NCBI GenBank assembly: GCA_903813345.2
Contig: CAIIXF020000003.1
Location: 10,000,218-10,064,217, forward strand
Direction of reading: 5' to 3'
Length of the DNA: 64,000 nt
Source: Owenia fusiformis
Lineage: Eukaryota > Annelida > Polychaeta > Sabellida > Oweniidae
Shown: positions 1-64,000 of the stretch, piece by piece
Position numbering within the stretch: position 1 is the first letter of the stretch
How the letters are laid out: each line of letters begins with the position of its first letter
The notes under the pieces: generated by a model
Told to the model about the DNA's origin: nothing
Seen by the model: the letters and a program-made list of their open reading frames with translations, nothing else
The model's database searches: none
Made by a program: the position numbers and the translations under genes

Positions 1-559
1 ATATACATATCTGAATTCAGTTAACAATTATGTAGACAATATATTTTTCATAACACTAAGGGGCAGAGGATCAGATTCATTTAAAACTGAAACGGAACAA
101 TCCTAATTCAACTTGATTGAACTATATATTGAACCTCTGCACTTTCCAGATATAGCATAAACGGGATTTAGAAAGTCATTATTGACTAGCTTGTATATAT
201 CTCTCTTTGAACGCTTAAAGATTATTAAAATTCATAAAAGTGCAACATAACGTAACGTACCGACGGCGAATGGTCAAAGAGGTTGGTAGATAACACCCCA
301 TGGTCAAATATTAATCACCATATCAACACCTTCATAAAATAAAATAGCATTCGACAAGAGGTAAAAATCACTTTAGCGTTTATCTGTACCAGGGATACAT
401 GAACATGTTCGTTGAACATAACGTGTTACTCATAAAACAGTCAGACTTCCGGTTGCAATGTACACGTAGCATAAAATAAAGTAATCGGTGTAATTTGTAT
501 TTTCAATGTGAATAGGAGCACCTGAATGTTCTAATTAGGGATATATCGTGAGATAAACG
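1..559. other. AT-rich flank, no gene seen
   Basis: No convincing ORF, repeat or RNA gene was recognised. LINE-derived coding sequence begins close to its right edge. Confidence 0.4.
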
Positions 560-577
560 TTTATGATCTAAGATAAA

Positions 578-838
578 TTGTATAGAAAATTAATTAAAAA
601 TAGAAATGATTTTAACTTCACAACATTTAAACATCAATGTGATTTAGTCTCAGATGCAATTGTTCATGCAAAAACCAGTTATCAGGACAAGATGTGCAGT
701 AATCTTGATGAAGAGGCAGCTAGTAAGAAAAATTATTGGACCATCATTAAAAAATTAATAGGTTCTAAATTTGCATCAGGAATTCCTTTTTTAGAGATTA
801 ACAGGACGATCATTGAAGATGACCATGCTAAAGCTAAT
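578..838 (+). pseudogene. LINE ORF2 fragment, linker upstream of the reverse transcriptase
   Basis: The reading frame contains a K-x-YW-x-I-x-KKLIGSK stretch followed by a short 'IPFLEINRTIIEDDHAKAN' segment. This is the typical linker of LINE ORF2 just before the RT domain. The frame stops making LINE sense at the codon for Asn near 838, where an inverted-repeat element begins. The next LINE residues (NAF...) resume at 2171 in the same frame. Confidence 0.75.
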
Positions 839-2169
839 GATACGACGTCAGATACTGTACATCACGGCATTTTACTGCATTTTTACATGCGTACTTACTT
901 TTAAAACCGCAATATCTAGACAGCAAAATCATATTTTTCTAGAATTTTTCGTCATCAGTTGAACACGTATGTCCATGAAATATTTTGCCTAACAGAATTC
1001 CAAATAACTGATTTGGGACTTTTTAAATGAGAATCACGCATGCCTTATTATGCGACTTTCTATGCTAAAACCGGGTGTGGACTGTAACATTTTGAAGAAA
1101 AATGATTTTAATTTTAAACGAAAACTGAAGATAACTTTTTCATTTCTTAACGGATCTTTTTCAGATTTTCAAAATATTTAAATTCACCATTTTGAAAAAG
1201 ACAAACAGATTCTTTGTGATGACGTCATAATATAACAATGCTAACTTAACGCTTGTATTTATGCAAAAAAAGTGTGGACAGGCAGAATTTCGTACCAACA
1301 AGATATATATTTTGATCAATTAAACATTAAATCGTTTGAAAGGTGAATTATTCTTTTTTGATTCTTGAAAGGCATATCGTATTCTTTATTTGTATCAAAA
1401 AATTATATCATTTCGATTAAAATTCAGTCTGTAAGAAGTATAAATTGAAAGAAATATGAAGTGAAGCCATGTGAAAAATTCACAAAATTACGTTTCATTT
1501 TTTGAGTTCAAATATTTCTAATTAAGGGATAAACATTCAAAACTTTCCAATGTTTCAGCATGTTCTTTTAAATATACCCCTTACTACATACAATTAATTT
1601 CATTTAATTTGAACCAGTATATACTGAGATAGACATCATTTTATCACCGCAACCCCAAGTGAAGCCTTTACAAAATAAGACGTTACGCCGTTAGCGTATT
1701 ATATGTTCTCCTTTATTATTCATTGCTTTAAATAAATAAAACTAAATATTCGAGTTTGAAATAAATTACAAATAATGCATTTAACAATCCTTAATATCTT
1801 CCCGTCTGTGTATATCAGTTGAATATGACAAGGGGTACTGTGAAAGAGTCTAGAAAGACGGTGCGACAACGAGAGCGCAGGGCCGAAAAGCGCGACAAAG
1901 AAGAAAACGGGTAGGGTTTGAAATGTCTACTTTCTGGTGATTCTAATTCTGTATATCGTGACTCAACCTTTTTGAATATAGAATTGTATTGAAGCGCACA
2001 TTAATCTGAACAAAACTTGAAGTTTTTTTAGAAGATTCCACGAATATTAAAACTTTTGCAATTACTTGGAGGAGCATTGCGCATATTTATCGCGTAAATC
2101 TTTGCATTTTATCGGTAAAATGAACAATTACAATGTTACGCCGTGATGTACAGTATCTGACGTCGTATC
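839..2169. mobile_element. Non-autonomous DNA transposon, 1.33 kb, 30 bp TIRs, inserted in the LINE
   Basis: Bases 839-868 and 2140-2169 are perfect inverted copies of each other, beginning gatacgacgtcag. The element is flanked by aat at 836-838 and at 2170-2172, a possible 3 bp target duplication. Removing the element plus one aat joins the LINE frame exactly (Ala-Asn-Ala-Phe). No transposase ORF was seen inside. The superfamily is unknown; a 3 bp duplication is compatible with Harbinger- or CACTA-like groups. Confidence 0.85.
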
Positions 2170-2172
2170 AAT

Positions 2173-3612
2173 GCATTTCTCCATCAATTTTTACAGAAAT
2201 TTCGTCACAACATTGTTGATCAAACTCTACCAACTTGTCAAAGAAAAACTGATAACATGCTAAATGAAATTGATCTTTCACAGCAGTCAATAAATAAACA
2301 TTTGAGGGAGCTTAAATCAAACAAAAAGGGGGGTGATGATAACATTACAAATAAAATGCTTAAACTGGTGGCAGATTCACTTGATGCAGAACTTCATAAA
2401 CTTTTTAAACTCATTCTTACTAAAGGCAAATTTCCTAATTGTTGGAAGCAGGGCATTATTGTCCCTATTTTCAAAAATAAATCCTCAAAAGTTGACCCAG
2501 GGAACTATCGGCCAGTTTGCCTTTTAAGTAATATTTCCAAAATTTTTGAATGCGTCATATATGATTCAATATTCAAACATGTGTCATCTAACAATCTTTT
2601 GTATCAGAACCAATCCGGGTTTTTACCTGGGCATGACACTCAGAAACAACTTGTATCTATTGTAAATATGATTACTTCAAATTTTGACCATAATATTTCT
2701 ACTAGAGGGATCTTTCTTGATATTGAGGGTGCGTTTGACGGCGTCCCCCACTACTTACTTCTCCATAAGCTAAAATCATACGGTATCTGTGAGAACATTA
2801 TTAATCTGATAGGGTCCTACCTTAATAACAGAAAATTAAAAGTTAGGGTGAATGGTACAACTTCAATAAATTCAGATACTCTATATGACAATATTGATGG
2901 GACAATGGAAGGGACTCTAGGGACAGGAGGAAAGGATTTAGGGGGGTTTGACAAAGGAGTAATAAATTGTGGGGTTCCTCAAGGGTCAATATTAGGTCCC
3001 CTGTTTTTCTTACTTTATATCAATGACCTAGCCGATGCAGTTTTAAATAGCACTCTGTACCTTTATGCTGATGATAGCTCAATTTTTCTACCTGTCAAAA
3101 AGGAGGACTCAGTTCATGAAACTTATCTAAAACTCCAAAGCGATGTTAATAGAATAGAGATCTGGTCAAAGACTTGGAAATTAAAATTTAAGACAAGTAA
3201 AAGTAAGGAAGTGTTTTTCCAGTCCAAAACTAGAACTCCACTTGCTCAAATTCCTATTGTGTTAAATGGTGACTCTATCCCTTTCACCAATAGTCACAAA
3301 CATCTTGGACTTATTTTAGACAAGGCTTTAAACTTTGAAGAACACATTAACAGTATAATTGTTAAATATGTAACAGGATGTTGAACCCACTTATGGCACT
3401 AAAACATAACTTAAGATCACAACATCTAGAGAAGATTTATATGGCATTTATACTACCTCACTTAGAATATGGGAATATCATTTTTGATTGTGCAAACTTA
3501 AATTTACTTTCTAAATTGGATAGTATTCAGTATAGGGCAGCATTGATTGTCAGTGGATGTACCCAAGGTACAAATGCAACCAAAGTCACCTCATGCTTAG
3601 GTTGGAGGTCCC
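2173..3612 (+). pseudogene. LINE reverse transcriptase, frameshifted
   Basis: A 375-codon ORF from 2257 carries the RT motifs in order: a YRPVCLLSN-type motif, NQSGFLPGHDT, motif A FLDIEGAFDGVPH, motif B GVPQGSILGPLFF, the motif C box YADD at 3064-3075, then the HLGLILD thumb motif. The frame is open upstream to 2171, so the ORF-track Met is not a real start. A frameshift near 3370-3378 moves the rest (MLNPLMALKHNL to CLGWRSL) into another frame. Odd feature: a Gly-rich stretch of about 28 residues just before motif B that LINE RTs usually lack. The catalytic Asp residues remain, but the gene is broken by the shift and by the insertion at about 3620. Confidence 0.9.
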
Positions 3613-3619
3613 TAGGGGC

Positions 3620-5679
3620 CAGAGGCCCAATTCATGAAAGCTCCGCAAGCTTGCGGAATTCCGCAACTCCCTGCGGTACCGCTATTTCCAATTCACAAAA
3701 GGGCCGCAAAATCAGCACCACCGCAGATATCTTGCGGTACCGCGAGAATTACGTCATTATCGTGCGGTACCTCTGTACTTACCGCAAGTCACTCTCTGAA
3801 AATTCAGCGTAATCAATCCCCTTGAGAACACATTTAACATTAGCTTTAAGTGATGGAAATACGTACATGTGTATTTCATATATCATCCTTAAATCAGGAC
3901 AATTTTCTAAATAAATAAAATAAAAATTAGAATGTGATATAGACGTTCAAATATGGATGTAAAAGCAATATGTTATGAGTAGTTTTTAAGGTTTTCAATG
4001 TTGCGGAACACCGCAACTTCAATTATGTCCATTTTGAATATGAATAATAAGTACCCTCTGGTAGCTATTTGTCATCGTCAGTCCATGAACACAAGGACGG
4101 TTGCCAAACTTATGGAGGGGAGTGTATCATATCTTATATCCATATCATTCTGCTAATTTCAATATCACCCCGGGAATATATTTTGAAGTAGATTTCGCTC
4201 TCGATTATGTTATAACTTTTATCATTATTCACCTGTCTAGATGATAATTTATACAACTCTGTAGCCACCGGGGGTTCGAGGGTTCCCCGGTCTAACTTTC
4301 CGAAAATTTCCCTGAGAGCCATTTCAGAAGTAAACGGTGAGTTTACGGTATTAAAGATCGCTAAAATTAACCAATATATAAACAACACTGTAAAATCCCC
4401 AGAGGATCCCCCGAATTGAAGGACTCGTTTCCCCGAATATTTTCATTAGAAATTGTTAGTTATCGATCTTAACAAAGTATATTCCTTTAATGATAGATCA
4501 CCATTTTTCGTATTAAAGTTGTGAGATAAAGGAGAAATGTTAAAAAGAAACAGAGATTTACGTGCGAAGAAAACCAGAAGATTTTTCTTGAATATTTCTT
4601 CCAATCATTATTAACTGTTTTGAAATGATATTATATTAGTAGTATGGTGTGGAAAACATCGAATCATAGATATTTATTGGGGGATGCAGGGAATTACAAA
4701 ATGCGTCTCTTTTACCGCAATTTAGAGCAAATAATGATGAACTTATCATTCAAGATCCTAGGACGAAGAACAGCCAGACATAAAGCAAGCGTCGCTCGAA
4801 TTTTTACAGATATTTTTGTTTCCAATGTTCTTATGAATAACTGTGTAGAAACAATTGAAGTCATTGGGATCGCCTCTGTATACTGGCTCCGTGGTTGTGG
4901 GTTTATCTCTTACCATCTTGAATGCGAAAGTGACGGCAGTTACCTTCGCTTAATATCGACCAGTGAGGAATTAAATTAGTGCAAATATTGTTTGAGATAT
5001 ACAACAGTACAATAGAATACAATGTGTTATTTTATTCCGATACTATAAGAAATTGCAGTTTAGATAAATTGACTGTAGGTCAATAAGATAATTTTATTTA
5101 CAACTTTACTCAATTTAACCCATATCAGCAACAAATTCTAAATATATTATCTAACGGGACGTAAAATTATGGGTTCAAGACGCCGATACTGGAGATCTAA
5201 GCCTACATCATACTTTTTTTTATGATGTCCATCATAACTTCTAATTGAATACTGGAGAAAGCCTCCGAGCGTTGTTTTCCGACCTCGTCAGCCATTTTTT
5301 GAAGCAGAATGTCAACCCGAGGTCAAAATTAACAAGGGTCGCTATAAGGGGTCAAACTGACATAGGTGTCCTAAATTAGTGACACCTACCCTGCGTGCAG
5401 AGTCTAGTTAAACTACACTCTGCCTAGTAGAGACCATATTACAGTTTAGTAGCCCCGAAGACGAAGCTCTGTTAAGAAGTGAAGTCAAACGAATGCAAAG
5501 GGTAAGTGACACCGGTCAAGGACATGGCTTGCGGACACGGAGATAACATGCGGACACGTCCTGGATTTGCGGATAGCTTTGTGAATACGACGTAACGCAA
5601 TAAATTGCGGACACGCAATAGGTCCGCAAATACATTGCGGACACGCAAGCTTGCGGAGCTTTCATGAATAAGGCCTCAG
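3620..5679. mobile_element. 2.06 kb inverted-repeat DNA element inserted in the LINE
   Basis: The ends are inverted copies over about 35 bp with two or three differences (left around 3620-3654, right around 5646-5679), sharing the core attcatgaaagctccgcaag. The LINE reads CLGWRSL before it and RRDEKKLLFTYDV after it. Subterminal sequence is rich in ttgcgg/tccgca motifs in both orientations (3650-3780 and 5530-5650). ORFs inside (for example 4644-4979) are not recognisable. No clear target duplication was found, so the boundaries are good to a few bases only. Confidence 0.75.
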
Positions 5680-5680
5680 G

Positions 5681-6359
5681 AGGGATGAAAAGAAACTATT
5701 GTTTACTTATGACGTCATAAATAACAACAAAATGCCTTCCTATGTAAACCAGGCCTTTTCTTTATATAGAAATCATAATGTAATGAATAATGGAAATCGG
5801 TTACGCAGAGTCAGATCTTTTAGAATACCAGCTCACTGTAAGGCCAAGATCAGAAAGGGTACAGTGATATCTTGTATAACAGCATGGGAGAAACTGCCTG
5901 GTGATTTGAAAGCTATCCAATCTAGAAATTGTTTTAAGTTTAACCTGAGGAAACATATTCAAAATTCTAAAATAAAGCTACCTACTCCAAAATTGCATCT
6001 TGATAGGAAGACTGAATCAACTTTGAATAAGACTCGATGTGACTATTTTTAGGCAGCATTTATTCACACATAATTTTAGAAACATTGATATTCCAAGTTG
6101 TAATTGTGGCTTTAGATCACAGTCTACAATGCACCTATTATTACACTGCCCTCTATTCATTGTTCAGCGAAACTTGTTTTTGGAAGAACTTGGGGAACTG
6201 CCATCCTTTGATTTAACCGTGTTTGGTCAACTCAGACAGCAAGACAGGGTAAATTATTTGTTATACGGTGATTGCTCATTATCGTATCTGACAAATCAGA
6301 AAATTGTTGAAATGACTGCAGGTTTTCTGCAGTTAATTGTTACTATTTTAAATGAGTAA
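5681..6359 (+). pseudogene. LINE ORF2 C-terminal tail
   Basis: After the second insertion the frame continues with RRDEKKLLFTYDVINNNKMP, then a basic region. A frameshift at about 6040 leads to a segment with CNCGF...HLLLHCPLF, the Cys/His cluster found at the C-terminus of many LINE ORF2 proteins. The ORF stops at 6357-6359 and is followed by an AT-rich tail. Confidence 0.75.
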
Positions 6360-6530
6360 GTTTTTATTTTTATATACTGTTCTGCATTACCGAGTTGATC
6401 CTTAAATCTCATTGCAACTTCACTTTACATTATATAAATTCTTGACAACCAGGGCCAATAATGCATTGCTTCGGCCCTTGCTGTGTTTGTAATTTGTTTT
6501 GTTTAAATGATAATAAAAAAAACTTTAAAA

Positions 6531-8051
6531 AACTCATAAAACCCTTAATGCGTTTTGAAATTTAATCATTGCATTGTTTACATTTCAATTACAGGAACAA
6601 CGTACATCGGAGATGACAACGTACATTTTTGATTTTTTAAATTATACCAAATACATGAATATTTATAAAACCTTCAACTGTCTTAAATCGTGTAGTTTAG
6701 AGAAACATATTCTCATAAAAAATATCCGGCACTCCTAGACGACAGGGAGAAAATGATCAAAGGAAATGTGTAAAAAACACATTTTTCTAACCGTCCAATT
6801 GCTTGGGTAGATTAACAGCGAAAAAATCGAGCACTGCTCGTAAATCTTTTAAATAAATTGGAGAGGTAGATGTCTTCCAAATCGAATACACACGTAATCA
6901 AACATGAAATCCTTGATGTACTCCTCAAATTAATTTTTGAAAACCACAATCAAACCTACATAATAGTTTCGCTTCAAATCAGTTAATAGTGACACCGTAC
7001 ACCTAAAGTGTACGACGGTATATCTTGTCACTGTACGCTGTCGATGGTTAGGCGTGTATAACTAACGTAATAAGTGGGATTGACCAATACCTGTGATAGT
7101 TATAGCTTGAAAAAAATCTAAAAAGCAATATTAAGGCTCCAGAAAAAGTTAAACCACTTTGGCTTAAGCATTGAAATTTACATATAATACGTGGTTGATT
7201 CTTTGAGTTACAGATTCTGTGAGTTACATTATGTCATAATGGCAATGATGACAAAGTTGCAAATTGCCTTATCTAATTAATAACGTATACGGTAGCCCCT
7301 CCCCAAGGCGAGTATGTTATAGACAGTAGGAAACCCGGGAAGTTATACTACTAATTCCCTTTGGTGGTGTCAGAAAAAGAGCACTAAACGAAATGATACA
7401 ATATCATAGTGCGTCGGTGTGAAAGAAATGATGGTCCCCAGGGATTATGGTCCCCTTTCTTAATGGCCCTTACTGGCCCTGATTGCGTATAAGATGAACT
7501 TCGTTTTCCAAACAGAGAATTGTCCTTTAAGAATTAAAGAGGCAATTTTACATTAAAGCTCTATAACTGCGTTGCATGGAATAGAGTCAAACAAAAACTG
7601 AAAATAGTATAGTTTTTGTTACTATGGATTTTTTTAAATGATGAACAATTTAATTTAAACCTGGTTTCGTGTTTTCTCGTATGATGAGGTAGAGAGACCT
7701 AAAATTTGTCACAACATATCTCGGAACATACCATCTTGAAAGAAATCTCTTTAAATTTATGGTTATTTAATTATGAATTACAGCTATTGCCGCTTAATAA
7801 GCCCTTTTATATGTTTTATGATCCTTCAAAATAACATATAAAGGAGCGCATACATTACGCTCCTCTGAACAGCTTTGGGAGCAGTTGACTGAAGATGATT
7901 TAAAAAGTCAACATAGACCAAGACCTTGCTCATTTTGACGTGCTAAATGCGAATTACGTGTAGTTCTGCATGTGGTGTTGACATAGACTGCACAAGTAAC
8001 ACCCGTTACTAGTGTTAAGACGCAGATTCAAACATAGCTCGGCAAGGTGTG
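6531..8051. other. Non-coding spacer with one dispersed repeat
   Basis: No gene was recognised on either strand. About 7530-7715 is a diverged copy of the sequence at 24285-24480. The rest shows only short ORFs expected by chance. Confidence 0.4.
7530..7715 (+). repeat. Dispersed repeat, copy 1 (partner 24285-24480)
   Basis: It shares, in the same order, a gttgcatgga...gagtcaaa block, a run of aaaactg, a long A/T block and a gtgttttctcg...tagagagac block with 24285-24480. Identity is perhaps 70 percent. No coding content; the family is unknown. Confidence 0.55.
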
Positions 8052-8171
8052 ACGCGTATTATACCGAAACCCATTATACCGACGCGCAGTATACCGAAAC
8101 CCAATATACCGACGCGCATCGTGCCGAAAACTAATATAGGCCTACCGATGCGCGTTATTGTACCGAAATCC
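8052..8171 (+). repeat. Minisatellite with alternating tataccgacgcgca / tataccgaaaccca units
   Basis: Four to five units alternate between two related half-units, differing in the tail (gacgcgca versus gaaaccca). The same motif is found inverted at 13042-13237, with near identity over about 50 bp. The pair may form the ends of one 5.2 kb element. Confidence 0.7.
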
Positions 8172-9982
8172 GTGTGATTGGGACGGCACATTGCCTTAAC
8201 CGATCAGTTTAATGGCTACCGTTTAATGACGTGCACTTCCGCGTGGGACTATATCTTTACAGCGGGAATTTCAAGTTTTTGTCACTGTAGACATAAAAAG
8301 TTGCAGTCCTCATACTCGCGCGTTTTTCAATATTTTCATTTGAAACTCGTAAGAACGGTGCTTTGAATCTAGCCCTATACTCTTTCAAAACGTCATATAG
8401 TCACATGATTATGTACATGTATGATAGTGCACAGTAACATTATGCAGGCATAGAATAATAAAAGTTGAGCCTGAAAATCAAATATGGTGCTATGTTGAAA
8501 AACCAAGATAAATTCTACTGCATCAGTATATATTCATTTTTATTTACTTCCATAATATTTTTACTTTAAACTTTTTAATATGAGACTGGATGTCAATCTG
8601 TTTTTATGTATTCATTTTCAATCAAAACTCTATCGCGCAAAAACATATTTTCAGATAAAGCTTACTTTAAAATCTTTCATCTTTAGATCTCAGTTTCGAC
8701 CAGGAATATTTCAACTGATGCTAGGCGATTCGGATTGAGGGTTCGTCTCAGCAAACTTAATTCCAGTTAACCATCAAGTTCTGTATTTCATAGAGGATAA
8801 AGTCATAATTTTGTTATTTATGTTTGATTATGGTAAACCCTGTACTTCATAAAATATATTTAACTGTGGTAAATTCTGTATTCAATGAAGTAAACATTTA
8901 TTTATACTGTATTGTTTCATTGGTAGAAATCAATAATTGTGCTATTAAATATAAAGTTTCACATTTCTTATCGAACTTGATCATTACTGTTTTTTCGATC
9001 GTGTGCTGCATGATTGGGCCAAAAATTGTTGTCATGGAGAAAGAGCAAGATATGTTGTCATGGAGATAGTAAGAAACACATCCATTTGTTTTACTCTAAA
9101 TGTTTCCAAACCGACGTGTGATTTTTATCAATGTGTGCCTTAATGATCCTATAAATTCTGAAGTTATTTCATTTTCTAACCATTTCACATATAACACTTC
9201 TAAATTGGCATCATTTCCATGTTCAATTTGCTTATACATTTTTGGCTACTGATATTATCTTTATCATCAGTTTTCATTCCACGAACGAAATATCAATTAT
9301 TTTGCCCAATATTTCAGTCTCAATTATATTGAAACACTGAATACATGTTCTAATTGAAAGTTAAAAATGGTGCTCATTAACTAAGTCCAATATTTAGCAT
9401 CCCTTTAATATCTATTTAGGGGCAAATCAATCATATTCTGATTCTCAATTTGATTTTGATTTGAATTGATTCTCAATTGGGACCCATAGGCACGTTGTCC
9501 CACCGTTCTTGGTTGAGTTAAGTCATGGCGCTAATTGGTACAAAAATCAAGCTACCTACGAATGCTGTTTTTTCTCCGGGGTCTTGCCATAACTAACGAC
9601 AATCGTATGGACATTTCTGGATTATTTCCGGTGTTTCCTTTTGTTGCTACCTCATTTTTCAAAGTTTCCATGCCAATTTCTTGACTCTGTTGAAAGCCCA
9701 TGGTCCAATCAACCGTACCTCCTTATCTTATGATGACCGCACAAAATGACAGAGCGTGGGAACCGACTGTGCCAAATGCTACAGATATTGCAGCTATGTG
9801 TTGTGTTTTCAAGTGTTCTTTTATATATGCTCGAGAAATCGAATTATGGTTTTATACTATCTAGATGTATTTAGTAGTATCTAGATGTCTCGTTCATTCA
9901 TTTGACCGATAAAAATCATAACTGCCTGGAAAGTAATATGAATAAAGTATGTAAATAAATGAACTAAAACGTCAAATCATGA
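8172..9982. other. Non-coding spacer
   Basis: No recognisable gene. The ORF at 8824-9069 is AT-driven and matches nothing I know. I looked here for the missing first exon (TM1) of the GPCR and did not find it. Confidence 0.35.
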
Positions 9983-10375
9983 AGCAAAAGTCTTTTCTGG
10001 GTCACTGCGAATGGCATGATTTCCTCGAGTCTCTTCAGTTGCAAGGCAACCATACTGGGACCGATTCGCGTCGTTCCACTACTGCCCTTGGTGGGGGCCC
10101 GCTACCATACTATATGACTCCCGGAGTTTACTAAAGCACGTTAGTGGAGGAACCAACCACAGTCTCACAATCTGTCTCCGGCAAGAGCGGCCAGAGAACC
10201 AACCCATGCCAAGGGCCGGTAAACGGTTGGACCTTCGGACCGGGTGTCCGTAGTGACAATGATCAACAACTCCGTACCTGGGGCTCGAACGCGGGACCTC
10301 CGTATCCCACGACGTTCAACCGCAAAGTAGCCTCAGCCTACGCCACCAGCCTACCCTGCTTAGGTGTCATAACTG
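9983..10375 (-). mobile_element. tRNA-derived SINE, copy 1
   Basis: On the minus strand this reads as a Pol III SINE. The A box is tggcgtaggctga (10345-10333) and the B box gcgttcgagccc (10292-10281), spaced as in a tRNA. A long tRNA-unrelated body follows, ending gtgacccagaaaa...cttttgctt. A second copy of about 390 bp lies in the same orientation at 46561-46950, clearly alignable end to end with small indels. The plus-strand ORF in it is a by-product. Confidence 0.85.
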
Positions 10376-12344
10376 CTAAAAAATAATGTAGTTGTTACAA
10401 TTATTTGCTTGGATAAACATGATATTACATTTCTTAATTGATTAATCTGATTTAGTTGGAATCGAAGTTCGACCAACAATCAAGGCAATGCAATCAACAA
10501 CTCTTGCAAATGTGAACGGGAGTCGTAAAGACAGAAAGTACAAGAATCGTGATCAATGTAAAGTATAATATTTAAGACACATCTTTGAATATCGGATAGG
10601 AGAAACATTCCAAAATGAAGAAGAATCATTAAGAACATTTGATTTTTTGCCAATATAACAATTGCGTCTCAAATGAATAAAATAAAAGGTATCGCGGGCC
10701 ACTAAAGCCGATGAGTGAAAACAATTATAATTGACGCTTCTAGATCGCTCAATATAAAGGTAAGTGAATATGTTTGTGTAGATACGTCGAGGAAAATAAG
10801 CTATTTCGACACTTAAAATAATCTGATTACGCTTATTAATAAATTACGCGTGTTGTGTAGAACAAAAACAAGAAAACTGAACGACCTATTTTAGGAACTG
10901 TACTTAAGTTCTAAAGTGTTCAAGTATTTCCGCATGTTCCAAAACACAATTCTACAGAATCAAACTTTTTGGGGAATGCGTTTAGCGGGGACGTACCATA
11001 TCCTTTCAGGGTGTATCATTGACATTCTAAGGTTTAATTCTCTATTTTGTTCTGGTAAATATCATAACGATATATAAAATCGCAAAAGTAACTTTCCAAT
11101 GGTGTGCTTAACGCGTGGCTAACCATGCTTTACCACGATGAATAAATGCACGTAAACTTTTGGTTTGTAAAATCGTGTTTTTAAAGGAGAATTCGTAATG
11201 CTTGATTTCTCGGTTATTAGACGGACCAATTTCATTTTTATATTTAACGACATTTTAGATGATATTTTTTGTTACTATGCAACCCATAGTTAGTAGTACT
11301 TGAATCATGACAATGTACGCATGGAATATACTTGAATTTCAAGCAGAAATAAACTTAATGTGACACAAGTCGTATTTTGTAGAACTCTTAAAACTGGAAG
11401 CATTTTATAAATCCCGAGGAAAGTAGCTGTTAATGTATGTTCCACTAATGAAAACTTTTGTTTCTTCTATAATTATTTTATTTATTTTAATGTTAAATAA
11501 AACAATTTACAAACAGTTACATTCAAAACATACATACAATGTACACTACAATACAGTGAGAGAAAATGAATACATGAAAAATGAAACAGCACTGTTTCTT
11601 TACTCTAATTCAAATCTGTATGCAAAAGTAAAATTTACCGTATTCCTGCTATTTGATAACTAAGTATAACTTATATATCCTTAAAATTATGGTGTACGAC
11701 ATCCAAATGTTTTGCTAGGACATTTCTAAAGAGATGGCTTTTTCTATACCACGACAACAAGAAGTTGTGACATATTGTTCAAGCCTCCATGTTTTCGAAA
11801 CCAGCATCGAGGGACAGTATTTGGCATCTGTAACACTTGTTACACTTTTTAGCAGGTAATATTTTGGGTCTAAATGTAATGCCTTGTTACTGAGGAAGCT
11901 ACCAACTTCTATTTTCCTCATATAGAGTAAAACTGAAGTTCCTGGATATGTGTTTATTTGTTTTCTCGATTTAAACTTATGTTGCGGATTATCATTTGGC
12001 ACGACGTTAGAAAATATAGTCTAGCTTTTAGAAATGCTCTCGGTTTAGAATTTGATTTTCCAATAAAGCTTTAATTTGTGCATTTAGACCATCGCTTTTG
12101 TTACATTGATCTAAGTCGTCAAAGTAACATACAAATACATTGGTAATATAACGGGCTTTCGTCAATGTAATAAAAGCGAGGGGCTTAGTATATGAATTAC
12201 AGTTCCATTTACAAAACAAATTTCAAATCGAAGAAACTTACTAAAACTAGGCTATATTTTCTAGTTTGGGCCAAATTATAATCTGCAACTTGACTTATTA
12301 GTAGGTTTAAATCTAGAAAGCAAATATTCGTAACCAGGAAGTTA
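10376..12344. other. AT-rich spacer, no gene seen
   Basis: Several short ORFs (for example 11433-11663 and 11715-12002 on the minus strand) have compositional bias but no recognisable motif. Confidence 0.35.
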
Positions 12345-12976
12345 TATTACGCGGTAAACACGATACAAAAATATGTCATATTCCGCAACGAATATGGCAT
12401 ATTCACTTGCGATGTATGACAGATTCACCTGCGGTATATGGCATACACACTAACCAATGAGAACGTGATACGGAAGTACGCAATTGTCAATTGCATAGAT
12501 TGAACGAACAAGTGAAACATTATAAATTATTATAATGATTACTGAATCAACAGTACTGTGTATTGAATACATTAACTTAGCAGAAGTATCAGTCACCAAT
12601 CTCGCGTCATAAACTTACTCAATCAATCCAGGATTCATATATTCGTACTCGACGCACTAACTGTATTGGTAATCCAGCGTAGTTTTACATTTAGAGTCGA
12701 TTCTCGCAACCAATCAAATCAAGGCTTTCTGTATCACGTTTTCACCTGCCGTATATGTCATATTCACCTGCGGTATATGGCATATTCCGAGAGTGAGTAT
12801 GGCATATTCCGCAGATGAGTATCGGGTATTCACTGAAATCAATGTATCGCATATTCATTGCAGAATATCGCATACTCACCTGCGGAATATGCCATATACC
12901 GCAGGTGAGTATGGCATGTTCACCCGTATCATAAATACCGCGCAACCATGAATGTATGCCATATACTGCGTAGCAA
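12345..12976. repeat. Foldback element built of ggcatattc / cacctgcggtatatggcata units
   Basis: Both ends (12350-12440 and 12735-12975) carry repeated units such as cacctgcggtatatggcata, in direct and inverted orientation. The outermost bases resemble each other inverted (an acgcggta...gatac core). The middle is unique AT-rich sequence. The unit is close to a palindrome itself, so the ends can form hairpins. Non-coding. Confidence 0.6.
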
Positions 12977-13041
12977 GTTATCCATTCTGTTACATTGACG
13001 TTCCGTCGAAGTAACTAGTTGTGGAACAGTGATTATGGCAT

Positions 13042-13237
13042 TCGGTCACGCCTTTCGGTACAATGCGCGTCGGTATAAACACGGGTATAAACATCAGAAA
13101 TGATGCCACCTGTTAAAACTTTTATATGTACTGTAATTCATTATATTATTAAGGAATAAATTGAATTGAATTGAATAATGGGTTTCGGAATAATGCGCGT
13201 CGGTATAATGGGTTTCAGTATAATGCGCGGACGCGCC
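13042..13237 (-). repeat. Inverted copy of the tataccgacgcgca minisatellite
   Basis: On the minus strand this repeats the 8052-8171 motif. It is interrupted by a short unique stretch and an (aattg)n microsatellite near 13155-13175. It lies 358 bp upstream of the first GPCR exon seen. Confidence 0.65.
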
Positions 13238-13594
13238 CATTATCATCTCTTGAGACTAATGAAACAGTTAAGTGGCATCGTGGTAAACCACGCCCTCTCC
13301 ATCTCTATCCTTCTAGAGAGAGAGATGCTATGAGTATCATAATGGTTAAGTGGATCAATTTCGATGTTGGGCAAAAATCTATAAATATTATTATAGGAAA
13401 TAACAAACTTGGTGCTTATGCAGGTCAAATGGTAAGTGTTGAATGGTCGTCAAGGTGATGCAATTATTGTCAGCATAGACCAAGTTTAACTCTTGGGTTG
13501 CAAGGCAGAGTAAAACAGTTTTATTTTGATTGCATTGACACTACTATCTATCATTAGTATAGCGATGCATTAGTGCTATAATCTTTAATTATAG

Positions 13595-16500
13595 GTTTTA
13601 CGAGTTCCTGAAAATATGTTTATTGTGTCATTGGCTGCTGCTGATATATTAGTGGCTGGATGTGTGCTGCCTCTTAACATAGCAGGTTATCTTTCACTTT
13701 TAAAGTACCGTTTAATTTGACAAAATAGTACTACTTGAGAACGATATACCTTTTCCTTTCCTCAATCCTTTCTGAAAGGTTCACGTAGGTTATCGCAAAC
13801 ATTTCAAACAGTTATATATGTACATACTGAATTAAGACCATTTTCTGACCATTAAAACAGGTATATCTTTTAGATCCATTCAAATCCATCTAAAAGAAAA
13901 ATATGATCATCTTTAACAACGTTTAATGTATTACTATTCCTTATTTTGATGTATCAAATAGTTCTTTAAAGAAAAACTGAATTGTTCTAAGATTAGTGTT
14001 CAACATGTTATTTCTCCATTGAAAAGGTGTCAGTACATTCTGGCCATTCAAATTCAGTATCTTTAAAGTCCCTGGAGCAATCAACGTTTCCTTTAGGAAA
14101 TAGAACATATCTCAAAACACATTCTAACTATGCATTCAACTATACAATAAAATGTTGCATTTTTGGTGAAGATTATGTCAACATTTTTGAAAAAGTAAGT
14201 CGATTGGTCCATTGTCACTTTAATACCACTTCGGTCTGATTAACTAAACCATAATATCCGAGAGACTTTACTACAGGGTGGTCCAAAAAAGTGAACCCCT
14301 GCAACGAGCCATATTTCCCTTATTACTAGCAGGAAATCTTTCATATTTTCACATGTTGGAGAGGAAGGTCTAAAATTTATGTTGGTACCACACAATTTTC
14401 TTGAAATTTGAAATTTGCAGAAATTATAAGCCCTAACCAAACATTACTGAAAATAGATAAAATGTGATTTTCAATATCCGCGATTCTTCAACCCTTCAAC
14501 ACTCTTCCCCTGACATTTTTTAAGCTGCAGTCTAAAAGAACTAATATTTTTTTGACTTTGGTCAATTTTGAATCCTGCACATTATGGCTTAAAACTAGTA
14601 TCCTACCTTTGTTACTTGCAAAGTTATTGTGATCCAAAGAAATGTTCTAAGCTTCCATAGACGAAAACATTTTCCACTGAAATCGCGATTATACCCCTAT
14701 ATGATCTTGGAATGTCAATATCTTCATAAATCATGGACCAATTCTAATGATATATGACTCAAAACATTGACTATTAGATTATCTTTTGATTTTCTAAAGC
14801 TAATTGATGAAGGGTTTCACATATACCCGGTCACAGGGGGCAACTTCCTTCCACAAGAGGCCCCCCTCTAACTGTTTGTGTAAGTAACATACCCCTGAGC
14901 TGTTGAATGGTTACAACTGCTTCAAAATGATCAATGAATGTGTGAAATGTATTTTCTTGCTTAAATAGTGTCCCCTTTGTCATATGGTAGGGTTTTACAC
15001 TTGAATCTCTAACTGAAAGCTGTTTTAAGATCATCCAATGTGTTTCAACTATTTCCGTGAATCACATTGGTAAAACTTTGCACAATATTTTATTTAGGCA
15101 TGTTTGTTACACTCTTGTAATTTCTTCAAAATGTAAGACTGAGAATAAATTATGGCATCAACCAAAATTTCAGACCTTTCTCTACAACATGTGATACTAT
15201 GAGCCTATTCATGCAAGTATTCAGGAAAATATAGCCTGTTGCAGGGGTTCACTTTTTTGGACCACTCTGTATATTATCATTAACCACAGTTATTTCGTGT
15301 AAAAACCTTGCTTTTCCCCTAGTTGTCATGAAAAGAACAAGCCCCTGCGTTGCAAATTACAACAAACGTTTCAAACCAAAACAGCTCATCCAAGCGCACT
15401 TTAAACTGCTAATTGTGCTGTGGCAATCTTGTAGGCTAATCGCGTGTGTCAACCGCGTCGGCGCGTTGCTAGTGCACCAAAGGAGTTCGATTGCAATAAA
15501 CCGTGATGTCTATCAAGAGAATTATGTGAATGTAGATGCGCCTCGATCAGCTGTTTTTTCGATAACGTGTGACCATGTTATTCGCCCCTAGGCCCTACTG
15601 ATATTTTCGTGATACCTAGAAATCGTTTTTGCGCAGCACTAATGCCTGGGTCACATTTTCTGCAATTCATCGTCCGGCGCCCGGCCGATTGAGTATTTTG
15701 TTCAAAACTGAATATATTTGTGAACAAGATACTCAATCGGCCTGGCGCCAGCCGATGAATCGGAGAAAATGTGACCTGGGCATTATGCCTTGGTCACATT
15801 TGCTCCGATTTTCACTACGGCGCCCGGCCGATTGAGTATTTTGTTCAAAATTGAATACAATATTGAACAAAACACTCAATCGGCCGGGCGCCGGCCGATG
15901 GATTGGAGCATATGTGACCAAGGCATTAATGAGTAGTTTGTTATCATTTGGCCAAACGCTTTAAAATGAGCGATTGGTGACATAAATCTGTTTTTTGTAG
16001 GTGTAGTGCAAGGAGAGTTGTACTTTTTCCACAGAGTAAGATTATGTGAATTTCTAGGAACAGTTTGTTACTCAGCTTGCAAATGTGCATTTTGGTGTAT
16101 AACTGGGCTAGCAGTAAACCGGTAATGCCTTGGTCACATTTGCTCCGATTTTCACTACGGCGCCCGACCGATTAAGTATTTTGTTCCAAATTGAATACAA
16201 TATTGAACAAAACACTCAGTCGGCTGGGCGCCGGCCGATGGATCGGAGCAAATGTGACCCAGGCATAAGCAAGTATATCGAACGTGTTTCTTTAGTGTAT
16301 CTCGGGATTATGCTAATGGTAAATTCACTCAACGATAATAGAGATTTTACATTTTGGCATGCCATCTCCTGATACCTTGGTGAACTAAGTCATGTGATCA
16401 TTTATATCCAATCAGAATGCATTTCTGCCACATAGTGATAGCATAGTGATCCAAAGCTAAACCAAGGTGTAGGAAGGGTTTATATTATCATATAGAAGGG

Positions 16501-19500
16501 GTGCACTTTTCTAATTGGCCATGGTTGACATGCATGTTTGCAAACTTGGTACTTGCATCAAGAGCTCTGACTGGCATCCTAACAAAATAAATTCATACTA
16601 CACTGATGCCTGGGTCACATTTGCTCCGTTTGTTCAATATTGTATTCAATTTTGATCAAAATACTCAATCGGCATGGCGCCGTAGTGAAAATCGGAGCAA
16701 TCTGCATTACTTGTACATAGTGTATACCAATAGTCCATTTTCAGCATAGCAATTTCTAAGAAGGGTTTCCAAAATGCTCCATCATGGAATACCTTGACCC
16801 TCTCTTCTTACATGATAGACACAGACATGTTTCTAGATGCGATGTGTAGCAGAATGAAAGCTCTGGCTTCTTCCTAATTTTGCGGGAGGGTGCAAAGTAC
16901 TTTCTTGATCATTAAAAATAAATGCCATTGTCACAGGAACTCTGCATTTTATGTAAATCCATTGAATATGTATCTGCATGCTCAAAGTAAGTTAAGAAGA
17001 TCAGATTCTTTATAACGCTTGATCCAAATCTATTTGATATTCAAAATCTGAGTAAAACTCTCTAGTTGAAGAACCAACTATCTATCATATTACTCAGATT
17101 GGATTATCAATATTCTCATACTCTCTCTAGTTTGTATGAATGAATGACCCTAAACATCATGTGAAAGACTTCTCAGAAAATGTGCCCAATATATTACTCT
17201 GAATCATACATGTCATAGGAGCTTTGAAATTTTGAAAAGTTGTCTGAAACAAAAATTGTGATCATAAAAAGAGAATGGATTGCTTTCTAAAGCAGTTTCT
17301 CATTTTTTCTATTTTTAGGAATGAATTCAAATTTTCAAAAGCTTCTATAATTTCAAATAATATATTTGGCACACTTTCTCAAAAAGCAATAGATTCTGTC
17401 TGGTGACCTTTCTAAAAGTCCAACTTTTAACTGTTTTCGAGTCACATTTTCTGAGTCACACTCCTCTGTGTATACTTTCTCCAGTATGTATGAATCGAAA
17501 CTAGGTTAATTTCCCATGTGCCTAAAACAATATTTTATTGTTTTATTTACTTTCTGTGTATGTGTGTATGGACTACTATTTATATTTTTCCAGTGTATAT
17601 ATGAAACAATAAATTTTAACTGTGTGAATTGACAAATATCATGTACTTTCTCCAGTGTGTATGAGCAAATATTATGTACTTTCACTAGTTATTTAACCAA
17701 TACTCTGTACGTTCATACACACTGGAGAAAGTACATAGTATATGTTCATACAAAATGTGTGTTAATAAACAATGGAGTACATGATGTTTGTTCATACATA
17801 CTGGAGCGAGTATATACACAGGCGTGTTGGTTCATGTCCATACTGGAGAAAGAGCGTAATGTCTCTTCATACACATTATAGATATTGTAGTACATTAAAT
17901 TCATTCATACTCACTGGTTTAGGTACATTTTATTCGTTTTGACACATTGATTGATTAACAACGTTAGAATGAACAAGGTTTTGGTTCATGCACAATGAAG
18001 AAAGTACAAATCATTTGCTTATGCATGTTGGAGAATGGACACAAAATATTTATCCATACATGCAGGAGAAAGTACAAAAAATGTGTTCATTGAAAGTGGA
18101 GAACCCAATTAAATACTTTCTCCAGTTTGTATGAACAAATTCATCAATGTGTTTCATGCAACACATTTTAATTTGTAATTTAAGGTGCTATGGAAGTTAA
18201 CAGAAATGACAAAACAAAAAATGTCAAAACCAAGCTTGATTCTGAAATTTCTTTGAACCAAGATAACAGAGTTCTGTTGGACCTCCAGTCAGTTTAACTA
18301 GTTCAAAATATTTACATGACCGGGAACACAAGGAAAATGGTCAGAATGGCCATAAACATGATGAAATAACCTTTTCAGCCCTCTGAAAATGTGACTGAAA
18401 AATAGCTAAAAGTAGGTGCTCAGGAAAGGTCAATGAACAGAATCTCTTGATTTTTCAGAAAATGTGTCTAATATATTGCTCTAAATGATACAATCTTTGA
18501 CATTTTAAAAAATTGTCTGAAATAATAATTGCTGTAGTTAAAAGGAAAATAGATCGATTTTAGAATTCAGTTTTTTTTCTTTTTTTCTTTTTCTGAGAAT
18601 GATATGAATTTTTTAAAATTGTATCATTTAGAGTAATATATTGGGCACATTTTCTGAAAAAGTCAAAAGATTCTCTTCAGTGACCTTTCCTGGGCACCTA
18701 CTCTTAGCTATTTTTCAGTCACATTTTCAGAGGGCTGAAAAGGTTATTTCATCATGTTTATGGTCATTTAAACCATTTTCCTTGTGTTCCCAGTCATGTA
18801 AATGATATGTGGAACTAATTAAACTGAGTGGAGGTCCAAACAGAACTCTGTTATCTTGATTCAAAAATTTTTCAAAATCCAGCATGGTTTTGACATTTTT
18901 TGTTTTGTCATTTCCTGTTAACTTCCATAGCACCTTAATTTGCATTTCCAAGTAAGATTTTTTAGAATTGTGCCTGTTTGTGAAATTTAGTCAATAAACT
19001 AACCATAAATGTCTGCAATAATAGAAAAATCAATGGTGATTTTTTGGGCATTTTGGTAAAGCCTTTGGTTTGTAATGGGAAGATTGTCTTTATCACTAGA
19101 ACTGTTCTGCATGGGGTCTTTTGCACAATTGATAAATTATATACTATACTAATACATTACTATATAGATTTGCAATGTCTAGGTTTTATTCAAGTAACTG
19201 ACTCCACTGAGTGTGTATTCAAATTTTGTGCTTATAAAATGTATCGACTCCTATACTACCTTTTGAATGAAAATAAACTCTTCCAAAAGTGATAGGACCT
19301 TAGTGCACCCATGTCATGGTAAGGACCTTAGGTTGGCATGCCAAAATGTAAAATCTCTAATAAGACGTTTGACTTTATCTTAAATTAGAGGTCTGGAGTG
19401 TGACATAGCTATTTAGAATGTCTAACTCAGAATTGAAATTAAAATTCAAAAACGTCGCTACCCCCCTATCACACCAAACTAGTTCTCACCCGTTCTTGCC

Positions 19501-22500
19501 AGTCCTACGAACACGTCGTAAAACGGGCTTAATCTGGCTGCGGTCGGGAAATATGTCTAAAATAATTAGCTACTTCGTTCATAAACAGTCTTCAATACTT
19601 CCATCTCATTCGCAGTTCGTCCAGAACGCACCACGTCGGTGTGCAAGGTCGTATAACTCGTCCCTTAGTCTAGAAGGTCATCATGACCTGATTACAGAAC
19701 GGTTATGGTCGACATCGAATTTTGAATCGATTCAAAATTCTAAAATCACCTTCCCATCTGAGAACGTTCATGAAATTCGTAAAAAGACCTTAAAAAGTTG
19801 CAGCTATATTCATTCCGTTCGCACACAGTTTCAAACCAGTTTTGTAGAACGCAGTGGCAACTTGTTTGTTGTGATAGCTATATTTTTGTCAACTCGTTCA
19901 TAAGCAGTCTTAAATACGTTCTTAAAGTGTGCGCCAAAGTTTAAAACTGCGCAGGCGCACCGCTCGCGCTAACCTATATAAAGAGATTACCAGGTACAAG
20001 CTTCAGAGGTAAGCCAGGAAGGTGAACAATCTTTGTTCCGTGTTGATTCCCCGTATCACACGAGTACATGAATGAAGGCCTAATATTGATATAGCTTGCA
20101 TACCTAAATAAAAATAAACTGTTCTAATCCCCTAATGTAAACACTGCGGTATACGTAGCCCGATTTACCGGGGACTTTAATCAGTTTAAACCCGTTTGCA
20201 ATTAGATCTACCTCGTTCTCAATACGTCCTCAGTCAGTTCAACTCGTTGTTAAAACGTCCCTATTAGGATTGAAGTACGACGATTCCGTTCGTAGTACGT
20301 CCAGCTCGTCGTTAGTACGTTATCACTCGTTCTAATTGTAGAACGTATCGACCACGATAACATTTTGAGTGTTCTAGAGTTACTTCCTGCGAAAGCTATT
20401 TGGATTTTGATATAATAGCTTTCCCACGGAGCATTTGGACAGCTCAATGATCGTGACCTTTGAAATCGAATTAAGTCGATCCGCGGCTTACTTTTGGTCT
20501 CTAACTGTGTCTTACATCAGTATCATCAATCCGTGTAAGTATTGGAGCGCTGGAGTACTTCTTTTTCGATCAAGACTTGTAATTGTTAGACGAATGAATC
20601 GTTTTACTGCCAAATTCCAATATGGCGGTTTCTGCTCGGACATTTTCGTAAATCTCCGGAGGTTGTCCGAACCTAACTAATTCTCAAAATTCATTTCGTT
20701 CGTTGCGTATCTCGCACCTAGCAAACCGCCATATTGGAAATAGGTCTGTAAAACTTTAACTCGATGAACAATTTACAAGTCTTGATCGAAAAAGAAGTAC
20801 TCCAGCGCTCCAATACTTACACGGATTGATGATACTGATGTAAGACACAGTTAGAGACCAAAAGTAAGCCGCGGATCGACTTAATTCGATTTCAAAGGTC
20901 ACGATTGATCAGCTGTTCACGTCTCCGTTTGAGAGCCATAAGTTTCAAAATCTAACATGGCTCTCGAAGTGAGTAATTCTAGAGGACATACCAGTTCGAG
21001 TACGTTCGATGAAGTTTGTAAATAGAGCCCAAACGGTTCTTAGTACGTCAAGTCCGTTCGTTCACAGTTGAAGCCCGTTTTCGAGAACGTAGTGAAACTA
21101 GTTTGGTGTGATAGTAGGGTTAGAGTAAAAACGTTGATATTTCTTTTAGACAAAGTAGCCATTTTACCTAATACTATTAGTAAAATTTTAAATGTTAGTA
21201 ACTACTTCGGGTTTAAAAAAATAAGCAATCAAAGGACCATATTGAACACTATATGTAAAATTAGAAACATTCATACATGTCCTAACTTTTGCATATTTTA
21301 GTTTGTTTTGTAGTTTAGCTATCATATCTGTGGCCTCTCATATTTTGATGCTTCTCTGCCATGTTATTTTCGGAAAAATTAACATGGCTGAAACTCCCTA
21401 AATTACAAAAGGCCACAGCTTTACTGTACATTAAACATAACTATCTGAAATATACAAAAGTTGGGACAAGTACATATGTTTCTATTTTTTATATACTGTT
21501 GCAATATAGTCATTTGATTGTTTATTTTTTAAATTCAAAGTAGTTCCTAACATTTAAAATTAAAGTTTACCTTCATGAGGTCAATACTAAATAAGGTTTC
21601 CTTGTTTTTAGGATGATATTAGTTTGCTCTCCAAAGCAATACAAGCGCATTTTTACTTGGAGAACCACGCCAATATTTGCTTTTATTCCCTGGTGTATTG
21701 CCCTAATCACTGTGCTACCAATGTTTATATGGTGGGGTGGGATGGAATTTGACCCAGAGACCATGTTTTGCTTGTCCGACTTAGATAATATGCAACCTAA
21801 TATGTTCCTTGCTGCAGTTATATCTTTGTCTGTCATTCTTTCTTTCGTGTCTACCATCGTTGCACAGTTCAGAATAAAAGCAAAGAGACGGTGGGTAAGT
21901 TAGATCTTAATTACTTCGTCTAGTTGATTTTAATTCAGCCTACATGTATATTGTGCTAAACGCAAACAGGTTTTACTTTTCGTTTGTGTCAAAAGCGCCC
22001 TGTCGATTGCAGTATTTTGTTCAAAACTGATTTCAACTTCCTTCAAATTGACCAAATTCTTTTTTAAATCATGTACAAGTACTCAGAAATTCACATCTGA
22101 CCTCAAATTTGAGATTTGACCTTTACTTTTGAACAAACTACACAATCGGCCTGGCACCGGCCGATGAATCAGAGCAAATATGACCTAGACAACAGGATGC
22201 AACACAAAAGAATGAACTGCAAGTTTCATATCATAATCATATTTCTAGATGTTCTAGATATTTCCAGATGTACTTTTACCTGTAGATTTCGAATATGACT
22301 TCACTTTGACTGAATTTTGAATATTTAATGACGTAAATGAAGATTATTTCTACTTGCATCTAGTCTATTACGGTTCATATTCATTTAGATTAAAACTGTA
22401 ATTATGTTTTTCAGTTGACTGCGATAGCTCCCAATATATCATTAATGAATGTTATTGTGAGTGATAGCAAAGCAACAGATCAAAATGACAATACCGAAGA

Positions 22501-22804
22501 CATAACAGAAGGACTTCGACGCGAAATTGATGATATAGCAATGAGTGGACGATTGCTAGCTGCCATTTTCCTCTCCTCGTTGATATGGTCACCTTTCTTA
22601 GTTGCCTTGGTGACACATCATATCATGAATTATGGGAGGGATTTTTGGGCGTTTGCAACTTTACTTGGTCACATGCAGCCGGGATTAGATTGTTTGTGTT
22701 ACGTCATTATCAGCAAGTATTTTAGGAGGGGCTATAAAAACGCTATACGTTTGATTTTCTGTTGCAAAAAGAGACAGAAGTATGCTTCAGTTGCTAATGC
22801 CTAG
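13595..22804 (+). CDS. Class A (rhodopsin-like) G-protein-coupled receptor, 4 exons, 5' end missing
   Basis: A seven-helix plasma-membrane receptor; ligand unknown. Exons: 13595-13685 (TM2, SLAAADILVAG), 16001-16121 (first extracellular loop, Cys of TM3 in RLCEFLG, TM3), 21612-21894 (intracellular loop 2, TM4, second disulfide Cys in ETMFC, TM5) and 22415-22804 (TM6 with WSP, TM7, tail, stop). Joins are in phase (G|GT, CG|G, phase 0). The E/DRY triplet reads Asn-Arg-Met, with the later V and P of the motif in place. TM7 has D-C-L-C-Y where NPxxY is usual. Asn in DRY and the 'FDP' before the loop-2 Cys recall melatonin and moody/Tre1-type receptors, but the subfamily is uncertain. The TM1 exon was not found. 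Introns carry many MITEs. Confidence 0.8.
14274..15269. mobile_element. Tc1/mariner-type non-autonomous element in GPCR intron
   Basis: The ends are inverted repeats of 32 bp with one mismatch, starting cagggtggtccaaaaaagtg on the left. TA flanks both sides (14272-14273 and 15270-15271), the Tc1/mariner target duplication. Length is 996 bp. No transposase frame was recognised. Confidence 0.85.
15640..15785. mobile_element. Harbinger-like MITE, family A copy 1
   Basis: Inverted ends tgcctgggtcacattt / aaatgtgacctgggca enclose a palindromic GC-rich core (gcgcccggccgattgag). The left flank is TAA and the right flank TTA; the right end is shared with copy 2, so the two copies sit head to tail. 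Confidence 0.8.
15783..15928. mobile_element. Harbinger-like MITE, family A copy 2
   Basis: Same family as copy 1. TTA lies on both sides (15783-15785 and 15926-15928), supporting a 3 bp TWA target duplication. The element is almost a perfect hairpin. Confidence 0.85.
16123..16268. mobile_element. Harbinger-like MITE, family A copy 3, inside a splice donor
   Basis: TAA flanks both sides (16123-16125 and 16266-16268). The left TAA is bases +2 to +4 of the intron following the TM3 exon of the GPCR. Without the insert the donor would read GTAAGC; with it, it reads GTAATG. Confidence 0.85.
16603..16706. mobile_element. Harbinger-like MITE, family A copy 4, deleted
   Basis: The left end tgcctgggtcacatttgctc is followed directly by the inverted core and right half. 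The remnant is about 100 bp instead of 146. Confidence 0.65.
17150..17460. repeat. Diverged partial copy of the foldback element at 18184-18934
   Basis: Sequence around agaaaatgtg...aatatattactct, ttgtctgaaa and tctggtgacctttc matches the centre of the larger foldback element downstream, at lower identity. Confidence 0.5.
17455..18140. repeat. Minisatellite of tactttctccagt(g/a)tgtatgaac units in both orientations
   Basis: More than ten degenerate copies of a ~35-45 bp unit, with core ctttctccagtgtgtatga or its reverse complement, occupy this stretch. Orientation switches near 17700 and again near 18115, so the array is itself an inverted arrangement. Non-coding, within a GPCR intron. Confidence 0.65.
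18184..18934. mobile_element. Foldback element with ~330 bp arms and TTAA flanks
   Basis: Arms 18184-18510 and about 18610-18934 are inverted copies, starting ggtgctatggaagttaacag and ending with its complement. TTAA is present on both sides (18180-18183 and 18935-18938), the target site used by piggyBac-like transposases. No coding capacity. Confidence 0.8.
19461..21120. mobile_element. 1.66 kb inverted-repeat element with central palindrome
   Basis: The ends share ctatcacaccaaactagtt inverted (left near 19466, right near 21114). Subterminal blocks repeat cgttc-rich motifs. The centre (20440-20915) is a palindrome with ~130 bp arms. The 161-codon ORF at 19418-19903 begins outside the element, consists of these repeats, and is not taken as a gene. 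The element also holds a tgcgcaggcgca box (around 19948) and tatataaag (around 19975). Confidence 0.6.
20440..20915. repeat. Near-perfect palindrome (arms ~130 bp)
   Basis: The arms at about 20446-20580 and 20783-20910 are inverted copies including gatccgcggcttacttttgg. A second inner inverted pair (ccaatatggcggtttc / gcaaaccgccatattgg) lies between them. Confidence 0.8.
21180..21566. mobile_element. Foldback MITE family B, copy 1
   Basis: The left arm carries aaaattttaaatgtta...aaaaaataagcaatcaaa and the right arm its complement. A shorter, clearer copy is at 29713-29990. It ends about 45 bp before the TM4 exon of the GPCR. Confidence 0.65.
21985..22195. mobile_element. Harbinger-like MITE, family A copy 5, diverged
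   Basis: It retains cgattg.agtattttgttcaaaactga on the left and acaatcggcctggcaccgg...cagagcaaatatgacc on the right, with an extra ~60 bp in the middle. It lies in the last GPCR intron. Confidence 0.55.
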
Positions 22805-24284
22805 ATGGTGCAAGTGTTCGAGATCTTAAACTCGATCCATGAACCAGATTGGATTCAATACAAAGATTGAATTCGAGCTGCTCGTTATATCAGTTTCTGT
22901 GGCTTAAGGGTGTCCACCAGGGGTTTCTCCTGACAAAAGTTGAAAATGATGAGCCCTTACCCTTAATTTTTTCATTCCAGAATGTAAAGTATGTAAAGTA
23001 TATATGTAAAGTAAAGTATACAGGAACATAACTGAATTTGCCTGTGACTTTAAGCAAAGGTTAAATGACTTTTGTCTGTGATCAAATGAGAACTTGTCAC
23101 GCCCACTTTTGCTCAGAAAAACACACTGCACTAACATATATGTTTTAAAGCTGTAATAGTATGCGTTGCCCGTTAGAATCTCAGAAAACTATGTATGAAA
23201 AAAGGGTTGAACATAATTTAAAATTTTTAAAGCTCCGAATATTTTGGGGTAGCCGGGCAGAGTTATGACAGTCGGAAGGCGATGCAGAATATCTGCTGAC
23301 CAACTGTGAAATGAACCACTGTAGGTTTAAACTTAAGGTCAAATGAACCACTGTTATTCAAACATCTCCCAAGTAAAACATTATTAGGGGTACCAAAAGT
23401 GTTCCTGTTCCAGGCTTTCCTTTGCTGTATAGCAATTGTGGGGGGCTACATTATGTGTATTAAATCACTGTGGGTGAAACATCTCGTTAGTGGAATTCTT
23501 TAGAGGTACCAAAGGTGTTGACCACTTACACTGGTTTTCTTGTTCTATATAGCGTTGTTTGGTTACATACAATTCCTCCATAAGTTTGGCAACCTTAGCG
23601 CCCTCATTGAACTACGTGTTAAAGAAAGCCTCTTTATGTTTGACTTTTTGTTTACATAACTTGTGAAAAAAAACACTTATACTATTAGTTGGACTGTAAC
23701 TTGACTTCATATCCAATGCCTCCAAATTTTCCGATTTTTTCCTCAACAATAGGTCGAAAATTGATGATAAATCTGATGAATTTTTGAAAATCGGCATTCC
23801 CATTGAAAGCGATGGGAAATGGTACATTCGTCGCAAGTCATATGACAGAACATTCACCTATCCGAGTTCTTGTAAAAAATTACACATCAGGTAGTCATTT
23901 ATTTTATTCTCAAAAATTGGAAGAAAGGAGCAAAAACAACTGCACCTAAAAAGCAAAAAATATAACAAAAACAGTTATATAAAACATTTCTAAATAATTT
24001 TCGCATTAAATTGTTGTTAATCAGTCAACATTACATAAATACCGTGTTATTTACAAAATGTTTTCAATGATTGGTTTAAGAGAAAACATTGTTGAATTCA
24101 GTTCTCCATATTGATACCACTCCTTTGGGACTTTCCAACTTTTTGTAAACAATTTGAGCAGAAATTCTTAATATTCATACTTAATTTTAGATAATTATTT
24201 TACACATAATTCCGGCCAATTTTTGTAAATAGTTACTTTTGAGAATGATTTAATTGGACAAGACCTCAAAATTTTTGAGTAAAA
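22805..24284. other. Spacer with diverged duplications
   Basis: No gene was seen. At 23362-23570 a ~130 bp sequence is duplicated in tandem with strong divergence (aacatctc...ggtaccaaa.gtgtt...tatag). At 23575-23860 lies a copy of the repeat found at 33735-34005. Confidence 0.4.
23575..23860 (+). repeat. Dispersed repeat C, copy 1
   Basis: It shares ccattgaactacgtg, aaagcctctttatgttt, atcc/aatacctcc..ttttccgat, ggtcggaaattgatg and aagtcatg.gacaga in order with 33735-34005. Non-coding. Confidence 0.6.
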
Positions 24285-24480
24285 GAGGCCTAAAATTTTA
24301 CATTTTATCTTCAGAACCTCGTTGCATGGACTTGAGTCAAAAAACTAACACAAAAACAAAAACTGTAAATAACATGATTTCGGAACTTTTGATTTTAACA
24401 AATAAATTAATTTTAATTAAAACTTAGTTTTGTGTTTTTGTGATGAAATAGAGAGACTCGCTTTTGCCACAATAGCCCGC
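24285..24480 (+). repeat. Dispersed repeat, copy 2 (partner 7530-7715)
   Basis: See the partner at 7530-7715. It lies just upstream of the mariner element. Confidence 0.5.
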
Positions 24481-24624
24481 TGCTCATGGTAGCTGTCCAC
24501 AAAGTTGATCAACGAGATACAGGAGTCTGCAGTAGCGACATCTATAATGATGTGGAGTATCATCTTCAGTAACTCAATATGGGAACCTGAAAATTAAAGA
24601 AATGAGCATAATGCAATGAATATA

Positions 24625-25752
24625 CAGGGTGGGCCAAAAAAAACAATACCCAACTTTAAATCAGACTGAAAATAGCTATGTTCAATATGATACATTGATT
24701 TACATATCATTTTAAAGGTAATCCATTTTCGAACAATTTGGTATATAACACTATGTCCTGAAATCAATATTAAAGTTTTATTATGCTTATTTGCGAGGCC
24801 GGGTCGGTATTTAAGGCTATCCAGATTTTAGGGAGAAAATAGTAAATCTGTGGAATAATGTTAATTTTTTGTTTAGAGAATATCATTTTTGTTAGGTGAA
24901 TAAATGCTTGTATATTTGCATATTGTGTGACTAAACTTATTGTTTATGAATTTTAGTGTTGTTTACTATCAATTAGTACTCAAAGGGGGTCTGTTAAAAG
25001 ACATTAAACGTATATGTGACGAAGATTTTATTTTTCAACAAGACATTGCCTCGTACCATAGATCTCAGGAGACATTGGCATTCCTTTGCAAACAAGGTGT
25101 CAATTTGACTGATCTCGATGCTTGGCCACCCAACACCCCCGATGCTACATATAATGTGTTTGATTACCATACATGGAGCCATCTCAAGGAAATGGTACAA
25201 TCAAAAGCATCCAATAAACAGCTTTGATGAGTTGAAACAGAATCCTAAAGTGCTGAAATGAATTGCAACAGAAATCTCTCAATAAGGCTATTGATAGATT
25301 GCACTACCACTTGAAGCTTATTGTTGATGCAGAGGGGAGGGGTGGGGGTATATTGAGCAATTGTGAAAATTGTTTAAATTTAAATAAAGTGTAAAATGTT
25401 ATTAAACAACACTGAAATTCATAAACAATAAATTTAGTTACGCAATGATGCAAATATTAATATCCAAGCATGTATTCACCTAACAAATGAGTGATATTCT
25501 ATAAATAAAAAATTAACATAATTCCGCAGATTTACTATTTTCTCCCTTTAATCTGGAGACCTTAAATAGCAACCCGGCCTCCCAAATAAGTATAATTAAA
25601 CTTTACTATTGATTTCATGACAAAGTGTAATATACCAAATTGTTTGGAAATGTATAACCTTTAAAATGATATGTAAGTCAATGTACCATATTGAATGCAA
25701 CTATTTTTATCCTGATTTGAAGTTGGGTATTGGTTTTTTTTGGCCCACCCTG
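24625..25752 (+). mobile_element. Mariner-type element with ~345 bp inverted repeats
   Basis: TA flanks both ends (24623-24624 and 25753-25754). The outer sequence cagggtgggccaaaaaaaac is typical of mariner-like elements. The arms 24625-24967 and 25403-25752 are inverted copies, far longer than the ~30 bp usual for mariner. About 435 bp of centre remain, with a transposase remnant. The element is therefore an internally deleted copy, now mostly hairpin. Confidence 0.88.
24940..25227 (+). pseudogene. Mariner transposase C-terminal remnant (DDE/D catalytic region)
   Basis: Reads IFQQDIASYHRS (second catalytic Asp), then about 32 residues later WPPNTPDATYNVFDYHTW, the third-Asp region of Tc1/mariner transposases (usually WPPxSPDLNPxDYxxW). 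The N-terminal helix-turn-helix and the first catalytic Asp are gone. The first 15 or so codons lie in the inverted arm and are not transposase. Confidence 0.85.
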
Positions 25753-25754
25753 TA

Positions 25755-27082
25755 GGAGCCCAAAATGATGTCACTGAAATGGGGATCTATGAAATTGCTA
25801 CATGCAGATTGTTGGGTCTAAATCAAAAGCATGGTAATACGCTGAATATGGAAATCTGATACAAAGGACAAAGCTACCCATTGGGCTATTCTGTGAAAAT
25901 GAACATCTTTTTTTATCTTTTAATCATTTATGCTCTATAAGTCCATAAAAAAGTATATACCGATCGTATGATGTGCCACAAAGATGTCCCGTTTCTTTTG
26001 ATACGGGCTAGTACACTTATATTTCCATGACTGAAACATTCAGGATTATCAAAACCCCATTTGCAACACTCCAAGTTATCAAAGTGTAAGTTGTCTCGGA
26101 GCTGATTTGTAATTTATTGTAGTTTAGTGTCCTCTGTGTTTACTGGTAAACGATTATAATAGGATGCAATAAATTTAAATAAAGGTAAATAATTTCATGG
26201 GACACTTAACCCAACATGTCAAGACATTTTATGCGTAGACGGAGAACACTGTTCCCTCTCGACGTATTTTTCCCCGGGCCTTATTTCCCTTGTACCTCAC
26301 TTAATTGGGCAAGGGGAAAGCAAATCCTTAGATGGCCATAATTCTCCACGTCCACGTACAAGTTTTCTTAAATATGTGTAGCTTAACATGTTATCATTGA
26401 GTTAACAGGAGCGTGTATTGTTGATAATGTGCCCTATTTTTTATATACACATTTAAGTTACGTTGCATTGTCATGGTCGTGTTGTTTGAGCTTGGGATAT
26501 CTTTTGTGTTGCATTTACGCGAATAAAAAATAAACACACTCAAAACTTTACATTTAACTAAGTAAAACGCAGTAACTTTCTTTGAAGTCATTGTGTACAT
26601 TTGCTAGAATTTTATAGGGTTGCACAAACATTGTGTATTTGAAACCGTTCATCAGAAGCCAAGCGTTTTGGATGTCTCGAATGAGTCAATGTTGGATTTG
26701 TAACTATTAATTTTCCCAGATACTGGATACTTAATATTGCAGATACAAAGAAACTAGTACCATACGTAGGAACATTACTTTACGATCATTATATGAACTA
26801 AGATTGAATGGATGAGCACAAAATGCTTTTGTTTGCATAACGCTTGGGGTAACTCGATCATGCAGTTGATATTGGGATCATAAGCAAATTCAAAACGACA
26901 GAGGGACTATTGCTCTACTAGACGGACACTTTTTTGAGAGTGAACGTAAAGGCCGTACATTGACCCCCATAATTTGTCGATGTGAAATTTATTGTGCTGA
27001 CGATCAAACAGCCTCATGGGATCATAGTAAAGATATCAATAAGGAACAAGAACACTCTGTGTATAATCAATTCACCTTTAAC
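25755..27082. other. Spacer upstream of the HOPX-like gene
   Basis: No gene or repeat was recognised. The promoter and any 5' UTR of the homeodomain-only gene must lie here, but no TATA box is convincing. Confidence 0.35.
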
Positions 27083-28412
27083 ATGTCGTCAATTGACGCC
27101 AAACTGGCCTCGCCTCAAGACCTTGCGAAAATGACCAAAGCGCAAAAGTCACGGCTAGAAGAACATTTCAAAGAGAACAGAAACCCGACCTCTTGTGAAC
27201 TGATGCTTATTGCTGCAGAGGTTGGCATCGTTGAGGAAAATGCTAAGGTATGTAAAGTGTGTCATTAGGATTTAACCCATTGGATAAATGATTAAGATAG
27301 CAAATAACAAAACGCAGTTCGTTAATAGGTACACTACAGGGTTATCTTATAGGCAAACGGAACGCGTCAAACTACTCCTCCTCTTTTATAACATACAGGA
27401 GCAGGAAATTGCGTTTCGTTTAATGTACATGTAGGATATTTGCTTGAGAGATTGGTCACTTGACCAGAAAGACAAATTGTCGTACTATTCATCTCAACTG
27501 TTTTGGCTAAAGGTCAATTATACAAGTTTATTTGAAGCAATGTATTCACATCTAATGTATAAAATCATACTTATAATATTCTTTATATCGTCAGTCATAA
27601 AAAATATATAAAACATACTTTTGCTCAAGAAACACGAGGTTAAGTACCTATATGTCCATTTATGTCATAAAAGATCAAAGAAGCATGTAAAACGGTTTGA
27701 ATGAGTTAGAAAAATGGCACGCAAATAAGATAAACATGATAACACAAGTGTATGATTCATGTATCAATTTTGACAAGGTTTTCGTAGTTCTTTTTACATT
27801 ATATGAATAGATGAAAACGGAATAAGAATAGTCAAAAGTCAGCGTTTGTTAGGTTCTAGTAGAATTAACAATGTCCATGAGAGTGTGATCAAGGTGTACG
27901 ATGGATAAGCGTATTTTAACGGGCACGCGAATAGAAACCTATCGAAAAGATAAAGTAAGGAAAGCTTAATTCAAAGACCACACACATTGAACACTTATAT
28001 TCTCAAAATTCTGTAAACTTTTCCCCTGATTCATTATCATGATCTTGAAACGTCATCACCAAATACATAAGTCACGTCATATCATCATCACTGATTTGCC
28101 AACTAAACATTTATTGTTCATGGTCACGCTGCTAACAGAAACGACAATTAAATGGATGATTCAAAACTTTCAAAATTTCAAAACACGCAACAAAATATTA
28201 GATTTTTTGATTTCGAGTAATTTCAAACAATAGTGCAGTTTGTCATTATGTTTTAAACTTCATGATTTACATAAATATACAGAGTTTTTTTCTAACTTAT
28301 ACATAAATATACAGAGTTTTTTCTAACTTTTCAGATATGGTTCGAGCACAGACTAGCTCTATGGAGGAAACAACAAGGTTTAAGTCCTAATAAAGGTTCC
28401 ATCAGCGATTAA
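27083..28412 (+). CDS. HOPX: Homeodomain-only protein (HOPX-like), 2 exons, 80 aa
   Basis: A tiny atypical homeodomain protein; in vertebrates HOPX is a nuclear co-regulator that does not bind DNA itself and works through SRF and histone deacetylases. Exon 1 is 27083-27247 (donor gtatgt) and exon 2 28335-28412; the join is phase 0. Helix 1 is QKSRLEEHFKEN, the helix 2 region is LIAAEVGIVEE, and helix 3, after the intron, is WFEHRLALWRKQQG. The ending GLSPNKGSISD fits the short C-terminal tail of HOPX, and the length (80 aa) is close to vertebrate HOPX (about 73). Helix 3 has Glu-His where true homeodomains have Asn-Arg, so the DNA-contacting Asn is missing, as in HOPX. The start at 27083 is the first ATG in frame close to the domain; the frame is open upstream to about 26960. 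Confidence 0.85.
28269..28331 (+). repeat. 32 bp tandem duplication next to a splice acceptor
   Basis: Two copies of a unit beginning acataaatatacagag follow each other and end at the polypyrimidine tract of HOPX exon 2. The duplication therefore repeats the acceptor's upstream tract. Confidence 0.8.
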
Positions 28413-29595
28413 GGTGCACAACGTAGAACTATTTTAAACACGTGTGCGCATGACGTCACTTTATAAAACAAGATTCGATTCTGCTTAAATGGCCATGGAT
28501 TTAAGAAATTTGTTTGCTGCAGATACAGCATACATGTTTATACAATTGTATTTAAATTTTTAAATATATATTCAGGCACTTTTTGGCTAGAAAGGTAGAG
28601 GTGAAATGGTGAAATTCCCAGTGATGCTATAATGATACAATAATTGTAAAGGGTGGGCGAAATGTCCATATTATTATTTGGAGATGACTTTTGTAATAAT
28701 GCATATATTTTAAAAAGATTGATAGAGCGCGGGGACCAAATCTGCAATTGTTTCTGAATGGTATAAATGGATCTTGTCATAAAATATTTTAACTGTTCTC
28801 GCCAAATTTTTCCTGAAAGGTAATTGTTCCAATTTTGAAAACATTTAAACAGCAACTTGATGTAGTTTCTCTAGAAAAAATAGTCTTGAAAATCCATGTT
28901 TAAATTAAAAGGTACAGCAAAAAATATATACCAGTATATATGAATGTTTTTGATAAACCCTGTGCATTGTGTATATATTAACACTGTATAGTATTGAATT
29001 GACAAAACTACTCTATATATTTGTAATTATTGATACGGGATTACGGGTATGTTATCGCAGAGACATGTGTATGTGTTTTTGGTTATTGAAATATAATTGA
29101 CGAACCTGGGACATACTTTTCTGTTTGCAAAGCAGGGAACGTTTTCAACAAATCCGGATTATATTGCGAATAGAACACACACTTAATACATGCAAACTAT
29201 GTAAATAAAAGGTATCAATGTGTTGATCTTTTAATAGTGTTTGTGTTTCTCAGCTAAAAGGGTACGAACCCTTATTAGAGAGATATAAGTTATTGTTTTG
29301 GCCAGTTTTATAGCATCGCATAAAACATAAAACCACAGTTTGAGAACCGCATGACTAAGCGTGTTATATAGGACTGAGAAACACCCGTATATAGCTTAGT
29401 ACCAATACATTGTATTGTAAATACACGCATATAACATAAATACGGTCTCCTGTACTGCATGGTGTAAAATCAAAATATTGATTCAGTACTACACGTAAAT
29501 GTGCTGCCGTGAATATACCATCGGATACATCTGTATGAAGATAAATAAATAAAGCAAAGAAATCAGGACGTAGTGAACCACCCTTGGGAAGACCT
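28413..29595. other. Spacer between HOPX-like and rolling-stone-like genes
   Basis: No gene was recognised. A minus-strand ORF at 28538-28855 has faint LINE-like wording but nothing I could defend. The promoter of the downstream gene should lie in the last few hundred bases. Confidence 0.35.
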
Positions 29596-32500
29596 ATGAT
29601 GTCTTGCTGTTGTTGCCTTGGACCGACTTGTAAAGAGGAGTTCCATTGGAGAACTTTTGGACTTGCCTATAATAAACCAAATCACTTCCACGAGGCTCAG
29701 GTAAGAGCAGATACAGTAACATTTTAAATGTTTGAAACTACTTTCAATTTAAAAAATAAGCAATCAAATGACTATATTGCAACAGCACATGCAAAAATAG
29801 AAACATATGTACAAGACCTAACTTTTGTATATTTCAGTTATTTATAATGTGCAGCAAAGCTACAGTATGGCCAAACTAAAATATACAAAACTTAGGCCAT
29901 GTATAAATGTTTCTATTTTTACATACTGTGGTCCTTTGATTGCTTATTTTTTAGATTCAAAGTAGTTCCAAACATTTTAAATTTTACTGTAAACATTATT
30001 GAACGGCAATTCCGAGTGTCCAGACATTTTAATGCCTTTATAATTGAAGTTACATGTCATTTTCAGAAACACATGACTTATTCCATACATGGTTACTTCT
30101 TTAGGTTTTGCACAAACGGGTTTATCGATCTTATTAGTTGAGGGTTACTAGCAAAACCTTTCTTCTTTGTATGAAGCTTTTTAAAAGTACATAATTTGTA
30201 CAGGTCACTGATTTTCTCTTTTTATATGTCCAGATATTTACAGACCCTAAACTAATAAGTTTATTGGTGTACTCCTTGCGCAAAACTGAAAGATGCAAAC
30301 CATATGGAGTGAGTTATGGATTCCTGAAAATAACATGGAACTCCATGGAAGCCATTAAAATGTCTTAACATACGGAGGTACCTTAAATATAGGAATCAAG
30401 GTGATTTGCACGATTAGTATTTTCATGTTATTTTTATGATACAATTACAATTCACAATATTTATCTAAATGAATAATAGCTGTCGAGGTTTCATGTGGAC
30501 GTCTTCAAGTTATTATGGAATTATAGTTCAAAATTTAGATTTTTTCACTTTTCTGAAAGCTCAGAACTGCCTTAATCAGCTTAAAGAATCAGTTCTAGAC
30601 TGTGGTTTGGCTTGTATCATTCAATGTATTTTCTACTTTCTAAAATTTATTTCTGGGAACCTATTAAATGTGTGATGTAGGTGTATGTCTTCAATTTTTT
30701 ATAAATGTGGTTTAAAGTGCTCATCATAAGTAAATGACACCTGGATTTTCTATCAACACTTCCAGACCATGGTGATTTGAGAATTCATACTTTCCAATAA
30801 TGTCTAGATACACATCCCTTAAGTTTTGTATATTTTACATTTTGTATACTCTCATCCACTTATGTATAGCCTCTCGAAAATGTTCGTCTTTTTAACATGG
30901 GATATCTTCACTTCAGCAAATCCAGATGTCATTATGGTGGGCACTGTAGCAGGAATTTTGATTTTTGCTTTGGATCTTTGATAACTCTTACGTCATTTAA
31001 TACCTTGAATCATTGGGGTGAGTAGAGGCTGGGGCATATAAATAGGTTATTTAAAACATCTTAGATGCTCTAACAGCGCTGGCTACTGATATGCTTCATC
31101 AGCAGTCTCACTCCTCCTGCTTTCGGGGATTAAACTGAAGCAGGTATGGCGAGGAGTTACCCCAAGCAGAGTTGATCAGGCTCCACCAGCATTTGATACA
31201 ATGTAGCCACGTAAGATGGTAGATTAATGGGGGGAAAACTACATTGTATGGGTTTCAACAGATGTTATCCGGATGGTATCATTAGCAACACTGTGTCCAT
31301 ATACCCCTCTACTATCACTTAAGTTTACAGCATGGAACATTCAGGCACTGTGGGGTTCAATCCGGGCGTAAATTTTCCTCCGTCTAACATGGATCCTAAA
31401 AGTATCCATTGCGTGCTGCAATCTAGTAGAAATCTTTCAGGCAGATTCCACAGGCGTACCACGCACCTCAGAAATAAATTTCCTTCGCGTGCAGAGCCTG
31501 CCGGCACTTATCTGCACCAAACATCCCTAGTGTTAGTTGACATTTCTTCCCAAACTTTCAAGATAGATAAAGGTCTATCAAAGAGGTAAATGATACGTCG
31601 TAGTCGAAGGATCCATCTAGTGATGTTCCCGGGGAATACTCATCATTCTTTTAAAATACATGCAATAAAGCACTAAACGATAAAATAAACGACATGTAAA
31701 TCTTAAGACTACAACATATCGTTTATCCTCTCCAAAGGCAAATATTAAAATCGTATTTGTCCGATGATATGTTAGAGATGGGAAATAATACATTTGTAGT
31801 TCAATTATACAAATTGCAATTCTGTCTACCCTTACATGTTCTGAAATTCGGGTTAACGCTGTTAACAATTCTGATCATGCTTATTTATTAGTATCAGACC
31901 ATGGTTTTACCAAGGGTTGGAGCTTTTGCCAAGGAGGAGGAGCTTTTACACAGTTTTGGCAAAAAAATCATTCGAAAAGTGCTCAGAATAGTGAAAAACT
32001 GCATGATTTTGAAAAAAAGAAGATACTGTTACCTTCTCCTGCTACTGACCAGTTTTAATCGTTGATAAAAGCCATTTTATTTATGTGCCTTTTTCAGTGG
32101 AGTTGGCCCAAAGCCTTCTATGTGGTCCACTGTCTGTTCTGGGCCCTTTGGAACACCGCCTTCATAATCGCCAGTGGCTTTTGGAGCACCACGTGGTACA
32201 CAACTGAGGACAATAAGATAAAATGGTTCGTTTACCTCACAAACTGGGCGTACTTTATGATTACCATTCATAGCATCTATAAGTTATGTACGGTCATACA
32301 TTACAGCAGGACCAAGTCAGCAGGTGTGTAAACTTAAGTTAATATGACAACTAACATACCTTGACAACCACCTAGGTTGCGTATATAAAAGGTGGGACAA
32401 AAATTGTTCTTAACTCCAATTTGGCGATAATTTTTTCAATAATGCATAAAATTTTGGTGAAACATAATGCAAAAAGGCACTTCCGTCGCTTAAGATCTAA

Positions 32501-33636
32501 CATTCTTAAAAGTTGAGAGTCTTCAAAATATGTCGACCTTGTGTACATTAATACTATTGCATTGTATTGTATTGTATTGTATTGTATTGTATCCCATATC
32601 TGTATTACCAATGATAAAATTGGAATACAACTTATATGTACGGGAATGTAAAATAAATGTATACGAATTATAACATAATTACACATGGATATATAAAAAG
32701 CTCTTCAACGAGCAAAATGCTCCCGGAGTTGAGTCGGGAACTGTAAGTGTTTGACTATCTAATAATAATGATGAAATTGATAACTTCAGCTGATGTCCAT
32801 TCTAGTATGGTTTCTAAATTATATATTATGTGTGATTACTTTTCAACCAGTTTCATATATGATTTTAGACGGAAATAGCAACATGCCAGTACCCCTTAAG
32901 ATTCAGTGGATTATTTCCAATATTTCTTATACGATTGCTTTGGCCACTACGATTGCTTACTGGGGCGTCATATACGATGGTAAGTTGATTTACATACATA
33001 CATAGTTCTCTTAATTGATAATTTTGCATTTTGTTTCAAATATTAATGCGTGTCCATGAAAATTGTTACTTTTTTATTTCATTGCATCAAATATGAGCGT
33101 GGAGCGTGACACGCAATTAAATAATGATTAGCTCTGGTGCGCTACTCATTTTATGTAATTTTCATTTCACGTCTGTTTTAGGTGGGGTCCTGCATCCTAT
33201 TAGTATAATGACACATGCCATTAATAGTGTTTACGTCATCGCAGACATCATATTTGGGGCCCAACCTATCAGGGTCTATCATGGTATTCACCCCGTATTG
33301 TTTGGCGCCATCTATGCAGCATTCACAGTCGTATATGATGTACTTGGAGGTACTAATGCAAAAGATAAGCCGTATGTTTATTCTGTGTTGGACTGGAGTG
33401 CAAGTTGGTCCGATTCGCTTATCTATTACGTCATCATTGGACTCGTGTTGATACCAATCAGCCATCTTATTCTTTACGCCATCTATAGGGCGAGGCTGTG
33501 CGTATACTTGTATATTACCTCAGATGATGAAGATTCGCGTAAGGACAATGGACTTGAAAAAGATGGTAAAGAAGGAATGGAGATTAAAAATCCAGTTTTC
33601 ACAAACGATAATGGCGAATCATACGGGACACTTTAG
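29596..33636 (+). CDS. Rolling-stone-like multi-pass membrane protein, 4 exons, 298 aa
   Basis: Family of the Drosophila rolling stone protein, a membrane protein needed for myoblast fusion; its biochemical role elsewhere is unknown. Exons: 29596-29700, 32098-32323, 32869-32979 and 33182-33636, all with GT/AG borders and matching phases (0, 1, 1). Exon 1 gives the Cys-rich start MMSCCCCLGPTCKEEF, then FGLAYNKPNHF. Exon 2 has WSWPKAFYVVHCLFWALW and KWFVYLTNWAYFM; exon 3 has LKIQWIISNISYTIAL; exon 4 has HAINSVYVIADI, HPVLFGAIYAAFTVVY and YVYSVLDW. About six or seven hydrophobic helices are predicted, with an acidic cytosolic tail. Two ATGs stand together at 29596 and 29599. The gene looks intact. 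An inverted-repeat MITE begins 12 bp after the exon 1 donor. Confidence 0.92.
29713..29990. mobile_element. Foldback MITE family B, copy 2
   Basis: The left end acagtaacattttaaatgtt and the right end aacattttaaattttactgt are inverted. The arms carry tttaaaaaataagcaatcaaa and its complement. It sits at the very start of intron 1 of the rolling-stone-like gene. Confidence 0.75.
30000..32097 (+). other. Intron 1 of the rolling-stone-like gene, remainder
   Basis: Mostly unique AT-rich sequence. The 31332-31589 ORF has no recognised motif. A partial copy of MITE family D occurs at 31906-32010. Confidence 0.4.
31906..32010 (-). repeat. MITE family D, partial copy
   Basis: It shares cttttgccaagg, gaaaagtgctca and aaaactgcatgattttgaaa with the copies at 45603-45705 and 46075-46295. 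Confidence 0.5.
32561..32590 (+). repeat. (ATTGT)6 microsatellite
   Basis: Six perfect attgt units in intron 2 of the rolling-stone-like gene. Confidence 0.95.
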
Positions 33637-33734
33637 ATCTGAATTTAAAAAGACAATCACCTTCTGACATATACATGTAGAGAGTAGTCAAAACAAAAAA
33701 TACATACTTTGTGCACTCTCCTACTCTCCTCCTA

Positions 33735-34005
33735 TGTTTGGAAATCCTGACTCCCCCATTGAATTACGTGCTAAAGCCTCTTTATGTTTTAATTCTTTAT
33801 TTGAATAATATATAGAGAGAAAACTATTTTTATGGCAGAAAATCATTTCCAATACCTCCGATGTTTTTTCATTTTTTCATAATTTACTCTGGGTCGGAAA
33901 TTGATGCAAAATCTGACAATTTTTTGAAAATCGACTTGCCCATGTTAACCTGGCAAATGGAAGATTTGCCACAAGTCATGAGACAGAATATCCAACAACA
34001 GCAAA
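33735..34005 (+). repeat. Dispersed repeat C, copy 2
   Basis: Same order of blocks as 23575-23860, and likewise just downstream of a gene's last exon. Confidence 0.6.
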
Positions 34006-34543
34006 GTTATTCCCACAAATGATTTTGAAGCCATTTTACTCTAATTGTGATTTCTCAAAATTAAATACTATACGTACTTGTAGCGTCGAAATATATCCAG
34101 AGTACAGTATGCCAGTCGACTTGAAAGCCCGCTCTTGCAAGGCCGATGACATTACGTGCTCATTTGAATACTCTTTGCGTTATCGTATTTTAGATATTTT
34201 TCCACCGAGCATAGTTATATTTTCTTTGGAAAAAGCAATAAGCAATACTTTTTACTACAAAAAACGAAGGAAAAATAAAGGTGAATTATGCAAAACTCGC
34301 CACTAACTAAAAACAAACATAGACGAAAAGATAGCGAAAGATAGCGAAACACTCAATAATGAATATTCAACTCACGTAAAATGACGTAACTAAAGGATAT
34401 GGTACTCATAGTACATTCACCCGGGCCTTATCTCTATGAATGACCTTGACCTATGGCACTCTTAAGCCTAGACCATGTGATTAGTTGAAATACTTGTTCT
34501 ATTAGTCGAGGATAGTCGAGAACACCTTCATCGAACCAACAAG

Positions 34544-36136
34544 ATGTCTAAGAGAGATGTAGAGCATTGTAAATCCATACAGGAGAGATTCAAATTCAAG
34601 ATAAAGGGCGAATACTTCTATGATGGTGTACTATTTGACGAGGTGTCCATAACCAAAGGAACCCTTCCGGCGATCAGGGCCTTAGAGATGCGTGATGGCG
34701 ATATTCTCATAGACACTTACCCCAAATCAGGTGAGTTAATCATTAACGCCAGAATCTTGGTATTTAGTGATTGCAATATGAACACGTGTCCATTTTTTCC
34801 CAGTTAAACGTTGCAGTTCAAATATTCAAAATAACATTTTTTGTTCTTAATGCAAATTTTTTTATACATGCAACCAACATTTTTATGAAGGCCTCGGTTA
34901 AGCTAAAATATCCCATTCAATAACTCCTATGGGATTGATTTAGGATGTGCTCTGTAACATATTTCTACTGACTGATCCTTCTGAAATGATTTTGTATCTA
35001 TCCCCATGATGGTATTCCAATGCTAATATATAAGTAAATGATGCACATCCCCATGTTAAGTCAATGGTTTATATTCCTATGTTAAGTCAATGGTGCATAT
35101 ACCCGTGTTTAGTCAATGGTGCATATACCCATGTTCAGTCAATGGTGCATATCTCAAAGGTTAAGCCAATATCCTTGCTTCTAAATCCTAATTTCCTCAG
35201 AAGAACATCGGTTGATTAAGCTAACCTCAACCAGTAGAAATATACTGAGCATATCCGAAATCAATCCTAATTGGTTTGAAAAGGGGTTCCTAAACACAAT
35301 ATTTCACTCGATTATCAATTTTCCTTGTTACATCCAATATGTAGTGATGACAAATGTGAGATAGCAAGATCTATATTCATATATACCAACATGTTCTAAT
35401 TTCAGGAACAACATGGATGATTCAAATTGTGTCCTTGATTCTAGCTAAGGGAGATATTGACAAAGCAAATGAAAAACCAATCCATTCGAGAATACCATTC
35501 ATTGAAATCTTTGGTGAATATAAGCAAGTTGATGATATCCCAATTGGAACGCAACGGTGCATGAAATCGCATCTTCCATTGCGCATGCTCCCGAAGCAGA
35601 CGACAGAAAAGAAGGTCAAGGTCATATATGTTGCAAGGAATCCAAAAGATACAATTGTGTCATACTATCATTTTTACCGCATTTGTAATGATTACAAATT
35701 TGAAGGCACATGGGACGAATTTCTAGATATGTTTATTGCAGGATATGTCGAATGGGGAGATTGGTTTGATCACGTGACACCTTTCTGGAGTGGAAAACAG
35801 GATGACACCTTCCCAGAATTATTTTTTGTAACATACGAAGCGATGCTCAATAACCCTTTCGAAGCAATTAAAGATGTCGCTGCTTTCTTGAATGTGGAAT
35901 TAGATGACAAAACCATTAATAAAATCGCTATTGAATCAAGTTTCAAAAGAATGAAAGCCGATCCATCTTTAAATATGAAGAATGAAGAATGGTTTGATTT
36001 TAGCAAAGGTGAGTTCATGAGAAAGGGGAAAGTTGGCGACTGGAAAAACTATTTCACGGTCAATCAGAGTGAGCAATTTAATAAACTCCTTGCTGAAAGA
36101 ATGGAAGGCTGTTCTCTGAAATTCCAATATGAATAG
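34544..36136 (+). CDS. Cytosolic sulfotransferase (SULT1-like), 2 exons, 305 aa
   Basis: Transfers sulfate from PAPS to small alcohols, phenols or amines in the cytosol; the substrate cannot be read from sequence. Exons: 34544-34730 and 35406-36136, joined in phase 1 inside the Gly of the 5'-phosphosulfate loop TYPKSGTTW. Further motifs: KSHLP with the catalytic His, VARNPKDTIVSYYHF binding the 3'-phosphate, a C-terminal RKGKVGDW, and the KxxxTVxxxE dimer motif as KNYFTVNQSE. Length matches the family (about 290-305). The ATG at 34544 is preceded by caacaag and gives a standard N-terminus. The gene appears intact. A polyadenylation signal is at 36200. Confidence 0.95.
35038..35170 (+). repeat. 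Tandem repeat, ~29 bp unit, 4-5 copies
   Basis: The unit is approximately ccatgttaagtcaatggtgcatata with gradual change between copies. It lies in the sulfotransferase intron. Confidence 0.85.
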
Positions 36137-36199
36137 GAATTTGCCATAACATCAACGGCATAGTAGTACACTTTAATGAAGGACGAGCTTGAATGTCTG

Positions 36200-36205
36200 A
36201 ATAAA
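36200..36205 (+). terminator. Polyadenylation signal AATAAA of the sulfotransferase gene
   Basis: Canonical hexamer 64 bp after the stop codon on the coding strand. Confidence 0.6.
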
Positions 36206-37138
36206 AACTATCGCCCACCTTTGCACAATCATTCTTTCGAACAGTCGTGCCATAATCAAGGGTAGACCATTAGTTAACTTGGATCCCCGTGGGAGTGGCA
36301 GGGCTTTAGATGAGACCCCGCCTATTTACTCCCTCTACATTGAGCCAATCATCTGGCGAAAGAACTGGAGAAATGCAAACTTAGCAACAACTCGTCAAAA
36401 TCAGAAATCTTGTCACCATTACAAACACTCGATAACCGTGATTGGTTGGAATATATGATGTTGTCATACTGTCCCTCATGATAAAGTCTTGAGTAACAAA
36501 ATGGACCCATTGGGATTGAACATACTCCATGCATATTATTGAACTGATAAAATTGAAAAATATTAGTAGTGTGACAATTGGTTTACATAGGCTCGTGTAA
36601 TACAAACAACTTCGCCATCTTTCAATGATATTGATAAAACGTGATATATAAAGCTTGACAGATCAAAAATATTTTTTTGATAATCTATTGTAAGCTTTGT
36701 TGTGGTCCATTTGGGCTGTTGTTGGTATCAAATGAAAGATAAGGTTCTTATCAATACATTGGCCATACTATGAAATTTAAATGTAAGTCTTTATTTTGCC
36801 CAAAAAAGTTGAAAATTCCCAAAGTGGCCCTTTAACTGATTAAGCCGCATTGGCTCGGGCAGTGTTTTAGAAACAAAGTAAATTTTCAAAATGTATATTT
36901 TTAAATCTGTCGTGAGACGAACATAAATAAATAAAATATATACATCGTTAGGCCTGTGACACCCTCTCATATTGTATTCCCCTGGTGTCAATAAGTAGGG
37001 GATGAACTAAAAATGATGCGCAAATTTAATGTAATACTAAATTGTAAATCCCAGATTCTGACCTTTACGGCTCTTACAGTAATCAATGTTAGACATAATA
37101 AAAATTGAATTTTATAGCCGATTCACTGTTGAATTTGT
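36206..37138. other. Spacer, no gene seen
   Basis: Only short ORFs on the minus strand without recognisable features. Confidence 0.4.
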
Positions 37139-37313
37139 ATCAGGCCCGCAACCAGCTTTTGCCAAGGGGATTCACATTTTGAAAAATTTCTAAGAGGGTT
37201 TTAACGATTTTTTGGCCAGGGGAGTGGTTGTTTGCTCGAACCCCCTGAACAGTGGACCCCCTCCCAGTTAACCCCCTCCCCCTAACTACGGGACTGGGCA
37301 TTCTGTTGCTTTA
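37139..37313. mobile_element. MITE family D, full copy
   Basis: The ends caggcccgcaaccag and ctacgggactgggc are imperfect inverted repeats. The body has ttttgccaagggg and a C-rich right part (ccccctccccctaactacggg). A second full copy is at 46075-46295. Confidence 0.65.
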
Positions 37314-38029
37314 AGGAAAGTACTCGCCTTTCTACTACTCGTCGCATGAGAATAACTTTGTACTATCTCACATTTTTACGGAACTGAGAAATCAAGGTTT
37401 GAAAGTTTAGAGGTCTGTATCTTACTTAGTATTGCTATGTGAAACTTGATTTTTTGTATGTCATCTGCTCTCACCCTAGAGATATCTTATATGAAATATC
37501 ATACCTTGAAACAATTTACAAGATCCTTTTTTAAAACTATGGAAATGGAGTTGATACAATTTCCCACCGGAATAACAGCTTATTTCTAATTTCAAATTGT
37601 TATATCTGATATCAACTGTTTCAACCAATCAACTCTCTAAGAATTGGTCATGTGACTTGCAAAACTTGGAGTTATATATATATATTTTATTGACTCTTTA
37701 AACAATCTTATATTAAAACAAAGTATGCCAATATGCATGTTATTGTATCTAGAATGAAAAATAATGTTTTGCTTTGTAAAAAAGTCTTCAAAAACCAAAG
37801 AATATTATTTAATAAAATAAAGAAAATTCAATTTATAAAACTTTAAAATCAATTTCTAAAATAAGTACAATTATTTCTTAATTTTGGAATCTCAGGACAC
37901 CCTTCAAAAAGAATTTATTGCCTTTGAAACTAAGGCAGAAGTACAATGCATTGAAACCAATGATGCCAATACGGTCCCCCACATATTTCCCTCGGTATAA
38001 ACCCTGTAGCCTAAACCTCCCAGCACATT

Positions 38030-38185
38030 ACAATGTAGCCCCTAAGGGCCGGTCCGCTGGTCATTATCAGGTTATTTTTGATACAGACCAGTTGATTTTT
38101 TCACTGGGTATAGGAGAATAACATTGCAACTGGTCCGTAATTCCATTTTGACCAGCAGGTTTCAGATCCTTAGGGCCTAAGACAT
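38030..38185. repeat. Small inverted-repeat element nested in the foldback
   Basis: cctaagggccggtccgctggtc on the left and its imperfect complement (ggtccgtaatt...gaccagcagg...cttagggcc) on the right form a hairpin of about 150 bp. Confidence 0.55.
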
Positions 38186-38922
38186 AACCAATTTTTATTA
38201 CATGCACATGGAAGAAATTTGAAAATAGAAAAATAAATTCTAATTTATTTTAGATTAATGAAACCTCGATTTAGGTAATCACATTTTGTTCATTGGGATG
38301 CAGCTATCATTATCCATTCATTTTCTGTTGTTTGCTACTCTGTGGAGTACAATTAGGAATTGAAGCAATTGTAGAAGTGGAGACTAAGAGTGGCTCTTTG
38401 TAAAGAAATTGAACCAATTTGGTACTTTTCCAAAATAAAATGTAGATGATCTAAAACCAATGATCCCAAAAATGCAAAAGAAAGGACAAATCTGAAAAAC
38501 ATACTAGTAATAAAATAACTAAAAAGATCCCAGATGTTCAGTGAAAAGCGCAAAGTAAATCATAGATGAAGAGAAAATAAAATAAGTGTTTTAAGGGACT
38601 ATACTAACATAAAGATAACTCCTTATTGATATAGTGTATGGTCAGTAAAAGTTAAAGCTATATAGATTTAGCTTTTTTCCACAAACTATAAAACATCATT
38701 TTGAAAGAGATTTCAATAGTATACAGACATTGATTGCCTTTGAGCAATGTAGTGCAAAATATGACAGTTACTATTTGTTTTGATTACTATATCTAGTATA
38801 TAACCTATTATTATGTACTCTATTTGAAGAAACAAATAAGTAGTCTTTCATTTTCAACATTTAATGATGACAGCTTCGTATATGCATTTCTATTGCATTT
38901 GGCCATTCAAACCCCTATAAGA

Positions 38923-39010
38923 CCTGGTAGCAGGGAAGATAAAGGGTACTTTTGACTGCTCACATGATCTAATTAACTGGTCATTTGTACTTTTCATCTT
39001 CCCTGGTAGC
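38923..39010. repeat. 88 bp hairpin
   Basis: ctggtagcagggaagataaag and ctttcatcttccctggtagc-type ends are inverted. Short MITE-like hairpin. Confidence 0.6.
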
Positions 39011-39680
39011 AATGATTTAGGTTTTCGAGGAAATTAGTAATTCTATTTCATATCATGTGGCCATGAATAATCCAATGAGCATCCATAATACAAAGAGTAA
39101 TTGAGGGCATATAATTTTAATATGCATGGGATTACACATACTGTATCATTTTATTTTTTTGATCTACTTGTAATAGTTCTAAAACTAAAACATGAAAGGC
39201 CAGGCATGCAAACTGGCATGGTATTGTGTTACAAAACATTATTTCATTCTAGATACAATAACATGCATATTGGCATACTTCGTTTTAATATAAGATTGTT
39301 ATAACTCCAAGTTTTGCAAGTCACATGACCAATTCTTAGACAGTTGATTGGTTGAAACAGTTGATATCAGATATGACAATTTGAAATTAGAAATAAGCTG
39401 TTTGTCTGGAGATGGTACAATTTCACACTGAATTCTAGCTTAATGAGAGGGAATTGGGATGGGGCATGTATCTGAGATGAAAGCCTGTGTTTCAAATAGT
39501 AAAATTCCATGTCTATCTCAATTTTTTTGAAAATGGCAGTTAGTACAAAGTTATTCTCACGCGACGTTATCGCTCATGGCATATCTGAAGAAGATGCATC
39601 GACGAAATAAAGTGAGTAGCCTATATTGTCGTATGATCTGTAAAATGAAGCCCTCTGATTGGTCAGTTCTTGTGCTGTAC

Positions 39681-39926
39681 CAATCTGTATTGCTACTGAG
39701 GTTGTCCCCGTTGATCATCTCCGTCGCAATACAGAAAATATTGGTACGGAGAGGACAATCTCAGTAGCAATACAGAGGATCACGCGATAAAAACGTTATA
39801 GAATGATTTGAAGTGCAATACAGGATATATTCCGTCTCAATATTCTGTATTGGCACTCGACTTCGTCTCGTACCAATACAATATTTCTCGAACAGAATAT
39901 ATACTGTATTGCACTTCAAATCATTC
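39681..39926. repeat. Two adjacent hairpins
   Basis: 39681-39776 pairs tctgtattgctactgaggttgtcc with its complement, and 39801-39926 pairs gaatgatttgaagtgcaatacag with its complement. Both are near-palindromes and share the word gcaatacag. Confidence 0.75.
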
Positions 39927-40337
39927 AATAATTTATAATATGTGTCATATTTGATTTGTTTTAACCTGAAATCTGAATCGTATTTCCTTATGACATGCTG
40001 TAGTATTCAACATTTATTATCTAAAGTGTGATCTAAATTTTTTGTGCACGGCATTAACAAAATTTCATTGTCCTACTTTTTGACCATAAACTTAAAAACA
40101 TTTTGACCATAAACTCAAAAACATTTCAAATTTGCTAGATTTGGTTTTATTTACATTTTTACGATATATAGTCCCAGTATTTGACCCATTCTTACTAAGA
40201 TGTAAATATCGTATTTGTAGTAGTTGGGCTTATCAGTTTTGTATAGTCCCATTTGTTGACACTTACTCGCAAGTAGAATATAAGCTCATACTTATATCGA
40301 GGGTAGGCTTCATCTAGGATGGAGAGTAGAACTGCTT

Positions 40338-40735
40338 TTCTTAAAGGAGCAATAATTAGTGCAGAGGGGTCATTCAACGATTATGGACCAGTGTCAACAT
40401 TTATTTTAAGTTTGGATATTTCATCAAGACTTACATCTATTTTTTATTATCTCCTAAAAGAAACCTCCTAGATCTGTAGATAAACATTATTTCAGCTGAT
40501 ATTCCTCTTGAAACATGGTGGATCTTAAAAATATAAAAGTGGATTTCCTCTTTTTGAAGTTTCGAACTGAATTTACACTTCTTAATGCTGAAATCAATAG
40601 TTTATCCATATATTTTAAGAAAATAGGTATGTCAAAGAAGATGTTAAGCCAAATGTTGCCTTGATGGCTCAGAAAAAGTTAGAATTTTCCTATTTTTTCT
40701 CTACAGGCCTTGTTGCCCCTTTAAGTCGCATGATC
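40338..40735. mobile_element. Probable MITE, cttaaaggagcaa...ttgttgcccctttaag ends
   Basis: Imperfect inverted ends about 16 bp long enclose 370 bp of AT-rich non-coding sequence. Confidence 0.4.
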
Positions 40736-41417
40736 CCAGTATTTGACCCTATCTTGCCTGAAAAGTAAACATGAGACGGTTTCTTTCTTAAGTAATTCAT
40801 CTTGCACTCGGTCTTGTTAATGTCGTTATAACTTTACCGGGCGCTATATATTCAACTATACTGATCCAATACGTTGACGTAAATAAACACGCCAAGGTGA
40901 ATAAGCATTTAGTAGGAACACACTGATTGATATAGTAATATCATAAGATACGGGTTTAGTAATAACAATAGCACTACAGGAGAGAAGACCTTAACAAGTG
41001 AATATTGTCATAATATTTAATTTAATCTAATATAATATATCTAGACTTGCTAGAGGTACACGTACATGTTTACGTAAGTAGTTTTTCAGATATCTATACG
41101 TATGGGGAGATATGAAGCAGATCAGTATCGTCCTTAAGTTGAATAAAAATCAAAGTTAGATATAATTTAAGGATATAATCATATAATAAGTAGTGTTTAA
41201 AACATCAGAAATGATTGAGACTTAAATTGTTATTGTCATTATGTTTCCCCTTTTTGTAACATTGGTAGGTTTTACTTTAAAATTGTATAGGTCGGTTAAT
41301 TTTTGCCAGATAACTATAAAAATCAAATTTTAGATATAAACATAAAAAGGCAGAACTTTTTTGTCTTTTTTAGACACTCTAGACATGACACGTTCTGTTT
41401 TGAGTAAAGCAATTACA

Positions 41418-41563
41418 TTATGCCCTGGTCACATTTGCTCCGATTTTTGCTGCAGCGCCCAGCCGATTGAGTATTTTGTTCAAAATTGAATACAATATTG
41501 AACAAAACATACAATCGGCCGGGCGCCGGCCGATGGATCGGAGCAAATGTGACCCAGGCATTA
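41418..41563. mobile_element. Harbinger-like MITE, family A copy 6
   Basis: TTA on both sides (41418-41420 and 41561-41563), length as copies 2 and 3, same palindromic core. It lies 68 bp upstream of the P450 start codon, so it is inside the likely promoter or 5' UTR. Confidence 0.85.
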
Positions 41564-41631
41564 GCTATGTCTCTTTTCCAATCTTTGTTGTTGTAACTTA
41601 AACATATAACACATTTGTAGAGTGGAAAACA

Positions 41632-44600
41632 ATGACATCACTTCCGGTGGATTCGCTGACCAACTGGTTGACAGGTTTGATGATAGCAACACTGTTGATC
41701 TTAATAACAATTAAATATCTTGATTCAAAAAGATGGAAGTTACCACCAGGACCATTTGCTTGGCCAATCATAGGTAAACTTTGTTTAGGCAACATTTAGC
41801 TACATCAAATCCAGAAATCTCCGGTCACTTTCTTTATCAGGAGAGCTGTCAACACATCTGATAAGAAGTGTTCTTAGCAGCTCTGGTGAAACTTGATGCT
41901 ATGTTGGTCTAATACAAGATGCAGCCTACTTGTAAATAAAATACGTTATCCATGTACGTAATATATGGTTCAACAAAAAACAGCAACTAAAAAACAACAA
42001 CTAAATATGAGAAACTTATGTGGTATATGCCATGTTTATGTGTCTGATCATATAATCTTCAAATTATCCATCAATTTCTTGAAATTGGCGAAATTAAGGA
42101 AACCAGAAAACACATTTAATGAAAGGGCGGTGTTTATAGGCTGTATGAAATGCCCCTGCATTAACGCTCACATATATGAGTTTTAAACATTAATTTAGTA
42201 GACTAAAGTGTTGATACGAAATCTCAGTAATAGTACCAGTTAGGAGATAAGGTGATGTCCGATTTAACATTACGATTGCTGGATATGTGGTAGAGCCCAT
42301 GGTATCATATATCATTTTAAAGCTCATCCAAAGTTACATTGATTCGCCAACTATGAGGGTTCAACTCACAAATGGCAAAAAGTTACAGGCATTTCAAAAC
42401 TTAGTTCATTTCAGTATCCTGGAGATAGCCCTGACCTGAATGTGACCAAAAATATGGATGCTATTCTCGAAGATAGGATGGATATTGAGTTCTAAAAGGA
42501 GGACGTTTAGGGTAGATACTCCAAGGAACCTCTTCTTAAATGCCAAAGGTTTTATGAGGATTACAAAACGCCACATCCCTATTTGAAGCGCGTTAAGGTC
42601 AAATATGGAAAGTACAGTATTACTGCTGTTAACATGGCGGCTAAGGAGACACACCGACTATTATTTTTGTGTAAAACTGACTTTAATTTTGGCCAAACAC
42701 TAAATTTTGAAATGCCTGTAACTTTTTCCCATTTGTGAGTTGAACCATGATACTTGGCGAATTAATGTAACTTCGGATGAGCTTTAAAATGATATATGAC
42801 ACATACTATGGAGACATTGGTATATGTCTGCCTAGGGGGGGGGCATACTTTCGGGACACTCTGTACTTGTGAAATGTCATCGACAAATTCAAAATTGTGA
42901 AAAAATTTAGGGTACATGCCCCCCCCCCCCTTCTCCCCCATTAAAATTAATACATTGATTTGAGCAAACAATTTGCTTTCCTATGCTCCTCACCCCACAC
43001 CCCCTATAGCTATAGTGACATCGAGAGTGACACAACACACAATTATAATGCTTGGAAATTTAGTCAATAAACATGTTTTAGTTCACAAAAACAACATTTT
43101 ATTAAAAATATAAGTTGATGACTTAGTACATTGTTATAAACTCAAAGTAAAATGAGCTGAAATTCAACATGCAAATCTGTTTCATTATTAAAATATGGTT
43201 ATCCTCATATGTAGGTAATGCTTCAGTTCTCATGGCAACTCCAGACGACAACACCGGCGCAAAAAGAGTATGGGATTTGACAAAGAAGTACACGAGTGAC
43301 ATAATCTCGATGCGAGTGGGGCCACGACCTGCAGTAGTTCTGCATAAAATAAAAGATGTCAGAGAAGCTTACTCAAAAGAAGCATTCCATTATAGGCCAA
43401 AAGCTGCTGAGCTAAGTTTCAAAGGGATTCTCGGGAATAATGGTCAACGATGGAGAGAACAGCGACGATTCGCATTGCATACTCTACGAGATTTTGGGCT
43501 GGGGAAAAATAGAATGGAGGCGGTTATTCAATCGGAGCTTGACTATTTCATTGCTGAGATCTCATGCCATAATAGCAATCCCTTTGACACGATCGATCTC
43601 GTCAGTAACGCCACCGCAAATGTTATCAGCTACCTGGTTTTTGGGCACAGGTTCGAATACACCGATGAAACATTTCTGGAAATGACTCGAATGGTGTCTC
43701 AGTTATTCTTGTACGCAAGGGAAGTTAGTATACAGCAATATATTCCCTTTTCCAAATATTTACCATTAAATGGGAAATCGAAACTTGACCAGGCACTGGA
43801 CAGACTTTTCAATGGAATATACAGACCGGAGGTAAGAACATTTCGTTCAGCGCAATTAGAAGGAATACACTGAACGGAATTGCTAGAACAATGAAAAACA
43901 CTCCTCAGATTTGTAAATTAAGTTATATTATTCCTGAATTAGGGGGATCTACATTAATTCTATGAGTAATCAGAACTCAGTTTTGTGTTTGACTGTTTTA
44001 GCTTTTACGTAATGATAACTGTAGCAATGTTTGAATAACTGACTACATGACTACATTTCAATATGTCTTAACAAGTTAATGACACTGGCGGATCTTGGGG
44101 GCGGGGGGGGGAGCAGGGAAAAAAATTGGGCCCAAAAATTCTAAATTTGGGCCCACATCTCGGTTTTAGGGGCCCACATTTTTTTCCGCTCAAGCGCCGA
44201 AGTTTTTCCTTAGCTCTGAAATTTGGGCCCCTCCTTGTTGGTTCCTAGATCCTCCCCTGAATGATAATGTACGATGAAATGATTCCAGGTTGATCAGCAT
44301 CTGAGAGATTATGACCCAAATAAAATAGAAGATTACATCTCGGCATTCATAAAAGAAATGAAGGAGCATGCAGGTACAACAGAACAACATTGGTTCACGG
44401 GTAGGTGTTGCCACATCTTCTAAACGCAGGGCTCCAAAATCCAGCTCATATATACACATCTCATTGGCTTGTGATGTAAACCAAAACAACCCATGCGCCA
44501 ATAAAGTGTGTATTAATGATTAACTTTCCTGCTATTCAAAACTTACTTGGAACTATACTATTGGATCACTATGGGAAATTAAAACAGAAAATTCTTGGGA

Positions 44601-47600
44601 TTAATTAAGGGGTACCATTTACACAATTTGAGAAATTATTGACATGAAACCTATTTAAAACAGCATTAATATTATTCAAAAGCGTTCGTAATCATGATTC
44701 TTAGCCCTCTGAAGTTTGAAAAATAACAATACCTGGGTGTTAATCCATAGATAATCCTTAAAAATGACAAACAGTTTTAAGGACGGTGCAATCTCATAGT
44801 CAATAAAATGTTTAAAAGTGTATTGATGTTTTTGAGATGAAAACCTCAAGCGAAATGCATGTAAAAGCTCCCCAGATTCATTCTACAAACAACTCGCCGT
44901 CCTTTGCATTACTCTTATACACCGAAATGTTCCGAATGTAATGACTGTATCTTTAGTCTAGTTTAAGACAGCGTTCAATGATTTATGTTTTAGAGGACCA
45001 ATTGTTATATAACATCGGTGATCTCTTCCAAGCTGGTACGGACACAACAGCAGGTGCAATCAGGTAAAATACTAAAATCACAAAGGAGATAAAGCTTCAC
45101 GTTTTTAAGAAAACGTGTACGTGAAAGTGTATCACGACCCCGGGGATTTCTGTCTTCATCTCATTTGGTTTTGCCAAAGACCAATTACTTAACTCTGGGC
45201 AATTTGTACTTTTCCAACTAAATAAATGTTTTACCTTATGGGGAGGCAATTATAAATTTGAAAGATTTGCCAACAAAACATAAAATGAAAAATAAGGCCT
45301 AAACAAAGAGTCGCATCCATCCATCCATTAAAAACTTATTCATTATTAAGATGGACGCTACTTTGTATGGTGAAATATCAAGAGGTTCAAAAGAGGGTGC
45401 GTGCCGAAATCCGTGACAACATAGGTTTTGAAAGACCCCCTTCAATGGCGGATAAACTACATCTCCCCTACACAGAAGCGACGATCTTAGAGGTCCAGAG
45501 AATGTATGGGGTGGTTACCCCTCTCTTATTGATCCACACAACTACCGAAGTAACGCAATTAAAGGTGGGGTAAAACATATGTAGATACTAGGAGCTATTT
45601 ATTCTCGAGCTCGTGGCCACTTTTGCCAAGGGAGTCAGTCAGCTAAAAAAAATCACTTGAAAAGTGCTCAAAATGACGACACTCTGCATAATTTTGAATA
45701 AGAATAATTTCTTCAATTTATATTCTTAAATAAAAATCTATTTTGGAATATAAACTGTTGATAACTTACAGGGATACACTCTCCCACCAGGCACATTAGT
45801 TGGAGCCAATCTGTATGCAATCCATAATGACCCTGAACATTGGGGAGATCCAGAAGTCTTCAGACCAGAGAGGTTTCTGGGAGATGATGGCAAAGTAAAA
45901 CGAGATGATCATTTCTCAGTTTTTTCAGTTGGTAAGTACATGTGCGATTTATCGTCAATAACCGGAGATAGCCGAACGTCTTACGAAAACCTACAAGAGA
46001 TTTGATTGGTTCCTTGAAATATTTCTAACATCTTCGGTCGCGCTACATCTGTGGTCTCCCAATATACAGTGTCCCAGGACCATAACCAGGATTTGCCAAG
46101 GGGGGAGGGTTCATTTTTCAAAAAACTTCCAGGGGGGTTTACATTTGACAATTTTGGCCTCAATATGGCTAAAATCACTTAGGAAGTGCTCAAAATTGAG
46201 AAAAACTGCATGATTTTGAAAGAATTTTTGGCCAGGCGGGGTTAGGTCGCCCGAACCCTGCAAACCCTCCCTCCCCCTTACTACGGGCCTGGTGTCCTCA
46301 ACACTTTGGGTTTTAAGGACTATGTGTTTGTCTTCTGCTCCCTGGAGTAAACGTGTAATTTCACGTACTATTTGAATAATACAAAACAAATAGGCCTAAA
46401 CATTGTACCAAGAACAAGAAGCAAATTTAGCTTCTTCAGAAGGATAAAAAATGACATGATTTCCTAGTATAATAGATTTTCAAACAGTATATGGACGTAT
46501 TCCTTTAATTGAGTTCACTTTGTTTTAAATATCGAAGTAAAACATGATAGCTGCATCAAAAAGCAAAAGCATTTTCTGGGTCACCGCGAATGGCATGATT
46601 TCCTCGAGTCTCCTAAGTTGCAATGCAACCATACTGGGACCGATTCGTGTCGTTCCACTACTGCCCTTGGTGGGGGCTCGCTACCATACTGTACTACTCC
46701 CGGAGTTTACTAAAGCACGTTAGTGGAGGAACCAACCACAGTCTCACAATCTGTCTCTGACATGAGCGGTCAGGGAACCGACCCAAGCCAAGGGCCGGAG
46801 GTTGGACCTTCGGACCGGGTGTCCGTAGTGACAATGATCAACAACTCCGTACCTGGGGCTCGAACGCGGGACCTCCGTATTCCCTGGTACATTCGACTAC
46901 AAAGTAGTCCGTCTACGCCACGTGGGCTACTTTGCTTAGGTGTCAAAACTTCTCCAAAATGTAAATGTTGTTTTAATATTTCGCTTCGATGAACTTGAAC
47001 CCGCATGTGATAATCCTATTTTCTAAATAACTTGTGTTTTGTATTTGAATTACTAATTATAACAACGGCAATCACCACGCGCTTGCAAACGTGTAATTGG
47101 CTACTTCACTGATAGCGCTATCTAGAGATTGACACACTCTATGATTCTAAAAAGATTCCATTTGAAAAAAATCATTTTCCGTTTTCATAATTCGAGTCAA
47201 AAACAGAGGTAGCATACGCAAATTTAACTGCCGCCGGGAGTTCAATCTACATGACTAATCCATTCAACTATGAAAAAGTACCCACCGCTTTTCCAATAAT
47301 AAAATGCGTTGGTGATGAAATAGTTAGTTAAACCAATTTTCAAAGACCCGTCAGCTGGCAATTGAATTCGCGAATGCTACCTCTACATCTGATTCAAATT
47401 ATGAAAACGGAGCATATCAGACAGTGTGTAAAAACGATTGGAAGTTTATTTTCGTCTTGTGCTTTATCGGTATGAGTTAATGATTGTACATTGTACGTTG
47501 CGATTGTACGTTGCAGCCGGGGAATGACAAATCAGCTGCGATTAAATCAACCTTAGGTGTCAAAACTATTCAAATATTAATGATTTTTTCCTAAACCTTT

Positions 47601-48318
47601 CGTAAGAAGCCGAGAATGATTACAAACAAAATGAATCGCCACAAGGGACCTTGGATTTAGCTTCTGGGTCACCACGTCCCTCTCTTTCTGCGTCTAGATC
47701 GACATACAGGTTTTAAGACGCAATGTGTTTCAAAATGCTCCCGGGACTTAAAAAGATCATTGCATAGAAAAGGGATTTACGTTATTCGATTCGATTAATT
47801 ATACTTAGGACCCAAAACTGCCAAACCAAACCATGGTTTATTGTACTACTTAATGAGGGCTTGCATTTGCTAATTTAGCAGCCAGTTGTCGGCTGGCGGT
47901 TTAACCGTATGTTTATGACCAACTCATTTAATCTAACTTAAAATGGGGCCTTTAAGTTCTAAAATTTCTGAATGCCCTGATTAAAATTATACTAGGGACA
48001 CTGAAAAACATTGTGATAATGGATGATGATAACATTTCTGCTTTACACGTGCCTATTGGCTTGTTGCAGATTATTGACAAAGATATAGACGATGTGATGT
48101 AATAAAAATAATTATTTATACAATAACTTTCAGGTAAAAGACAATGCCTTGGCGAATCCCTCGCGAAGATGGAGCTTTTCATATTCTTTGTTGGTTTGAT
48201 GCAGAAGTTTGAAGTGAAATTGCCTGAAGGAGCAAGTGAACCAGTGATGCGACCTCAACTGAACCATTCAACACAATCGCCAATACCATATAGCGTACGC
48301 TTTGTATCAAGCGTTTGA
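41632..48318 (+). CDS. Cytochrome P450, CYP2-type, 7 exons, 490 aa
   Basis: Haem-thiolate monooxygenase anchored in the ER. Exons: 41632-41773, 43215-43831, 44289-44373, 44994-45063, 45351-45564, 45772-45931 and 48134-48318. All phases join and give exactly 491 codons with the stop, the normal CYP2 length. Exon 1 holds the membrane anchor and the proline hinge [13 protein letters not shown]. Exon 2 has helix C WREQR and a CYP2-like [10 protein letters not shown]. Exon 4 carries the oxygen-binding AGTDTT. Exon 5 has the ExxR as EVQR; exon 6 has FRPERF; exon 7 completes FSVGKRQCLG with the haem Cys. The exon 5 donor (gtgggg) is weak, yet the junction K|GYTLPPGT is exactly the expected family sequence. 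The substrate is unknown. Introns hold a SINE and several MITEs. Confidence 0.95.
42290..42870. mobile_element. Foldback element in P450 intron 1
   Basis: The arms 42300-42410 and 42695-42815 are inverted (tttcaaaa...cctgtaactttt.ccatttgtgagttgaacc). The right side ends in a G9-10 run and ggcatactttcgggacactctgtac, a typical transposon end; the left end is less clear. Confidence 0.6.
44085..44262. mobile_element. GC-rich MITE in P450 intron 2
   Basis: gcggatcttgggggcgggg on the left and tcctagatcctcccctga on the right are imperfect inverted ends; the body repeats ttgggcccaaa/aggggccca. It ends 26 bp before exon 3. Confidence 0.55.
45603..45705 (-). repeat. MITE family D, partial copy
   Basis: Shares ttttgccaaggga, tcacttgaaaagtgctcaaaatga and ctgcataattttgaa with the other copies. 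It starts 38 bp after P450 exon 5. Confidence 0.5.
46075..46295 (-). mobile_element. MITE family D, copy in P450 intron 6
   Basis: caggaccataaccagg and ttactacgggcctgg ends are inverted; the internal blocks are as in the other copies. Confidence 0.65.
46561..46950 (-). mobile_element. tRNA-derived SINE, copy 2
   Basis: Same structure as copy 1 at 9983-10375. On the minus strand the A box tggcgtagacgg and B box gcgttcgagcccc are better preserved than in copy 1. It lies antisense in P450 intron 6. Confidence 0.88.
47170..47420. repeat. Inverted repeat, ~100 bp arms
   Basis: ccgttttcataattcgag...gaggtagcat and its complement (atgctacctct...caaattatgaaaacgg) face each other across about 80 bp. 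Confidence 0.6.
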
Positions 48319-48365
48319 TGAAGGGCTAACTGGACAATTAAAATAATGTAAACACATTTCCTTAC

Positions 48366-48371
48366 AATAAA
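48366..48371 (+). terminator. Polyadenylation signal AATAAA of the P450 gene
   Basis: Canonical hexamer 48 bp after the stop codon. Confidence 0.6.
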
Positions 48372-49928
48372 GCATATGCTTTTTGCCAATACAGTTCGGG
48401 AATATAATATCAAATAAATGTACGTCCAATTCACTTATTAGGAAGGTTAAGCTACACATTTTAAAGAGAATTCGTACGTGATCTCCTTGGAATTAATTCC
48501 CCCTTTGTAGTACTCAGTCATATTCGATCTACGCCATCACTTTCCTTACAAGTTCTCTCAAATTCACTGCAACTTTTCATATTGTATCTAAGATAAGGAA
48601 TCACGATAGAAAAATCGAGGAATTGTTCCGATATGAAGTAAGAATGGAAATACTTCCATTGTTTTATATACTGCAGATATGAAATAAATATTTGAGAAAC
48701 AAGTTCCTCTACTCTGTATAATCTATTCAACCACTATGCATCAACGCCGCTATGCATTAGTCAGGCAGTCATCGAGGCTTGGGATTTTCCATTGTGATAG
48801 AAGTTTGCATTTTCGTACACAGCTTAAATTATAGCATCCTTTGTTAAGCCACGTTATAGAGGCAATCTTTTTGGACGGAAATCCCTCAACTCGGGCCACG
48901 GATCAACATATTCTTCTTTACTATTCAAGAACGATGTACCAAAATCTGAGCTTTATCACAAAGATAAAAAAATATTCACTGAATCCTTGCTCTAATAAGA
49001 TAAGAATATTTCATTTGTAAAAATGCAACCAACATTTTGACTATTTTACTTGCATCTTCTGTTTATTTGAAAACAAGCACATAATCCACGTAAACAAGGT
49101 ACAACAAAATATTTTGGGGAATCATTTTGATTTATGACAATTCTCTTCCATAAGTCATAGTCTCTGATCATCCAGTGTCTTGAGCAACTAGCTTCCAATG
49201 TCAGAAAATGACAAAGGGCACATCAAAGTTCATGTTATTGGCTTGAACTAACCAAATGTCTAGGTTAAATGTATATAGGGTCCGTGTCTTATTTAAAACA
49301 TCCATACCACTACAATAATTTGCTTATGTTTCTAGATATGAGTAGAGTTGTAGTCAAATATCCTTGTTGTATCGTGGCACTTTAATCAACATAGTGTCTC
49401 TATGTAGTATCATTGGTTGTCATATCAAAGTTTGTCTGATCATCTTTCAGTCGTAACATTGGCCGAATTTGGATGCCAGAATTACCTGTAATGCACATAT
49501 GGAACAATTTTAATCATAATGCACAAACCTTCAAAATGTCACCACCTGCCATTTATTACAGACAACGAATACGGAGTTTTTTAACAAGTGTACATGTATT
49601 TTTTTAGAAAATATTGCATGTTTCAGATGATAATATCATCCAATTGAGTCTTATATCATTCACTTGTAAGTAAATGTTATGTGTAAAACAAGGTTTTAAC
49701 ATGAAAAATGTCAACACCTGCCATTTGTCACAGATGCCGACCGCCAATTGCCGAACAACGACCGCCGAACACTATCAAAAACAAAGTTGGAGACAATAAG
49801 TATGTCACCACTTCTGGTGACTATAAGTAACTATGTGAAAACCACTTCTACATTGCCAAATTATATTAAAAATGTACAATAATAATGAAAAATACAACAA
49901 GCTTCTAAGGGATACAGAGTTCTACAAG
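48372..49928. other. Spacer, no gene seen
   Basis: A ~30 bp motif containing cacctgccattt occurs at about 49541 and again at about 49713. Otherwise nothing was recognised. Confidence 0.4.
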
Positions 49929-50459
49929 TACTCAAGGGGCGAGGAGGAAAATTCTCAATAAATGGTGTATAGTTGGTTTGGCAGTATTTTCAGTTAGGGG
50001 AGAGTCTTGGATGAAATTTCCACCTGGGTGATAGCTTCGCAGAGTGGTAGGAAGTTCTTTTTTTTGAGGAGTTAGCCCCCCACCCCCCAAAAACACCCCA
50101 CCCTGGGGAAAAAATTATTCACACTAAATAACCTTAGATATTTTGATGTTTGTAAGTGACATACATAGATATTATATATATGAATAATTTGCAGTATTAT
50201 TGATGCTGATTACTCCTAAAGAATTTGAATATCAGTACAAAGTGTGTACCCCAGGGGGCAAATTCGTGACTCATTTTCTTACTGTTTTGATTCTTACTTT
50301 TCAATTAGACACTGTAAGAGGTTGAAAAAATTCATGTGAAGTGCCCAATAGCAGGGTTAGTAACCCTGAAAGATGCAAAGCCATGGAAGAAGTAGGAGCT
50401 GAGAAAAAAATTGTTGATTTTTAGAAAAATGTGACATTTTTTACAACTGGATTTTGTGT

Positions 50460-51548
50460 ATGACTATAGCTGACCCCTATAGTTTCTAGATCTACCCCTC
50501 TATGATGATATTTATGGTTTTATAGTGTGGAACTAAGATGTAAAACATAATTTAGATGGGTTTTAAGGAAGTTAAAGGTTTTAAACAAGTCCAAAATTTG
50601 AAAAATTGTAAATATAAGGTTTCAAATTTACGAATTCCAGGTATAACCATGGCTGACCCCTATAGTTTCTAGATCCATCCATCTTTGATGATATTTATGC
50701 TTTCATAGTGTGAAACTAAGATGTAAAACATAAATTACATGGGTTTTAAGGAAGTTATAGGTTTTAAACAAGTCTAAAATTCGAAAAATTGTAAATGTAA
50801 GGTTTCAAATTTACGAATTCCAGCTATAGCCATGGCTGAACCCTATAGTTTCTAGATCCATCCCTCTTTGATGATATTTATGGTTTTGTAGTATGGAACT
50901 AAAGATGTAAAACATAATTTAGATGGGTTTTAAGGAAGTTAATGATTTAAAACAAGTCCAAAAGGACGATTCTCGGTTTGGAGAACGAAGTTCATCAATC
51001 TAAATGAGCATTATCCCTGCTTCGGACAAATTTGATTTTTTTTACATAATATAGATTTGAATGTCTTCTTTTGAATAGTCATAATTTAATTTGGGTAATA
51101 TTTCTAGATTTTTCGCAAAAAAATATTAGCGCAGTACACTGATGAACTTTTTTCCTCAAATCGAGACTTGTATTTTATTGAATCGGTCTAATTGAGCGTT
51201 ATCCCTGCTTCAGACCAATTTGTTATTTTTACATCTTGTAGATTTAAATGTCCTCTTTTGAATATTCATAGTTTAATTTGGGTAATATTTTTATATTTTT
51301 CATGAAAAAAATTATTAGCCCAGGAGACTGTTCTCCAAACCGAGAATCGTCCTTTGAAAAATTGTAAATATAAGGTTTCAAATTTACGAATTTTAGGTAT
51401 AGCCATGGATGACCCTTATGGCTTTTTCATCAATACTTCTTTGATGAAACATATACTTTTAGAGTGTGAAACTAAGATGTATTTTAAGGAAGTTTAAGAA
51501 TTTTAACAAGTGCAATATTTGAAAAATTGAGAAATATCAGGTCTCAAA
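50460..51548 (+). repeat. Four tandem ~186 bp units, left arm
   Basis: Units begin near 50470, 50655, 50840 and 51400 with ctatagtttctagatc(c) or a diverged form. They run through gatatttatggttt, gaactaagatgtaaaac, ggaagtta.aggttttaaacaag and ggtttcaaatttacgaatt. The third unit is split by an insertion at 50958-51355. Confidence 0.8.
50958..51355. mobile_element. MITE nested in the third tandem unit
   Basis: The ends aggacgattctcggtttgga and its complement are inverted. Two inner half-copies (gagc.ttatccctgcttc.gac) show it is itself a duplicated structure. It is absent from the right arm, so it arrived after the arms formed. Confidence 0.75.
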
Positions 51549-52218
51549 GGAGCACGGAAAGTATCGCAACAGATTTCAGACAGTCATATGTTGGATTTTG
51601 TCTGTTTTCTGAGGATTTAAGCAGGTGCATATGATAGGCCATTGCATTACCTACGGGAAAAGAACTCTTAGAGATGATAAAATAGTTTGGAATTTGAGAC
51701 AGCGAAGGTGAAAACAATCCACCCACATGTTTTTTGGGAAATGTCGTCCTGATTTTCAACCCCGTTCACCTATGGTTTTTCATCAATATGTTGCGTTTTG
51801 AGACATAGTTAACCATTAAAAGATAAATTTATTTTAGATAAAGCGGAAAACAATATTTTCCTGTTATTTTCCCATAGGGAAAACTCATGTGATCCATTGC
51901 TTTCAGCTTAATTTTGGTCATCCATATTTAATATCTTTAAAATCCCTGATGGAATGTATTTTTCATTTAAAGGGGTTAACTGTATGTAAAAACACATATA
52001 TTTATACATATACACATATATATTTTTATGCATGTGGGTGGGTTGTTTGCACCTTCCCTGTCTCAAAATAGAAATTATTTTATCATCTCTATGGGTGCTT
52101 TTCCTGGAGGAAATGCATTGGCCTAACATATGCACCTCCTCAAATCCTCAGAAAATAGCCAAAATCCAACATATGATTGCTGAAATCTGTTGCAATACTT
52201 TCAGTCCTCCTTTACGAT
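51545..52218. repeat. Foldback pair in the centre of the 6.1 kb element
   Basis: 51545-51740 and about 52025-52218 are inverted copies (tatgttggattttg, gcaggtgcatatg, agagatgataaaat). Non-coding; the ORFs there mirror each other. Confidence 0.75.
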
Positions 52219-54794
52219 TTCAGGTATAGCCCTGGATGTCCCTCTTTTTGAATGTATGACTTAGCTTAGAAATTAGATGTTGAAAATATTGTGGTCAGGT
52301 TTGATCCATGTTACATGTATCATTAGAGTTGAGGACTTAACCCTTGAGTTCCTAAGGGGGTGAGAAGTTAATAAATCCCCCAGTAAGTGTAACTGCTCCT
52401 AGGGATATCGTATACAGTGTAGTAATTGATTGATAAATGGATAAACAGACATTGTAGAAAATGTTTACATACTGACTTTGCAGATGACATTTTCTAGCAT
52501 AGTTGAGGAATTTTTTTCATTTATTGAAATGATAGTCATAAAATTATAATATCAGTGTCATTTGATGCAAATTACTGCAGTCCCACATGTTCTGCTGAAT
52601 GTAAAACAGAGTGAATAATTTTAAAATCAGCCTCTTCAGGAGTGGAATTTAACAGGAGATTTCAGTTATCATTTTCACAGATATTTGAGTTCTCTCCAAT
52701 AGTTCCACTTAAAGGGTGACGCATATCGTTTAGCAAATCGAACGCTCGTTTCTGGTGTTGCTCACCGTTTAGTATAAAAGGCCCGATCCCGGAATAATAC
52801 TCAAGGGTTCACAGGTTCGAGGTCGTTGTGTCAACACCTCTAACTGTTATATAGCCTAAGTATATTATAGATCGTCACACATTTATAAAAGGGTGATTTT
52901 TATTTTGACAAATCAATTCCACATTTATGGGTGAAGTTTCAGGATCTTCTATTTGTGTATAATAAGGAAAAATTGGCATCTAAATTTCCCCATAACGTAA
53001 TAGCACACAGCTTGGCATATGAAATATCCTACAAATGAAACAAAGCAAGACAAACCGGTTTCTAATACAAGGATTTATATTGGCTGTTGTACATGTATTC
53101 TTTGAACGCAATCACTCTTTGGATAACGTTTTCAAAATCATTATAAACGGATTACTTTATCTCAAAGACAATTTCAATAAACTGGATTTTACAGAACTCC
53201 CCTTATTTCTTAAAAATGGACTGATCCAGTTGATTCGCCTGGAGCCGCCATATTGTTTTTATACGGGATGCTAATCGGAACCCTTTAAAACAATCTTGAC
53301 ATTTGGCACACTTTTAGAATGCTGCTTTATTGAATTTCTTTGTAATCTTTGAAAATTTGTCTTATATTACTTGGACAAAGGTATTCATATTTTTAGGTAA
53401 TGGTGTAATTTCTTCTATGGATTAAAGTTCAATAGGGGAAGCATCCATTCTTCGCATTCTTTCAGAATCCTTTACTGATGGAGACAACTAGCTAGGAGTC
53501 TAATATGAAATCTATTCTTTGGGCTCCTTTACTAGATTTGATGGAGTAGTCAAATATAGCTTTTCAAAACTCTCCAAATTTCAACATATAAATTAATCTT
53601 CATTTTCCCTTTGTCATAGCCATTGCATCAATCACGAAAGTTTTATCAATTTGTGGTATGGTTTCATCGATCTCCATTTCAAACCCCTTTTTAAGTTCTG
53701 ATTTTACAGGATAAGATAGATGATCATTGTCAAACGAACTGTTTGTATCCATATAAGATCATAGTTTACTAACACATTTCTAGGCAAGGTGTGTCCAATT
53801 CCAGCCAATTCAATATTCCATATAACTGCATTCCAATTTACTACTCTCATAAACCCAAGGTCAATTTTAGATTCATTAGAAACTAATGAAACTAATGATC
53901 ATAGGGAATAGCATGCCTAGTGCTTGTATTTGAATTTATGTGGATTACTCATTTGGTAGACACCTTTATCAAATGTTAAAGTGTTGTTGATTTTCAAGTT
54001 GTACAAGCACAGTGTCATGGGTGCTTTCTTTTCCTGACATAGTATAACATTGTGGTAAAAATTATCAAAGGCACCTAGTACAGTAGTTCTAGTTCATCAT
54101 CTTGTATAAATGATATATCAGCAGTGAAACCTGTATATCCCAACATCTGACTATTGTGAACACCTACCAATCATCCCAACACCTGACTTATCTGAAAACC
54201 AACCAATCTGAACACTTTTCCCCAGTTCAATTTTTCCTTCCTCCCATTGACTCCTATGTTTAAAAATTGAAATCTGAACACCTCTTAATTCGAACAGTGA
54301 ACACTCATATTTGAAAAATCAACCTGTTTAACTTGAACTTTTTTTTACCAAATATCACATATTTCTTACAAAATTGCTCAAATATTGTCAGTTTAACACT
54401 GAATTGTTATGATATCAAAACTTTTGAATTGGATTTTGGAATGCTATTAAGCTTTTTGGGTGGTCAGTATAAATATTATTAATATTTATTAATATTTTTC
54501 ATTGAGAATGCATTCATATTTCTTCAAAATCCAGAATATTGCAGATGTAAAAACCTCAAAATTCAAATACTTCTAATTTGAATGCTTTTAGCTGGTCCAA
54601 ATACTATATCTAGTAGCATTCAGATTAGAAAGATTTTACTGTAGTTCATGACTTTTCACTCCATCTATATGCAGCAGACTAACTGCTGCAACAGGTATAT
54701 ATTCTACACCTGGTCTCTAAGCTATGATATCACAGTTGTTACTATTATGCTCATAACCTTCGATTATCAGGGCTCATTCAAGGCTGTACCTGAA
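52219..54794. other. Unique centre of the 6.1 kb element
   Basis: No recognised gene; a 79-codon ORF at 53035-53274 is unidentified. A tataaaag box stands alone at 52773-52780 with no gene behind it. 54120-54310 has a degenerate (c/t)tgaacac repeat. Confidence 0.4.
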
Positions 54795-56009
54795 TAACGT
54801 GAATTTGAGACAAATTTTCGAGATCAATTTTTCAAATTTTGCACTTGTTTAAAACCTTGAACTTCCTTCAAACTCACCTTATGCATCTTTTACATTTTAG
54901 TTAAATACCATAAGGGTCATCTTTAGCTATACCTGAAATTCATAAATTTGAAAACTTACATTTACAATTCTTCAAATTTTTGACTTGTTTAAAACCTTAA
55001 ACTTTCTTAAAATTCATTTTTGGTATGTTAAATCTTAGTCCCACACTCTAAAACTGTATATTTAATCATAGAGGTATGGATGTAAAAACCATAAGGGTCA
55101 GCCATGGCTATACCTGAAATTCGTAAATTTGAAACCTTATATTTACAATTTTTCAAATTTTAAACTTGTTTAAAACCTTAAACTTCCTTAAAACCAATCT
55201 AAATTGTGTTTTACATAATAGTTCCATACAGCAATACCATAAGTATCACCATAGAGGGATGGATCTAGAAACTATAGGGGTCTGCCATGGCTCTACCTGG
55301 AATTCGTAAATTTGAAACCTTATAGTTACAATTTTTCAAATTTTGGACCTGTTTAAAACCTTAAACTTCCTTAAAACCCATCTTAATTATGTTTTACATC
55401 TTAGTTCCACACTTTAAAACCATATATATCATCATAGAGGGATGGATCCAGGAACTATAGAGGTCAGCTATAGTCATACACAAAATCCAGCTGTCAAAAA
55501 TGTCAAATTTTTCGAAAAATCAACAAATTTTTTCTCAGCTCCTACCTCTTCCATGGCTTTGCATCTTTCAGGGTTACTAACCCTGCTATTGGGCACTTCA
55601 CATGAATTTTTTCAACCTCTTACAGTGTCTAGTTGAAAAGTTAGGATCAAAATAGTAAGGAAATGGGTCACGAATTTGCCCCCTGGGGAACACACTTTGT
55701 ACTAATATTCAATTTTTTTAGGAGTAATCAGCATCAATTATACTGCAAAGGATTCATATATATAATATCTATGTATGTCACTTACAAACATCAAAATATC
55801 TAAGGTTATTTAGTGTGAACAATTTTTTTTCCCGGGGTGGGGTGTTTTTGTGGGGTAGGGGGCTAACTCTTCAAAAAAAAGAACTTCCTACCACTCTGTG
55901 AAGCTATCACCTAGGTGGAAATTTCATCCAAGACTCTCCCCTAACTGAAAATGCTGCCAAACCAACTATACTCCATTTATTGAGAATTTCCCTCCTCGCC
56001 CCTAGAGTA
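54795..56009 (-). repeat. Right inverted arm with four tandem ~186 bp units
   Basis: Units begin (minus strand) near 55460, 55275, 55095 and 54915, the mirror of the left arm. The ORF 55442-55636 is repeat sequence. Confidence 0.8.
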
Positions 56010-56067
56010 AAGCATTGTTAACTAAAATATCAAAAATACACCATCCTTACACCTTAGGCTATATTTT

Positions 56068-57027
56068 TCAAACAAGAAAAATATTCACAAACGTTTGGCT
56101 AAACAAACCTGCAATTAAGTCAACTTTTGATGGAGAGACAGAAGAGACCTCTTCACTTTTGGAGGTAGAAGCAGACGACAAGTGCTCTTCAAAGCTTGAG
56201 GTAGATAAGAGCTCTTCAGAAGAGGAGGTTGCTGAGGTAAGGGCTATATATGATGGAAGGAAACGCTTCTTGCTTGGTATCTCATTTGAGTAGCCAAGAT
56301 TTTCTGAGGAAGATTCACTCGTGTGTTGCCTGTAATAATAGAACACATAATTTAGTTTTTTGAATCTCATTAGTATATCTATCTGTTTACATCCTGCACT
56401 GCAGTAAATATAGTATTGCATCAGTACTATTAGAAAATGTACCCATCTTATATTCCAGTACATTCCAGTATCAATGCATACGGTAACTTTACAGTGCAGT
56501 ATCATTTATCTAAATCCTGTGTAATATAACAAATACATGTAAGAGAGAACGATGGGACCTTATAAACAACTTCAATTGTAGTTAAACAAGTTATAGATCA
56601 ATTTACTTTTTTGAGGGGAATTAATATACAACTCAAGATGGCAGTTCACTGATAGGGAGTTTTATGTTCAAATCAATTACCTCTTATGTCGTGTATTTCT
56701 GCCTTTCATGTTATCTTCTGAGTCACTTTCAGGTGTAACTGTATCTGCTGTACTTAAATGCCAAGTTCTTGTCTTGGTACTTGGATCTGCTGAACTTGAC
56801 TTTGCAGTACTTGACTTTGCGGAACTTGACTTTGCGGTACTTGACTCTGCTGTACTTGACTCTGCTGTGCCTGACACTGCTGTACTTGTAGATGGTATGG
56901 GGTCATGGTATCTGGCCCGCTTTGCCCCCTCTCGAGGTTTCTGGTGTATCATCTCACACTTGTTGCCTTTGGAACATGTGCCTTTATCCCTAAACTCTTC
57001 ACAGATGAGCACATGTCTTTTCTTGCA
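56068..57027 (-). CDS. CCCH zinc-finger protein, last two exons (ZC3H3-like)
   Basis: Exons (minus): 57027-56681 and 56329-56068, joined in phase 2 with good borders (acag| and |gtaatt, then attacag|). The first encodes KKRHVLICEEF...CSKGNKCEMIH, a perfect C-x8-C-x5-C-x3-H finger, followed by a Ser/Thr/Ala repeat (AESST/AKSS). The last encodes KKRFLPSYIAL and a Ser/Glu-rich tail. Finger, linker and the LPS(Y/F)I(A/S)L box match the C-terminus of ZC3H3, a nuclear mRNA-polyadenylation and export factor; this identification is from memory. The earlier exons with the other fingers were not found in the window. The gene ends 59 bp from the 6.1 kb foldback element. Confidence 0.7.
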
Positions 57028-57754
57028 CTGTAAAACAGTAAAATTGGAACAAATAGTTGAACCCATATAATCCAGTTTTTTAACATAGATCTCTATGGTA
57101 GGTTGAAAAATGAAATAAAAAATGAAAAGAGGTGTTAAGATTAGAGTGCCATCTATGATGAGTATGCATTTTAAGGTACTTCTGTTCTTTCACAAGTTCA
57201 AAAACTTGGAAATGTCTTAGATACTTTGATTGTGAAATTGTGAAAAGATTTTAGGTTATGATAGTTGTGAATATTTAAAAAATTCTCACCATGCGAATGT
57301 GTCTAAGTAATGGGCAATGATAGGATTGTTTTATTTAAGGTAATCAGTCAAAAAGGTTACCGATGCGACTTAATTTTTGACAAAGGAAATCCTGGTGAAA
57401 AGAACCTAAACAGTGGAAAAAAATCTTTTAAATGACCATGTAACACTTGACTTTAGAAGACTACTAGTGGAATGGGTGATAGGTGTTTTTCGTGCGATGT
57501 AGTCTAAAATTTTTAATTGTTATAATCATTTAGGCCACCTAAAGCTCCATCCATTCATGAATTTTCAGTTTCCAATTTTTCAGCGTTAAGCGGCTGTTCC
57601 ATTTTACCCCCCCCTGAAAAACCAATAGAGGGGTATGTGTACAAATGCAGCCATTTCACCATTATACTTCGAGCAATTCTATTGAAAGTTCATGGGAACA
57701 TACATTGTATAATAGACATGTATAATGCAAAATATGAGTGTGAAAGCTCTACTT

Positions 57755-57768
57755 GTTGCCATGGTAAC
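57755..57768. promoter_or_regulatory. X-box (RFX-type palindrome) gttgccatggtaac
   Basis: A perfect 14 bp palindrome matching the RFX consensus half sites GTTGCC and GGTAAC. A sister site is at 58145. It may regulate, or may simply be part of a repeat. Confidence 0.45.
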
Positions 57769-58144
57769 CACTCGTTGAATTATAAAAATGACTGAAAAAG
57801 GGCGATTTTCGTACATTCGGATTGCAGTAAACTGAACTTATCTTGTTGTAAGAGATTGATTGATCAGTCTAAATATGCTTAAAAACTTCCCAGATGTGTA
57901 TGGTACAAATCTAGGGGAAAAGTAAATTTTTGGGATGTTTCTTATATTTTACATGATTTTTTTAATACTCATACCCTCATTCAAGACGAGAAAGTGATTA
58001 TTTCTCCAATGTCTATTAAAATGTCAAAATGAGTTTCTTATAGTATACTATGTAGGCTATCACCAATATTTCACTGAATAATTAATAGGAAAACTCAATC
58101 TACAGTGAGGAGCTAAGATACACTTCAGAAAAAATTTTGTAACT

Positions 58145-58158
58145 GTTGCTATGGTAAC
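58145..58158. promoter_or_regulatory. X-box-like site gttgctatggtaac
   Basis: One base different from the site at 57755. Both are followed by cca. Confidence 0.4.
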
Positions 58159-58259
58159 CACATATTAAATGGAGAATGTCACAAAACAGTATGAGAGTAC
58201 AAATTTACCTCCATTAGCATTGTTTTGAAGTTTAACATGTTTATAGTCATTTTTCTTTT

Positions 58260-60714
58260 CTAGCTGTCTAGAACATCTCCACCCTCAACACTTCCCAAGA
58301 AGTCTGCATCTTCAAGTACAATAGGCTCAGCAACCTCATCAAGCAGATCTACAAGGTCTTTTGGTAAGACGGGTAAACTAGACCATTGTGGCTCAATGTT
58401 ACCATTGGTATCAAGTTGCCAGCCATGCAACGTGGCATTTGGGAGTTCACTGACAGCAATGTGTGATTGTTTCCAGATATAGCTTTGATAGTTACTCCTT
58501 TTCAACTTTTGAATTATAGAGTCTCTACAGGGGGGTAACAGTGACAAGTCAGTTCCATCGTAAGTCAAAGCATCTCCTGATTTCTTGGGGGAATATCTTT
58601 GTTGAAATAGTTCATAGCGAAGTTTGTTGATGTTCCTTAGCTTGGTTTTTCTAGAGTACATTTTGCAAACATAGTCCTCAGCAGTAGATTCCATTTGGTT
58701 GGTAACCTCAACAGTATTTCCCATTGTAGTAAACAGTTTCAGGAAACGATTCCTTTCATCTGGAGGACCTCTGGTAAGAATTTTGAGTGGCTTTATCTTG
58801 CCTCTGCGAATGAATGCACTAGTGCTATCGCACCCCGTGAAAGCATGGAAGCTGGGCAGTGCTTCACAAAGTTGCTGGCCCAGGCGGGAGGCTATTGCTT
58901 GGATGTCAAGGAGGCGACGCCCATCTCCTTTTCCAGTGTCAAAATATATCGGTACATCGACCCTGTCAGCATACCTTAGGAGTATTAGAAAGACATCGGT
59001 ATCAAGGGATCGAACAATTACTGGTTTTCCATGTCTTGCAGCGAACAGCATGTGAAGAATTATCTTTGTATCTGCTTCTTCTTGGTTAGATGCTAGGTCA
59101 TTTACTGGGGAAGTATAAACCTTTTACCATCACTTGTGAGTAGAATTGTATTCTCTTGGTCTGAGAAGTAGATGTTTCTTCCCTTCAGATCACTGGCATA
59201 CTTCTTGGTTTGCCATTCACGTAACAGGAACTTGATAAGTTCCTCTTTATTTTTGCCACATGTTAGGAAGTTATTCCATGATTTTGATGGGGTTTTAGTG
59301 TGGGCTCCCTTCAGGATAATTGGATCTGACTGCCCCCTTTTGTTTCTCTCAAGATCTTTAATGGAGTTTTCATGGTAGGAATCGGTTACAAAATGTACGT
59401 TCTTGGATTTTGGTAAGCGTGTGAATATGTCTCTTGCAACTTTACCAAATGTTGGTGCTATTTTTTCCATTTGATAGAAACTCATATTTCCATCCAAGAT
59501 AGTTATTGATTCAGATGGGGGAGATGGAATACTGTCATTCCCTTGCAGCTCATGAATGAGTGTTGACTTTGGTGTTTTTGCTAGAGAGCCATCAGGTAGG
59601 GCAAGAGGCCAAGGAACAGGACCCATGCAATATCCCATGAGCCTCTCAAGACTAATCTCACTGTTTTGAGATACATTAAGTAGTTGGCCAAATAGGTTTC
59701 TTGTGGCGCTGATTTCAACAACCTTATTTTTTGAAGTTGTCATTTTCTTGGTCACAGCAGAATTTGCAAATGTTGCGACTTTCATCTTTTTTATGCTATC
59801 GTGAAACTTAAGTTCTGAGTTTTGATCTCTCAGTCTATCAATGAATTGTTCACTTGCTTGGTAACCTTTCTGTAATGCATCAGTCAGCCCTTGAACTTCT
59901 GCTGGGGCTGGCAAACCAGATGATACACAGTGAAGAGCAGGCTCATTGATGTCAAATGGGTTGATGAAGCTTTTGAATGCCTGCATTACTGACTTTACAC
60001 CAGCTTCAGATGTTGTTACTTGGGCTAATGAGTTGTCTCTATGGAGGATATCGTCTGAGTCTCTCATTCCAGCTATATCAAGGGCAGCCTCTGTATATAG
60101 ACCTCTCTGTGTTCGTGTAACGCACCAGCGCTGATATGCACCCTTGTTCCTACTGAAACCAACAATACATGTACCACCTTTAGATTTTGCATTGCAATTG
60201 ATAGTTTGTTCTATGGTAATGTCCACAGGATTTCGTGAGCATGATACATCTGATCTTGAAACAGAGAATCCATTGTTTGAGATGAGCTCTGTTGCACCAG
60301 GATGTGTCTTATCCAGGTTGAGAAGGGTGAGAAATTGGTAACAGTGAAATCGGGCATAATTTTGATGGTCCATGGCAAAGAATGCACTATTCAAAACCAG
60401 AGCCCCTCACAAATTTTCCAATGGTGCAGAAATAAGAACACAGCGAATAGAAAACACCTAACATTACTATCACAGTACAGTATTTTTGAAATTGCCATAC
60501 AATGTTCAGGGCCTTTTTGGCTGCTGCCAGATCAAATGTTACTAATGTGTAATGTTGGCCCACCTCAGCTGTTCCTTGCATAGCAATATTCAGGCACTCT
60601 TGAACTGTAGCATTCTCAGTTATTGGGTGGTTTATTGGAGGAAGATAGTCTATAACAGACTGAACTGGTACATTAGTTGAGCCCTTGCCTGTTAGTGACA
60701 CCCAACCTGCCCAG
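58260..60714 (-). pseudogene. FEN1/XPG-like 5' nuclease region of a large orphan protein, frameshifted
   Basis: Likely exon 3 of the minus-strand gene that begins at 64000 or beyond: acceptor ctgtag at 60725-60715, phase 2, giving N-WAGWVSLTGKG. Order of motifs: VIDYLPPINHP and HYTLVTFDLAAAKKA; then (second frame, 60394-59102) YARFHCYQ, IEQTIN and a nuclease-like N region ILDGNMSFYQ ... VTDSYHENSIKDLERNKRG; then (third frame, from about 59100) an I region NQEEADTKI ... SLDTDVFLILL ... HAFTGCDST. The order of acidic residues (D, D, E/D, DTD, GCDS) is that of FEN1/XPG nucleases. Frame breaks near 60390 (probably with loss of ~100 residues) and 59101 make this copy doubtful as a working gene. 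Similar proteins recur in many invertebrate genomes; I know no agreed name. Confidence 0.65.
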
Positions 60715-60738
60715 CTACAGTAGAGATGCTGAGCTCGA

Positions 60739-60852
60739 TTGCCGTATGGTATTTCATTTGACGTACCTCACGGCAGTTGCCGTATAGTGTTTCAATTTCA
60801 TGATATTCCATCCTAAGTACCATACGGCAGTTGCCGTATAATGCTTCAATTG
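60739..60852. repeat. Three ~50 bp units with palindrome acggcagttgccgt
   Basis: Perfect copies at 60770-60783 and 60824-60837, a half copy at 60739-60745, each followed by ata(g/a)tg.ttcaatt. They lie 59 bp upstream of the plus-strand start codon and just inside the minus gene's intron, so they may be a shared control element. The core gcagttgc contains a MYB-type half site. Confidence 0.6.
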
Positions 60853-60910
60853 TATACATACTACTTCCTTTACCTTTTATCGCCCAAAGAGAGCAGACAA
60901 TATTATTAAA

Positions 60911-62066
60911 ATGTCACAAACAAAGAAGAGACCTTCAACTGGACCACAAGCGTAAGTACTGTACTTTGAAAAATACTACATTCGATGTATGTGCCTGATA
61001 TTTTGCCACGCGTATTCATCAGATTCATTCCAAAATTCGTGCTTAGTGCTAGTTTTCGTGTTTCAAATTCCTGACATCTAAATAAAAATTGTAACTGACG
61101 AATGAAATTAATTAAATAACTGATAGATTTATAGACAATTGCATTGTCCAAGCTAAGTTTACCGTAAAATTTTCCATGTGCATGGCTGCATGCTCAAACC
61201 GGAAAGCACCTTGCATAATTCAAATATAAAATACGATACGATCTTATTCGAATTAATATTCAGATATTCAACTCAATATCTACATGTACATAGATGATCA
61301 ATGATCCCTTGACCGCTTGCACTATATATTGAACAGCTGACAGTCTGACACTCACTTGTCACAGGGCAAGATGACCTCTAACATGCCAATATATTAAACT
61401 GATTTGCCCTTGCATTTAAAACAGGGATTTAAAATGACCGTCCTCCCTTGACTTTCTGTCACTTCGCCGTTATTATACACATTGATGAAACATCCACTTA
61501 CAAATGCAAAGTAAACTTTGTGTTTTATTATCCGATTCAAGATCTAAGATATTCTAATTCGTAAATTGCAACTGAATTAAAAGTAGAATTTCTGTTGAAA
61601 TGCGGATGATCCGGGGACGATTATCAATTACGCTTTTCAGACGGGACTTCCCCATATCGCTTCACCGAAGGTTTCGGTTATTCCTACTTCTATGTTTCCG
61701 ACATTCATACTTTTAATTTAATTCTTTTGATTTAGAAATAAAAACTGGAAACACCACAGGGGGCCAATTTCTCATGATTATGAGCCCGAGCCTAGGAAAC
61801 GGGCCCAGGCGAAGAAAGATAGGCTCACTGGACTGATCAAACGAGCAGACCAGTTGTGCACTAAGACCAGAGGCTCGATATTTCTGAGGTACGTTGATGA
61901 GGCGGGGAATGCCTTTGTGTATTCTCAGGACGAAGAAACATTTGTGAAATACCAGGAGGAGGGGATACATCCAGAAGTAGGGGGGGATGAACGGAGATAC
62001 AACAACAAGGGGGCAGCTACCCACATACTTAGTGAGAAGACGAAGAAAGCTATCGTTCAAGAGCAG
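60911..62066 (+). CDS. Novel gene with MADS-box-like segment, first two exons
   Basis: Exon 1 is 60911-60951 (ATG, MSQTKKRPSTGPQA, donor gtaagt) and exon 2 61736-62066 (acceptor tttag, donor gtatca), joined in phase 2; 124 codons in all. Exon 2 has a basic stretch PRKRAQAKKDR, then GLIKRADQLCTKTRG, SIFLRYVDEAGNAFVYS and EETFVKYQEEG. The spacing follows a MADS domain (GL-KKA-EL..., a beta-strand, a turn at Gly/Asn, ...LLKY). This match is by eye. If the exon 2 donor is not used, the frame ends at 62126. Both exons lie inside an intron of the minus-strand FEN-like gene. Later exons were not found. Confidence 0.55.
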
Positions 62067-62097
62067 GTATCATGGATCGTGAAATATTTTATTGTAC

Positions 62098-64000
62098 TTA
62101 TTTTCAACTATGGTATCATCTATTAAATCTGTCATTTTGCCGTTTCGAATTTTTTGTTCACTGATGATTTTTTTTAATCGTTTCTCTACGAAGCCTTTTA
62201 TTGATTTGTTTTGTATTGAAGCAAAGGCTGGATTTTCGTCTGGATTTTTTATTTCTTGAATCTTATCATCAGTCAACGGCTTGTTTTTCCATTGATTTGG
62301 TGAAAACATTGGTTTATTTTGTAGGGGTTCATTTTCAATCGTGAAGGAAACAATCATGGTCACTACACTAGCGTTGAATTTTTTCTTTGTGCTAATTGAC
62401 CAGGTCTTTTTAAGTACCTGGTTATTATCGAATGCCATTAGTATACTAGTATCATTCCCTTGGGTTTGTTGGTCCACTATCTCTATTGTATTTTGCCCAA
62501 GATTTGTGAGCCATTTTCTTACTCTATCATAGGAGGCGTATGGGCCTGTTCTGTTAAGAACGGTAAGTGCAATTTTGCTGCCCGTTAAACTGTATAAAAG
62601 TACCGACTCTCTAAAATGGATTGGGAGAACACTGTTCAAATAGGTAAGGTTTAGGATGGACTCCACAGTTTTGCACATTTTGTACGCCATGTTTCTGTCT
62701 TGGTCTGGATCTGAGAAATACAAGGGTCAGTATCAAGATACACTGAAAACCATTTACGTATCTTTCCAATTGCCGATAGAAATCATCTTCGTTCACTCGG
62801 CTCCCGTCGGTCGAACACAGTAAAGACCGAGCGTGCGAAAATGGATAGGAATTATTTGAAACTTTTTCATTTTCATCGATTCAAACCTAGGATTCTTCAT
62901 CCTAGATTTAAACCCACTTTTGCATTACTGGTGTAGTCATATTATGGAGATGGCGATTAATGGCGGAATTTTATGAACGTCGTATAATGACCCGAATATC
63001 AACTCAAAGCTCTATTGAAATCTGGTTAACTGCAATAGAAAGAAAAATTTGAATTCGTTTATTCCGTTTCACCATTTTGGAAGATCTGGTAGGCCTATAA
63101 ACACTGTCATTAGAAAAGTATGTTGCACTAAAATGCACAAACTGAACATGGAACATTATAAACATTCCTTGTTAAATTATTTTGCGCGGACATTTGACGC
63201 GTGATAAAGCATTTTGAAATACCTAAAAATAATTCGCGCACAAGTTTTTAGTTGTTTTTCACGTTTTCTATTCACATAAAAATCGTTACATATGTTTGGC
63301 GGGATATGCTTTATATAACGTAAAACAAGCGTATGTAGAGCAAACATGAAGTAGTAACTACTTGAAGTACAAGCATCATGCTGATTTAAAACGTGTATTC
63401 TAGGGTTTCTAATGCATCTGGATACTGACCAGGGACATTGCTTGATTTAAACGTATAGTCCATTGGAACACCAGATATGCTTAAAAGCAATGTTGCAAGT
63501 AGTTTTGGGCATGACGTGAAATAATCTGCATTGCTCAGGCGTAATTTTTCAAAATCCAAATCAATGTTTGAGTTGTTAGAATATGTTTTTATTTCCTGTT
63601 TAATAATTTTCCCCAGTGCATAGATTAGGTTCTTTAAATATGACGATGGCAACGTCTCCATTTGGTTCGACAAGTCTTGGTGATTATCTCCAAGATCAAG
63701 AATAGTATTTGTTGTTTGTATAGATATATCATTGTCTTTTTTTCCTTCAGAATTGTAACTATGATCGTGATTAACATGTGATAGGTTTTGTTTTCTTGCG
63801 GGTCCGTTTCCACCGTTTTCTAATTCAACGTTTTTGATGCAGGATTTACAAAATGAAAGCGGCTTTAGTTTGTGCCTTTTTCGAAAACTAAAAAAGTCTA
63901 TTTGGGCAAGTTCACAAAGACGGTCTCTGGTTGAAGCCTTTATATATTTTGAGTCAATCAGTTGGTGCATTTGTTCATTCTTCTCGCCATGAATATTTTG
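62098..64000 (-). CDS. N-terminal exons of the large orphan (FEN-like) gene, 5' end beyond the window
   Basis: Exon 1 here runs from the window end to 63430 (donor GTCAGT, phase 1) and exon 2 is 62710-62098 (acceptor tttctcag; donor GTACAA, phase 2). The predicted junctions give NVP-D-PDQDRN and then EN-N-WAGW, in frame with the exon at 60714. The frame is open up to the right edge, so the true start lies outside. Exon 1 has a Cys pair FCKSC, a charged Ser/Asn-rich linker and SLLLSISGVPMDY-like hydrophobic text; exon 2 has ESILNLTYLNSVLPIHF and YASYDRVRKWLTNLG. No standard domain was recognised. Related proteins with this arrangement recur in invertebrate genomes. Exon 2 ends 31 bp from the plus-strand exon. 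Without the GTACAA donor, the frame would stop at 62070. Confidence 0.6.

Follow-up and report, generated by a model that had tools for sequence, protein, structure and literature searches.

The minus-strand reading frames near the end of a 64,000-nucleotide stretch of the Owenia fusiformis genome (hereafter the window) probably stem from a ~6.4-kb cut-and-paste DNA transposon, present here as a broken copy, whose most likely affiliation is the AcademX lineage of the Academ superfamily. Its single protein of 1526 aa would combine an N-terminal DDE core, related to DUF6589, with a C-terminal nuclease of the FEN/XPG type. A puzzling orphan protein thereby becomes a recognisable mobile-element enzyme.

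The transposon, its copies and the damaged copy of the window

The protein with the FEN/XPG-type nuclease is the transposase of a recently active DNA transposon, whose termini, terminal inverted repeats (TIRs), target duplications and near-identical copies are established. In detail, seven copies were found with identities of 98.98-99.83%, and the 1526-aa ORF is still open in three of them. The TIRs are ~518-521 bp long with ~97% identity between them, and their search in the genome gave 14 matches at 96-100%, that is, the two ends of the seven copies, as well as six diverged ones. The copies are dispersed at different sites and, in six cases out of the seven, each is flanked by its own exact 3-bp duplication (AAG, TAC, TGA, TAG, AAA, and GTA). 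The exception is copy c11, whose right end is short of its final bases and whose flanks carry a longer duplication. One insertion is located inside a satellite, where an unoccupied copy of the target is also present. The initial annotation had suggested a possible link to a mobile element, and the near-identical copies, the 3-bp duplications and the long TIRs all bear it out.

In the window copy, a deletion and a frameshift have damaged the element, and a second transposon is nested in it. The right TIR of the first element (57465-57987, minus strand, ~520 bp) has its outer end at 57465 and reads inward from TAGTGGAATGGGTGATAGG, next to the target duplication GTA (57462-57464), whose partner is at the left end, beyond the window. 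The C-terminal part of the transposase (58260-59123, minus strand) corresponds to aa 1240-1526 of the intact protein and contains the I-region-like block (EEADT, DTDV, TGCD..GK) and the C-terminus. A frameshift near 59120 splits it from the middle part (59102-60406, minus strand), which starts from ~aa 818. Two blocks lie in this part, one N-region-like (ILDG, TDSY..K..ER..R) and one, VDITIEQT (60173-60235), with the presumed catalytic Glu. A DDE-like fragment (60378-60717, minus strand, aa 572-684) carries a GxxH motif and the putative second catalytic Asp in YTLVTFDLAAAKKALNIV (60498-60551); beside it, near 60390, ~412 bp of the element have been deleted.

The nested second DNA transposon lies on the minus strand from 60718 to the end of the window at 64000 and onward to 65100, with the TIR CAGTAGAGATGCTGAGCTCG and a 5-bp duplication TAGCT. 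Its ORF fragments (62070-62726 and 63386-64000) do not belong to the first transposase. Since this element occupies 60718-65100, the region 60718-64000 is not part of the nuclease protein, and the single protein through 64000 that had initially been proposed was rejected. The homology to the first element ends at 60717, is resumed at 65101 and finishes at the left end, 67873 (extended window coordinates). A truncation at 60717 was also rejected, because the left TIR (C3:10067568-10068090) and the mapped pieces of the element show an insertion instead.

The putative transposase core and its probable relation to Academ

The N-terminal half of the protein looks like a DDE transposase (RNase H-like) akin to Pfam DUF6589, judging from its conserved residues: D111, N112, D114, D342, H370, D584, and E588 are invariant in all seven sequences compared, with D111/D114, D342 and D584/E588 in the places of the putative D, D and E. 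Between the putative second D and the E, this transposase has a GxxH motif (H370); at that place, hAT, P, MuDR, Kolobok, and Dada transposases have a C/DxxH motif (PMC9587614).

DUF6589 (PF20231), to which Pfam assigns no function, corresponds to the transposase core of the relatives. It was detected in the relative L059 with 45.8 bits (cut-off 27) and at the genome match C3:3010745 with 30.1 bits, adjoining the family match C3:3008891. It fell below the cut-off in L023 and in the nested element (L067), and the Pfam scan gave no match of it to the window protein itself. The DNA of L058 is 99.5% identical to that of L059; hmmscan did not list it for DUF6589, yet the same place reached 50.2 bits in another scan. 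A literature search on the motif letters and DUF6589 returned nothing relevant. The earlier description of the rest of the protein as lacking any known domain is not borne out, in view of the DDE-like core and the DUF6589 matches of the relatives, which tie this Pfam family to nuclease-bearing DNA transposons.

From its layout and the 3-bp duplications, the transposon is best read as a member of the named Academ superfamily, AcademX lineage, Academ having been compared by description only; the family had initially been regarded as unnamed. Academ DNA transposons and the AcademX lineage were reportedly described by Kapitonov and Jurka in 2010 and by Kojima in 2020. In the Repbase description, AcademX reportedly encodes an XPG nuclease and a Cys8 zinc finger. 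According to PMC10045372, the enzymes of the two Academ lineages (AcademX and AcademH) are a nuclease and a helicase, and the target duplications of AcademX are 3 or 4 bp long. The window family agrees in its 3-bp duplications, its TIRs, its length of several kb and its nuclease-bearing transposase, for which PMC10045372 names a nuclease, the XPG type being general background. In contrast, its TIRs are long and it has no Cys8-type tail, and the likeness is drawn from descriptions.

The same dependence on descriptions, and on general background for the tie between AcademX and XPG, leaves some room for a DUF6589-type superfamily separate from Academ, which would have gained a FEN-type nuclease independently. 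The nested element, which is DUF6589-like and nuclease-less, also points in this direction with its 5-bp duplication, outside the lengths given for AcademX and AcademH in PMC10045372. Such a separate origin is nevertheless rather unlikely. The 3-bp duplications and the nuclease-bearing transposase fit Academ as generally understood, the element is close in length to the bivalve Academ elements (mean 5565 bp in PMC10294476), and a Cys8-type domain, as generally attributed to Academ, is found in nine of the ten first-fetched relatives.

The nuclease domain

The minus-strand ORFs 58260-59123 and 59102-60406 were confirmed, on their motifs, as carrying a predicted FEN/XPG-type nuclease domain. This domain is the C-terminal part of the 1526-aa transposase and not, as first thought, of a large free-standing orphan protein. 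The motifs reported initially were all located on the minus strand between 58776 and 59506. The N-region-like motifs (59333-59506) are ITILDGNMSF (59477-59506) and the basic segment VHFVTDSYHENSIKDLERNKRG (59333-59398), and include the first two Asp and the basic Lys/Arg cluster. The I-region-like motifs (58776-59090) are SNQEEADTKI (59061-59090), SLDTDVFLIL (58980-59009) and FHAFTGCDSTSAF..GK (58776-58850), with Glu-x-Asp, Asp-x-Asp, Gly-x-Asp, and a Lys where the loop of the FEN-type helix-turn-helix sits.

The conservation of the nuclease residues is established. Alignment A1 (10 sequences, leaving out L026, which is 98% identical to L023) contains 29 invariant columns, including D57, D94, K102, R106, R109, E196, D198, D221, D223, and D279. 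Of 28 further ORF matches, seven were used, and in the set of 21 sequences L063 was substituted for L045 (same place). In this set, D57 is Asp in 18 and Glu in two of 20 rows (the region is absent from one row), D94, K102 and R106 are conserved in 20/20, D198 in 20/21, and E196, D221, D223, D279, and Lys289 in 21/21. Seven acidic residues thus stand in a fixed order, with basic residues following the second Asp, in the arrangement of the FEN/XPG superfamily as represented by human FEN1. All 21 sequences are from the same Owenia fusiformis assembly, and the rows are not independent, since similarity to the window protein served to fetch them, long open frames were a ground for choosing them, and some lie close to one another. 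Within this set, the near-invariance of the acidic residues upholds the initially proposed likeness to FEN1/XPG.

Both domains of the transposase are inferred to be active. A remnant that retains the FEN/XPG fold without catalysis, and binds only branched DNA or transposon ends, is improbable. The window copy is indeed broken, and a few rows deviate (L060 and L061 have Glu for the first Asp, and L053 has Asn for D198), but the metal-ligand positions remain acidic in nearly all rows, among relatives with identities down to ~22-30%, and mere binding would not need this.

The similarity to profiles of the FEN family is also established. In hhalign comparisons, each with 100-200 column shuffles as a control, the 21 sequences matched best the 12 bacterial DNA polymerase I 5'-3' exonuclease domains (PF02739/PF01367 type), with a score of 45.5, a probability of 76% and an E-value of 2.3e-5, which, as for any single pair, is uncalibrated against a database. 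None of 200 shuffles reached this score (top 21.6). All 12 sequences were used in this profile, four of which had passed an initial filter. The alignment brings together the E-x-D, the D-x-D and the Asp preceding the helix-turn-helix; however, the transposon domain has no polymerase fusion, its local match is confined to the I-region-like half, and its N region aligns in global mode only. The respective scores were 27.2 for archaeal FEN1 and 26.5 for the host Asteroid, again with 0/200 shuffles reaching them (top 22.7 and 24.9). Over the runs, the scores ranged from 40.2 to 45.5 for the Pol I exonuclease and from 27.2 to 29.5 for FEN1, and the known pair FEN1-Asteroid scored just 20.8 in the same setting. 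The match to FEN1 alone was weak in probability (4-8%), and, apart from global mode (87%), no probability came up to the level usually taken as confident.

FEN1/XPG (Rad2) nucleases share the order of the acidic residues and of the basic K/R cluster, but the transposon domain is fused to a transposase, and HMMER gave no match of Pfam XPG_N, XPG_I or XPG_I_2 among the window ORFs and the relatives scanned. A HMMER search of A1 against solved structures had no match either; it is a weak test, because Asteroid, a known XPG-like protein, equally found none. Asteroid (PF12813, host copy L040) resembles the transposon N region in its ILDGN.. and FDGGYE..K..R stretch, but it is a host gene without transposase or inverted repeats. 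In conclusion, of the initially suggested profile relations those to FEN1 and Asteroid stand above the shuffles, together with Pol I, whereas the Pfam XPG models found no counterpart and PIN was weak.

The PIN result bears on whether the domain is of another PIN-like type (VapC or NYN), which is very improbable. Twelve bacterial PIN (VapC-type) proteins scored 16.3 with a match of just 21 columns, and none of 100 shuffles came above 13.9; one of 10 members showed a weak NYN_YacP match (E 0.23). This score is far under those of the Pol I exonuclease and FEN1, and a generic PIN domain was rejected on this ground; moreover, hhalign aligned the stretch after the last Asp (G-x-D..G-x-GK) to what would be the FEN-type helix-turn-helix (H2TH/H3TH) region. 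Finally, the large single ORF and the many diverged relatives might recall a host gene or non-mobile orphan repair nuclease with a chance duplication, but the TIRs, the 3-bp duplications at different sites, the near-identical dispersed copies and the empty site refute it.

Possible role in transposition and distribution of the relatives

In the proposed mechanism, the DDE domain would cut and join the 3' ends, and the FEN-type domain would cut the other strand or trim branched or flapped intermediates. A second-strand cut or the processing of branched intermediates would be the likely role of the nuclease. In Tn7, TnsA complements TnsB, a DDE enzyme acting with a second nuclease, and the same division of labour is proposed here. 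TnsA, however, is a separate protein with a restriction-enzyme fold, whereas the transposon nuclease is fused to the transposase, and its mechanism is a proposal. More speculatively, DUF6589-type transposases may form a large group whose second-strand cut would be made by a fused FEN-type nuclease, with two nucleases combined as in Tn7 but within a single polypeptide; the duplication length would then be set by the accessory enzyme (3 bp in the nuclease-bearing family versus 5 bp in the nested element). The three near-identical open-frame copies provide material for testing the FEN-type domain in transposition.

The wide spread initially claimed holds within the genome, where at least 140 matches to the family, many of them diverged relatives, were found. 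For annotation, proteins with the HA(F/L)TGCD motif are more likely to stem from transposons than to be repair genes. Most relatives end in a cysteine-rich (Cys8/CXC-like) domain, including L059-L061 and L042 besides the first-fetched ones, but it is absent from L022, as from the window family. The Pfam scan of this C-terminal cysteine cluster in the relatives gave no named domain. Among viral contigs, the search with A1 gave 46 stretches, none of which was confirmed as a relative, and no FEN1 relatives were found. The respective search of bacterial and archaeal genome contigs gave 56 stretches and a single locus (L042), located in the record of a mussel gill symbiont; its DNA is probably that of the mussel host rather than of the symbiont.

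Copies, ends and a nested transposon

The genome (498 Mb, 525 contigs; the window lies at G000:C3:10000218-10064217) contains at least 140 matches to P0001, the minus-strand ORF at 58260-59123 which encodes the C-terminal part of the transposase. Among the matches listed, seven show 99-100% identity to it, and three of these sit within open frames of 1526 aa. Over aligned positions, identity among the seven copies is 98.98-99.83%, with the window copy taken without its nested insertion. The 1526-aa ORF is intact in three and interrupted in four.

The limits of the element were determined by comparing the seven copies with their flanks. The five undamaged ones are 6408-6433 bp long, and in copy c1a the terminal inverted repeats (TIRs) span ~518-521 bp with ~97% identity and start with TAGTGGAATGGGTGATAGG. 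A search of the genome with the right repeat gave 14 matches at 96-100%, which are the two ends of each of the seven copies, and a further six that are diverged. Exact 3-bp duplications flank six of the seven copies (AAG, TAC, TGA, TAG, AAA, and GTA for the window copy). The surroundings of c1a are a tandem satellite with a unit of ~0.8 kb, in which other units carry the uninterrupted target with a single AAG. The near-identical copies, the exact duplications and the open ORFs in three of the seven show that the element, a new family in this genome, has moved recently.

The seventh copy, c11 (G000:C11:18482500-18492700), has a truncated right end lacking the final bases and, instead, a longer flank duplication of ~18 bp or more, which could be the trace of a faulty insertion or repair event.

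The window copy is full length yet damaged, with ~412 bp absent near 60390 and a frameshift near 59120. A second DNA transposon is nested within it at 60718-65100, with the TIR CAGTAGAGATGCTGAGCTCG and a 5-bp duplication, TAGCT. The ORFs at 62070-62726 and 63386-64000 are both part of this insert rather than of the nuclease protein. It is 98.5-99.2% identical to L067, a longer copy of ~7.2 kb on contig C1 with TIRs of ~69 bp (87% identity) and the 5-bp duplication ACATT. The 829-aa ORF of L067 matches DUF6589 with 25.1 bits (E 8.9e-6), slightly below the cut-off of 27, and no nuclease motif was seen in it.

The nuclease domain

The motifs from DGNMSFYQ to HAFTGCDST, read earlier from 59102-59690 and 58260-59100 as those of a FEN1/XPG-like nuclease, were found there on the minus strand. 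In the alignment A1, composed of ten family sequences with 22-60% pairwise identity in the nuclease region (a 98% pair was collapsed to one), 29 columns are invariant. These include every residue matching the Lys/Arg cluster and the metal ligands of FEN1. With 21 aligned sequences the acidic/basic pattern is maintained, and the GCDS of the window is replaced by GCDY or GCDF in some members.

In hhalign comparisons, the family profile gave scores of 27.2-29.5 with six archaeal FEN1 sequences and 26.5-26.7 with host Asteroid, values attained by none of 100-200 column shuffles in either case. The true pair FEN1-Asteroid gave only 20.8 in the same setting, and thus low probabilities are expected with profiles this thin. 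The 21 sequences matched 12 bacterial Pol I exonuclease domains with a score of 45.5 and a probability of 76% (E 2.3e-5, a single-pair value without database calibration); none of 200 shuffles reached this score (top 21.6). A1 alone scored 36.2 (0/200 shuffles, top 22.7). In the local match, E-A-D and D-x-D are aligned, as is the Asp together with the G-x-G-K/T-A helix-turn-helix stretch that comes after it; the N region was aligned only in global mode (probability 87%). The score against 12 VapC-type PIN proteins was 16.3 over 21 columns, higher than in any of 100 shuffles run for this pair (best 13.9). Neither Pfam nor HMMER against solved structures gave a nuclease match for the family sequences scanned; Asteroid, as a control, likewise showed none by HMMER against solved structures.

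DUF6589 relatives and affiliation

Very large ORFs combining a DUF6589 region, GCDY nuclease motifs and a cysteine-rich tail are found in L058 (C11:14704000-14713900) and L059 (C3:26991500-27000500). The L059 protein (1952 aa) has DUF6589 at 896-1189 (45.8 bits), the nuclease motifs of the family (GCDYVSSFKGFSK) and the tail. For L058, with an ORF of 2395 aa cut at the edge, the Pfam scan listed no DUF6589, although it is 99.5% identical to L059 over 7.2 kb. Two further relatives, L060 and L061, resemble L059 with the first Asp changed to Glu. Among six full proteins scanned, L023 matched DUF6589 below the cut-off (21.6 bits). A genome scan for DUF6589 gave at least nine places, eight of them above the cut-off; one (C3:3010745) adjoins a window-family match (C3:3008891). 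DUF6589 is now usefully linked to FEN-type nucleases.

The cysteine-rich C-terminal stretch, CXC- or Cys8-like by eye and containing no Pfam-named domain, occurs in nine of ten relatives; L022, like the window family, lacks it. Fragments of the same protein, tail included, are present in L042; its contig title names a Bathymodiolus gill symbiont, and the DNA is probably that of the mussel (host) within a bacterial assembly.

Academ proteins bear a Cys8 finger, and the nuclease of AcademX is of XPG type. Target duplications of 3 or 4 bp in AcademX and 9 or 10 bp in AcademH are tied to the encoded nuclease and helicase, respectively, in one source (PMC10045372), and 100 curated bivalve Academ elements average 5565 bp in another (PMC10294476). 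Judged by such descriptions, the window family is likely a member of Academ. Since the best fit is a named transposon lineage, the family is ordinary in kind. A limited literature search aimed at the motif letters and DUF6589 yielded no paper on either.

The DDE core would presumably cut and join the 3′ ends, and the FEN-type domain, which stays acidic across divergence down to ~22-30% identity, would likely perform the second-strand cut or trim flaps or gaps from strand transfer. The nuclease-bearing window family duplicates 3 bp and the nested DUF6589-like element 5 bp, a contrast of one family against one which establishes no rule.

Other features in the window

Adjoining the right end of the transposon, a minus-strand ORF (56677-57189) encodes serine/alanine repeats and a CCCH-like zinc finger with weak Pfam matches, all below the cut-off. 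On the plus strand, frames resembling by eye a LINE-type reverse transcriptase (2161-3384, 407 aa), a sulfotransferase (35360-36136) and a cytochrome P450 exon (43151-43873) were observed. Two 183-bp tandem-repeat arrays (50458-50963 and 54926-55468) are apparently in opposite orientation.
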